Shown here: piece by piece, positions 1 through 64,000 of the stretch | Layout of the letters: every line of letters starts with the position of its first letter | How positions within the stretch are numbered: position 1 is the stretch's first letter | Program-made: the position numbers and the translations under genes | The notes under the pieces: generated by a model | Databases searched by the model: none | What the model saw: the letters and a program-made list of their open reading frames with translations, nothing else | What the model was told of the DNA's origin: nothing | Assembly (NCBI GenBank): GCA_030533445.1 | Contig: CM060076.1 | Coordinates: 26,584,603-26,648,602 of the forward strand | DNA from: Cyprinodon diabolis | Lineage: Eukaryota > Chordata > Actinopteri > Cyprinodontiformes > Cyprinodontidae | Length of the DNA stretch: 64,000 nt | Reading direction: 5' to 3'

Positions 1-2585
1 CTGCTTTTCAGTTCCCTAGAGGTAGGGGGAGATGGACTCTCCTGACCTTAGTTCTGTTCCTCCCGAGTATCATGATCTGGCACCGGTCTTCAGTAAGGTC
101 AGTGCGACGTCTCTTCCACCTCACAGACCATATGACTGCGCCATAGAATTATTACCAGGAGCTCCCCTGCCCAGTAGTAGACTTTATAACATCTCCAAGC
201 CTGAACGTGAGACCATTGAGAAATATATTAATGAGTCTCTGGCTGCTGGGATAATCCGTCCATCTTCTTCTCCTCTTGGTGCTGGTTTCTTTTTTGTGGG
301 TAAAAAGGATGGTTCCCTACGACCCTGTATAGATTACAGAGGCCTAAATCAGATAACCGTCAAAAATAAGTACCCACTACCATTACTGGCATCAGCATTT
401 GAACCTGTTCAGGGTGCAACAGTTTTCACCAAGCTCGATTTGAGAAATGCTTATCACCTCCTTAGGATAAGAGAAGGAGACGAATGGAAGACAGCCTTTA
501 AGACCCCCTTAGGCCAATTTGAGTATCTGGTCATGCCTTTTGGTCTCACAAACGCTCCTGCCTGTTTTCAGGCTCTAGTCAATGACGTCCTCAGAGATTT
601 TTTGAATGTGTTTGTTTTTGTGTACATTGATGATATTTTGATCTACTCCAAGAACCTATCAGAGCATAAGAAACATGTCCGTCTGGTTCTTCAGAGACTT
701 TTGGAAAACAAGCTCTTTGTGAAGGCAGAGAAATGCGAATTTCACCAACCATCTGTCACTTTTTTGGGGTTTGTGCTCGAGGGCGGGCAGGTTAAGCCAT
801 CCGAAGACAAGATAAAGGCAGTTCTTGACTGACCGACACCTGAAAACCACAAACAGCTTCAGAGATTCCTTGGTTTTGCAAACTTTTACAGACACTTCAT
901 AAGGAATTACAGTCAAACAGCTCTACCTCTCACAACTCTGACTTCGGTAAAGAAGACATTTCAATGGACACCTGAAGCCCAGAACGCTTTTGAGAAATTA
1001 AAGAACCTGTTTTCTAGAGCTCCCATTCTGATCCAGCCAGACCCCTCTAAGCAGTTTATCTTAGAGATGGATGCCTCAGACTCCGGTGTTGGAGCAGTTT
1101 TGTCTCAACAATTTGACTCAGACCAAAAGATTCATCCTTGTGCCTTCTTTTCACGTAGACTCTCACCAGCGGAGCAAAACTTGGAGATCAAGAACTTCTA
1201 GCCATCAAACTCGCCTTGGAGGAGTGGAGACACTGGCTCGAGGGGGCCGAGCATCCAGTTTTGGTCTGGACAGACCACAAGACCCTGGCCTATCTCCAAT
1301 CCGCCAAACAAGCTAATCCACGTCATTCTAGATGGTCATTGTTTTTCTCCCGATTCAATCTCATAATCTCTTACAGACCTGGTTCCAAGAACGTCAAGCC
1401 CGATTTTCTCTCTCGTCTTTACTCTGCTGATAAACCTGAGACGCCCGAGCCTGTTCTTCCTGCCTCCTGTACTGTTGGAGTGGTTTCCTGGGAGATCACT
1501 GATCTCATCAACTCTGCCCTAGCCTCTGAACCTGACCCAGGTAACGGTCCTCCAAATAAAACCTATGTTCCATCTTCCGTTAGATCCCGTCTGATCCAGT
1601 GGATGCATGCAGCTAAATTTTCCGCCCATCCTGGAGTGAGCAGAACGATTGCCTTGATTACAAGACGTTTCTGGTTCGCCATCCTTACACAAGGACGTAA
1701 AGGAGTACGTTTTGGCATGTCCCATCTGCGCCAGAAACAAGACCTCTCACCAACCACCTTCTGGTCTGCTGCATCCCCTACCCGTTCCAACCCGTCCCTG
1801 GTCTCATAATGCTGTTGATTTTGTCACTGGTCTCCCGATTTCCAAAGGTATGACCACCATTTTAACCATCGTCGACTGTTTTTCAAAGGCTTGTCACTTA
1901 ATTCCCCCCAGGAAACTTCCCACGGCTTTCCAGACAGCCCAGCTTCTTGTGAAGCATGTTTTCCGACTCCATGGCATCCCTCAAGAAATTCTCTCCGACC
2001 GCGGTCCACAGTTCATCTCACAGGTCTGGAAAGCCTTCTGTTCAGCGTTAAATTGTAATTCCTCACTCACCTCTGGTTATCACCCACAGTCTAACGGGCA
2101 GACGGAGAGAATGAACCAGCAACTAGAGTCAAGTCTCCGCTGCCTGTCCTCAAACAATCCCACTGACTGGAGTCAGTACCTGACCTGGATCGAATACGCC
2201 CACAATTCACTCAAGTCTGCTTCCACTGGTCTATCCCCGTTCCAGGTATCTCTTGGTTATCAGCCTCCACTTTTCCCTGCAGACGAGAGAGAGATCTCAG
2301 TCCGATCAGTCCATCAGCACATCCATCGTTGCCAGAGAGTCTGGAAGGACACCATCGCCACCCTCAACCGCTCATCTGTCTCTACTAAATGCTTCGCTGA
2401 CTCCAAGAGACGCCCGGCCCCTGACTACTCCATAGGCCAAGAGGTATGGCTGTCCCCCCGGTTCATTGGTCCATACAAGGTTGCCCAGATCATCAACCCC
2501 ATCCGTCCCAGATCGAGGAATATGAGAGCTCCCTCCCGTCGACATCTTCTGGACCGCCAAGAGGCGGTCGTTGAGAGGGGGGTAC
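1..2585 (+). pseudogene. Broken pol of element 1 (RT, RNase H, integrase pieces)
   Basis: Pieces of one polyprotein in shifting frames. Positions 32-832 encode reverse transcriptase with FVYIDD (catalytic YIDD) and the [13 protein letters not shown] and LDLRNAYHL motifs. That frame ends at a TGA (830-832) where element 2 has a TGG tryptophan codon. RNase H and the integrase zinc region resume at 1,216-1,809 in another frame, after a roughly 7-nt deletion near 1,180-1,190. The integrase core follows at 1,712-2,668 after a one-base insertion near 1,675 and includes [16 protein letters not shown] and the [12 protein letters not shown] block. The G run at 25-29 is one base shorter than in element 2, shifting the frame into protease. 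Relative to element 2, 42 nt are missing at 2,451/2,452 and about 270 nt near 2,500-2,511, removing the chromodomain. It cannot make a functional Pol. Confidence 0.93.
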
Positions 2586-2697
2586 TGTTGGGATCTGGAG
2601 CTGTACCACCTTCCTCCAGCAGAGTGCGCCGTGGGTCTCCTGGAGCTGGAGTCTTCCAGCACACCTGAGACGTATCTACTCATCAGGAGACCTGCGC

Positions 2698-2739
2698 TTT
2701 ATAACCAGCTGCCAGACCTTGCTTCGACGCCGCAGTGTT
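2698..2739 (+). promoter_or_regulatory. LTR promoter of element 1 and predicted self-primer
   Basis: TTTATAA at 2,698-2,704 lies about 30 bp upstream of GCCGCAGTGTT (2,729-2,739). The same spacing and 11-mer occur in both LTRs of element 2, where the 11-mer is complementary to the primer binding site. The start site is inferred from TATA spacing, not measured. Confidence 0.65.
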
Positions 2740-2751
2740 GACCTTAGTTTG

Positions 2752-2840
2752 GTTAGCAACCTGAGACTTGAAACTGAAAGAATCTTAGCTGTCTCTTGAG
2801 AGAGATCAGATTCTAACTCTCTTCTGTTTTTGCCTCACAG
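2752..2840 (+). other. Intron-like segment 1 inside the LTR (89 nt)
   Basis: Starts GTTAGC and ends CCTCACAG. A CTAAC branch-point-like motif sits at 2,813-2,817, about 24 nt before the acceptor, followed by a pyrimidine-rich run (CTCTCTTCTGTTTTTGCC). Removing it joins AGTTTG to GAAACCTG, exactly the continuous sequence in both element 2 LTRs. It would lie about 23 nt after the predicted RNA start, within R. The donor is a weak match to consensus. That it is spliced is an inference. Confidence 0.62.
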
Positions 2841-3084
2841 GAAACCTGTCTCTAGCCTGAAGCTCTGGATGAGCTTAACCTGCCAATCTGCCCTGGAGAG
2901 CCAAACCTGGAGATTCCTATGTGGATGCCCCTGCTGCTCTTAGTTAAGAGCTGGAAACTCTGATCAAGGTCTGCCATTAAAGTCAGAGGCTAGACGCTGC
3001 AGCTGCTCTTGAACTCTGCTGAACAAACAGTCTCTGGACCCAACGGTTCCCTCTCTCTCTAAGAGAAGCCCGGATTCAGTCAAG

Positions 3085-3153
3085 GTATAATCCTGAATTA
3101 TCAAAGACTCATTCTCAGCAGCCTGCCTTCTAATCAAACTATCTTCTCAGCAG
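3085..3153 (+). other. Intron-like segment 2 inside the LTR (66-69 nt)
   Basis: Starts GTATAA after CAAG and ends in a tandem acceptor CTCAGCAG (AG at 3,150 or 3,153). A CTAAT motif at 3,130-3,134 can serve as branch point. Taking the second AG joins CAAG to ACTTCAGTG, and the stretch to CCAGCCC then has the same 22-nt length as in element 2, though with several substitutions. It is close to the minimum size of fish introns. Splicing is inferred. Confidence 0.55.
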
Positions 3154-3218
3154 ACTTCAGTGAACCAGCCCGGACCAGTTCCTGAACCAGTACATTGTCT
3201 TATGATTGTGAAACATTC

Positions 3219-3224
3219 AATAAA
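3219..3224 (+). terminator. Poly(A) signal of element 1 LTR
   Basis: AATAAA about 70 bp before the LTR end, matching the position of the AATAAA in both element 2 LTRs. Confidence 0.7.
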
Positions 3225-3295
3225 CCTTGTTAAACTTTTACCCAGCCTCCGTTGTGTTCTGCATGTGGGCTAAGAACCTTAAACCCATCATGACA

Positions 3296-4802
3296 ATTTT
3301 CTTCATTCTGTCTAACACACTGCATACATAAGATTTCCGCCATAGTAATTCTTTAAAAATACACCAGCTAATCCCATGTTAGTGTAGCAGTAAAGATTAA
3401 ATTGCACAAATGCCTATTCATCATCCTACATGGAAAACTACATTTTTCTACATTTCTACAAACTACATTAATTCCACTGACTGACTGTAAAATTCACAAT
3501 AAAGTTACAACCTTTCTCTTTTCGTATTTAATTCATGATCAGGCTGCTTCCTATATTTGAGATGACAGGTAGATGATCCTGAATACTCATAACTTAAAAA
3601 GCAAACCTTGTTTGTTTATGTTTTCTACCTTTATTCAACATTTCAAGGAAAGCTGTCAGATTCTTGGTTAATATATGAAAGACCCCCAAAGGATATAACA
3701 AGTGTTTCAGTAAAGAGGGAGTGAAGATTTGTACCAGAGGACTTTGTCTTAGTGGTTAATCCACTATTGTGAAAAGAAAAGCTGCCTTTTCCTCAGGTAA
3801 GCTCCAACAAGATCAGACCTCACTGCACGGTAGACAATGCTCTGAATAATGATGTATGTGTTGTTGTGTTGGTATAATATCACCAGATATTATTACAAAT
3901 GGATAATTATCAGCCATAATTACATTGATTGACCTTTTGAGAAACTCATTTTAAATCGGTCCTCCCAATCACGACATAACCATCATAAAAACCTATAACA
4001 CAGTACTTAGAGTAGCATTTATTATAAGTTTGGAAGGTTAAATCGCTAGACCCAAGGGACTCAAACATTGGCATTTACATCATCTATAAGGATCCCACAC
4101 CATTCTTACAAAACTGCCAGTTGTTCAATATATCAATAATGACACACTGATTGAAGTGCATTGAAGAGGAGCTGAATCAACAACAGTGAATTAAAGATCT
4201 GCTAAAGGGCACTGATTGTGGTTTTAGAGCATTGCTTGTCTAAAGAAAATACAAAACAAATGGTTGGTAAGAGTATGGCAGTTCTAGTCTACATCTAATA
4301 TCCCAAACCCAGACATGTTGTGGTCAAAGAGACACAAACCAAACTAAATAAAGTGTAGTGGGAAAAAAGTATTCAACTATTCACCCTAGTTAAATAAATA
4401 AAGAGATGGATGGATTTCACTCAGTCGGCACTTTATTCATCAAATCTTTGCAAACAGAAAACAGTTCATCGTACAGCCCTTATGGCACATTATTCAGCCC
4501 TGTTCTGCCTGAGCAGCATTCGTTCCCCCTTACTTACAACAATGGAAAGAAGTCAGAGTCAAAACAAATTACAGACACTTTGGTTAAACAGTAACATGTT
4601 ATGAATACACCTTGGGAAAGAATTATTAGGTTTGTTATGGGAAGAAGCTATGTCTGGTCTACAAACACCCTCACACAGGGGCATTTTGTGGCCTTGCAGG
4701 GTAAAGAGACTGAGCGAAAACTTCTATAGTGAGTAAATAGGATAAGTTAATATATGAAATAAGAGATATTTAAATCTTCTGACAACAAAAGTTAATAATC
4801 AA
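3296..4802. other. plcb1 intron 3 sequence, no feature recognised
   Basis: AT-rich sequence with no convincing coding region, repeat boundary or RNA gene. The two overlapping ORFs near 4,406-4,604 have no recognisable motif and look like chance. Confidence 0.5.
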
Positions 4803-5534
4803 ACCACTGGACTTTGTTTTCGAAGTTTGAAGACGTTTTTCTTCCCATCCAGGAAGCTTTTTCAATTCAAAATGTCTGGATTAGCGTTGAGTTTCAAGCT
4901 TTATAGAGTAGCCAGACAAAGCCGTGTTATGGATTAGGAAACATGCAAATTGAACCGAAAGAACAGGTCCGTCTCTTAGTAATGGGGAGTCATTGAGGTA
5001 GTTGTTGGCCTGCAATACTCGATACTGGTCTATGTTGGCCTGGCTGACCAGGTGAGATGTTTTGATCGCCTGCTTAGTGATGGGGGTTGAGGTGATAGCG
5101 GAATCAACTCTATCTCTATGTTGTAGGTTTTTGAGAGCTGGAACATGAGACCAACCCCTGTTTAAGTTTGTTTTTTCTCTCTAGACATAAATCGCTTCCT
5201 TCACACCCCCTCAAACAACAGAGGGGGTGGCCTATGCCCTTCTCAGAGGTATAGGCCAGTATTGGGTATTGCAGGCCAAAAACGACCTCCCTGTTACTAA
5301 GAGACGGACCTGTTCTTTGGGTTCAATTTGCATGTTTTCTAATTAATAACAAGGCTTTGTTGGGCTGCTCTATAAAGAATGGAACTCAACGCTAATCAAG
5401 ACATTTTGAATTGAAAAAGCTTCCCACTGGGAAGCAAAAGGTCTTCAAACTTGGAAAACAAAGTCCAGTGTATTGTTTTTTTTTTCCTTTTTTGGAATGA
5501 CTATGACCTGGAAGACATTTTCACCACCATCCAT
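4803..5534 (-). mobile_element. Penelope-like element remnant with long inverted repeats
   Basis: About 235 bp at 4,803-5,040 are repeated in inverse orientation at 5,235-5,472 with roughly 85% similarity by eye. Shared blocks include GGACTTTGTTTTC, GTTTGAAGAC, TTTTTCAATTCAAAATGTC and ACAGGTCCGTCTCTTAGTAA. The right copy runs on to about 5,534 with GACTATGACCTGGAAGAC. The central part read on the minus strand encodes GVKEAIYV (5,185-5,207) and, after a stop, NLNRG (near 5,155-5,170), matching what I know of the C-terminal GIY-YIG part of fish Penelope/Neptune proteins. Such elements often carry repeats in inverted orientation. The reverse transcriptase is missing, so it is not active. Confidence 0.68.
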
Positions 5535-7750
5535 TAGGTTTATTTGGGAGGCTTGAATTTAATTATATACAGAAATTTAATTTTACATCTTTTGTCCACT
5601 GGATCTCCAATGCTGAATACAAATATTTGGTCACACTGTAACGGTGTAGAATGACTAATACTTGTAATAATTACAAAAAACATGCTAGACACTAAAGCCT
5701 TAGATTTTCCTGCCATCTGGAACAAACATGGAAGATGAATTAATGTCTCCTCAGACGAAACAAACTGCTGAGTTTCAAATGGGATCAAACTTCACAGTCT
5801 AGTCTGAGAGCCTCTGTGTTTCCTTGTTCTCATTTAATCAGCTCGTTTTCCACTGGGCTGACTGTTTGCTGGGTTAACAAAATGCCACATCTGATTTCAT
5901 TGCAGGCATCAAGTGACTTGAAGAAGGGTGCCAAGTCTCACTAGAAAAGATTGACGCCAGCATGGTGACTAAAGAAAGGAACATTACAAGCCAGCAACCC
6001 AACAGACCAGCATTTCATTTGATTCCTCATGACTCCACATATTATCTATACCAAGTAATTGACAAAGTAATTTAACAATTTTTTTATGCACAGATTTTTT
6101 GGTTACAACTTATTTTAAGTACTTTAACATTTTTATAAATATGTTCAATATAAATATGAACTTATTACTTATTTAAACTGCAATAAAGTAAAAGGATTTA
6201 TCTTATTTATTTTTACCAAGAAAAATCTCATTAATCTGCAACCCTGACAGAAACAGCTGTTCATTAAAATTTTTATTTATTTACTTCTGAAGGCAGCTAT
6301 GTGCCCCGTTTTTTTTTTATCTGGGAGGCATGGAAGCAAAGAGGCTGAACTCATATGACCTTTGGTAGAATTTACTTAGAACTGTGTTTAGTAAAGCTAT
6401 TTGCACATCATTTCTTTTTTTTCATTCCACTTCACTAATGATTATTTAACATAGAAATGTTATTTTCTGAAATAAAGACATGTGAAAGTGCTCAGTAGAT
6501 GCATTTCCTTTGCTGTTTCATGAAATTGGAGGCAACCTGGAGAAAACGGATTTGAACCAATACACCAAATAGGATAAAATAAAAAATATCTTTGAAAAAT
6601 ACAAAACTACCTAGTGTGATGGTACTGCATGTTTGTACGATCATAGATCTTTTTTAGTATTTTATACACTGATTTGAAGAAACATACTGATCTGAAAAAA
6701 AACAAACACACATGTTGTTCTATAGTTTTTAGCAAGACTGCAATCTCTGTGTTTCCAACAGGAATTTTTTCGAATCAGTGACACCAGAATCTGCTTCCCT
6801 CCTCAGCGTCTCGGTTTCAACTGCTCATTCATTCAGGCATGATTTTCCTCCTTCATCTCGATCCACCAGCTCAGTCTCTTGTTAACGGAGAATGGCGCTC
6901 CTTTAGAGGTCCAAAGAGAGGCTGTAGATGTCGGCTTCGATTTCTCACTGGGTGATAATGAGATGACCTGCTTCACTCTTGGGGAATTCATCTGTGTGTG
7001 GGAATTACCTATATAATTGACTGAAGAATCAAACCCAAACCCATCAGGGTCTGTTCTTTTTTGCAACATTGCCTCTGCAGTCATCCTCTGCTCCCTGGGA
7101 GCTTACATCAATCCGTGAAGCTGATCAATTTTTCTGTCCATGGTTGATGACGAATGGCTGCAGTTTCTTAAATGAAAGTCCATCAGTCAATATTACCATT
7201 TACTTTAATCATCTCTAACTGCAACCTGCCATTTGCCCTGTGGCCAACCCTGCAGATGAAAACAATGGCCAAATCATATCCAATCTTTTTTTCACATATT
7301 GGCACTGACTGAACTAACTACTGTATCAGATTGAAAGTGACATGCTAAGTATAAAGCGGTAGAGGCAGCCAAATGGAATAGAGACTATAAATACTTTTAC
7401 AGTGTGACACATGTTTATGATAGTGACCTCCATTGCTAACAGACTTAAGGGTTGCATCTCTATATTCTCGTGTTATTCTCTAAAATGCAAAGGTGTGGGC
7501 GTTCCAGGAATATAAACTGTCAGACAGCTGATTGGATTTATGACCTACAATGTTATTCAGCAGAATACTTAAATAAGAAAACAATACATTATCTATCATT
7601 TATTAATTTCCCCAATGGTGTTTCCCCCTCCTGGTCTGGTAACTAGTCTGGGCTCAGGTTCTTTATATTATTTATATTGTGGTATTTAGCAGTCACCAAT
7701 ATTTTTCTTTGCTTTAATATATTGTCAAACTTTACTACTCCTGGTTCAAA
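5535..7750. other. plcb1 intron 3 sequence, no feature recognised
   Basis: AT-rich. Apart from one unassigned minus-strand ORF (6,833-7,084, listed separately) I see no gene or repeat with clear ends. Confidence 0.5.
6833..7084 (-). other. Unassigned 83-codon ORF
   Basis: An open frame on the plcb1 strand with a somewhat protein-like composition (RVKQVISLSPSEKSKP, SVNKRLSWWIEMKEE). I recognise no domain, it does not match the plcb1 segment expected next, and I see no strong splice sites around it. It may be chance, a lost exon or a piece of an old insertion. Confidence 0.12.
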
Positions 7751-7759
7751 GCCATGATA

Positions 7760-7907
7760 CTGTCAAAACTATATATGTGGATGCACTGTATATACCACAT
7801 GCACCTTTTACTCCTTTTGGCACGTTTTTTTGGCTAGTAAGCCGATGTGACATGTGAATTTTTTCACTGTGAGATCAATAAAGTCTATCTTATCTTATCT
7901 TAAACCA
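7760..7907 (+). repeat. Probable LINE 3' end with CTTAT-repeat tail
   Basis: The sequence ends TTTTTTCACTGTGAGATCAA then TAAAGTCTATC followed by (TTATC)n. A sequence of this kind followed by a short tandem tail is typical of fish non-LTR retrotransposon 3' ends. The family is not assigned and the 5' boundary is a guess. Confidence 0.45.
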
Positions 7908-8999
7908 AAAAATCTAAATGTCAGAAATAAAGGTAATATAATTAAATTCCTTAGTATCCATGAACAGCACATTATCAGCTTAGAATGATTAAAGGTCAAG
8001 TTATAAAACAAAAAGTGAATGTAAAATGGAGTAGTTTGATACCTGCTAATTTGTTTAACTTTAGCTTAATTCCAACTGGTTCTGTTTAGGAACAGACCCA
8101 ATAAAACAAAACTGCATTTATTATTCAAACTTACATGCAAGACATGCAAATATTTTCCTCTGTACCATTAATTTACATAATTTTAAGGATAGAAATCCTC
8201 CCTTTTAACCCAACTTAAAAAATAAAAAATCTGTAATTACTGAAACAAACTACACTTTTTAGAGTCTTTAATTTAGAAAGAGTCAAGCAAGGCATTTCAA
8301 ATCTAATATTAAAGGTTAGCAACAATTTCAGTGTGTAAAATTGTTGCTAATCTTTTTTTTTACACAATATTCATTTAGCAAAAACCAATATATAGATAGC
8401 TACAGTATCTCTCATCGTTCAAAAGTGGGAGAAACATTTTTGCACAAAAAAAACACTGATGCTGTCTTTTCTTTCCCTGGTAGCTTGTGATGAAAATTTA
8501 CAGCTCACCCACATGACAGGTACATCCAGAGAGGAGCCCTGTCTTTGTGAAATAGGCAGGAGCAGAAGTGCTGTTTGGAGGTATTTTGTCTATGAGGTAG
8601 AGAAGCTGGAAAATTCATATATTTCATCACAAAGACAACTGCTTTGACGCTTAGTGGAAATTGAAAACAGCCATTGAAGGCTATGAAAAAAGCAACTGCA
8701 CTATTCTTCTGTTTATTGGTAAAGGAATAAGCAGCTTAGCTCTTTAGTCAAACTCACACTCTAAGGCAGGCTTTTCTAACCTGGTGTACAGCTCTATCTC
8801 TATTTCTGTTTAGAATAATTATTCTTAACTGTGCCATAAAATCAGAATCAGAATGCCTATACAGTGTGAAATATACAGTATCTTTAAAATTCAAAGCACT
8901 TAAACATTATTTAAGCTGTTTTCTATTTTTTTCAGGCTCACTTTTGTTGCAAAACTGCTGATATAATGTACAAAATATCACTTTTGCTTTTTTTGGTAA

Positions 9000-9276
9000 A
9001 TGCCCTGTACTTATATAGCACTTTTTCAAGTCAGAGGACTGGACCAAAGTGCTTTCACCCATTCACACACACACACTGATAGTGGTAAGCAACACTGTAG
9101 CCACAGCTGCCCTGGGGCTCACTGACAGAAGCCAGGCTGCCATACACTCGTGCCAGTAGACAATGCAGGTGAATTGTCTTGTCCAAGGACACAACAACAC
9201 TTAAAGCCAGAGCTTGAACCCTGAACCCTTCGATTTCAGGGCAAACTCCTACATCTCGATGCCACTGTCACCCCAA
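9000..9276 (+). repeat. Common teleost interspersed repeat (class uncertain)
   Basis: Begins GTAAATGCCCTGTACTTATA then TAGCACTTTT, followed by CAAAGTGCTTT, CACCCATTCACACACACACA and TGTCTTGTCCAAGGACACA. These blocks, in this order, recall an abundant fish repeat beginning GTAAATGGACTGTACTTATA. It is non-coding here and diverged. Its class is not something I can settle from sequence alone. Confidence 0.55.
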
Positions 9277-9439
9277 AACGATGGTGTCACCAGGGCACCT
9301 TTCTTGAGCTTTGCAATAAAATCTCATCCAGATATGTTTTGCTGATGCAAATCAGATGACCATAAAGATAAGTCAAAACCTTAGAAAAAACTGACAAATC
9401 TTAACCAGTAACTATATAAACCCTTTAGCAGCCTACCCT

Positions 9440-10157
9440 GCTGACTAGTTGATCAACAAAGAACATACTAAGGTCTCATTTCTATCGCTATCCTTCTGGA
9501 CCTGACTGCGGTCAGTTTCTCACTCCACCCTTCTCAACAGACAATCTTCAATCATGCATCACTCACACCTCCCTCCAATGGTTTGGCTCCTAACTCTCTG
9601 GTCGTTCTCAGTACATCTGAATTAGATCCTTCTACTCATATCCATCTCCTGTCACAATCGGTGTACCTCAGGGCTATGTCCTGGGGCCCCTTCTTTTTAA
9701 TCATCTACCTTCTGCCACTTGTTGCCATCTTTCAAAAATGTATACATTTTCTTTGTTATGCAGATGATATCCAGCTCCATTTATCTGGTAAGCCTAACTC
9801 CAAACTCACTCCCTCACCTTTTTGCCTCACTAAAACTACAGCCCGATTTATCTCTAACTTCCTTAAAATAAATGGCCACTTAACAGAGATCTTCCTGGTA
9901 GGAACCAAAACCACCCCCAGACGGTCCGCCTCATCACCATGGTGAGCAGACCTTTCTCCCAATCTGCTCAAGAGCTCTGGAATTCCCTCCCACTTGATAT
10001 TTTGTTTACACCAAAGCAAAAAACCCAACTGTTCAAGACTGCATGACTGCCTTCACTGTTTTTAATATTGTTTAATATTGTTGTTTCTTGTACAGTGTCC
10101 TTTCGTGTCCTGAAAGGTGTTTTGCATAAAAGGTTTTATTATTATTATTATAAAGAT
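9440..10157 (+). mobile_element. L2-like LINE fragment (reverse transcriptase part and 3' tail)
   Basis: Broken non-LTR reverse transcriptase. Around 9,490-9,510 it reads LLDLTA. Near 9,660-9,700 the plus strand reads GVPQG.VLGPLLF in one frame and continues in another as CYADDIQLHL (YADD at 9,757-9,768), then SNFLKINGHLTE and FLVGTK, the usual order in L2/CR1-type RTs. An internal deletion joins this to a LWNSLP-like 3' end (about 9,970) and a non-coding tail ending in (TTA)n at 10,135-10,152, as L2 elements do. Frameshifts and deletions make it a dead, 5'-truncated copy. Confidence 0.82.
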
Positions 10158-13100
10158 GTGATATAACATGTCCAGAAAAACAAAGCCTGACAGGACTTTT
10201 GCTTAATAGGCATGGACCAGATCCTCTTCTAAATTCGTACCAAACCTGCTTTCTAATTTCTTGTTGAATCTAATCCAGATAAAATCTTACAGTATATCAG
10301 GGATTATAACACAGAGAGTATCTTGTCTACTGGGTTTGCTACACAGAAAAGAAACATGTTGTTCATTGAAATGGCAGCAGTCTGGCCTTCTATCTATCCA
10401 TTAAAAAGAAATCCCATCCTAATGTTATCAATTTTGTTTTCTAACCTTTATTAGGAAGACCCTATAAATTTAGTTTTTTTTTTAATTATTATTATTATTT
10501 TTTATTAAAATGGTGTTGGGTATTATTTATTTTTCTTGAAACTGCTATCAACCTTTAATTTTTAGGTAACTGGCCATCCTGTAAAATGCATCAGAACTCT
10601 TATTATACATTTTAAGCAAACATGTAGTCTCTGTGGAGATGAGACAGCGCACAGAGCTGGTCAATGTAATACTGGGAATGTTCATTTTAATATTTCTGTT
10701 ACCCATTACATTGGATTATTGGCACATAGTGAAAATAACACTGCCACTAGATCTCTTTACCCACATACAGAGATACAGAGAGACATAAATCAATCAGCAT
10801 CTGAGTGCCTGTACTGTAATACTGCCCTAATGGATTTGATCAAAATCCATCATATTGTATAATTGACACCACCAGCACAGACATGATTTTAAAGTTTTAA
10901 GATTAAAGACTTTTGATGTCTTTCTATAGTAGACTTGACAACACTTTCTGTAATGAACACGTCTTTCTTTTCCAAGTAAATTACACAGTAAAATACACCA
11001 TAGGATTCATGTTTTCTCATATTCCATGCAGCCCCAATGTTTTACACTGTGGAATAGTCCAGGGTCACACAGAGGACCTTCCAGCTCTTTAAATCAATGA
11101 ATATGAGAGGCTGTGATTGTTGCAGCTGAGGCTCATGCTGTGACCCTCTTCCCGGTCGATAGACACCAGACTGATTAGAGGATGGGATAAACAGACAAAG
11201 CTTTGTGTATCTTACAAATCATAAAACAAAAGAGATTAAAAGCATGTATCTGGCTGTACTGGAACATGAAAAGGACAATTGTATTTGATCTTACTGCAAG
11301 ACAGCTTTCTATGAGAAAAGGACAATCTGCAAGGACGAGGCCATTTCGCTGTTGCACAGTTACTGCAAGTATTTTTTAATCACTATTCAGACATATGGGG
11401 AAAAAACAACTGCTTTGCATATGCAATGAAAAGGCCTGCTAGATTGAATGATAAAAGCCTGACAGTAGCTTTTTGTGTCTTCAGTGCAACTGCTTGGTAC
11501 TTGTTGCTGGGGTAGAGTAAGCTTTAGTTGGTTTGCCACACAGAGCTGGGGTGATAAAAGTCTTTCTTTCCTCTCCCAGATCCTGTTACATTCTCCAGAC
11601 ACAGAAGCTGCTCTGTTAAGCAGTCCTTGTTGCTGTAAGGTAAGACGGTAACAAAGGTGCAGTCTAACCTCTCCCCACACAGTCAGAGAAAAAGGATACC
11701 AGCAGCGTTTCAGGGGAAAGTTCTTGCCGTGACACCTCTGCACAGAATAAAGTCTATTTTTGAAAAGAAGTCAAGGATGACATCACTTGCTCCAATTTGG
11801 AAACCTTAGTTAAGAGTTTTTTCTCAATAATTCTGATTGTGTTCAAGAATTTCTTTAAAGAAAGGACAGTGAGATGAAAAATAACACGTACAAACTTTGT
11901 GTATAAGTATGGCTTTATAATAATAATGTACAGAACCTTTTGTGTAACATGGACCATTACACTGCTAATGGCAAGTCATGGTGTTGAACCTAAAGGAGGG
12001 AAACAATCACTCCTACATACCAAGCAAGCAATGTTTTAAACTACAGGTTTGACGTTGAAGAAAGGGGTAAATATACTCCACAAAAGACACAATGTACTTC
12101 TAATTTCTGCAGGATTTTATTAAAGGTTTTGCTTTGGTTTATGTATTAAAATAACATTACAGCAGGCATTATTATATCTGTGACTATTTACATGTTACAC
12201 AGCATACTTACAGAACAGCCTAAACAGGGACTGTGTGTAAAGCTACTTTTACTTTATAACATTAAATTAATACTGTCCCTACCAATTCATACACATTTTA
12301 ATAAATGAATAAATCATTTTCAATAGGCAATAGAATTACAATTTGCTAATTAATCATAATAAACATTTCCCTGAAAACATTTCCCTGAACCTTTTCTCAT
12401 TAACATACACTGTAATTTTAATTTACTAAAGACTTTCAAGAGATAAAAATTCCACATCCCATCCCAATTGCTTCCTGATAATATGTGTAACTATGATAGA
12501 AATGAAGGGATGGGTCTTTGATTAACAAATGTAAGGGTTTGTTGCGTATTTAAGAAGTCATCAAATAAAGGTCCCCTCTTGTAGAATAGGCCTTTTAATC
12601 AGCCTTAATGACGGCATAGGGAGGACCCATAGGCACTGCTTTGTCAAACGAAGGACTCCAATTTTTTTTCCAATTTGTTGTTTTACTAAGTGTACATATG
12701 TCTGCTCACTGTGTCGGACCTACTTCTGGAAAAATACTCAGTATGGGAATAATAGTGATCATTTCCTGCTATGGAACATATTTTTGCTGTTTGTCTGTCT
12801 CCATATAGCAAATAAAAGAATTACCAGGAGGTAGAAGTTCATGGGAGGTCAGGGACAATTGCCAAACACTGCAACGACCCCATAACACACTTTGTGATGC
12901 TCCAACAGAGGTTTAGGTGTTGCTCAAAGACACAAATAAAGACTTAAACTCCAGAGGAGCTCTGGAAGCAAGAGGATTGATAGAAAGGCAAACAAAACAA
13001 GCCTTTTCATCTGGAGCTCATGTCAGGTTCATCTGTGGGTAATAATGATGTCCAAGTCTAACAGCCTTCAACTCAGACACTGGACCCTTGAGCAGCACGA

Positions 13101-14787
13101 CATAAGCACTTCTGAAGCTTTCTGTTGACATGTCATAAGTCCAAACTCTCATCTGTTCTCGGTTGGTTGAGTGTGATGCTTTTCTGCAATTTGCATAAGT
13201 GAATGAATGCTAGAGCAGCTCTTAAGGGAGAAGATAGAGGAGCAGAATGTGAAAACAGAAGAATAAAAAGCTCTATTCTCTGGGTTCTTTTTTGTTTAAT
13301 TTGTTTACTAATTTAGGGTAGTTGTTTGTTGTTGTTGTTTTTTTTCTTTTAGATTTATTTCCAGTATCTTTTTTATTATTATTGGTCCTTGCCTTTAATC
13401 ATTATAATTCCCACTAGGTGATGCTTTATTAGATTACTTCCTCTGGTTGTACTTATTCTTGCACTCTGTTCAATGTGAATTTCCAGTTCTGTTACACCTG
13501 TAAAAATAATTATTTATATTGATTGTTGTCTTGTATTGTTTCAGTTGCATTCACGTCTACATTCATACTCTCGTTTGTAAGCCATGCCAGTTCTTTGTTC
13601 ATGCTATTTATTAACCCCACTCTTCGTCATTGCTCACCGTTCTGCGCCTTGCAGTATTTCTGCATTTTAGGGTTAACATTGCATGTTTTCTGCAAAATGA
13701 TTGTGTATTTCTTGTGGAAGGACTGAAGGTCTGTTGACCTATTTATAGACCAGTTCTGGTGCTCTTTAATTTAATATTTGTGATATACTGAATTCTCAAA
13801 AGGTGCACATCAGGAGACAGCGTGACAGTCTGAAATGAATATAGGTATTATGAAATCAATTCTCTATTCAGCTAAAGAATGAAGCAGGTAAGGACAATCA
13901 TCTGTAAAGTTTTTTTTTAGTAATGTGTTTGAAACTAATGAGGAAACACAAAATGTGTAAGAAACTTCAAAGAGGGAATTAAAGATTAAAGAGTGAATCA
14001 AGCTTTTATTGTTTTTTTTTTTCTAAATGATACTCTGCACTCTGGATACTTAAGCAATTTATGTCAAACTGTCTATAGACAGTGGGCTATAATCTAGAAA
14101 ACTAAGGAAATTTGTTTTTATTTTTCAAACATAAAAAAACTGTGTTCAATAATTTGTAGAATGTTATTTTAGATGGGAAAGACTGCTATGAAAATCGGTA
14201 CTTTATGAAAATAATGTAAATGTTGAGTTTGTTTTCATTCTAGCTCTTGGTTGACCCTTTCTGGGGCAAGTGACGGCAGGTAACCATTGGATAATTAAAT
14301 CTTTGAAGGGGCCGGCACAAAGAAGGTAACCATATTTTTTACAGTCTTTATGATTTTATTCAACTATAACAAATCTTTTAACATTCTTGAAAAAGGAAAA
14401 AAATTAAAAAATAACCTTAAGCATACCTTTATTTCCATGTAACTTTTAGCATGTACTGTATAACTCTGCATATTTTTCAGTCAAAGGACCCTAAATAGTG
14501 AAAAGAGTTGTTTTGAACAAAATATAATAAGGAAATTGAAAACTCGTCATGTCCTTTAGATATGCCATTTGACCACTATTACTGGCCCCCTGACTGATCA
14601 ACAGCCCATCAATGGGTGTCTGGCTAGCAAACTAATTAATCAGTCATAGATAAGTTAAAAATAATCAGTAGATTAAATTAGATTATCTTAATATCATGTG
14701 TAATGTCCATACAGTTTTTAATTATTCTTTCATCATAGAAACTTTTTTTTTTCTGTGGGGGTAAGTAGAGATGCACTTTAATTATGC
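10158..14787. other. plcb1 intron 3 sequence, no clear feature
   Basis: 4.6 kb of AT-rich DNA with homopolymer runs and short TTA/TTG tracts (for example near 13,320-13,375). Several ORFs (such as the minus-strand 118-codon frame at 11,387-11,743) show no motif. I looked for the next plcb1 exon on the minus strand and did not find it. Confidence 0.5.
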
Positions 14788-15090
14788 CTTTCTGCATGGA
14801 GTTTGCATGTTCTCACTAGGCATGCAAAGGTTCTCTCCGGGTACTCTGGCTTCCTCCCACAGTCCCAAAACATGACTTTTAGGTTAATTGGCTTCTCTAA
14901 ATTCCCCTTGAGTGTGAGTGTGTGCGTGAATGGCTGTTTGTCCTGTTTGTCTTTGTCTTCCCCTGCGATGGACTCGCGACTTGTCCGGGGTGTATCCCGC
15001 CTATCACCTGTAGACAGCTGGAGATAGGCACCAGCAACCCTCGCGACCCCAGCAGGGATGAGCGTGACGGAAAATGGATGAAGAGTATGG
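14788..15090 (+). repeat. SINE/RTE-tail repeat, copy 1
   Basis: Reads CTGCATGGAGTTTGCATGTT, CTTCCTCCCACAGTCCC, TTAGGTTAATTGGCTTCTC, GCGATGGACTCGCGAC and GGAGATAGGCACCAGCAACC, ending near GAAAATGGATGAAG. The same blocks occur in the same order in the copy at 45,226-45,556, which still has a tRNA-like B box at its start and a GGAT tail. Overlapping ORFs here are by-products of this repeat. Confidence 0.78.
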
Positions 15091-16340
15091 CTGCTGCTGC
15101 TGACACTGAAATTTCTGGTCTGAGCTCTTACACCAACCAAATCTGGTCCAGCTCCATCTACATGTGAAGGATTGAAGCTCTGCATGTATCAAAGCATGTC
15201 AATGTTGTTAGCAAAAACATTCTTGTAGCATTGTTTCTGAATGGTAAGCCATTGTTTTTAGTAGACTTGATGTGAAGTGCCTATTTAAGAGTTTTGAAAT
15301 AAGGCATTGAAATGGCCAGGGGTGCCACCTCCTATTTGAAAAGGAGCATACCCCTCCAAGCCGTGGCTCCGGATTTTGTTATCTATTTACTTTTTACACT
15401 TTTATATTATTAGGTTTATTTGTACAAATCCTCTTTAATCATTATACTTATAAAATACATGACTTTCATTACAGAATATCTGTTTACACTTACTCTGTTT
15501 CCATCCCTCGTCATCATGATCTGGATCTCTCCATTCCTCTCCTCCATCTGCACCTCTCTGTTTCACATTTTCCTTTGAAGTGATTAACTTGCCATGTCTG
15601 CCTGCATTAAATTTCCCAAAAGAACCCATTGAATAGGCGAATGGCAGGAATAAAAACCATACCGGGTATCTAGGTTTTAGTGGCCTCTCAAGTTAAATTA
15701 TTCCTTCCTGATGTCATTGCTGCTCTCCTCTATAGCAGCTCTCATCACTGAGCACATGTCTGTCTCCTTCACCCCGAGCCTGTGTTCTTCTCTGCTAAGT
15801 CATATGCTTAAATAAGCATAATCTAATAGCTTTAAATAAATTACACATCATGCTAATGCACTTTTTCAATATGGATAATATTGAAAAATTAATCATTTGG
15901 TATTAAGTGGCTGTTCCTACACTTCCATCTAATATTAGATTCCTGTATGTCCTAATTCTTTTTTCACTCTTCCTCTCACCTCTTTATGTTAAGGAATTTA
16001 AAGAAAATAAGCCATATTAAAACAATTAATTTTTTTGTATTAAACAGTTCCATCTTTTTTGAACATCATTTAATAATTAGAAACTGCATCTGATCAGACT
16101 CATCGCTAAACAACTGCACTGCAATGTTATACCGAAACATATAAATTAAGTTTATCACTCAGTAGTTATATAACATATTTGTTTTATTTGTTGTTTATTT
16201 GTTTTATTTGTTATATTTGTCCAGTTAAATAAAGGATTACTTCCTATTCAGCTAAATAACAACAAAGTTCCTCTTTTTTTATATACATGATCTGTAAAAT
16301 TGGTAAATACTGATCAGTACACAGTTGCAACAGTTATTAG
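15091..16340. other. plcb1 intron 3 sequence; short TTTATTTG repeat
   Basis: No gene recognised. The only ordered structure is an imperfect tandem of ATTTGTTTT/ATTTGTTG units at about 16,177-16,220. Confidence 0.5.
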
Positions 16341-17014
16341 TAGGGATGCTCGATATTGCCCTTTTTTGCCGATATTCGATATGCCGACATTCCAAATGCT
16401 GAATTTTCGATTCCGATATAAGCCGATACCCGATATAAACTAATTTCACATCATGCCAGTCACAAAATTTAAGCATAACCTACATTTACTGTGATTCCCC
16501 ATTACACACTGTATATTCCAGAAATAATTACTATTGTAGAGAATAAAAAGAGTATTTCAACTTCAGGAAAACGCTAAATTTGACATTTATTTTCAAAACT
16601 GTCTCAAACAACATTTTGGAGTATGCTCTTCCTGAAATTAACCTGACAATGAATATTCAAACAAGAAATAAATCTCTTTCTTCACAAATAGGAAAAAAGT
16701 GTATCTCACCAGTACAGTTGTATTGCACAGAATTGAATGTAAACACAAATGAAGTCCAGTGTAGGATCGCTGTTGAAGGACGAAGTCTTGGTTCCCCCAC
16801 ACATGACAAGGACCTCACATTCGTTGCAGATCACAAACTTCAAGTCATTTGAAATGTTAAAAAAGTTCCACACCGCAGACATTTTTCGTTACAAGCAGTT
16901 TAGCTTCGCTGCTGCTACACATTTTGTCGCGTGTTGGCAAGAACACTCGCCTCAACATATTTCGCAAAATCTAGGCATTATATTATCGGCTTTTAATTAT
17001 CGATAACTAATAAC
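16341..17014 (-). mobile_element. hAT-type DNA transposon remnant
   Basis: The left end reads TAGGGATGCTCGATATTG followed by repeated CCGATAT/TCGATAT motifs. The right part has TATCGGCTTTTAATTATCGA. GATA/TCGATA-rich subterminal DNA with a TAGGGATG end is typical of fish hAT elements. The interior encodes a BED finger on the minus strand (separate entry), so most of the transposase has been lost by internal deletion. A clean right terminal repeat and 8-bp target duplication were not found. A second end-like sequence, TAGAGATGTCCGATAATATT, starts at 17,015 and may belong to another copy. Confidence 0.7.
16706..16882 (-). pseudogene. BED zinc-finger exon of hAT transposase (fragment)
   Basis: A 58-codon minus-strand frame starting MSAVWNFFNISND, then CNEC (first metal-binding pair) and GGTKTSSFN. 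The order VWNFF...CxxC...GGTKTS is that of the N-terminal BED finger of hAT (ZBED-like) transposases, which binds transposon ends. The HxxxxH half is not where expected, so the finger is damaged or the exon stops early. The frame reaches a stop at CTGTACTGGTGAGA, where GTGAGA could be a splice donor. No catalytic domain follows. Confidence 0.72.
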
Positions 17015-19150
17015 TAGAGATGTCCGATAATATTGACTAAATATTATCGTAAACTTAACTAGTTGTAGCTTAAGCTACCATAAATATTTACAACCCCAGA
17101 CTGACATACCTTACCTACAGTATTTCAACCATTTTGAAAATCCCTTTTTTTCCTCCCTCTGACATCTTTATGCTCCTATTATTTTTCTGTTGTGTGTTTC
17201 CTTAGAGGGGACTTGGAGCAGTGGTGGGGTTCATAATCAGTGATATGCCTTTGTTATTGATCACATCATTTACATATGCACAAACAGTGGCGGCTGCCTA
17301 CTTATAGTGTTATCGTAACCTTGGAGAAAACATAGAAACTGGAATAGACCAAGTCTGCATATCTACAAAACTCTATATTTGTATCCCTTCTAATGTCTGT
17401 CACTGTTTTAATATAGAGTAAATGTAACTATAAGCACCCATTTCAATAAGCTAATGTGGAAAAAAACAACCCTAGTTTTAAAGTGATATTTAAAGGCCAA
17501 GCATTTAAAAGGTAAACATTAAAAAATTGTGCAGTATACCTCTAGCTGACATCCGTTTCTAACCTCGCATTATCTCAGCTCAACAGAAGCCTTTGACCTT
17601 CTGCCGAGCTCGAACACAAAGAAAACTCTTCAGGCCTTTGCCTTGAATCTTTCAAAATGCCTTCATGTTCAACAACCTCTTCAGAAGTCTTCATTCTCTT
17701 CTTTCTTCTCTTCCTCTCATCAACTCCTCAGACGCTGTGTCTCATTGGTGCTTCCATTACAATGCGCAGGGTGCACAACCGCTCCATCTACTAGTAATGG
17801 ATTTCAAATGCTTTGACAATGATACATGTCACATGGTCATGCCTTCTGCCTTGGCAATATCTCTCTGTAAGCTGTTTAGAAATGCATGAATCTGCTCATT
17901 CGCTCCAACTCCCCATACACAAAGTGCTTACTGCTCATACCCCCACTCACCTCAGCTGTCATGCACAGTTAACCTGGTAAAGCTGTTGCTCTCATCCAGT
18001 CTCAACCTAAAGATGACAACATCCAAAAGCTTTTTGCACCTCTTTTCATTTTGGGGTGGTATGCATGTTAAAGTTTTTTTTTCATACCTTTTTAGCAACA
18101 AATATAGGAGGAAATGTCAATACCTTTTTTTTCTAATTATTCACAAAATAAATCATCAATTTTATTTCAATTAAACCACCAGCAGAGTAGCGCTTTCTCC
18201 TGATAAACACCTGGAGCCCCTTGAGAAATATCAGTCATTACACCCACTTAAACCTAATGCAGTCTCCTCTTGCAGAGAAGACAGTGTGATTCATGGTCAG
18301 GTTGACACACACGCACCCATAAAATTCATTTTCTGTGCAAGAATAGCGAAGATTAGTATCATCCAAAAATGTCAGTGCACCCTGTTACAAATGTGCCGTG
18401 TTCCTAGAGACATTAGAAAAGTTTTAATCTCCATCACCATTCGTATCACTGTCATTTGCGCCCGTTGTAGAGATGTATGCGAAAGCCTTAAAATAAATGG
18501 TTGTTATGGAGACTATGCAATTTAAAAATGCAATTCTTTTCTGTAGTTTGGATATCTTTTTATGTGCATTAACCTCCTATTCACAGACAAGATAAACTGA
18601 GTTTCTGATCCAGCGTAGTTTTCCAAAGTTTCCTTTGTTTTATATTAACGTTTTTCTATAAATATTTCCTGACCTATGAAGATCAATCCATATATGCCTA
18701 ATCAAATTTTATGTTCTCTTGTACTATTTCTAATAAGCAAAAAATAAATAATAAATAAATAGCCATATTTTCCCCTTAAGGAAGTCACAGCTTACTTATT
18801 AAACATTTATATATACCCTCAATAGCGTTTAATATGAATAATGATAATTTTTCAGTTATATGAACGCCAATTATTTTATACGTGTCACCAGTAATCCTGC
18901 TGAACACAATTATCATTTAACAGATTGTTACCACATCAGAATATATGTAGTCAAGGGGCTTCACTCAAATAAACAAAAAAAAACCACAAAAAAAAACTGT
19001 GCGATTATAATATTACAGTAAAGGATTAATCTATTTTAAGACTAAACATTTTAAATGGTGCTCATATGTTTCACTTTAAATAGCAGTCAAGTGCAATATA
19101 AAATTACAAAGACATAGCAAGTAGCAGAAATGTGTGAGATTTTATCTTAC
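17015..19150. other. plcb1 intron 3, next to exon 3; no clear feature
   Basis: Starts with a hAT-like end (TAGAGATGTCCGATAATATT) and is otherwise AT-rich unique-looking sequence. The donor GTAAGATAA of exon 3 lies at its right end on the minus strand. Confidence 0.5.
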
Positions 19151-19219
19151 CTTTGGTGTTTTAGTACACTTTCCATTTCGGGCATCTTTTATATACGCAA
19201 TATCCAGCAGGTCTGTATC
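19151..19219 (-). CDS. plcb1: plcb1 exon 3 (23 codons)
   Basis: Read on the minus strand this exon encodes DTDLLDIAYIKDARNGKCTK plus TPK. It aligns without gaps to the segment that follows the WTDQNK exon in vertebrate phospholipase C beta 1 ([23 protein letters not shown] in human, from memory). It lies in the N-terminal pleckstrin-homology domain of the enzyme, which hydrolyses PIP2 downstream of Gq-coupled receptors at the membrane. The acceptor is TTTTCAG after a long pyrimidine run, the donor is G|GTAAGA, and both ends are phase 0. The 69-nt length means skipping would keep the frame. No later exon was found in the 19 kb to the left. PLCB2 and PLCB3 fit less well here. Confidence 0.93.
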
Positions 19220-22200
19220 CTGAAAAGGAGCAATAAAAGAAAAAAAAACAAAAAGACAGATTAATACTTGGGAATACCAATTTGTTTTTGTTTTTTTTAA
19301 CAGTTTAAGAGCAGTTTCAGAGAAGAAAAAAATATTATATTCATTAAAAATACTAAGATCCAGCATGACTCCTAAAATCATCATAAGCGTGTCTTGTTTG
19401 TGTGTAGATGAGTAAAGCTGTCAAATGTGTTTCACAAACATAGCTTGAAAATCCTAAAACATCCAACCATAATAGGGTAAAGAGTCTCTGCTTGGCACAG
19501 TCAGCCTTTACTTGAGTCACATTTGTCCTTAAATATGCCACAAAAGCAAGGCTATAACACAGTTACCAAACTTTAAAAACTGCCTGGATAATCAAAGATA
19601 AATATCAGTGACAATCTAAAAAAAATTTAATTATCTCCCGTCATACTTGCATTGTTGTATTTGATGCCTTTTCTGATTTCTAAATAAACAAAGCATAAGC
19701 ATTACAAAATAGACAGATTTCAACTGTCCAGACAGCTGTTGGTACCTTGCATCAGTAAATCAGTCTGAGTTATTTTAACCATCATCTTTAAAAGAGACGC
19801 AGGGCATGAGGTGGAAAATTAACTATAGTCAACCATGAGTTCCCTTAGCATTATCTGAGGAGACAAGTGCCAACAGGGGCTTGACTCTATTTCTAGCCAC
19901 AACACGGTTATCTGATCAACTCTGTGTGTGGGTGGAAAATTGCACTTGACCGAACTTCCTTATCTGTTAATACATATATAGAGTGAAGGTTTCAATCAGC
20001 ACATAATTTATAATGTGTATGTAATTTCCACATGTAAGTTTTTCAACCTGAAGGAAATGAGAAACACAAACATGAAAATAAATAAAGGCATAATATTTCC
20101 CCCATCTTTTTACCCATTCAAATATTGCATTTAAATAAACAGAAACAATACTGAATAACTAGATACATATTTTCAATCTACATAAAAAATATATAAAAAG
20201 ACAAAACATCACAGAGAAAAAGTTTCAAGTTCGCTACTTTTTAACTTTTTATAGCCTATGTAGCATCAATTAGTCTGTCCCTGTTTGTCTAGAAAGAGCC
20301 TTTGAGTCAAAGGTTAACACCTATACTGGGCCTGCCTTTCAAGTCTCTTTAGAGGGGTGAAGCTCCACATGGGTTCTTGGTGCAACTGTGGAGCTTCAGG
20401 AAGTATCTTGCTGACATAGCTCTTTTTTTGTGGCCTCTAGTCCTGTAGACTTAACACAGCTTTAATCTGGTTAAACGTCATCTGTTAAGCTATAAAGTAG
20501 ACTTCTAAAGGAAATGCAGCTTGTTAGAAAGTCCTTGAGTGGATAATGGCTAAAATATTCTATGCACCACTTGCAGGATATCAGGGTTTAGTGTTTGATA
20601 ACGGCTGTAAACCTCTACTAACTGTACTGATGTCAGAAACTAAATTTGAATGAATTTTCAGCTGGTTAATTGAAACTATTTTTCAAAACTAGTTGCTTAA
20701 ACATTTTTTTCCTGTAAGATGAGTTTCTTTTAACTTCTTTAGACATATGTTCTTCATTTCTTTCATCAAAGTCATCTCCTTATTCATCATTGTCCCTCTG
20801 CTCTCCTCATGTTCTCAGAGTTGCATTCATCTCTCGGGGGCCTTTCTGTGTGTAACAAAAAACAGTGAGCGCGGCTCCAAAGCCTATTAAGAACCACGGC
20901 ACATCCAGGAAGCGAGCAGCGGCCAGCAGGGAGAGAAACAACAGAAATTAATGAACGTGCTTAACCTGCACTGGCCTCAGGCTCTGTTTTCCATGCTGCT
21001 TTGTGTATGCACCGGTATGCAGCATTTGTAACAAGCTTCCTCCTAAAATGAAACACATTAAAAGTGCCAAGACCATTTCACCTGATTTGAGACAGAATGC
21101 TCCTTCTTGTCAGACACTTTGTGTATTTACAAACAGCTGGTGTAAGAAGTTTACATACACATGCAAGGCTTCCTCTACATTGATCTTTGCACAGCAAAAT
21201 GAAAGCTGTCACACCTTCAGGATTAACACTGTAGCTCTTGTTGTTGTTCAATATGTTAATGCAACATAAAGATTATTATATATGTGTGCAGATATGCACA
21301 CTTATAATAACAAGAATTTAAAATGAAATTAAGTATCATGTAATATTAAAATTTGGCAACACCTCTAGTTCCTGCCTATCTTGGTGTGAAGCAAGCCTTT
21401 GTGTTGGAAAACTAGAAAAGAAAGTCTAACACTGTTGCCAAATTGTTTTAAAACTACTTACCACCGCAATATTCCAAAATTCAGTTAAATTCAAAACTAC
21501 TTTATTACTTTATTAATTGCAAAGTGATGGTAACTCATATGTTTTCTTACATATCAAAGTTGATTTCAGATGATGCAGACTAACAATAAGCTTCTGAAAT
21601 GGCCCTTTTCTAAATACTATTAAAAAAAATTGTGATCTATGCTAAAATGTGGAAGCAGGTAACCACCTAAATTAAATTAGCTAAATTTTTGACAGCTACA
21701 ATGGTCAAATGAGCAGCCAGATTTAAATTAAGTTTGAAGGTAATTGCAAAGCACTCACTCAACGTCCCTAATGGATATTTAAACAAATTGTACTGGGTTA
21801 TAAGTAGATATTTGAGCTCGCATATCCAGTTTTAAACTTAAACCTTAGCATACAACGCCAATAGTCCATTTCAATACCAGGATTGCTATGAAACTCATTC
21901 TCATAGAGATACAGAAAGTTTTCATCGACACTTTTATGTTAGACTGGAAGGTTTGATTGTTCATTATTCTTTTCCTGGATGGCTCAGAACTTTACATATT
22001 AGGAAGTTTGATGCAAATAATTTGCATCTGAGCAAAAACTATAACAAGCTGCTTGTAAAAAAAATCTTGTCTGGAAATCAAATGTTATCATGTAAGCCTG
22101 ATAGTTTAATAAGAGGCCTTTCGGGTCACACGTTTTTGCAGCTTTACTTGTACAGGTGGTACAGGCACTAAGCAATGGGACAAATAATGGTATATAATGT

Positions 22201-23143
22201 AAATAAAAGATAGAACAGAAGGGAAAAATCTAAATAAAGTAGGGAGGAAGACATCCATAGGTCAGCTTGCTCATTTGCCAGCAGCAAGCTTCACAGCCTG
22301 TGGGTTGAAAATGTACTCCACAGGGTTCAAAAGCTCTGCTAAGTAAAGAAACAGACAAGACACAACGGCAGTGAGGGCAGGGGGAGGAAAAGGTGAAAAG
22401 AGAGAAAATTACCGGTTAGATCTCTGATCCTGAGACAGTGTAGTAAGAAATATACGCTGCCGTCTCACTGGGTGTTCTAACACAGTAAATCAATTTGCAT
22501 TGTTTTAATTTAAATTAAAATAAGTCTCTAATTGTACACATGGAATTATAAAAAATGTTATTATCCCTTCTGTAATGAATTTCTATAATTTTAATTCAGT
22601 CATTAGCTGGTGAAAACACATTTCATACAAAACTAAAATAACAATGATGAGGTACCCTTAGTGCCCTGACCTCATCCCAAGGACCATAGAAATAGTGTGT
22701 ACATGAATTAGAACCACAGGGTTTTAGGGTTTCTGGGGTTTTGCTGTTTTGTCAGGTGGGATTGATCTTCCTGTCAGAGAGGATCTTTGTTGATGTCTGG
22801 ACCGATCCGTGTTGCTGCACACATGAGAACATTTCCCTAACAAGATCCCTAGCGTGTATGTGAGGAGGATCATCAATCCTGCAAAAGACCTAAACCAGGA
22901 ATATGCTTCTTGTTGAAAATTGTCTTCTTGTGAATCTCAATCTTAATGTGGCCTCTGTTATTGTTCCAGAGAACCAGTGAACCCCAGTTCATCTATGATA
23001 TCAATGGAAAAGGTCTTACCTGTGTGTAGCAGTTCTCAGGCTTCATCCTCTGCCTGTTTTTTTTAAGCGCAACATCTCTTCAACTACCAACACTTTCTGA
23101 TCTCACTCTCATGGACCTCTGGGGTACAATCTGCAAAGCCAGC

Positions 23144-23468
23144 TTAACCCTGTAATGCCAAATGTATCATATTTGATACATACGGTTTCTGAAATGTTTT
23201 GCGTCTGACACCTTTTGCATAATTTAATGGTAAAAAACTTTGCTCAAAATCCTATTGTACAAAATCAGATATACCTGATAACAGAGGGCAGAAGACTACA
23301 CAAAACATAATCTTGACTTATCACATAGAAATAAATTATTAATATCAAAAATGTATTTCTGTTTTTTTCTTTTTACATATTTTGTTAAAAGGCCAAATAA
23401 GGACTTCAAACCAAAAAAAAGTAATTTTCTGTTTTGTTTTATTCTTGCATCGGGCTTTAAAGGGTTAA
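23144..23468 (+). mobile_element. piggyBac-type MITE, copy A
   Basis: Flanked by TTAA at 23,144-23,147 and 23,465-23,468. The 317-bp core starts CCCTGTAATGCC and ends GGGCTTTAAAGGG, so the ends are inverted CCCT(G/T)TAA...GCC-type repeats. TTAA target duplication with CCC...GGG ends is the piggyBac signature. A near-palindrome TGTATCATATTTGATACA lies near the left end. It has no coding capacity. The same family is present at 45,665-45,951. Confidence 0.85.
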
Positions 23469-23715
23469 TCAAACCCCAATAGAGCCATAGTACCTCCACT
23501 TTATCTCTCAAGTAAGCAAATTAATCAGTCAGTTGTCATAAACCATCTGTATTCTGATTAATCTGCTTTCTCTCCTCAGATCAACAAGAAAGTTCTACTG
23601 ACTTCCTGACTTCTCTGCTTCCAGGTTTTTGTCACTTTTGTACATAAAATATTAAAACTCACTGGTTCTCTGTGTGATTTTGCATGTGGGTCTAAAACAA
23701 CAAACCAACATGACA
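23469..23715 (+). repeat. Possible 3' end of another Ty3/gypsy LTR
   Basis: Ends TTTTGCATGTGGGTCTAAAA ... CCAACATGACA, resembling the U5 ends of the two sushi-type elements here (TTCTGCATGTGGGCTAAGAA ... CCATCATGACA in element 1). It is preceded by AT-rich sequence with AAATATTAAA in place of a clear AATAAA. No TG start or target duplication was found. If real, the LTR would extend left across the piggyBac MITE. Confidence 0.45.
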
Positions 23716-24445
23716 CAGGGACTGTTGTCTATGGGTATATATTAAAAAAAATGCTACAATATTCCCACATAAGGGCTTTTCACAGCTACCTAGGCTTACG
23801 GGCCCAAAGATCCTTGCCATGGAAATGACCCCATTATTGTAAACAGAGCTATTACTCATATGTAACAAAAGACACCAAAGCTGTGCAGGTGCCGTGTCTG
23901 TCTCTATAAGTGGTCCTCCACTGACACTTAGCTACCTGGAAACATCCTGTTACAAGAGAAAGTGGTTTGTGGAGAGCTATGATTGAACTTGTTTGAGAGT
24001 TGCATCCTCTCCACTGTACGATCCATAGGTTAGAGCTGGGGTTCTCAAACTGTATGGTCAAAGATCCAAATCTAATTTCTAGGTAGGGCTTAAAGTCCGT
24101 AACTCTAGGACAAAAGTCTTTTGATTAAATGAGTTTACAAGTTAAAGGGTACTTTGTTTCTAAAAGGGTTCCTTTTCGCCTCAAACTCCCTCAACAAAAT
24201 AGAATTAGCTCCCTGACTTTATAAGGCATGAGGATGAATATCTGACATACTTTATTATTTTCATGCCTTAGTAAATAAAAAGGCCTAACCTAACAAAGAA
24301 TAGAAATCTAAATAAATTAACAGAACTTAAAGTCAAGCAAGACATTAAACAACTGAAAAAGAACTTGCAGATGCGTTCAACGAGATACCTAAACCTAGAA
24401 TATATATATTTTTCAAACACAGTTACAGTTACAGTTGTTATAATT

Positions 24446-24501
24446 GGATGGATGGATGGATGGATGGATGGATGGATGGATGGATGGATGGATGGATGGA
24501 T
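24446..24501 (+). repeat. (GGAT)n microsatellite, about 14 units
   Basis: Uninterrupted GGAT tandem followed by GGGTGGGTGTATGG. GGAT/GATG arrays often grow from the tails of RTE-type LINEs and their SINEs, but no such body is visible upstream. Confidence 0.95.
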
Positions 24502-25753
24502 GGGTGGGTGTATGGATAATTTAATCAATAAATAGTAATATTACTATAAATAAATAACAGCACACCTTTCATGTTAAAATAATGAAACAGTCCTTTTTGA
24601 AAATGATGAAGTCCTTAGACAGTATTGGTCCACAATAGTTTTCAAAATGTATTATAACTTGCACACTAATATCGATAACAACAATTTTTTTTTGTGTGTG
24701 CTGTTTTTTTCTGTATTTTCTTGCAGCAAACAATACTTCATTTGTATTTTGGGGCATTTTTCTTTCTGAAAATATGAACTGAGTTTTCTCATTTGTGTGC
24801 TGTTCAGTCTAGGCCCAGATAAAAGTTCATACTTCAAGAAGCTTTGCAGCAGATCAACTCCAAAAACCTGTTTGAGATAAAGTCACATACTTCCTCACCT
24901 AAGGTGGGGGAGCAAGAAAACCTCACACAGGCCAATGAGCACTAATCTTGTTTACTTTCCTATATTTTTTAAGAAATCTATTTTACTTACTTAAAAAAAT
25001 AACATGTATTAAGAGTATCTGAGGTGTAAGTATGGAATTTGTGCCGTATTCACACTATGCACAAGCTTAGAGGTGACCAACCAAATCTTAAAGCAACGAC
25101 AAATCACAAGTCATTTATATCTGCCTCCACTGCTACTGTGACATATAAAAAGGTGGGAAAGGCAGCTGCTACTTTGCCATTTAAAAAATAGATCTTGCAT
25201 AATCTTAAGCAACACGTAGGCACTATAAACTGAGTTACATGATTTTAACATACTTTATTCTGCTTGTATATAATTATGAATCCTCTTCTTAAATAAAAAA
25301 AAACTATGTGGACTACTAAAACGTTTCTCTGACAGGTTTACAGTTATCCTTTTACATCATGTAATAATGCTTTATCTGTACTAGTTGTATAACTTCTTCA
25401 TTGGTTTTATTGGTTTCCTTTCCTTTATATCAGTATTATGCTGAAAATTGACATAAAAGCGTAATAATAATTAGCTCTGCTACACAAAGATAAATCAGCA
25501 TTTGTTTTGAACATCGTTGCAGCAATAACTTGTGGGAGTTATCAGTCTCATTTTTGCTATCCTTGTTATAGTAATTTAAACAAAACAAAAAAAAAAGCTG
25601 CAGCTCATATTCATGACATCGTGACAACCTAATCAGCTCTCACTGTGTCAGCCACTTACTGTAACTCTGTCAAGTTTAGCTAATTTAACTAGAACGGTTT
25701 TTAAACTAGAAACAATTAGATAGATTCCTAATTAACATGTTATGTTATAGGTC

Positions 25754-25773
25754 GGAGTCCGAGCTCGGACTCC
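25754..25773. repeat. Perfect 20-bp GC-rich palindrome
   Basis: GGAGTCCGAGCTCGGACTCC equals its own reverse complement. It is notably GC-rich in an AT-rich intron. No flanking repeat was recognised. Confidence 0.9.
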
Positions 25774-26212
25774 ATGTCCTGCTCTTTAAGCTGAGTAGCT
25801 GCCTTGTTAGTATACCCAGCATTCTGGCACTGGCAGTGTGTACCACATACCAGAAAAAATGCTAGTATCTATTTCCAGCAGCCAAGATCTTCAAGTATCA
25901 ACCCAAGTTGACTGCTTGGCAATCCCAGGAACAGCCCACTGCTGAGATGTACAGTAGGGGTCGGCATGGCTCCGACTGCAAAATATTTACTTGACTTGAC
26001 AATGTTTTGAGGTGGACTTTGTCTTTTAAAAACATTAAAACTACTTTTTTCCCACTTATCCCAGCAAATATAACCTAAATATAACCTAACCTTCATAACC
26101 TATAAATATTACAACAAAAAAAGTTTCTGTTATTTTTGTTTTTCAGCGATATGGTTCAGCACAGATATAAAGTAGCAAATAAGGCATGGGAATTATGGTT
26201 TTCTGGACTTAT

Positions 26213-26362
26213 ACACAGTAAATTTCACAGTGTTAAATATGCAGTGTCAAAGTACATCAACTCTTTAAGAGTTATTACACAAAAACTGGAGAAGGATATA
26301 CACTATGTAGAAAGTTAATTTAACAATAATTCAGTGTTACTTTAACACTGTAAAATGAAAGG
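26213..26362. mobile_element. Small MITE-like element with CACAGTGTTAAA ends
   Basis: The left end reads AATTTCACAGTGTTAAATAT. The reverse complement of the right end reads CATTTTACAGTGTTAAAGTA. This gives imperfect inverted repeats around about 110 bp of AT-rich DNA. CAGTGTTA-type ends are common in fish non-autonomous DNA transposons. Exact ends and target duplication are unclear. Confidence 0.45.
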
Positions 26363-27961
26363 TGTACTTTTTTATTCTGATTAACCGAGGAAAAATAGGT
26401 TATGGGTCACAAGAAATAAATACTAAAATGAGAAAATCTGGCAAATACGGGATGAAAGAGGAATGAAAGAAATAATAGCTGAGAGGCACAGGAGCTTGGC
26501 CACTGCTGATAATGGCTATCAGCAGCCAACACGTTCCACAAAACAAAAAAGTGAGCGATAAAGGCTGCAGGAATCTTTGTTCTACAGGAGAATACACATT
26601 CCCACTTACACACTCTCAACTTGGTAGGTATGCAGCCACCTGCTAGAAATGCACACATAGGCACACAACACCTTATCTCTTTTAAGAATCTGCAGTGCCT
26701 TCAGTGCTCAGTCACTGGAAACACCTGAAAACAGAGTGATGATGTGAGAGGCTCCTCTGCTCACTTTGGTCACACTTTTCCTTACAGCATGCTTGACCAA
26801 TCTCGGACACACACTAGTACACGCAGAGACAGATGAAGCGTATTGAGGTATACTGGATGGATTGTGCTCCTCTGACATATGGAACAGGAATGGTGAGCGG
26901 GATAACAAAGAAAGCAGAGCTGCCTCACTAATCTACTCATCATCCAATGCAGTTCTCTGCTGCCCAGCCTTTGTTAGGATTCTAGCTTGATTTCTAATTT
27001 CCCTACTTCCTCTGTTTCACTAGGTTTTCTCACATTTCCCCTGTCTTCAAATATTTGACTTTCTTCTTTATTTGCTTCACCTTTCCTCTTTATAAGAGCC
27101 TCCTCAGTTTCTCCTCAACCTGTATCCCTTCAGTCTTATTCCATTTAAAAAGAACATTCAAGTCCATAGTTAGGAGCTTACATACACACACGATTTTCCC
27201 TCCATCCTCATCCCTTCCTCCATCTCCAGTGCATTGTTTAATTCTGCTACTATGCCCCCGTGGCATCCTCCAGGCACAGTGGGGAAGGCTCTCATCTTCT
27301 GCAGCAGAACAAACATCTGACATCCCTCCACTGAGTCGAAAAGCGGGTAACAAACGCAGGAAGGCATAAACTGGAAATACTTGCACAAAGTCCCCAGAGA
27401 TAATCAATCAATGTAATTGAATAGCATATCTGATACAAGTAGGTGCTCATGTAGAGTGTGTCATTGATGTAGAGACTTTGAATAAACGGTTTCTTCTCTC
27501 TTGTTTTTTTTTTTTCATTCAAGATGAAAAAAGCAATTAAGGATAAACATCTATGCAACATATCCTGGTCTTCATCTTGTGACCGTACATTTGGGTCTTT
27601 TAGTGGCAGGGTTTTAAACAAATGAAAATTCCAACATTTTTATTTTGTTCACCCATGAATGCTTAATCCTATGAGAATCACAACTGATGGCATACAGTCT
27701 TGACACTTTATTTTACATATAACCTCATTCAGATGTGGTTAAAGTGCAAACTAAGAGCTTTGAAATCAGGACAATAGCATGCTCCTGAAAGAAATGCATT
27801 TCTTATTTTCTTTCCACAGGCATATCTGTAAATCATTTTCTTCCTGTCTGCAATTCTCTCTTAAATATCTCTTCTTCTGATCCTTTCCTTCTTCTTGTTC
27901 TCGTCTGCTCTCCTTTTTAATCAGAACCACACTGCTGGAAGGATAAAGACAGAGAGCAGAG

Positions 27962-27994
27962 TCTTTGTTTTGCAGTTTCACTGCAAAACAAAGA
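27962..27994. repeat. Perfect 14-bp inverted repeat with 5-nt loop
   Basis: TCTTTGTTTTGCAG, loop TTTCA, then CTGCAAAACAAAGA. It would form a 14-bp hairpin on either strand. No known RNA recognised. Confidence 0.85.
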
Positions 27995-28309
27995 AATTTA
28001 ATTCAGCACCAGTAAATCAGTGGTGTTGCACTGTTTCTGAAGAATGTCTTACTATAAAAACATGGTTTTACATTTATGAAAAGGTAAATCTAAACTGTGT
28101 AATATGACCTAATAGCTTCTATAGCAATTACCTCTACTGCAGCTACAATAATATACAATGCACCTTTATTAGAGACACAAATAGGGAAAATAAAAACTGT
28201 TCATACTGTAAAGAAATTGCATAAAGAGAACAATGATTTCCATTAATAGAATATAGCCCAACAATTGATTTTACAATTCACAATAACAACTGAAGAAGGG
28301 TGGCTTACC

Positions 28310-28826
28310 CTGTGTGGGTTAAAGGAGAGTTCCTGCCTAAAAGGGTGGAGTTCAATTATCATATTGGGAGAAAGAAGTGAAAGATTGAGAGACGGATTGA
28401 AGCGGCTCCTGCCGTAATGCAGAAGTTCCACTGATCTATTCTGGTGAGGCAGGAGCTGAGCCAAAAGGTAAAGATATCAGTAAAGATACAATCCTACCCT
28501 TACCTATGGTCATGAAATCTGGACAATGACGATGACCGAAAGAGTTCAGGCTACAAGTGGCTGAAATGAACTTCCTCCTCTCCACGGTGGTCGGCTTTCC
28601 ATTAGACATAGGGAAATGAGATAGGAATCTTCCGCTGGTCCTCCAGACTAAGAGGAGCTGGCTCTTGTGCATTTGTTTCGCATGTCCTCTGTACACCTCC
28701 TTGAAAAGTGTTCCAGGCATGTTCCACCAGTAGGGGGTCACAGGGGAGAGCCCAGGACATGCTGGAAGGACCATGTCTACGTATCTGCTGGGCCTGATAT
28801 GCCAGAGGAACTGGAGTTGTCCAGTA
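28310..28826 (+). mobile_element. RTE/Rex3-like LINE fragment (3' part of ORF)
   Basis: The plus strand carries a decayed copy of the C-terminal RTE region. GACGGATTGAAGCGGC, GTGAGGCAGGAGCTGAGCC, CCTTACCTATGGTCATGA, GACCGAAAGAGTTCAGG, GTTCCAGGCATGTTCCACC and GAGCCCAGGACATGCTGGA follow the usual order of fish Rex3 3' sequence as I remember it. Stops and frameshifts interrupt the frame (the long minus-strand ORF at 28,436-28,774 is its antisense shadow). It is 5'-truncated and also lacks the final GATG tail. Confidence 0.82.
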
Positions 28827-30639
28827 AAAAAAAATGGTTACATAAATATTGTTTATTACCTTTGCTAAAATAAACATCTGTTTATAGTTACTTAAATTTA
28901 TCTACAATACATAATTATTAGGGCTTCCTGCAAAGTATTTTGTCATATTTTACTGCTCTGGTCTTTATGGAATAATACCAAAACAGTCAGGCTGAATTAA
29001 TAAGGCTATGGGCCCAGATAAAGATAAAATGATCATAGGTTGCAAACTATAATTTTAAGACATGATTTTAAATTAAAAATATTTCCAGACAAACAAAGTT
29101 GCCATTCTTGTAAACCGGAAAAAATATAGTAGCCTGCTACTTTCAGCCAAATGGTCTACAGAGGACAGCTGGGGCTGGGGAAGGAGCAGCACTTTGCTCT
29201 ATGTTCAGAAACAGCCTTGAAAAACTCTCTCATTTCTTTAAAATATATATTTTCTAAGGGAAGGGTTTACCGGGATTTGTTTTCTGTCTATCTGAGAACC
29301 TGAATTCTAACAAGGCTACAGAGATTATGTGAGGCAATGATCCTTCAGTCCAGTAAGCAAAGCTTATTTTAGAATCATACTGGCCGATACAAAGCCAGGG
29401 CAAATCCTACTTCTAGAAAGAGGTAACACATTTCTTTATGAAAAGGAACCAGGAATGACCTTGAATGTTTTTATGACCTCACATCTTTCAGCTCAAGATG
29501 GTCAGACTGTGATTTTATCAGGCTGCTGTAGAGGTAGTGAAAAACAGATGGTTAAACTAGTCTGCCAAAAATCTTTTGAAAGTCATTTAACAAAATGTGG
29601 TGGAGTAGCAGACCATCTGGCATGACAGGGTATACACTGTAGAGAAAGTCTCAATCGTCAATACATAACATCATTTTAAGGTCCCCGATGTTTCTGGTAT
29701 ACACTTTTTAATAAATAGATAGATAATGAAACAAACAAAAAATAAAAATATTCCTGTTGATTGCATGAACAACATGAGTGGAGCAGTGCTGTGGTCTTCT
29801 TTTACTACTTTAAGAGAGTAAAAATGTTTTAGTGTATGCTAACAGTTAGTGACTCATCATAAAAACTTCCACAAAGAGAAGCAATAGTTTGATAAATGCC
29901 CAACACTCATTGAAGCTGTTTTACTGAAATGGAGCAATGCAATTCTACAGCTTTCAAGTTGGTGCAGAAATCGAAGAGATAAGACTTCAATGAATCTCAA
30001 ATATTTCTTTTGTTGATATAGCGGTCGCCCTCAGAAGCCGGAAGAAGTTTATATGCTTTCCTGTCAGGGAAACCACAGGTAATTATGTGTGTTTATCATT
30101 GGGCTGATTGGAAAAACCTCTGGTGCATACAGAGCAATTATTGGAAAAGCACAATGTGGTTATGAAGTGAAAGTCTGTCTGAAAGGATTTTGTGGCCAGC
30201 CTGACTTCATCTCGCTTTGCTAATGCACAGCTAAAAACTCCAAATCCTTCTCTGTCTCTGCTATGAAGGGCCAGGTGTTGTTCTTCCTGTCATGTATCTC
30301 TCTAGGAAGGCTATCAGGAATGAGCTGTTATTTTAAGTATGGCAGTCTACTGTGCTTCTCGTCTTGCCCCTGAGCTCTTCAAAGCTGTTCAAATTTGATA
30401 CCTTCATATTGTTTCGCCAAATTGAACTGACATTAGTGGGGGGTGAAGAAAAGTGACCCACATTTGTGACACACTTAGTCACTCAAGCGGAAATGGAACG
30501 GGGAGAGCAGGGAGGGGGGTGTATGGGGTAACCAAAACCAAAAAAAGAGAAAAGACAACAGCGTAATTGAAGGGCAGAAAACAATTACTTTGTCAAACAA
30601 CACCAAGCTGAAGAGTTAGCCTGAATCTTGTAGTGAAAT

Positions 30640-32000
30640 TTACATTTTCACATTTGATTACAATATTATTTTTGTTGTATTTTATCAGTATCTAATGTAA
30701 CAGACCAACAACACAGCACACAGTTGGTAGGTGGAAGAAATGGGATGCATTTTCAGAAACAAGGCTATTTGTATTTCCCTCCCTTTAATATACCTAAATA
30801 CAATTACTTGCAAAAACTTGCATAGTGTGTACTTCAATGTCAGTATAAATGGCTGCTCCGTGACAATCTATTAAACATCAGTGAACTAACTGCGGCATTG
30901 TGAAGATGGCCAGAGAGAAAGCTGTGGATAAGTTTAAAGCAGGGTTCCATTTTAAAACGTTTCAAGCTTTAAACAATTCAAAGAGCTCTGTTCTTTCCAT
31001 CATCTAAAAAAAGAGGGTACAACATAACCCTACAAGGACATGTGCGTCCACATCAATAAGGGATCTACAAGCAGTTACTCTGGAGCCACATGTGTGTCTG
31101 TTGGATGCAATAGTCGCTCCTAAAAAAACTGGCCTTAAATGATAGAATTATCCTTCTATAAAATTTAAATAACAAAGAACATGTCTAATTTTTTAAAAGT
31201 GACACTAACACACCATGCAGACCATTTATTATTACAAGATAATATTAGAAACATATGATTAATTTTTTGCGATGTTCATTCCTAAGATATAAAATATGGT
31301 GCTGTTTTCTTTTATTTAGTAGTTAAACAAGGACATTTTGTGACTTAGTAATAATAAAACTAAACGCAATATATATTTATCAATGTAATGATAAATATAT
31401 ATGTTTTACAGGTCCAAACCTGTTTCTATATAAGGGGCACAGCATTAAAACAGCAGGACTGTAAAGATTTCTGACCCCTAAAATTAAAGAGGACCAGATC
31501 AGAGAGCAATAATAGCAGCAGCAGCCTAGAGGTTCATGGTAACTCTGGAGGAGCTGCACAGATCCATAGCTCAGCTTGTTACAATATACTACATTGATTG
31601 AGAATTTGGGCTTAATGTAAGAGTGTCAAGAAGAAATTTGCTGTTTAAAAAAGTCCTTTTTGTCACAAACGGTTTCAGGATGAAAACATTCATGCAGCAA
31701 ACTGTATTACACTTTCCAAAACAGATTATTTCAGCCAAAAACACAATCAAACGTGTTGATGACAGAATCATGCATTTCTGGGAAAGTCAATGATTTAAAT
31801 AAAAACATGTTAGAGGTTTCAAAAGAGGTTGATCTTTTAGATGTTAAACTTAAAGACAGAGCTAAAAAGGAATGTTTAATAATAATTTACATATTATAAT
31901 GGCCTAATCAAAGTCCAGACATTAATTAAATTACAATTTTGTGAAAAAATGTAGATATTGCTGTTCACAATTCCGCTCAGTATAGTTGAAATTACAAGTA
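30640..32000 (+). mobile_element. Tc1/mariner transposon remnant, interrupted
   Basis: A decayed fish Tc1-like element in plus orientation. Landmarks in order: GTAACAGACCAACAACACAG (terminal region, 30,700s), GATAAGTTTAAAGCAGGGTT (30,929 on, start of transposase), CAAGGACATGTGCGTCCAC (31,032-31,050), then after foreign sequence GTTCATGGTAACTCTGGAGG (31,530s), AATGGCCTAATCAAAGTCCA (31,899 on) and ATTGCTGTTCACA (31,956 on). These are the usual helix-turn-helix and catalytic-core DNA blocks of Tc1 transposase. Frameshifts, a large deletion between about 31,800 and 31,890, and an insert of about 430 bp make it inactive. Confidence 0.82.
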
Positions 32001-32084
32001 ACTCTTGTACCATGACACATTCTACTTTTTATTTATAGAACAATTAAAAACATGGATCATAGTTACATAGTTCACACTATGAAT

Positions 32085-32155
32085 TGAATGAATGAATGAA
32101 CGAACGAACGAACGAACGAACGAACGAACGAACGGACGAACGAATGAACGAATTA
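32085..32155. repeat. (GAAT)n/(GAAC)n microsatellite
   Basis: GAAT units change into GAAC units with a few variants (GGAC, GAAT). On the minus strand it is the tail of the LINE fragment that ends beside it. Confidence 0.92.
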
Positions 32156-32930
32156 ATTAATACTTTATTTAAGTTAAAAAAAAAAATTATAATGATTTTT
32201 ACAAAAGAATCACAAAGCAACCGAAAAAGGAATAGGCTGAAGCCCAAAGGCTCATTTATGCCTGTCCTGTACCATCATAACAATAATTCACGATAAAACA
32301 TTGGTACTAATACATAATTAAAAAAGCATAGCTTAAACTGAAAATCAAACTCAGTCAAATTTAACTTTAACCTTTTATAATTTTAGATTTTAAGTCTTCT
32401 TGAAAACTAATATAGAATTACACATCTTTATTTCATTGTTTAGTCCATTCCATAATTTTGCACCCAAAACTGACACCTGTACTTGAAATTAGTTCTGGCT
32501 TCCAACGCCTTAGCTTACACATTTTTTCAAATACAAACAGGGATTGTCATATTTATCACTCTTAACATAATTTCCAATGTTTTTAAAAATACAATGTCAA
32601 GAAATTTTAATGTTTGTTATTTTATAAATACTGTAGCTGACTTGTATAATCATGGTGTCCAACTCCATTTATTATTCTAATAGCTCTTTTCTGCAGTTCA
32701 ATTATTGGATCTAAATTAAACCTCTATAAAACATTAAACTTTGTTGTGTTGGAAAATAAAATAACATCCCAAAGATTTTGTTGTAACATCTCAAAACTTG
32801 AAAAACATATTGGAGTCTGATAATGTTTGCCTGGTTGTGAAAGTATGCAATTTTAAACAGTATTTTTACAGGTGTTGTAATTTTGTGAAGGCTCCAATTG
32901 TTTCCTGATTTTGTTAACATTTTTTATATT
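32156..32930 (-). mobile_element. Non-LTR (LINE) retrotransposon 3' end
   Basis: On the minus strand near 32,711-32,640 the sequence encodes LQKRAIRIINGVGHHDYTSQ, preceded by a LDPIIE stretch and followed in another frame by KFLDIVFLKTLEIMLRV. This is the typical region after the reverse transcriptase of jockey/CR1/L2-type LINEs. A non-coding 3' part follows, with AAATAAAGT just before the ATTC/GTTC tandem tail. The frame is broken by stops and shifts and the 5' part is missing. The exact family is not assigned. Confidence 0.78.
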
Positions 32931-32999
32931 TTTGATTATGTGCAGAATTGGATTATGTGTTTTAGATGCTTTTTGGAGTAATTGATATTACAGGTCAAG

Positions 33000-35900
33000 A
33001 ATGGGTTTGTGGTGTGTAGTTTCTAGTGCTTTCAAACTGAAAAAGCACTACATTTAAAATAGAGGGTCACAGTGATATGTATAACATGAGGAAATAATGG
33101 CACCATTTGTTTTCAGGGGTTTTCTGTGCTAACAATCCAATTGACCACTTTAGGTTTTTGAAATGCAGTTAAAAACCTCTTTTTCCCTGTTACTCATTAG
33201 AGCAATCGGTCATTCATTTATGTGCAGGAAGCCCTGAAGATTGTTCAAAAGCAAAAAGGCCTGTAATTGCCTTATTAACAAATGGGACTTGAGTGTGAGC
33301 CATCAATTGCAATGATGCCTCAAGCAGAATTGATTCACTGGGGCTTTGCAATGAATGTGGAAAAGCCTGCCTTAAACATCAGTTAAGAGTGGAAAACATG
33401 AGATGAGAGTGGGGCAAAGAGAGAAACAGTAATAAGGTTAATGAATTAATGCAATGTGATCGTCTGCATGGTAAACAGGACAGGGAAAAATAACGTAAAA
33501 GCCCAATAAGGGATAAAGATGTTGAACTGAAACCAACATATAAGACTTCATATCCTTGAGCTAGATGTTTTTTTTTTTTTTACATTTTTCATGTTCTTGT
33601 TGACTCAAACGACACTTTTATCAGTCTAATTTTAATTATATAATGAGCCTTAAGCTGTTCCTTGTAAATCTACAAAAAGGAAATGTTCATCAGGAAATTT
33701 GTCATTAAGGAAGGAAGCACTTTCTCCAATGAAAACAGCACAGCCCTTTACTGGGAAAGTAAAAAAACAGCCATTATTATATATATATTTTTTTATTTTA
33801 GTTATAAAAATCCTTCCTATGTATTTTCAGCAACTCCTTAAGTTTAGTTCATCTCTTTAATATTAAAATATCTATTGCTCAGGTTGAGACATTTTCTTTA
33901 TTTCACCTTTTAAACAAACCAGAACGCTAATGTAGGGCCCCAAACATTGTATCCTCTAGTTCAGAGAAAAACAAAACAAAGCATTCCAACATGGATACAC
34001 AAGTTTACAACGAGCAATTGAAGTTGGAGAAAAAACAAAAATCAACATGGAAGAGGAAGGAATAAAGTTTCACAAATGATTTCAACCTAATATTAATGAC
34101 AGACCCATATATTTCTAATATGGTTTTTGTCATTCTATATAATGCAGACCTGGTAGAATATTACAGTCAAATGTACAAATGTGTAAACAGTCCTTATGTT
34201 GTATTAGGTAATTCCAGCCCCTGATCTGTTTTAGGTAGTTCCTTGTTCCTTGTCAACTGATTTAAAAGGATTGGTCATAGACAGACTCCTGCAGTAATAA
34301 TTTACAACTGCGAGGATAATTTAGCCATTTATGGCCCTCCTGTTTATACAAAATATTTCTAAAGCATGTAGAATATTAGCCCACAAAGCCCACTTCTGAT
34401 CATTTACCTCTTAGGTTGTGTTTTCTTAATTTTTCATATTTAGATCAACCTAGTTCACCATTGAGAAAAAAGCTAAGTACACCTACTAAGCCTGAATCTC
34501 AAATGATGACAAATCCAGGCTTTTGTTTTATTAAAGCATGAGATCAGATGTTCCAGCTTCTGCTGGTATTTTGTCCCCTTTACCTCAATTGGCTCCAAAG
34601 TAAAGACTCTGAGAAGGCAAGATTAAAATAAGATTAACAAACTGAGCCAACAAAAAAGCCCATTTTACATCCCTATAAGAAAATGAAGAGCACTATTCTG
34701 GAGGAACCTTTCACTATCGATTATAAATGGATTAATCTAAAAAATTTGCCTCAAGAAACTAGAAAATACTTTATTTTAGATTAATAAAGGTTTCTATTGA
34801 GTCCAATTTGCCCAGTTTTATTAATAAATTGTATAATTTTCTATATGTTCACATCTTTTCCTTCAAGAAAAAAATAAACACAAAAACAATTCCCCAAAAA
34901 AAGGGTAAACATGTATGAAAACCTCTAAAGTATTGTTTAGCTAACAAGAAGACATGCCCAGGTTATGCATAATACTGCCGGCAGAAACTCTGACATTGCA
35001 CATTTATTTGTGTTGCTTCTAAAGGCTTCAGGAAATTAGGATTGCTCCTCTTTATTGGATCCTTTCTAAAATACAAAGAGGATATCGGCAACATTTTTCA
35101 CACCAGTGTGACATCGAAGTATCAGAAATGATGAATATGGCTATAAAGCCTTCTTTTCCCAAAGGCGTCCTGCAGTGGAGGTGTGGATATTTCAAATCAT
35201 GAAGCTCTGACAACAATATTCTTTCAATTACAATTTTAATCTTTATTTTCTCTGTAAGAGCACAGATCAAAATAAGGAAAGTAGTTAATTACTTTCATGA
35301 TAATCTGCTCCACATAGTATAGTTTCAATTAAAATAAAAAAAGATGAATTGCATAATAAAATGAGGCACATATATTCATCTATCTATTTTAAATCCTGAT
35401 AAAAAAATAAATACACTGGTTATAATAGAAGATAAGCAGCGAGCATATGTGCATTTTAGGTTTTTGTTTTGTTTTAAGATGAATTAATTGATTAACACAA
35501 AGCGCACTGATCAGCAATATAAGTAATCAAATCTTTCCTTTGAAGCATCCCACCAAAAAGAATTAAAAATGAAAACCATTATTAATAACAAGCCTAACAG
35601 CCTGTAAAGCAGCCACCTGGTCTGATCATAGCTTTGAGGGTTGAAGAAAAACTAGCTGTTAGATTGTCATAGCAACTGGGCTTGGTTAACGCTTTAAGAA
35701 GAACACTTTAGTAAGATGGAAGAAAAAAAAGGTTTAAAAGATTCTTGTTTATTCTCACAAGAGTTATAAATAAATATATTCATTTTTCAAAAAAAATTAT
35801 TCTAATCAGCTTTTAGGCCATTCAAACCTGTTCTTTATTTTCTCTGCTGTTCTTGATCAACGTTTAAAACACAAGCAAATAGAACATGGGGAAAAAAAGT

Positions 35901-36760
35901 AAGTAGTTAAACTTAAATTAGTCAGAAATGACTAAAGCAAAAAAAAAAAAAAAGTCTCAATTTCTCACAGAAAGTCAACACTGGTTTTACCAAAACAAGG
36001 AGCTGTCTAAAGGTTTACATTCTTAATCTTCTTTTGCTCCACTATTCTCATTGTTTAGCTTTTGGTCAGGCAACTTCTTCCTTGTAAACTCTATACACCT
36101 TTAAACTATTGGATTTTTTGTTATGATAGAGTTCAAAGAGACAGTTATTTAAAATAAATGTAGATGTAAATGTAGTAACCCTAACCCTAGTACAGTGAGT
36201 TACAAAAGTACACACTACTGTGAGGTTTCTCATGTTACCACCTGTTAGGATTATTTTTATTGATGATGTGTGAGTTTGTTCAACCCTAACAACAGACAGA
36301 TTGGATCTTTCTTAACAGTGAGTTCTTTTTGTTTTTATCTGAGACACTCTAATATTTTAATAAGGCTGGAGCCATGGACGTCTCCTCATTTATATTACAT
36401 CTATGACGTAAAGATGTTGCATACTGGAGTTGTATAAAATGCTTCTTTAACTGTGATTCGGGGCCCTTGTGCAGTCATTTTAACCAATGAGAATTATTCT
36501 GCAGTGACTCATCTGAACGTCACCATCCACATACGTCTTCTCCATCCTTCACCGCCAGATCAAGCCAGATCAAGTTCTGCAATTGCAATTGTATCAAATA
36601 GGAATAAAAACATTGAGTTTAAAAGCAAGATCCGATTTGCCAAAGTAAAATAGGGTAACGACAGATCACTAACTACCAATTGGAGCATAATTTTATATAT
36701 ATATTCACAGAAAAGAAGACAGTTTTATGGAAAAATTTATTAGGTATAGCATTATTCAGA
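33000..36760. other. Intron 2 sequence, no feature recognised
   Basis: 3.8 kb of AT-rich DNA with homopolymer runs (T12 near 33,569, A15 near 35,939). A two-unit AACCCTAACCCTA at 36,176 is too short to be telomeric. Confidence 0.5.
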
Positions 36761-37675
36761 CCTACCCCTAAGGGTGTAAATCACATCCATCATGGCGATT
36801 CGATTCAGTATCGATTTCCTGACCCAACGATTCGATTATATTCTATACTCAAGAATACACCACGATTCGATTAATCGATTAATCGGTTAAACTTTTTTAT
36901 TATTTATTTTTTTTTTTTACACCTTACAGGCTAAACAAAGTTTCAAGTTTGTAATAAATCAATGAAAGCTGTTATATCGTTATGCATTTTTTTTTTAGAA
37001 ACAACAGCAAATAACAGAAGTAGAAAAGTTGCATCAAAAAATATTGCAGAAAATCAGTGCAATGAGTGCAATGCAATACCTCGGCTCCAGAGTGTCGACG
37101 TCCCCGCCCCCTCCACAGACGCTCCGCTGCTCCTCTCCCAAATTGTAGCTGACCGCAAACACTGCCGCAGACAGGAGGCCGGCTTGTTTTGTTTTTATGA
37201 CCGAAATTGCGGAAAACAACTCGTGAAGTTTGACCCACTAGAAGAGCGAGGTGCGCGAGAACGCTGGGACCCTTTTTCCACCTGGTTCTCCGCTCTTTTT
37301 GGCCCTCATGTCCCTTCGTCGTCGGACTAAACTCGCCCCCACTTCCTCGCCGCCTCGGCCGTATCTAGACCCACAGTGTGTAGCACAGACCACGCTGCAA
37401 TATTGAGCATAATTTAAAAATGTCTGTGTCAAGCTTGCTGCAACACACTGCTGTAAGAGTATAACCAGGAAGCGAGGTAGGAGGGCAAAATACGTTTAGC
37501 GCCACCGCAGCACGGGAGGGAGTATTACGCCCAGGAGAAAATGGATAAAAATAAACCGGAGGAAAAAAAAAAACATGAATCGATTCTCTTGCGGACGTGT
37601 CGATGCATCGGATCGTCGGCTTTTGGATCGATGCATTGATACAAAACGATTATTATTTACACCCCTACCTACCCC
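36761..37675. mobile_element. hAT-like non-autonomous DNA transposon with 8-bp target duplication
   Basis: The 899-bp element (36,769-37,667) is flanked by CCTACCCC on both sides (36,761-36,768 and 37,668-37,675). Ends are TAAGGGTGTAAAT and ATTTACACCCCTA, a 13-bp inverted repeat with one mismatch; the TAGGG start fits hAT ends. Subterminal DNA is rich in CGATTCGATT/AATCGATTAATCG on the left and GATCGATGCATTGAT on the right. The middle (about 37,080-37,440) is GC-rich and unlike the neighbourhood. Its ORF (36,962-37,330) has no transposase motif. I infer a non-autonomous derivative. Confidence 0.8.
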
Positions 37676-37910
37676 TATATTAATTTTTTTCAGCTGGGTG
37701 AAACTGAGAGCACAGGGACCAGAAGACAATAAAGCCAAAAGGAAACAACCCAAACAAGCTGACGTTGACAGATTCTGTTGACTTCTAATGTAAGGCTCTT
37801 GTTGGGATCTGGAGCTGTACCACCTTCCTCCAGCAGAGTGCGCCGTGGTTCTCCAAGGGCTGGAGTCTTCCAGCACACCTGAGGCGCATCTCCTCATCAG
37901 AGACCTGCCC

Positions 37911-37952
37911 TATATAACCAGCTGCCAGACCTTGCTTCGACGCCGCAGTGTT
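37911..37952 (+). promoter_or_regulatory. LTR promoter and RNA 5' end that acts as self-primer
   Basis: TATATAA at 37,911-37,917. About 31 bp from its first base begins GCCGCAGTGTT (37,942-37,952), the predicted first 11 nt of the RNA, an exact reverse complement of 38,353-38,363. The start is predicted from TATA spacing. Confidence 0.72.
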
Positions 37953-38273
37953 GAACTAGTTTGGAAACCTGTCTCTACCTGAGGCTCTGGATGAGCTTAA
38001 CCTGCCGAGATAGCCCTCGTGAGCCAAACCTGAAGATTCCTTTGTGGACTCCGCTGCTGCTCTTGGCTAAGAGCCTGAAACTCAGATCAAGGTCTGCCTT
38101 CAAAGTCAGAAGCAAGACGCTGCAGCAACTCTAGGACTCTGCTGAACAAACAGTCTCTGGACCCAACAGTTCCTTCTCTCTCAAAGAGAAGCCCGGACAC
38201 CCTCAAGACTCAATTGTTCCAGCCCTGACCAGTTCCAGTTCCAGTTTATGATCTTGTGTTTTGTGCAAACCAA

Positions 38274-38279
38274 AATAAA
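38274..38279 (+). terminator. Poly(A) signal in the 5' LTR of element 2
   Basis: AATAAA upstream of a TTGTGTTCTG stretch. The functional copy for the element's own RNA is the one in the 3' LTR (43,201-43,206). Confidence 0.65.
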
Positions 38280-38352
38280 CTCTGTTAAACTTTTCACCCA
38301 GCCTCTGTTGTGTTCTGCATATGGGCTTGAAGCTTTAGACCCATCATGACAG

Positions 38353-38363
38353 AACACTGCGGC
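38353..38363 (+). promoter_or_regulatory. Self-priming primer binding site
   Basis: AACACTGCGGC begins two bases after the LTR end. It does not start with TGG, so it does not look like a tRNA-3'-end site. It is complementary over exactly 11 nt to the predicted RNA 5' end at 37,942-37,952. The fission yeast element Tf1 and its vertebrate sushi relatives are known or proposed to prime minus-strand synthesis from their own RNA 5' end in this way. Confidence 0.75.
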
Positions 38364-39376
38364 CAAACACAAGGCCCAGCAGATAACCTCCGTCGGAGGC
38401 TTGAGGAGCAAGACGCTCAGATCCATGGACATGCGCAAACCCTCCGTGAGTTACATACCATGATTGAATACCACAACCAAATGCTTCAAACATATGCTAG
38501 CTACATGGGCAATGCTAACGCCATGTCAGCGGCACGTCCAGTTCCGGGTCCACTTCCGCCTCCGAGGTCACCGGTCGTGACGTCATCTCCTGAATTCAGA
38601 CCCAGTCTGCCTGAAAAATTCTCAGGTAACCAGAAGGATTGTAAGGGATTTTTGTTTCAATGTCGACTCATTTTTGAACACTCTCCTGGCAGTTTTTCAA
38701 CTGATAGAAAAATGATTACATTTATTTTGTCCCAACTCACTGGGCGAGCCCTAGAATGGGCGGAGGCAAGGTTCTCTTCTGAAGTCAGTTTCAGGTGTAC
38801 TTTTTCTGATTTTGTCTCTGAATTTTCCCAGGTATTTAATCATGACTCTGATCAAACCTTTGACTCCCGAGCTCTGCTAAATTTGAAACCGGGAAATTCC
38901 ACAGTGGCGGAGTTTTCCATCGACTTCCGGGTAAAAGCTGCAGCCTCTGGATGGAACGAATGTGCACTGAAGAGTGCATATTTTAAGGCCCTAAATGACA
39001 ATATCAAGGATGAACTAGCTACGCTCGACGAACCAGCTAGTTTAGAGGAATTGATCCGTTTAACCATTAGATTAGACAACAGACTTCGAGCTAGAAGCAG
39101 CTCTAGACAAAAAAGTCTACATATTTCTGTGCCTGCTCCTGCATTAAATAATGCTTCTGTTTTTTCTGGATCCACAGAGCCTGTTTTCAAGCCAAAATCT
39201 AAGAATCAGACTTATTCTGTTCCTGTCCAAATCTCCCACTCAGATTGAACGGGGGTCGAACCCATGCAGATTGGACACACAAGGCTAACCCCTGAGGAAA
39301 GACAACGACGTTTCAGGGGCAATCTGTGTCTATATTGTGGTGAGACTGGTCATTTCATTGCTTCTTGCCCGGCTAA

Positions 39377-39407
39377 GTCAAAAGCCTGGGTCCGTCAGAG
39401 GAACTGA
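39377..39407 (+). other. gag/pol overlap, likely -1 frameshift region
   Basis: The pol frame is open from 39,377 (after TAA at 39,374) and gag ends at 39,407, so the frames overlap by 31 nt in the -1 relation. GAGGAAC at 39,398-39,404 sits directly before the gag stop. It differs at two positions from the GGGAAAC slippery site I know from the sushi-derived gene PEG10. Frameshifting here is inferred. Confidence 0.45.
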
Positions 39408-42400
39408 GGAGTCTGACGGGCCATTTGAAAACTGAAAAGTCTCCTCATCTGATGCTACCTGCCACTCTTTTTTTTTCTAACCAGAATCTCACCTTGTCTG
39501 CTTTCGTTGACTCTGGATGTGAGCGTAACCTTATTGACTCTAACCTGGTCCAGCAGTTACAAATTGAAACAGTTCCGTTATCCAAGCCTCTCAGTGTCTC
39601 AGCTATTAATGGAAAGAAACTCCATCAAGTTACTCATCAAACACAACCTCTAGAGCTGTTAATCTCCGGAAAACATCGTGAGACATTAACCTTTTTTGTT
39701 TTTCCATCTGCATGCTCTCCCTTGGTGCTTGGTTTTGAGTGGCTGGAGCGACATAACCCCCATATCAACTGGGCTGAACGCCACATTGAGTCTTGGTCTA
39801 CTTCCTGCCATGAGACTTGTCTTCGTTCCGCAGCTCCCGCTGTTCAGTTCCTTAGAGGTAGGGGGGAGATGGACTCTCCTGACCTTACTTCTGTTCCTTC
39901 CGAGTATCATGATCTGGCTCCAGTCTTCAGCAAGGTCAGTGCTACGTCTCTTCCACCTCACAGACCATATGACTGTGCCATTGAGCTATTACCAGGTGCT
40001 CCCTTGCCCAGCAGTAGACTTTATAACATCTCCAAGCCTGAACGTGAGACCATGGAAAAATATATTAACGAGTCTCTAGCTGCTGGGATAATCCGTCCAT
40101 CTTCTTCCCCTCTGGGTGCTGGTTTCTTTTTTGTGGGCAAGAAAGATGGTTCCCTACAACCCTGTATTGACTACAGAGGCCTTAACCAAATAACTGTCAA
40201 AAATAAATACCCACTTCCGTTACTAGCATCCGCATTTGAACCTGTTCAGGGGGCTACAGTCTTCACCAAGCTCGATTTAAGAAACGCTTGTCATCTTCTC
40301 CGGATAAGAGAAGGTGACGAATGGAAAACAGCCTTTGAGACCCCTTTAGGTCATTTTGAGTATCTGGTCATGCCTTTTGGTCTCACAAACCCTCCTGCAT
40401 GTTTTCAAGCACTTGTCAATGATGTCCTCAGAGATTTTTTGAATATTTTCGTGTTTGTTTACATTGACGACATTTTGATCTACTCCAAGAACCTTTCTGA
40501 GCATAAAAAACATGTCCGCTTGGTCCTTCAAAGACTGTTGGAAAATAAGCTTTTTGTTAAAGCTGAAAAATGTGAGTTTCACCAACCATCTGTCACCTTT
40601 TTAGGGTTTGTGCTCGAGGGCGGGCAGGTTAAGCCATCCGAAGACAAGATTAAGGCAGTTTTGGACTGGCCGACACCTGAGAACCGCAAACAGCTGCAGA
40701 GATTCGTTGGTTTTGCAAACTTCTACAGACGTTTCATCAGGAACTACAGTCAGACAGCTCTACCTCTCACAACTCTAACCTCTGTTAAAAGAGCCTTTCA
40801 ATGGACTCCGGAGGCGCAAAGAGCCTTTGAGCAATTAAAGACCCTGTTTTCCAGAGCTCCTATTTTGATCCAGCCAGATCCTGCTAAACAGTTTATCCTT
40901 CAAGTGGATGCCTCTGACTCTGGTGTTGGTGCAGTGTTGTCCCAACAACTCGACTCTGATCAAAGGATTCACCCCTGTGCCTTTTTCTCCCGTAGACTCT
41001 CACCAGCAGAACAAAACTACGATGTTGGGGACCGTGAACTTCTAGCAATCAAACTCGCCTTGGAGGAGTGGAGACACTGGCTCGAGGGGGCCGAGCATCC
41101 AGTTTTGGTGTGGACCGATCACAAGAACCTAGCTTATCTCCAGTCCGCCAAACAGGCTAACCCACGTCACTCCAGATGGTCTTTGTTTTTCTCCCGATTC
41201 AATCTCATAATCTCTTACAGACCCGGTTCCAAGAACATCAAACCCGATTCTCTCTCTCGTCTTTATTCTGCTGATCAACCTGAGACGCCTGAACCTGTTC
41301 TTCCTGCCTCCTGTACTGTTGGAGTGGTTTCCTGGGAGATCACGGATCTCATAAACTCTGCCCTAGCTTCTGAACCTGACCCAGGTAACGGTCCTCCTAA
41401 CAAGACCTATGTCCCTTCTTCTGTCAGATCCCGTTTGATCCAGTGGATGCATACAGCCAAGTTTTCCGCTCACCCGGGAGTGAGCCGAACAATCGCCCTG
41501 ATTTCTAGACGTTTCTGGTGGCCATCTTTACACAAAGATGTAAAGGAGTACGTATTGGCATGTTCCATCTGCGCCAGAAACAAAGCCTCACACCAACCAC
41601 CTTCTGGTCTGTTGCATCCCCTACCTGTTCCTGCTCGCACCTGGTCTCACATCGCCATCGATTTTGTCACTGGTCTCCCAATCTCCCGAGGTATGTCCAC
41701 CATTTTTACCATCGTCGACTGTTTCTCCAAGTCTTGTCATCTTATTCCCCTCAGAAAACTTCCCACGGCCTTCCAGACTGTACAGCTTCTGGTGAAGCAT
41801 GTCTTCCGGCTCCATGGAATCCCTCAGGAAATACTCTCTGACCGTGGTCCTCAGTTCATCTCCCAAGTCTGGAAGGCCTTCTGCTCCACACTAAACTGTA
41901 AGTCGTCACTTACTTCTGGCTATCATCCACAGTCCAACGGGCAGACGGAGAGGATGAACCAACAGCTTGAGTCCACTCTCCACTGCCTAACCTCAAACAA
42001 CCCCACTGACTGGAGTCAGTACCTAACCTGGATCAAGTACGCCCACAACTCTCTCAAATCAGCTTCCACCGGTTTATCCCCATTCCAGGTTAGTCTCGGT
42101 TATCAGCCTCCACTTTTTCCTGCAGACGAGAGAGAGATCTCGGTCCATTCAGTCAACCATCACATCCGTCGCTGTCAGAAGATCTGGAAGGACACCATCG
42201 CCACCCTCAACCGTTCTTCCTGGTCCACTAAACATTTTGCAGACTCCAAGAGATGCACAGCCCCCCAGTACTCCATTGGCCAAGAGGTATGGCTCTCCAC
42301 ACGAGACATTCCCTTGAGGGGAATGTCTCGGAAACTGTCCCCGCGATTCATTGGCCCCTACAAGGTAGCCCAGATTATAAACCCTTCTGCCGTACGTCTA

Positions 42401-42556
42401 CACCTTCCTCCGAGTCTCCGTATCCATCCTACGTTCCACGTCTCCCAGATCAAGCCTGTTGTCTCTAGCCCCCTGTGCCCTCCATCCGACTCCCCTCCAC
42501 CCGCCCTGGACATCGATGGACATACTGCCTTCACCGTCCGCCGGATCGTGGACTAA
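39377..42556 (+). CDS. pol polyprotein of element 2 (protease, RT, RNase H, integrase), 3' truncated
   Basis: About 1,043 codons from the in-frame TTG at 39,425, but probably entered by frameshift, so no start is assigned. Numbering from 39,425: aspartic protease FVDSG (Asp29) and VLGFEWL; reverse transcriptase with TKLDLRNA (Asp284) and YIDD (346-349); RNase H with Asp495, Glu538 and Asp565; integrase zinc region His676, His683, Cys713, Cys716; DDE core Asp746, Asp806, Glu842 (35 residues between the last two). C-terminal NPHINW and PRFIGPYKV fit the sushi group. The frame stops at TAA 42,554, where the chromodomain should begin. Two conserved RT positions differ from element 1 (Gln for Arg in GSLQPCIDY; Cys for Tyr in RNACHL). 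Confidence 0.92.
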
Positions 42557-42720
42557 CGTCGGCGAGGTCGCGGTTGGCAGTACCTCGTCGATTGGGAGGG
42601 CTACGGTCCGGAGGATCGCACATGGGTGCCCGGCTCTTACATCCTCGATCCTTCGCTGATCGAGGAGTACGAGAGCTCCCTCCCGTCGACGTCTTCTGGA
42701 CCCCCAAGAGGCGGTCGTTG
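42557..42720 (+). pseudogene. Chromodomain remnant after the pol stop
   Basis: In the pol frame directly after TAA 42,554-42,556 the sequence reads [17 protein letters not shown], then VPGSYIL and IEEYESS, ending at TGA near 42,720. The aromatic-rich [11 protein letters not shown] pattern is a chromodomain, the module by which chromovirus integrases choose chromatin targets. It cannot be made from this copy without passing the stop. Element 1 has lost the same region by deletion. Confidence 0.85.
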
Positions 42721-42730
42721 AGAGGGGGGT
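42719..42730 (+). promoter_or_regulatory. Polypurine tract
   Basis: TGAGAGGGGGGT directly before the 3' LTR; the matching run in element 1 is at 2,572-2,583. It primes plus-strand synthesis in LTR elements. It overlaps the end of the chromodomain frame. Confidence 0.8.
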
Positions 42731-42732
42731 AC

Positions 42733-43278
42733 TGTTAGGATCTGGAGCTGTACCACCTTCCTCCAGCAGAGTGCGCCGTGGTTCTCCAAGGGCTGGAGTC
42801 TTCCAGCATACCTGAGGCGCATCTCCTCATCAGAGACCTGCCCTATATAACCAGCTGCCAGACCTTGCTTCGACGCCGCAGTGTTGACCTAGTTTGGAAA
42901 CCTGTCTCTACCTGAGGCTCTGGATGAGCTTACCCTTCCGAGATAGCCCTCGTGAGCCAAACCTGAAGATTCCTTTGTGGACTCCCCTGCTGCTCTTGGC
43001 TAAGAGCCTGAAACTCAGATCAAGGTCTGCCTTCAAAGTCAGAAGCAAGACGCTGCAGCAACTCTAGGACTCTGCTGAACAAACTGTCTCTGGACCCAAC
43101 AGTTCCTTCTCTCTCAAAGAGAAGCCCGGACACCCTCAAGAGTCCAGTGTTCCAGCCCTGACCAGTTCCAGTTTATGATCTTGTGTTTTGTGCAAACCAA
43201 AATAAACTCTGTTAAACTTTTCACCCAGCCTCTGTTGTGTTCTGCATATGGGCTTGAAGCTTTAGACCCATCATGACA
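42733..43278 (+). repeat. 3' LTR of element 2 (546 bp)
   Basis: TGTTAGGATCTGG ... CCATCATGACA, with TATATAA at 42,844-42,850, GCCGCAGTGTT at 42,875-42,885 and AATAAA at 43,201-43,206. It lacks both intron-like segments seen in the element 1 LTR. Confidence 0.95.
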
Positions 43279-44032
43279 GCTCTGCTCACAGATCAGTTCT
43301 GTCTATGCCATGCAAATGTATAACCAACAGCTTCAGGAGCAGCTTGGGCTCTGTTGTAAATTTAAATATATTCAAATCAAGCTTTTTTTCTCCCGTTTAT
43401 TTATTTTTTTTAGAGACAGCTACAAACTCTGGCAGATACTCCTGTCTCTAGCTCTTAAGCCATTGAGACTCAATGCTACATGTTCAGGGTTTAAAAGTTT
43501 ATGGTGGTTTAATTCCCTGGACAAAATATAAAAAAAGACATTTGCTTTAGTCTTAGTAATTGTTATTCATACTTTTTTTTTCAGCTGCAAAATTATAAGA
43601 GAAAAAACAATAGCCAATATGTTGGTTTGCACTGACAGTATTAAGAACAGGTCAAAGAGTTACCTCTTTAATGGTAATTTATCTATTAACATTTCTTTGA
43701 AAAGAGTTAGAATTTAACAAAAGTAGGAAGGATGGAAATGAAGCAGGACTGTCAACAGTTTGATCAGTTTGATGTAATCAATATCAACTGCCCATTTAAG
43801 TGAGCCAGACCAAAATGACATTTAAGGTAGTCGGGAGGATTTTTTCTAAGTTTTTAAAAAGACGCGCCTTCATTAGCCAAAAAAATTAAAATAAAAAATG
43901 CATCTGCACAGCTGTAACCGCTCCCGAGAGGAAACACCCATGAAACGTGTGTGAGATCATGCATGACTTAATTTCTCCCCGGGTATGCTCTGTTTAAAAG
44001 TGGTTGTTCTCATAGCTCATACAAGCTTACTG

Positions 44033-44115
44033 TGTCCGAACATCCGCCCTAACCCCTAAATCCCTCAATCACTAGTTGACTTTATAGTGAACTCAGTTAA
44101 CTGACCGTTCGGACA
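44033..44115. repeat. MITE-like block bounded by TGTCCGAAC/GTTCGGACA
   Basis: TGTCCGAAC at 44,033-44,041 and its exact reverse complement at 44,107-44,115 enclose 65 bp that include ACTTTATAGTGAACT. GTGTCCGAA-type ends are common in fish MITEs. No target duplication was identified. Confidence 0.4.
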
Positions 44116-44248
44116 GATGATCATGACTTTTTGCTCCCTGTTGATCAAGTTACTCCTCCTTCGCTGTGCGGTGCCTGTGTCATCTTTGTGATTGGTTTCC
44201 AATGTCAGGTAGCGACAGCCTATAGACAGCGGGCCTCTGTGACAGCAA

Positions 44249-44298
44249 ATCCCATAATGCTTTGCGAAGAGAGCTCTTCGTGTAAAGCATTCCGGGAT
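44249..44298. repeat. Imperfect palindrome, about 24-bp arms
   Basis: ATCCCATAATGCTTTGCGAA followed by GAGAGCTCTTCG and TGTAAAGCATTCCGGGAT. The arms pair with two mismatches and a short bulge around the centre AGAGCTCT. Confidence 0.7.
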
Positions 44299-45225
44299 AT
44301 ATCTGCCTCTTCTGAGGCCTTTCTTTTCTTCTCATACACTTTGTAGACACTTTTTCTCTTATGACCCTCAACCATTTTCAAAGAACTGTGGTGAGAAAGA
44401 TGAGCTTCAAATGACTAGCTGAAACAGGAGCTCACCACACAAATACATCTTAAAAAGTGCGCATGCACAGAAAAGGGTAGCTAACGGGATGAGCAGGTAG
44501 GATGACCTTAAATAAACATATAACCAGAATGATTGACAATTAGGACCACTTATTTAGATGATCCACTTGGAAAAGAACATCCTCCACTATACCTTTAAGT
44601 AATAACAATACAGAGCATCCTCATTTTGTTTTTACTTTTCGTAGAAGAAATGGTTTTCTAAAAAACTAAATCAACTATAAATAAGCTTAATACTAAAGAT
44701 GCTGCAATTCAGAAAAGGCACTACTGTCAATTTGAAACAAATGATCCACTCTGCATTCCCCATTGCTTTCTTATTCCCATATTTTCTTGTGTGGGTCCTG
44801 CTTATCGTTATATAAAGTTAGCAGGCAACATCAAACTGCAGCCTTCGTAGAGAGTGAGAGTTGTGAGGGATTCAAACATTACAGATATTTGTGTGAATAA
44901 TGGATTTAGGCACAGGCAAGTATACATTTTATAAAATATCTGGATGCAGGACAAATTCAGAGGATTATTCAGGATATTCAATTATCTATGGTTTTAAATA
45001 AGCAGCCAAACACATCAAAACTGATGAGACTAACAAAGGCTGCTGTCTTACAACAAACAGGTTCCTAATCCAGAATCATCATCTATTCATAAAATAAAGG
45101 CTTGATTTTTATCATGCATGACATGAAAGAAGGTTTCTCTTGGAGTTTGGGTTTTACAGCCACAGGGTGTCATGGAGAATTTATAGAGTAATATTGAAAG
45201 GAAATAGTTAATGCAAGAAAATTTC

Positions 45226-45556
45226 AGGTTCGATTCCCGGCCCGGGATCTTTCTGCACGGAGTTTGCATGTTCTCCCTGAGCATGCGTGGCTTCTCTACG
45301 GGTACTCCGGCTTCCTCCCACAGTCCAAAAACATTACTGTTAGGTTAATTGGCTTCTCATTCCCCTTAGGTGTGAGTGTGTGTGAGTGGTTGTTTGTCCT
45401 GTTTGTCTCTGTGTTGCCCTGCGATGGACTGGCGACCTGTCCAGGGTGTACCCCGCCTCTCGCCCAATGACTGCTGGAGATAGGCACCAGCACCCCTCGC
45501 TAACCCACTTGGGATAAGTGTGTAAGAAAAAATGGATGGATGGATAGATAGATAGT
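45226..45556 (+). repeat. SINE/RTE-tail repeat, copy 2
   Basis: Starts with AGGTTCGATTCCCGG, a tRNA-type B box (GGTTCGANTCC), then CGGAGTTTGCATGTTCTCC, CTTCCTCCCACAGTCC, GCGATGGACTGGCGACC and GGAGATAGGCACCAGCACCC, ending in AAAAATGGATGGATGGATAG. A tRNA-like head and a tail shared with RTE LINEs suggest a SINE mobilised by an RTE-type partner. The tRNA head is truncated before the A box. It is better preserved than the copy at 14,788-15,090. Confidence 0.78.
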
Positions 45557-45664
45557 TCATGCTGTACTATGGCGACAAAATGGCATTTAATGCAAACTTA
45601 TTATTGTGTTAATAAAGGAAAAATATTGATAAGGTCCTTATTTTGCAGTCTTCTCTTTCCTCCC

Positions 45665-45951
45665 TTAACCCTGTAATGCCAAATGTATCATATTTGATAG
45701 ATACGGTTTCTGAAATGTTTTGCGTCTGACACCTTTTGCATAATTTAATGGTAAAAACTTTGCTCAAAATCATATTGTACACAATCAGATATACCTGATA
45801 ACAGAGGGCAGAAGACTACACAAAAAATAATCTTGACTTATCACATAGTAATAAATTATTAATATCAAAAATGTATTTCTGTTTTATCTTTTTACATAAA
45901 AAAGTAATTTTCTGTTTTGTTTTATTCTTGGATCGGGCTTTAAAGGGTTAA
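45665..45951 (+). mobile_element. piggyBac-type MITE, copy B
   Basis: TTAA at 45,665-45,668 and 45,948-45,951 around a 279-bp core that begins CCCTGTAATGCC and ends GGGCTTTAAAGGG. It is nearly identical to copy A but lacks about 37 bp in the right half (the part around GGCCAAATAAGGACTTC in copy A). Confidence 0.85.
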
Positions 45952-48900
45952 ATGCATAATTATTAAAAATAAACCCAATAAATAAATAGCAACATCAGTA
46001 AAATCAAGCAATAAAATGACAGATTAATGTTGTCACCTTAATTCAGGGTCTTACTGTAGTTGTGCCTCTTTGCTGCCAAATGCAAACTGCTTTGACTGCT
46101 GCAACACCTTTGTTTCTGTTACCCTGGCAGAATCAGCTGAAGCTTTGGGAATCCCATTGAACAGCTTTGGCAGTGGGAGCAAAAGGACTTTAAAATGTCA
46201 AAAAAAGAAAAACTCTTTCTGCATCTTTGAGTTAGGTTTTGTGAACAAACTCCAGTACTTCAAGACAGAAAACAAAAAGTGTCGTATTCCTCCCGCTTGT
46301 CCTCCTCTATAGTGTTCCTGTGTGTATTTGGTTGCCTACTTGAGCATAGATTGTTCACAAGGCAGCAGAGGAGAGAGCTCCTAATCTGAATTCAGGGAGA
46401 AGCTATGGCAAAAAACTAAGCCTGCTTCAGTCATCTAGGAGCTAAGTGTTCATTGTTTAGCTCTTTCCTGCTTTAGATTCTCAGTTTTTTTAAATGACTT
46501 TTCACTCAACAAAGTGCTAATCTAAAAACCAGCATCATGACAAACTCTCTAAATTCACGTCTTCATTGAAAAGACACAATTTTATTCAGAATAATTGTTT
46601 TGGTGTTTTTCCCAGACCACTTTTAGCCTGGCAGCCAACTTGGCAAATGAAAAAACTGTTCCTTTGTTCTTGTTTTTTCACAAACAAAATGCTGAAGAGC
46701 TGGAACCTTTGCTAAGCATGAAGATTTAAACTGCATTCTAGAACTTCTAAGCTTATACCAGTCTAGTTAAATAGAAAATCTAGAAATATGGCTTTAATTC
46801 TGATTTAATGATCAATAGAGGAAGCTTCATATTGGAAACATGTTTTTAAACAATGTCAGGAGGACATTCAAAAACAGCAAGTGTTGCACGAGTTTATCTT
46901 AACATTTTCTTATATAATGATGACTGAAAGTGATAAGCAGAGTCCCTATTAGTGAAATTAAACAAGACAGATGTCTAAAAATCTGCAAATATATACTTAG
47001 AATTTATTGGACAGATAAAGAAATAAAAACTGTCAAAAAAAAGTGGCATGTTTCTGTGTGTGACAGATTGCTTCACTTCTCTTTTTGAAATTAAACCTGT
47101 ATTTTAGTTAAAATTTGAGAGAAAAATCAAAATTACTGTTGTGTTCTGTTAGATTGCATAATCGCCATTTGGTGTTGCTATAAAGAAGCCTTAAGTAGGC
47201 TTGCTGTGATTGACTAAGTACTAAAATTAATAGCAGAGGAGATGTTAACACTCTGTAAAAGAAGACGCATTACATAATTCTTCAGCTAAATGGGTTTTTA
47301 CCAGACTTTTAAACCATTAAATTCGATTAGGTAATAAGAAACGTTTTAATGCCTTCTTATATACATACTAAAATCCCAAGTCTATGAGTTTTGGTAACCA
47401 AAACTTCTTCAGTCACTTACAGTGCTTACCAAGTTCCTGAGAGTAATCTTGGTTTGAATGTCCCTGATCTAGTCATTCTGATATTATCTCAGACTAAAAA
47501 ATGTCACCAAAATGTAAATAGTTTAACAGTTCCCTTCCAGGAGCTTTATAATATTTGCCTTCCTAATATTTCTTATTCTCACTCTATCACTTTCTCTGAC
47601 TACTGATACAGGCGCAATATGCCCTTTGTGTGCCTTGTTATAACTTGGCAGAGGCCACAATTCACTTCCAGTCAATTGGCTGCAGATTTATACCTTGTCT
47701 CTCAACCACATATAGTTGCTGACGGAGGTGGAGGAGCAGCAGCCTCTGTAATCACAGAAAATTGCTGTGTGGGGAAAAAAACAGATGTGTGAATTCTGCT
47801 ATGACAGAGCAGAGAGAAAAACGTGTATGGTTTTGTCGAAGTGTGTATTAAAGGGCTGCACTCTTGCTGTGCATTAGATCAATTGGAGCTTAATTCAGAT
47901 TTGTTGTATACCAGCTGCTCAAAGTGGAAGTCAGGTTTTGGCCCAGGGTGGCCTGTGTTCCACCTCTGAACATCATTCAATGCCATACGCTGAGTGCTTG
48001 TCCAGCAAACGTCCTGAAATTGGCACGCTGCTAAAACATAAATCTCCTGAGAGAAAGTGTTTAACCTTATGTTACAACCACAGCCTGCTTAGTGGGATAC
48101 ACACACTCACAGACACTCACACACATTCACACGGAAACAATGATATCAGTTTCCAAGTGGCAGTGTTCCTCTGAATATGAGCGGGGGCCGAGAGAGAGAA
48201 TGTGACATTTCCAAGGTGTGTGCTGTCACATGGCAACCATGGCAACTAAGCTAAAAGCCTGTTAATTTAACTGAGTCACTCCACCTCTTGGTGTTGTGTC
48301 GCTCTTCCCACTAAAAGAAGCCACAACCACTAGCCCTGCAAATTATTTTTAACCTGTGCAGCCACCTGTTTGTCTGAACAAGAAGACGCTATGTTGAGAA
48401 AGATCTTAAAACTCCTGTGCATGGATGCAGTAATTTGAGATGCACCAGAATATCTAAGGAAGACTCCATTTTGTTACCATGACTGAAACTGCATTGTGCA
48501 AAAACAGAAGTTGGAATGAACTGCGAAACAGGAATATTTAAATGCAAGGATTTGGTTAGAATTCTTAACTGCAGTCCTCATCACAACGACAATGTTTGCA
48601 ATTTCAAATTACAAAAGACTACCCTGCTGCAATATTTAGCAGGCCGACATGTTTTGAGTGCCATGCTTTCACGTTCTGCATGCTAATAATATTTTTGGCC
48701 AGAATATTAGACCCAGCATGAGGACACCTTACAGAAGATTTTGGCTTGTATGACAAACTCCAGGAAAGTAATGACTGAAAAGAAAGCAGAGGAAATATTT
48801 GTTTCTTTCCTTTTTTTATTAAAAACACAATCACATTTTTTCTGATAAAAAACTGAATTTGAGCCAAAGGAGATTTATATTTAGAGTTTATACGAGAAAA

Positions 48901-51319
48901 GGTGAAACCTGAAGTACACACCGTTCCAAACTATTTAGAAATAACTGTAATATTAAAGTATTAACAATTAGTTTCTATCACCAGGAGCAACTACTTTTTG
49001 AAAATGTTTTACAGGATAAATATTATTATTTGGTTTCACAGTAACATTAATTAAAAGCAACTCAAATACCTCTTCACTAAATTGATGAGCCTGTACAAGA
49101 GCACAGGAGGAAATACATGGTGTGTTTCCATATTATGTTGTTTAGCTCTGACTGATAGTTGGACACAATCTAATCTTATGTACATTAGAAATGCCTGCTA
49201 TCAGAAAAAAAATGAATATATATATACAGGGGTGTCAACCGGAGTCACTTTATTTTTCAGCTGAGAAACCTCCAAGAAGGAAGCATTTTTTTTTTCTGTC
49301 ATAAAACCAGTGTTTTAAAACATCTAAGGTTATTTGTGAGAACAAAGAAACATGCTTATTTCATGAATACATTTTAATGTAATTAGTTTTTGAAACTATT
49401 TTCCATAGATATATACAATGCTGCTCTAAAACTTAATCTTGTATGTGGAATGGGATTTTCTGTGGTCAGTCTAATCTAAATGTTTTTTAAACTTGTAAAT
49501 TTGTGAAAATGTTTGTTGAAGTAAGTCTATCAAAAGGAAGTAGAGAAATAACAGAGCCCAGGGAAACTGGTGAGTGTTGAACTATGAACCAAACACATGC
49601 AAACATGGGAGATTTATAACAGCAATAATTTACATAACTGTGTCCTGTGTGAAAATTTAGCAGAGTGGATCATGACAACACAGCTAAAACTACACTCAAC
49701 TCTGCAGAGTTTGCACCTGTATCTAAGCAGAGAAAGACATCAAGCCTTTTGGCTCCATCATCCTACAGTATTTGAATTCCCTGCAACAGGAGCAGCTTTG
49801 TTAGAGGTTTTATTTTGGCATGAGTCCACTGCTAAAGGGAGGGAAGTGAAAAATCAAATTAAGCTTATCATTTGATCCAGCCTCTTTCAGCTCACATCCT
49901 GAATTGTTGCCATTGATATGTCTCCAAGCTTTCCTCTACATCTTCATGAAAAGTCAAACAGTGGCTGAACATGTATCTTCTTTAACCTCTGAAAGTCCTT
50001 TGCAGAATACTAAAATAGCAAAAATAAAAAAATAAAGTCTTTACCACCAATAAAGAGGCAGGCTAAAGCTAGGAGAAGCTTTTAGATTAGGTCATTCTTT
50101 TTTAAGGTCTCTATACTCTAATCTTAAGAGACTTGATTACTAAATAACAAAAGCATGTCTAAAGTTTGTTCTGCTCATGGAGAAATGGGCAGGTTATATT
50201 GCTGCCTCAGCCCAATTTTAAAGTATTTATACTATTAAAACATTTTTTAGTTTTTTTTAGTTTTCTGTGTTTATCTAATGTAAATGTTTCGGTATTTTCC
50301 TTGTGGATAAATCAGATACCTACAGTATGTCTCTAACAGGAAAAAACAGGTCAGGTTTTGGTCAGTGTGTTTTAGTTAATGATTATTAAATGTCTTATTA
50401 ATATACTTATTAACTAAAAAGGTTTTCTAGAAGGAAGGAAGTATCAAAATTGCTAAACATCTTTGTTACTTGGGAATGGGAATTTGACTTATACCAACAC
50501 ATTTTAGGAGCTGTATCCATTAAACTTTCGATATAATATAATCCCCCCAGAGCACCATCATTATGCCAAGCCGGAGAAAGGACCTGCTTTTGTAGGGAAA
50601 GACCAACACCCGATTGCAATGTTGTACATGCCAAATTTCCAAACCACAGCTAATTTATTTCTATCTTTGACTATTTTCAAACAATATCTGACATATTTTA
50701 ATAGATATGCAAAATCAGTCATAACCACAGTTTATAAATAAGGAGGTGCATCAATATGTAGCACAGTCTTTGCTGTAGTTCTATAGACTGTAGAAATGTT
50801 GTAGAATTAAAGCTACCTCACAAACGAAGGGGTTCTGCTCACCGTTCTTTAGGGTCATCAGCCTATATCTCTTGGAAAAATATAATCATGACAGTCAAAG
50901 ACTGAATTGCTGTTTTAAGCGTAATGGAATATGGCATGAATCTGATCCAATGTCTACAAGCAGCTGAGAGACAGGAAAAATTAAAAAAAACTTACTCTGG
51001 CCATGTTAAAAACTAGATATTCTTGATTGCTCTTTTCTTTACAAATTTGGATTAGTAATTGGCAAAAACATGTCAGTTCCTGCAGTAAAAACACAAAGTG
51101 CTTGATCTTCAAAGATTCCAAACAAGGGAGGATAAATTGCATGTGTAATTTTTTTCTTAGTACATCCAATAAGTGGGTGTGTTGCTGAAGATCTAAAAAG
51201 ATTGCTGCAAAAAGGTTAAGTATGCAAACCAGTTTGGTTCATCACATAAAAATAAACAGATTTTATGTTATACTGTTTGAGAAAAATAAAGCTCAAAGCC
51301 ATGTAGATGGTGGTTAGGC

Positions 51320-51400
51320 CGATAATAATTTAAAAATAATAATGATAATTTAAAGTGCACCTCACACAGGTTGACTATTTCAAAGTGCTGCAAACAAAAG
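51320..51400 (-). repeat. Probable L2-type LINE tail, minus strand
   Basis: Plus strand reads AATAATAATGATAATTTAAA then GTGCACCTC ... TTTCAAAGTGCTGCAAAC, resembling the reverse complement of an L2 3' end (tandem AAT tail, then paired GCACTTT/AAAGTGC motifs). Short and diverged. Confidence 0.4.
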
Positions 51401-51409
51401 ATAAACAAA

Positions 51410-51444
51410 AAAACATTACCATGCTTCGTGCATGGTAATGTTTT
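51410..51444. repeat. Perfect 15-bp inverted repeat with 5-nt loop
   Basis: AAAACATTACCATGC, loop TTCGT, then GCATGGTAATGTTTT. It could form a short hairpin. It is shorter than a typical microRNA precursor and no miRNA is recognised. Confidence 0.85.
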
Positions 51445-53504
51445 CTTAAATCAAGGAAGAAAAATCCCTGAGATGTGCACTTCCAGCCGTTATATCTCTT
51501 TGCAGGCCCTGTTAGAATCCAATAATTTTTAGAAACAAGCCCCAATATCTAAGTTAAGTCATTTTTTCCACTTTAGTGTTATTGTACAGCAATCGGGTAT
51601 CGTCACGGTGTATTAATGTGTCGCCTCCTGGATAGACGTTTTTTCCTTAGTAATATTAATCAACTATAGCTCATTCTGACCACCAAATATGTTTACATGT
51701 GCACAGCATATCTCGCCGTCCTCTGGTGTTATACTAATGCCTCCTTCGTTGAAACAATGACCACAGCTATTTTCCGTCTAAGTTTGCACCTGAATTTCAG
51801 AAGTATTTAAAATGATGCACAAACTGCGGCCGCAGTTCAGTTTCTGTTTACATTTGGTGATTAGAATATCTGTATATTGATGAAGGCAAATACAGTTTGT
51901 CTGCTGAGCTGCACACGGAAATTGCTTTGCACCTTCTTTAATTGTCTGCTCTGCACATACAAATGCATTTGCACGTGTTTTAACATCCGACCCAAAGTTT
52001 TTTGTTTAACTAGCACTTTTACATATTAAATCACAGCACCACAGTTAGCCGCACTCAAACACAAACACTTTCGGGCCCCTGAGTAGGTCTAGCTTGTTTA
52101 AATAAATTCTTCTTAAAACTGCTGGCTTAACTTCTGTTAGCATTGATGCACTAAAAGATCAGTCAGAGATAAAGGAATATAAAAAAACTATTAAAAAAAA
52201 TTCACCTTCAAAAATGGCTGTTCTTTAAACCACATTAAAAAGTGGGGGTCCTATAATCCTCTTAGAAACATATCTCAATAATTGAGTACTAGAAACATTT
52301 TGGTGACTAAAACCCTTGAATTAAATTTTTTTTTTCTTTAGGAGGATCATTAAAAAGCCAAACATAAAAAAGTTAATGAAGCAGCAGTACAGGAAATACC
52401 TGAATCTATCAGTGATAATGACAGTTTAAGAGTCAGTGCAGTTGGCACACTGTGTACAGTTCTGCTGTGCTTCTGAAGAATCCAAGGAATGCTTTTACTC
52501 TGCAGGCCATCAGGCTGAGTCTCACAAACACCCGTATCAACTGAACAGGGCACCACTGCTTGTTTGAATCCTTTTGTTGAACACATGTCTAATACTATAT
52601 GAATAACTATTCGCAAATACAAGAAAAGGCATATTTGCAAGCACAAGAGAAACACACATTTACACAAAGGGGAATAGTGTGTGCCCTTCTTTATGCCCTA
52701 ATAGAGTTTCACCCAGGCTTTGCTTGGTATCAGCTTGAGTTATTATGTGTGAGGCAGGACTGTTCTCAGTGCTGGGAGACTGAGCAGACATTCACATCCA
52801 TAAACACACACTAGCAAATCCAGACACATAGATGCAAAAGCCTCATCATTCAAACTCCTTGCCTCATAATGGAGGGGCAGAAAACAATAGTGAACTCATT
52901 TCAACCTGTCCCAGCCTCTCTTAATTTTCCTAGTAAGCTACTCTCACAGTTTATCACTTACTTCTCTTTCCTTGTTAATTGTTTAATAGAATTGTACATT
53001 TTCCATGCAGACACTGACTCTTTTTCCACAGACAGTGTATTGTTTACATTAGGCTGGCAACCTAATAGCATCCTTTCCCTGTTAGAAAGCAGGAGTGGAA
53101 GACGTGTGTATGGGCTTGTGTGGCGAGGTTAAGTCTCGGTCAGCACTCCTGTCTGTGCTCTGCTATCACTGCAGTAAAATATGCTCATCTAGGAAAGCAT
53201 CAAATCAATGGTTGCTATTAATTAGTCTCTGCAAGACTAACACTGCTGATACAGTTCTTCACATAAATAGAACAGGAACACATTACCCCTATCGAGCTGT
53301 TTGGAGGCGTCAGACAAGCAGATCTGTGCTCACCAAAGTAATCAGGTCCCAGAACTAAACAGCTCTACTGTACATTGAAATAAACAGGTCTAGAAAAGCA
53401 GTCGGAGAGCGCAGACTTCAGCCAAGTAGCTCACTTTTCCCGACATATTGTGATTCCCACCTTCAGTTATTACCTGTATTCACAGAATATTTTATATCCA
53501 TTCC

Positions 53505-53660
53505 TGTATTCAGATGGTGATTGGCATCACCATCAAAATGTAATAATTTGTCAATTTCTGAAAATTTTAGCAAAATACGTCCATAACTTTTTTTTAGTTA
53601 TTTTAAAAACAGACAAACCGACAGCAATGAAAACATTACCTCCTTGGCGGAGGTAATAAA
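53505..53660 (+). repeat. Widespread fish repeat ending CCTCCTTGGCGGAGG
   Basis: Contains AAATACGTCCATAACTTTTT, AACAGACAAACCGACAGCAA and ends AACATTACCTCCTTGGCGGA then GGTAATAA. I recognise this as a common interspersed repeat of fish (and other animals), class unknown to me. The end is a self-complementary CCTCC..GGCGGAGG motif. Confidence 0.5.
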
Positions 53661-53807
53661 ATATGGGCAATGCAAATCGTGTTTACTTTTACAGGAGTCA
53701 ACAAGGATGAAGTGCTTGATTATCTGACACAAACTGACAGAGCTCATTTTCATAATCTTGTTGTCTGCAAGCACTCCAGGAAAAAGGTTTAATTTTATTC
53801 TTTTTTT

Positions 53808-53827
53808 CAAAAGATCTAGATCTTTTG
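53808..53827. repeat. Perfect 20-bp AT-rich palindrome
   Basis: CAAAAGATCTAGATCTTTTG equals its own reverse complement. No flanking element recognised. Confidence 0.85.
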
Positions 53828-54766
53828 TTGTTGTAAAGGGTGTTTCCAGACACTCATTGTGGAATGAAGGCACCAATAGACAACATGTGCACACCAACCT
53901 GGATCTATTTTTTGTTTTTTTTTTTACAAATAGACACAAGAATGTCTCCCTGTATTTATATTAAAGATAGCCACATAGTTTTTAACTGATCTGTAGGTTG
54001 CAACTAAACCTAGAGGTTCCATTATAGAATCTACTATTGAGTACAACATATAGGGCTAAGCTTCGAATTATATAGTGTCAGGAGTTGATAAGTATGGTGC
54101 ATCGCTGTAATCAGATGATCATTTTGGATTAGGTAAAGTTATGGTTTAATGAGCGTTTTTACAGTTTAAATGTTTCTTATCAAAAAAGGCCATGTGTGTA
54201 TAAAAAGGGTAAAGAACATTCCCCCTTCCACATATGCTCCTGCACACTGCCAGTCAGGTTGCCTCCTTCCTCATTTTATTAGTATTTGAATCCTAGGTGA
54301 TGATATTGAGGGAATCTCGTGACAACCCAGACCCAAACCAAACCATAACCATCGAGAATTTCAGCTGTATTGGGAAAAACAACATTACCATTTTGCAAAC
54401 ACAAAGAGCTATCCTGTTTGTATAACTGTGCCTGCAGATACATATTTTCATATTTCTTAGCCTTGACACCTGTTCTCATTTAGGACCATTGCCCATCATT
54501 TGATGGCTTAAATATTATTGGACCATTTTGATATTTTCTCATATTTTCTCCCTGCTTTGCATCCCTTAAAACAAGCAGGGATTTATTATTTTAAAGCAAA
54601 ATCAGAAAAAGCACTGCTGCTGCTGCCTCTCCTATCAATAAATAACATACATGTAATACAAGAAGACTTTTTTTTGCTGCCCTGTAGGCACGAAAGTTGA
54701 ATTTTGGACTTAAAGCATTTACAATACAAATTTTTTCTCAAATAGACAAAAAATTTGCTGCCTTAC

Positions 54767-54844
54767 TTTGTTTTGGTCGGTCCAATAGAGGAAGTACCCT
54801 TTGGGGTCAACTGTTAGAGTCACAGGGGTCACAGTGGTCGAATC
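54767..54844 (-). CDS. plcb1: plcb1 exon 2 (26 codons)
   Basis: Minus-strand exon encoding [20 protein letters not shown] plus WTDQNK. It matches the second coding exon of vertebrate PLCB1 (human [20 protein letters not shown] plus WTDQNK from memory), in the N-terminal PH domain. PLCB3 differs clearly here (WTGPN instead of WTDQN). The acceptor is TTTTTTTCTACAG, the donor is AAA|GTAAGG, and both ends are phase 0. The 78-nt length means skipping would keep the frame. The introns on each side are about 5.4 and 35.5 kb. Confidence 0.95.
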
Positions 54845-57800
54845 CTGTAGAAAAAAAGAAAAAACATCTGGAATGAATCAGTGTGTCACAGCGTAACACT
54901 GCATGCCTCTGGTAGCTTACACAGGAGTACTATGGCAGAATATTCCCAGAGGTAAACCAGTTAATTTCTCTGTCAGAATCAAAGCATACTCTTTTTTAAC
55001 ACTGCTGGCATTCCAAAGCCTGGAATGACATTAAAACTGCTGTTTACGTTGCAACTTGCACACAATCCTTTCCATATAGGGTACTTTCTAATTCATGAGA
55101 AGGCATTGCCACAAATGACCAGCATGTGGGTGTGTGACTGTGGCAGCATGTGGGTGTGTGCTGTGGCAGCATTCAGAGCTGCAGGTTGTTTTAAAGCTGA
55201 TGTTTTTAGTTTTCCTGCTTGTGACGGGAAATGCTTTCCCTCAGCATCTATATAAGGACAGTTCCATGTTTCACACACACAGTTTGACCTTAGGGCACAC
55301 ATGGCAACGCCCGATTTTATTGGATGCTTCTATAAAAAGAAGGCTTTGCCCTTTTTTTCGGCATCAATAGTGGCAGAGGTTCAACTGAACAGTAGAATAT
55401 TGTCCTCTTCAATCAGCCAAATCTATGAGAACACAGAAATCAAATCCCATTTGCTGCCCGGAGCGACAAAAATCTTCAAAGTGTCCTCATGAGACGACTA
55501 ATGAGGACCCTATCACAACATTTGGAGGCAGTGCTAATGGTGAAAATCTGCTGCACGCGTTATATCTGAGTGTGACCCCATGCCATTTACAGTTTGGCTT
55601 ATCATGAAAGCTTTGGACTGGGAGATGCTAGACATCAGATTGGACTGTAGTGTGGTGCAAAAAAACATGATAAATAAAAACATTTTATTATTTGTAAATA
55701 TGACATTACACTTCTTGACACACCTGCTCCATGATGGAGGGGTATGGACACTGAGGGAAACAGAGAATAGAACTGAGCAAAAAAACTAAACGGGTGACAT
55801 TTTCAGAGGAAGAACTGGTGGTGTGCTGTATCAGAGGCATTTGCTATAGTGATGCTCACTATGGCAACTCAACATTCATGTGAAATCTAATAGAAGAATG
55901 TTTTTTTTTGTTTACTTGTATAATTGCACAATCTGTGCAGGCTTGAATGAACAACAAAGACACACTTTTGAAAATTATTAATACCCCATTTCCCTTTCTT
56001 AGTAGATTATTGTAAGTGGTACAAAGTAGTTACCAATTTTGAGTTGATGAGAAAATTATAAACGCTTATGAAATAGGTTTATTAATACTCTAAATGCTAC
56101 ATGGCAAATCTGTATTTGTTGTTCATATGAATAACATCTGTAAATAACAGTTTTTTAAGTCTTTCCACACAGTCTGAGGTCTTAAATGTGAATTGAACTT
56201 AATAAAATGTTAACGTGAACTTATATAATTTTAGATATTTGTTAATGCCAGTCCTCCTGCTAAGGGCAAAATCCAGCACGCTTGTCTCAACATTTGGCAG
56301 CCTCTAACTGATGCTCCATCTATCTTCCCATCAATGATGACTAGCTTCCCTGTTTATGCTAAAGAATATCTCTACAACCTGACCCTGTACCCTCTCATTA
56401 CAGAGCCAGTGTTGTCGAGGGGATGATCAGTTATATTTTATTTGTACAGTAGTGTAACTCATGAGAATAAAACAGCTGCTCTTTTTCAGGTTTCAGATTT
56501 CAGACAACTTTGTTTCGTTTTATCACATACGATCCAAATAAAATACACTTTCATTTTTGTTTGCTACTAGAGAAATAGTTGAAAGTTCAGAGTGAACTTT
56601 TCGACCGCTGTATCTGCTGCCTTACAGTTCATATGGACTCTTTTAAGTCACTGTCTGCTTCTGTTTTCTCCAACTGCACTTAAAATAACTAAATATCAAT
56701 TTCCTGCACTCAATCAACACATCAGTTATTCCTAGAAAATGAATCATTAATGAGGTGGATCAACAGCTTTCCATAAAAACGGTTCTATTTCCATTAGACT
56801 AATTCAAGCATCTATGCAAATAACAGGATGTGGCACTTGATGGATTGGTTGTAATATCAGTGAACAAAAAAAAGGAATAGTTTCTGAGCTCCGGGAATCA
56901 ACCAGATGATGTGAAAGCAGTAATTTTCACCAGCTTCTGTCCTAATGTTTTAACTCTCTATGGCCTCCACAACTAACACATTAAGCCATTATGGGCTCTA
57001 AGTGAAGACTTTCTCATGGGACCAAAAAGAAACAAGCAGAAAGGTTCCTGTGGTTCATAATATGTGGTTTAAAATTCAAAAGAAACCTACTGTTGTGTGT
57101 TATTTTGTTGTTGTTTCCAGCTTGTTTTCCAAACCAACAACAACCAAGATCAAAATGTTCAGTTAAGCTATCTTTTTCATATTCATCTGACTGAACAACC
57201 TTGGTGGTCTTCTTTTTTATTAAGTGAAGGGTAGATGATGATAACTGGCTCACTTGCAAAAGTACAAACGCCTTGCAGTCATTGATCCCTCGCAACAAAG
57301 ACTGTCATTATTATTTTGGTGAAGCGTCTGTACCATTAGCCATCACCTAAGGGGGGACGTTAGTGAGGAGATTTGAGCTCAGCACATTTCTGCTCTGTGC
57401 TAATGACATATCCTGGTAGTTTTACTGGATTTTAGGCTCTCTTGTGCATCCAGATAGGATCTTATTCAGAGTACATCATACAGTATAGGGAAAGTAAAGA
57501 AGCAACCCAGAGGAAAATCTGATTCCTCAATGAGGATTTAGGGTAAGTGCTTAGCCTCTATTCTTTATTATTAGAAAGCAGTCATAAGTGGAGATTCACC
57601 AAGAAGTTAGCCTGTGATCACATTTTGGCCATTTGGCCTAACTGGTGAAATGACCAGTAATAAACTCAAAAGTCAGAACGTTTTAACCATTATTAAATGA
57701 ACCAAAGAAAAAACAAATAACAATAAATGTGGAATGTAAAGGTTAGCTGTATAAAGTTCCAGTGACGGGTTTAAAGCTAAGGTGTGATGGAAACATTGAT

Positions 57801-60260
57801 AGAAGAAGCTATATAAATAAAACATTTATGCCATGTCGGCATTCATTCATAGTGGCACTGTTAGACCCCCAGCAGATGTCTTAGAGTTACACTGTATGTT
57901 TTTCTCTATTTTACTTCAACCTTCGTGCACCGTGGAACAGAGGAGATCGATAAAGTCCGCAACCTTTTGAAAATCTCAGGCTTAAAATAAGAGTCAAGAG
58001 CTTGCTGCTTTAGTGATGCTAGTGTTAATGGTGCTAATCTTTAATATTAGATTCAAACAACAGATCCAACTGAAAACTGACTATCTATTCTTTAAAATTA
58101 TTAACCTCTGTTTGTCTCTCTCAAACACACTGAGTGCCATCCCCTCTGCTCTTGATATAATTTGTTAATGATCGTGCAGGACAAAAAGGCTAGAGAAAAT
58201 ACACTTATTGAATGTTAATTACAGTTCTTAAAGACAAATTAGAAACAAGTAAAACATTAGCAAATCAAAGCTTTACAGAAATGTATCTCAAACGTCTAAT
58301 TTGTGCAACCGAGTCAACGGTTCTGTTTAAGATTACTTAAAAATGAGATGGAAATGTTTATTGCATCCGAATGTCTGAAAGTTGAAGTACATAAGATTCG
58401 TTTTCCTTTGTGTATAAGGGGAACATTTCTAGAGGTGTTCAGACCCTTCTTCTGTTCTTTTTTGAACAATGAACCAAAAAGCTATGCAGGAGTGCCTGGA
58501 GTCTACCTCAGTTTCTCATACTGTCTGCTTTTCCATTAAATTGTGGTCGCTGTTCAGACATATGTGATTTCTGCACTGTGAACAAATGCTACATCTTTCA
58601 TGTGCAGACATGAGAAAAAGGAAGTATAATGTACTTTTCACCAATTCAGAAATATAAATAAATAAAACCCACATAAGAGAAAAGCAATAAATGAAAGAGT
58701 CATCCTTATCTGGGTTTTTTTTTTTTTTTTATGACTTACACAATTCAATGTTGGGAACAAAAAGGCGAGAAGCCCAAAACCCAGAGCTCTGATAAGAGGA
58801 AAAATAATTTAATATAATTCTTCTCCTCTGCCAAATTATTATAGCCCCTGACTCTTAGTTAGGCTCCTTATCCTACTGTGATTCTTTCCACCAAATGATA
58901 CAGGGAGGAAATAGGAAGGATCTGTATAGGAAATGACAGAGAAAAAATATCTGTGGGTGTGTCTCTATTTCCCAGGAAAGGACCGGCAGGCATTTGGCTC
59001 TGGAGATACGGCTGCATTTGGCAAAGGTTGTGCACAAAAATGATGTTAGAGGAAATGACACACTTGACGCCCCTTTTTACAACAAAAAAAAAGTTGATGG
59101 AATGAGCACTTTGGTAAGTTAAACATTTCACGGGTCTTCTGATGATTGACAGACTGGAATGTTTACAACTGTGCAAGATTCCCTCACTGTAGTCTGGACA
59201 GACTGTGCTCACACTTCTGCAATCCTCATCCATCTGTGCTGTGCTTGGCTCACCTGGAGCGCAACCATCTAAACAGGCATTTTCACCAAGGATTGCATAA
59301 ATCTATATTTAAATATCACCCTAAATTAGAGGAAAAGCAGTTTATTTGAAGCATTGCACAGCACAAAAGAACTGTGGTATCTAAAGAAATGTTCGAATTA
59401 TTTGAGTAACAAAGCAGAAAGCATCACTAATGGGTCATCTTCAAGTGTTAGTGCAAAAAGAAAAGAAAACAAATAAAAGAAAAATGGGGAAAGTGAAATA
59501 CAAATGTCGAAAATATAAACTCAAGCCCCTAATTGCAGGAGCATTCAGTTATTCAAATTGGTAATAAGGAGAGCCATAAAAGGTTTTTCAATTATACCTT
59601 GATGAGAGCATGGCAGAAAATATGAAAGTAATTTGACTTAAATCTAACTGAAGAGTGAGAGCTTTATGTGAAGTCAATACAGGGTGACAAGAGAGAGGGG
59701 TTAATTAATTTCTTGAAAAAAGGTGCCTAAGGGTCAGATGAAAAAGTAGGTTTTACTAAATCTGAGGTCATTTCAAATCACCTTAATGAAATATTGAGAA
59801 AAAGGGAAGAAATTTATGTTGTAAATATTCGTTTTGTATTTGTTGTATTTAATTTTTTTAGAGGTAACAAGGTTAAGTTGAAAAAAAGTTAATCTGAATT
59901 ATTGATCAAATTTTTTGCACAAAAGCATTGAAAGCGGCACGTGCACTCACTCACTTACAAATACTCTGCATTAAGATGTAAACAAAGCGCATGTCAGGGT
60001 GCTGCATATTTGCAGCATTTCTGCATTTAAACAGGAAGGCAAAGCGATGAGTCCCTTTCACTGCAGTCTCCACAGCAAATATATCCATCCATTATGTTGT
60101 TGCATGGGTCGCTCATAGATTGTGTAACATGCAACATTCTGGGAAATATGTATTCAAATAAAGCGAATAGATTATCAAAAAATATCCCCATAAATACATA
60201 AAAAAAACACTTCTGTGAATAGAGCTTTATTATCATCATAAGAGGTTATCCATTACTTAC
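54845..60260 (-). other. plcb1: plcb1 intron 1 (about 5.4 kb)
   Basis: From the donor GTAAGT after exon 1 to the acceptor CTACAG before exon 2. No transposon with clear ends, RNA gene or coding frame recognised. A T18 run lies near 58,710. The relative lack of repeats may reflect regulatory content, but I cannot point to a specific site. Confidence 0.85.
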
Positions 60261-60359
60261 ATCATCCCATTTCATAAATTTGCTGCCCTTTCTGAGGCAC
60301 TCCGGCACGGACACTGGCTTGAGCTGCAACGCATGAACTCCAGGCTGTGCTCCAGCCAT
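60261..60359 (-). CDS. plcb1: plcb1 exon 1 coding part (33 codons)
   Basis: Encodes [20 protein letters not shown] plus [13 protein letters not shown], the N-terminus of phospholipase C beta 1, which hydrolyses PIP2 to IP3 and diacylglycerol under Gq control. [13 protein letters not shown] is shared by PLCB1 and PLCB3; KPV and the ending WDD favour PLCB1, as do exons 2 and 3. The start is the conserved MAGAQ methionine. An in-frame ATG 23 codons upstream (60,428) exists, but that stretch does not resemble family sequence. The donor GAT|GTAAGT is perfect, phase 0. The other domains (EF hands, X-Y catalytic barrel, C2, C-terminal coiled coil) lie left of the window. Confidence 0.95.
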
Positions 60360-60720
60360 TGACTCATCAACTCCTCTCGACGCACTGCACGGCCAGAAAT
60401 GAGTCTCTTCCCTCTCTGTTTCTTTCAAGTCTCTTCGACTCCTTTCTTTTTTTTTTTTTAAATCCCGTCAAAAGCCGACCAACAGAAGTCCACTACCACT
60501 ACTGCTTGGATGTCATGCCCGCAGTGGCGGCGGCGGTGGCGCGTTTCGCTTTTTTGGAGAGCTGTGGAGACAGGCGCGGACGCAGCGGACCGGGGCCACT
60601 GACTGACTGAGAGACTGAGTGACATGCGGCTAAAACCAGCTCCGGAGAGAGACAGAGCAGCGGAGAAAGAGGGAGGCATCTGAATGAGTTTCACGTCTGG
60701 TTTGAAATTGGAGCTACAAG
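60360..60720 (-). promoter_or_regulatory. plcb1: plcb1 5' leader and CpG-rich promoter region
   Basis: GC-rich against an AT-rich surround, with about 18 CpGs between roughly 60,465 and 60,660, including GGCGGCGGCGG and GCGCGGACGC. This is what a CpG-island promoter and 5' UTR look like. The start site is not determined; no TATA box is evident at a fitting distance. An A13 run on the sense strand (about 60,448-60,460) lies in the leader. Confidence 0.65.
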
Positions 60721-60724
60721 TCAA
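60458..60724 (-). other. Upstream ORFs in the plcb1 leader
   Basis: A minus-strand frame of up to 88 codons ends 99 nt before the plcb1 start, and a separate five-codon ORF (ATG at 60,516, TAG at 60,501-60,499) lies within it in another frame. If the leader starts this far upstream, either could reduce translation from the main ATG. The long frame follows a GGC repeat and may be open by chance; no domain is recognised. Confidence 0.3.
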
Positions 60725-61104
60725 TACAAGTACAGGATAAATGCTTTGAGTATTCTGGCGCCTCCATGTGTCCGTGACAGTAAGATGCGTGCAAACTGGC
60801 CCCCAGCTGACAGATTAGGAGCAGGTGCATACAAGGCTTTCTCTATAATAGTGCTTTGCCATGAGCAAATCCCAGTTTTTCAAAAGGTGGCTCTGATACC
60901 TCCTCTTTTGTTACACCTACAGTATATTAATCTCAGTGCTCCCTACCACTACCCTATTAACCCTATGCCTAACCTTTCAACCTTTTAGTTTTTTTTCCTT
61001 TCAGTTATTTATTTAAAGGGGACAGTGCATATTAATGAGTGTTTACCACATAAATATGCCCCAGATTGTAACACCAGTGCTAATCTGCACTCCCTAGGCA
61101 GGCA
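60725..61104. other. Upstream flank of plcb1; possible LINE piece
   Basis: Mostly unremarkable. Near 61,012-61,100 the sequence AAAGGGGACAGTGCATATTA then ATGAGTG and CACTCCCTAGGCAGG resembles part of a common fish LINE 3' UTR, but the match is from memory and weak. Confidence 0.35.
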
Positions 61105-61370
61105 ACCAAAAAATTCTATTCTATTCCAACCTATTACTACAGCCAAGCTGTGACCCTTACCCTAAATCTAACCATTACCAACACCTAATCCTAACCCCGA
61201 CCTAAACTCAACTCACACCTTAGTCCTAAACTTTACACATAAAACAGCCTTTGTACCGATGGAGACTTGGTAGTGTGCTTTGATTTATGGAAAATGGTCC
61301 CCAGAATAAAAGAGATACCTGGCCACATGCACACACATTTGCAAGCAAGCACACATCCACACACAAACAA
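61105..61370 (+). repeat. Common fish repeat with CCTAACC-type tract and CA-rich end
   Basis: Order of blocks: degenerate CCTAACC/CCTAAATC tract (61,140-61,215), ACTCAACTCACACCTTAGTC, GGTCCCCAGAATAAAAGAGA then TACCTGGCCACATGCACACA. This matches an abundant teleost repeat that often ends in (CA)n. It is not telomeric. Confidence 0.45.
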
Positions 61371-61820
61371 ACAAAAAGAAAAAAAATGACACACAGAAAA
61401 TGCTGTTGCGAGGACGGTCTACTGATGACCACATGTTTGATTTTCCTTCACCTAATCTTTCAGTTTTGACCTAAATATGTTAGATGATTCCTAGTTTCTT
61501 ATATTGAGTGGTAAGCTGTTATTTGGCCTCCATTACTGCAAATGTCTGTCCAAAAGCAGTGTGCTTGCACATGTGTGTCTGCATTAAAAATCAGAAGAGA
61601 TCCCTCTTCTCCAGGATGCTCTGATCTTTATTTAATAAGAAAATCCAAAATATAATAAGTTCTGGATGCATCAGTACCGCAACTCCTTTAGAAGCTTCTC
61701 AACTTGCTCTCAACACTTCGTGCGCCTCTAAACACAGGTAATTCCTATTTTTTGGGCACCTTTCTAACAGCTTTTCCTTCCACCCCAATTTCTATTAGCA
61801 TGCCTATATACAGTGCATTG

Positions 61821-61992
61821 TTACGGAAGAGGATTAGGGCCACTGAAAAAAAAAAAGTGACTGATTAAAATTTTATTTCGGTTTAGTATGGGAAAAAAGT
61901 CAGAATTCTGACTTTTTTCCCATACTAAATTGAAATAAAATTTTAAAATCAGTCAACTTTTTTTTTCCAGTGGCCCTAATCCTCTTCTGTTA
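61821..61992. mobile_element. Palindromic foldback/MITE element with TTA target duplication
   Basis: A 166-bp element (61,824-61,989) flanked by TTA. The two halves are reverse complements over about 83 bp, with a few mismatches and indels, meeting at CAGAATTCTG (61,901-61,910). Ends are CGGAAGAGGATTAGGGCC and its near complement. A 3-bp TTA duplication would fit PIF/Harbinger-type insertion; TA (Tc1/mariner) is the alternative. No coding capacity. Confidence 0.7.
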
Positions 61993-62204
61993 ATTGTGGA
62001 TAGCTAAGTAAGCAATGATCTTTTATGGCTTTTTGTGAAATACCTGCTAAATAAGTATCATATTAGAAGTCTTCCCTGTGATCTTGTAGGGGATACGATG
62101 AACAAATGTTTTCTGCATTAAAACAACACAATTATATCATTACCTAATATTTCAATTAATCACATTTTTGTAATCCATAGATTACAACATTTGCCCATCA
62201 AATA

Positions 62205-62289
62205 GATGGATGGATGGATGGATGGATGGATGGATGGATGGATGGATGGATGGATGGATGGATGGATGGATGGATGGATGGATGGATGG
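62205..62289 (+). repeat. (GATG)n microsatellite, about 21 units
   Basis: Uninterrupted GATG tandem, the second long array of this motif in the window. Confidence 0.96.
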
Positions 62290-62974
62290 TGTTTACTTAG
62301 AAAAAATGTCATGTTCAATACAATGTTCTGCCTAAGTATTTTCTTGGCAAAGCTTGGCATCATTATTATTGTGTAACAGCTCTAAAGTGTGAGATTACCC
62401 CAAGCTTGCTCAAAACTGAAGAAGTTACTCTGCCCCTTTTAGACAGAATGCACACTGACTTTTGTTTCAGTGTACACACTTGGCTTTGAGCATCTTTTCT
62501 TTTTCATGACTAACTTCTTTAAAGTTGAGTGAGTGAAGACAGCCAACTGCCTTTAGGACTTTTTTTTAGGCTGTAGCTCTCTTATTAAATAAAACATTTA
62601 AGTCATTGAGGCTTTATACAACCAACTGTATTCTTCTATTCTTTTTGTTTTTTTGAAAAAGAAGGGATAAAATTCAAATTTTTTTTCCTCCCAACTCAAA
62701 CCTACTGAAAAATAAAATGGCTGCTGCTTATATTAAATGCAGCTCATCATTACCAACTTATTGAATGTGACAGGTTAAGCCAGATCTTAATGAGAAACAT
62801 GGATATAAAGGAATATGGCAGAGAGCAATCGCATGACAATTACTGATATTTTGGTTACTCAAATATTTACTGCAAAAGAGCAGAACAAGTCAGCTTTTCC
62901 CGATTTTATGAATATTTTATACGACTTAAATTTAAATGTACCCTCTGTTTTGTTAATCTTGTTTCTGTTTTATT
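62290..62974. other. Upstream flank, no feature recognised
   Basis: AT-rich, no repeat boundary or coding frame seen. Confidence 0.5.
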
Positions 62975-63050
62975 TTTGTTTGTAGCACTTTGACATACAT
63001 CTTTAAAGTGAACTATATAAAAATATGTATCATTATTGTTGTTAAAATGT
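62975..63050 (+). repeat. L2-type LINE 3' tail
   Basis: GTAGCACTTTGACATACATC then AAAGTGAACTATATAAAAAT and CATTATTGTTGTTA: a promoterless 3' tail of L2 type with a decayed ATT/GTT tandem end. Confidence 0.5.
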
Positions 63051-64000
63051 TTAAACTCATTATCTTAATTATCATCTTCATCTATGTTGCTTATAATGTC
63101 ATATTTCTTCTACAGCTACTCTGAAACTGCCAGAAGCACAGAAAATTTGCCAACCTTAATAAGGAAAAACAAAACCAATTTGTGCCTCCTATCATTTGAG
63201 TGAGCAATCTTTGTATATCACCTGCAAAACACAAATTCGTTGCACACACAAACAGTGCTCTTTATTTTAAATCTTTGCAGATGGGGCATGTAATGTTCTT
63301 TCCACTTCATACTACTTTTTTGACGTGTAGCAGTCACTACTGTAGCAAAACACCCACACAATATGATACTGCCATCCTAGTAATGTAATGTAGGGAGGGT
63401 GGTTTTAGGTTTGCAAGCTTCCCCCTTCACTCTCCGACTCATTATTCAGGCATTTAACATTGATTTGGCCAACACCAAAATTGATCACACCAGATGGCTT
63501 AAAAAGGTAAGTGCTTCAGCTGTATTTATTGATTTTTGATGATTTATTTGAGGATACCTTTCAGACCATGCAGATACACTCTGGAAACTCTAACCAGAAC
63601 CCACTAAGGACATTTCTCTCTGACAAGGGATTAATACTGAAGTTTTGCATCACATTCCCTATCTGTCCTTCCATCATTTGGTGTTTATACATTGTTGTTT
63701 AGGTTTGCTCAATTAAATAAATGCCTGGTTTTACGCAATTATTTTTTCTTAACTGAGGTCTTTCAGAAAATTCCACCAAAAGAAAATCTTTTGTTCCGGC
63801 TTGTTTGGGGTTTTTTTTTTTTTTGCACTATTTGACTGCTTTGGGTCACTTTAAGAAGGTTTTCAGGGTTCTGGAAAACCTTTAAACTGACCCAAAGTAG
63901 GCAAATATTGTAAAGAAAAAAAAATTGCTTCAAAGGATTTCAACATTACAGCACTGATCAGCCAAAAGCCTTTACTATCCAACAAGAACATGAAAGAGAA
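63051..64000. other. Upstream flank to window end, no feature recognised
   Basis: AT-rich with a T14 run near 63,810. ORFs at 63,200-63,388 and 63,511-63,702 have no motif. Confidence 0.5.

What the first reader, a model, noticed from the sequence alone, without database searches (positions are those of the whole stretch)
2752..3153. Two intron-like segments inside an LTR, both absent from a sister LTR
Seen: the 710-bp LTR of element 1 and the 552-bp 5' LTR of element 2 are colinear except for two long blocks of 89 nt (2,752-2,840) and 69 nt (3,085-3,153). Both begin GT, end AG, have CTAAC or CTAAT about 20-25 nt before the end, and a pyrimidine-rich acceptor. Removing block 1 restores the exact junction of element 2 (AGTTTG|GAAACC). 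Removing block 2 gives a 22-nt stretch of equal length. 710-89-69 = 552. Both blocks lie in R, between the predicted start and poly(A) site. Known: new LTRs take R from the RNA 5' end, so splicing there would erase introns from both LTRs at once; deltaretroviruses carry a splice donor in R. Inference: element 2's lineage descends from a spliced genomic RNA, that is, a retrotransposon LTR with its own introns.
Basis: partly seen in the sequence, partly recalled or inferred. Interest (0 to 1): 0.87.

Follow-up and report, generated by a model that had tools for sequence, protein, structure and literature searches.

The report
Retrotransposon LTR with two introns
The terminal repeat of a mobile element, likely from a fish, carries two segments with intron-type ends that both terminal repeats of a sister element lack; they are likely introns that the sister's ancestor lost when a spliced RNA was copied back into DNA, which would make this repeat a record of which RNA form was copied.

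Summary
The E1 LTR (2586-3295, 710 nt) and the E2 5' LTR (37800-38351, 552 nt) are colinear except for two long blocks, 2752-2840 and 3085-3153. Both blocks are missing from both E2 LTRs. For each block one of three equivalent borders is GT...AG; random blocks of these lengths reach that in 0.43% of draws. Block 1 is the best-scoring of 244 possible introns in the LTR; block 2 ranks 15th. E2 is a complete insertion (duplication GCTCT) of Tf1/sushi type. The exact complement of its primer site begins 31 nt after the start of the TATA box, which predicts the RNA start and puts both blocks in R, upstream of AATAAA, with a 23-nt first exon. Best reading: two spliceosomal introns inside R, both lost in E2's lineage by reverse transcription of a spliced RNA. 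Not shown: splicing itself, direction by an outgroup, further copies; the genome search did not complete (23 attempts). Weak points: modest donors, a blurred border at block 2, one copy of each type. In the listings and passages I saw, no intron wholly inside an LTR was described. New variant of a known kind.

The parts
2586..3295 (+). E1 3' LTR, 710 nt, TG...CA, with both intron-like blocks
2698..2704 (+). TATA-like TTTATAA of E1
   Evidence: position 113 of the LTR
2729..2751 (+). predicted exon 1 (23 nt); its first 11 nt GCCGCAGTGTT are the predicted self-primer and RNA 5' end
2752..2840 (+). block 1, predicted intron 1 (89 nt, GT...AG; branch-like TTCTAAC 24 nt before its end)
2841..3084 (+). 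predicted exon 2 (244 nt), 212 of 243 aligned positions identical to E2
3085..3153 (+). block 2, predicted intron 2 (69 nt, GT...AG; branch-like TTCTAAT 20 nt before its end; CAGCAG acceptor)
3219..3224 (+). AATAAA poly(A) signal, downstream of both blocks
37800..38351 (+). E2 5' LTR, 552 nt, lacks both blocks
37911..37917 (+). TATATAA of E2
37942..37952 (+). E2 predicted self-primer GCCGCAGTGTT, exact complement of the primer binding site, beginning 31 nt after the start of the TATA box
38346..38348 (+). predicted gag start codon inside the last 6 nt of the LTR
38353..38363 (+). E2 predicted primer binding site AACACTGCGGC, one base after the 5' LTR
38346..39248 (+). E2 gag frame (Ty3_capsid, DUF4939; solved-structure match PEG10)
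39377..42556 (+). E2 pol frame (protease, RT, RNase H, integrase, Tf2-1-type SH3); ends at a stop codon just before the chromodomain
42557..42721 (+). E2 chromodomain piece, beyond the stop
42733..43278 (+). E2 3' LTR, 546 nt, lacks both blocks

Best explanation
The two blocks are likely spliceosomal introns lying wholly inside the predicted R part of the LTR of a Tf1/sushi-type Ty3/gypsy retrotransposon, and the sister element, whose two LTRs lack both blocks, likely descends from an RNA from which both had been spliced out. Shown: the two blocks, their GT...AG ends, branch-like and pyrimidine motifs, their absence from both LTRs of a complete E2 insertion, a primer-site-like sequence in E2 that is the exact complement of one beginning 31 nt after the start of the TATA box, and AATAAA downstream of both blocks. 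Inferred: the RNA starts at about 2729, so exon 1 is 23 nt and both introns are in R at each end of the RNA. In reverse transcription the first DNA copies the R at the RNA 5' end and then moves to the 3' R, so a spliced leader gives two intron-free LTRs in one round. Also inferred: the introns act as promoter-proximal introns that help expression or export, or block poly(A) addition at the 5' LTR through U1 snRNP as in foamy viruses. They can persist only if the RNA normally copied is the unspliced form.
For: Colinear LTRs with two long gaps only. One GT...AG border out of three equivalent borders for each block; random blocks 0.43%. Block 1 is the best of 244 donor-acceptor pairs of 60-200 nt in the LTR, and its acceptor is in the top 0.08% in the window. 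Branch-like motifs 24 and 20 nt before the ends, no inverted ends and no duplication abutting the blocks. Internal control: over 2559 aligned positions of the coding part, the four gaps of 2 nt or more are all absences in E1 and none has GT...AG ends as aligned, so in the compared DNA the two blocks are the only segments of 2 nt or more that E2's 5' LTR and coding part lack against E1. Both LTRs of E2 lack both blocks, and E2 has a 5-bp target duplication. Self-primer and TATA spacing put both blocks in R. Domains and the PEG10 match support the Tf1/sushi type.
Against: No RNA evidence. Only one intron-bearing LTR and one intron-free insertion are in hand; E1's own 5' LTR and primer site lie outside the window. 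The donors are modest (top 10% and 16%). Block 2 ranks 15th of 244; of the 12 best pairs printed, two (2969-3063 and 2982-3063) lie in R and share no site with either block. 48 of 338 half-overlapping 710-nt tiles (both strands, E2 included) hold a pair scoring at least as high as block 1, and the E1 LTR read antisense reaches 15.0 against 17.4, so the score alone is not rare. Block 2's borders lie in diverged sequence, and TTCAGT stands on both sides of it, 4 and 2 nt off the borders; E2 keeps TCAAGA or TCAAGAG between the matching flanks, which an empty site of such an insertion would lack, so I take the repeat as chance. A 23-nt first exon is short. No outgroup fixes the direction. The predicted fold of the E2 leader does not favour pairing of the 5' end with the primer site (0.22 expected pairs of 11).
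Confidence: 0.78

Rival explanations
1. The two blocks were removed from E2's lineage by ordinary DNA deletions or template jumps during reverse transcription, and the GT/AG borders are coincidence.
For: LTRs often lose segments (recalled); E1's coding part has four gaps of 2 nt or more against E2; block 2's borders are in diverged sequence.
Against: Both blocks have a GT...AG border (0.43% each); block 1 is the best of 244 possible introns; none of the four internal gaps has GT...AG ends as aligned; the borders share only 2 shiftable bases each.
Confidence: 0.08
2. E1's lineage gained the two blocks as introns or insertions (introner-like), and E2 shows the older state.
For: No outgroup is available, so the direction rests on mechanism only. 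TTCAGT stands near both borders of block 2.
Against: No inverted ends and no duplication abutting either block; E2 does not look like the empty site of a TTCAGT-flanked insertion. The two blocks do not resemble each other or anything else in the window beyond matches of 10-14 nt. Two separate exact gains are needed instead of one loss.
Confidence: 0.09
3. The blocks are spliced, but their main role is the U1 snRNP binding site in R that stops poly(A) addition in the 5' LTR, as in foamy viruses; splicing is a by-product.
For: The E1 LTR has predicted donors upstream of AATAAA in R, the arrangement that the foamy virus paper PMC3694450 links to 5' poly(A) suppression (abstract and passages).
Against: The donors are modest, and E2's lineage without the blocks still produced an insertion, so the sites are not essential. 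This speaks to function and is compatible with the main reading.
Confidence: 0.2

Closest known systems
Tf1/sushi group of Ty3/gypsy (chromoviruses with self-priming)
   Same: Self-complementary primer, chromodomain, Tf2-1-type SH3, PEG10-like gag; self-priming of this group is stated in PMC6317226 (passages).
   Different: PMC3601003, which models sushi LTRs, has the word start 'intron' once, in its reference list, and 'splice' nowhere (section 12 and passages seen); R introns are not described there.
Foamy viruses (major splice donor in R)
   Same: Splice donor in R upstream of the poly(A) signal (PMC3694450 abstract and passages).
   Different: There the acceptors lie downstream, outside the LTR (recalled); here both predicted donors and both predicted acceptors are in R, so complete introns are inside the LTR.
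Ogre, EVADE and Cer1 LTR retrotransposons with introns
   Same: LTR retrotransposons with spliced and unspliced RNA forms (PMC6317226 and PMC12786077, passages).
   Different: In Ogre the intron is between coding regions, not in the LTR; the intron places of EVADE and Cer1 were not looked up.
Artificial intron reporters of retrotransposition (such as intron-marked Ty elements)
   Same: Loss of an intron on passage through RNA shows retrotransposition (PMC12786077, passages).
   Different: Here the marker would be natural and in R, so one spliced leader clears both LTRs.

Membership tests
Tf1/sushi group (E2) | Primer site complementary to the predicted RNA 5' end (self-priming) | tested here: met
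   11 of 11 nt, beginning 31 nt after the TATA box start; 37 of 5000 random window 40-mers match 11 nt anywhere in the LTR. The predicted fold does not favour the pairing.
Tf1/sushi group (E2) | Ty3/gypsy domain order with chromodomain after integrase | tested here: met
   Protease, RT, RNase H, integrase, SH3_Tf2-1 and Chromo by Pfam on separate pieces; a stop codon separates the chromodomain.
Tf1/sushi group (E2) | Gag related to sushi-derived PEG10 | tested here: met
   The one PDB match at E<=0.001 is PEG10 (7lga), E=6.3e-8; DUF4939.
Tf1/sushi group (E1) | Own primer site and full coding region | not testable with these tools
   E1's 5' part is outside the window and the genome search did not complete.
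Spliceosomal intron (U2 type) | GT...AG ends | tested here: met
   One GT...AG border among three equivalent ones for each block.
Spliceosomal intron (U2 type) | Branch motif and pyrimidine-rich acceptor | tested here: met
   TTCTAAC/TTCTAAT 24 and 20 nt before the end; acceptor percentiles 0.08% and 6.4%.
Spliceosomal intron (U2 type) | Strong donor | tested here: inconclusive
   Top 10% and 16% of window GTs.
Spliceosomal intron (U2 type) | Removed from RNA | not testable with these tools
   No RNA reads available.
Introner or transposon insertion | Target duplication or inverted ends at the block | tested here: not met
   No inverted ends and no abutting duplication; TTCAGT occurs 4 and 2 nt off the borders of block 2, but E2 is not the matching empty site.
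Foamy virus type R | Splice donor in R upstream of the poly(A) signal | tested here: met
   Predicted donors 2752 and 3085, AATAAA 3219; donor use itself untested. Works like, not a member: Ty3/gypsy domains.

The most novel reading that the evidence does not exclude
This is a self-erasing intron system: a retrotransposon keeps two introns in R, makes protein from spliced RNA and normally copies only unspliced RNA, so its LTRs record which RNA form was reverse-transcribed. A single escape of spliced RNA into the particle founds an intron-free lineage, here E2.
Probability: 0.33. Interest if true: 0.85.

Novelty: new variant of a known kind. Interest (0 to 1): 0.66.

Why it matters
If true, an intron in R is removed from both LTRs by one spliced genome, so its survival would show that the element separates RNA for translation from RNA for copying. 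Each LTR in the genome would then be a natural readout of that choice and could be counted without any experiment. It would also give a natural source of 5' leader introns for genes domesticated from sushi elements (my inference).

Tried and rejected
Other copies: viral contigs, two LTR patterns (0 hits each) and two protein scans (8 pattern matches each, none confirmed). Genome contigs, one 20-mer: one hit, rejected as chance because the match in the bacterial contig JAAEQG010000574.1 ends at the 20-mer. Plasmid collection: no match. The block sequences have no other copy in the window.

Folding of the leaders gave no clear support for a role of the introns in exposing the primer. Neither block contains an ATG, so the blocks do not add or remove upstream starts. 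The gag ATG positions printed are one base too high; the frame gives 38346.

Literature: 10 answered searches; in what they listed I saw no paper describing an intron wholly inside an LTR. Four listings were partial (20 of 34; 25: 20 of 22; 32: 20 of 271; 44: 8 of 53), and held no paper. Of the five phrase hits I looked at passages of three: an ltrB gene, an engineered vector and a review using 'spliced LTR-RTE'; the other two I saw in the listing only. The library misses much of the subscription literature; the founding vertebrate sushi paper (Butler and others 2001) is recalled and was not seen.

Full report
What is there. The window holds the 3' part of one LTR retrotransposon (E1, up to 3295) and a complete second one (E2, 37800-43278). 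E2 starts TGTTGGG, ends CATGACA, has LTRs of 552 and 546 nt and the 5-bp flanks GCTCT on both sides. Its two LTRs match at 536 of 546 aligned positions. E1's LTR is 710 nt. The coding parts of E1 and E2 that I aligned match at 2206 of 2559 positions.

The two blocks. Aligning the three LTRs leaves two long gaps, 2752-2840 and 3085-3153, both present in E1 and absent in both E2 copies. Apart from trimmed ends, the other gaps are 1 nt, and one of 6 nt in the E2 3' LTR only; one of the 1-nt gaps lies beside block 1 and is merged with it by MAFFT. For each block three border positions give the same product, and one of them is GT...AG. Among 200,000 random blocks of the same lengths in the window, 0.43% have a GT...AG border; for two blocks the product is about 2e-5. 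As a control, the four gaps of 2 nt or more in the coding parts are all absences in E1, and none has GT...AG ends as aligned.

Splice-site quality. With recalled vertebrate site frequencies, block 1's acceptor is in the top 0.08% of 3917 window AGs and block 2's in the top 6.4%. The donors are in the top 10% and 16% of 3250 GTs. Block 1 is the best-scoring of 244 possible 60-200-nt introns in the LTR and block 2 is 15th. Against this, 48 of 338 half-overlapping tiles of other window DNA (both strands, E2 included) hold a pair as good as block 1, and the antisense LTR reaches 15.0 against 17.4. The strength of the case is therefore the coincidence of the sister's gaps with the top-ranked pair and a plausible second one, not the scores alone. 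Branch-like TTCTAAC and TTCTAAT lie 24 and 20 nt before the ends. The blocks are poorer in G+C (40% and 39%) than exon 2 (51%), though not than exon 3 (40%).

Borders of block 2. Local blastn alignments reach block 1 on both sides, but stop 10 nt left of block 2, and the 72 aligned positions to its right hold 51 identities. TTCAGT stands on both sides of block 2, 4 and 2 nt off the borders. An insertion that made this repeat would have an empty site without TCAAG and the bases after it, yet both E2 LTRs keep TCAAG followed by AC or AG there, so E2 is not that empty site. I take the repeat as chance.

Type of element and place in the RNA. Pfam on separate pieces of E2 finds Ty3_capsid and DUF4939, protease, RT, RNase H, integrase, a Tf2-1-type SH3 and, beyond a stop codon, a chromodomain. 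The one solved-structure match of gag at E<=0.001 is PEG10 (7lga). One base after the E2 5' LTR stands AACACTGCGGC, the exact complement of GCCGCAGTGTT at 37942-37952, which begins 31 nt after the start of TATATAA. This is the arrangement of self-primed Tf1/sushi elements, where the 5' end of the RNA is its own primer (self-priming of the group: PMC6317226 passages; the 11-nt detail for Tf1 is recalled). The same 11-mer stands at 2729 in E1, also 31 nt after the start of its TATA-like box. AATAAA is at 3219 in E1. Both blocks are therefore predicted to lie in R, and the first exon would be 23 nt. The predicted fold of the E2 leader does not favour the primer pairing, so self-priming rests on complementarity and position.

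Host. One search listed 102 gag relatives, many without a name. The organism names that the listing shows down to rank 59 are from Cyprinodon, Xiphophorus, Poecilia, Kryptolebias and Fundulus; later ones are other ray-finned fish (groups recalled). The host is likely a killifish-type fish.

How it most likely works. R occurs at both ends of the RNA. The first DNA copied comes from the 5' R, and after transfer it becomes the R of both new LTRs (established for LTR elements; recalled). If the 5' leader was spliced, one round gives two intron-free LTRs, which is what E2 shows. Two exact losses at once by one known route are simpler than two exact gains or two chance deletions with GT/AG ends. For the introns to have lasted in E1's line, the RNA that was copied must usually have been unspliced (inference). 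Possible roles are those of promoter-proximal introns (expression, export) or of a U1 snRNP site that blocks poly(A) addition at the 5' LTR, as shown for foamy viruses (PMC3694450, abstract and passages).

Novelty. LTR retrotransposons with introns (Ogre, EVADE, Cer1) and a splice donor in R (foamy viruses) are known. Two complete introns inside R, lost together in a sister lineage, I did not see in the listings of ten searches of the held library, four of which were shown only in part. That library misses much of the subscription literature.

Limits. One intron-bearing LTR and one intron-free insertion; no RNA; no outgroup; E1's 5' end outside the window; the genome search unanswered in 23 attempts. 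The exact place of block 2 is less certain than that of block 1.

Noticed in passing
38346-38363: In E2 the predicted gag start codon lies within the last 6 nt of the LTR, and the primer binding site is then inside the gag reading frame.
   Followed up: partly
42554-42556: E2's pol frame ends at a stop codon just before the chromodomain piece, so the chromodomain is cut off in this copy.
   Followed up: partly
23143-23373 and 45664-45893: Two copies of a roughly 230-nt repeat, 95-99% identical, 22.5 kb apart: a recent repeat of unknown type.
   Followed up: no
4852-4989 and 5287-5424: Inverted arms of 138 nt, 90% complementary, 297 nt apart: looks like a small inverted-repeat transposon.
   Followed up: no
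14914-15074 and 45370-45530: A 161-nt repeat, 81% identical between two places.
   Followed up: no
3226-3245 and the matching end of the E2 LTR: TTAAACTTTT(n)ACCCAG just after AATAAA is conserved in E1 and E2 and looks like a third acceptor or a poly(A)-related motif.
   Followed up: partly
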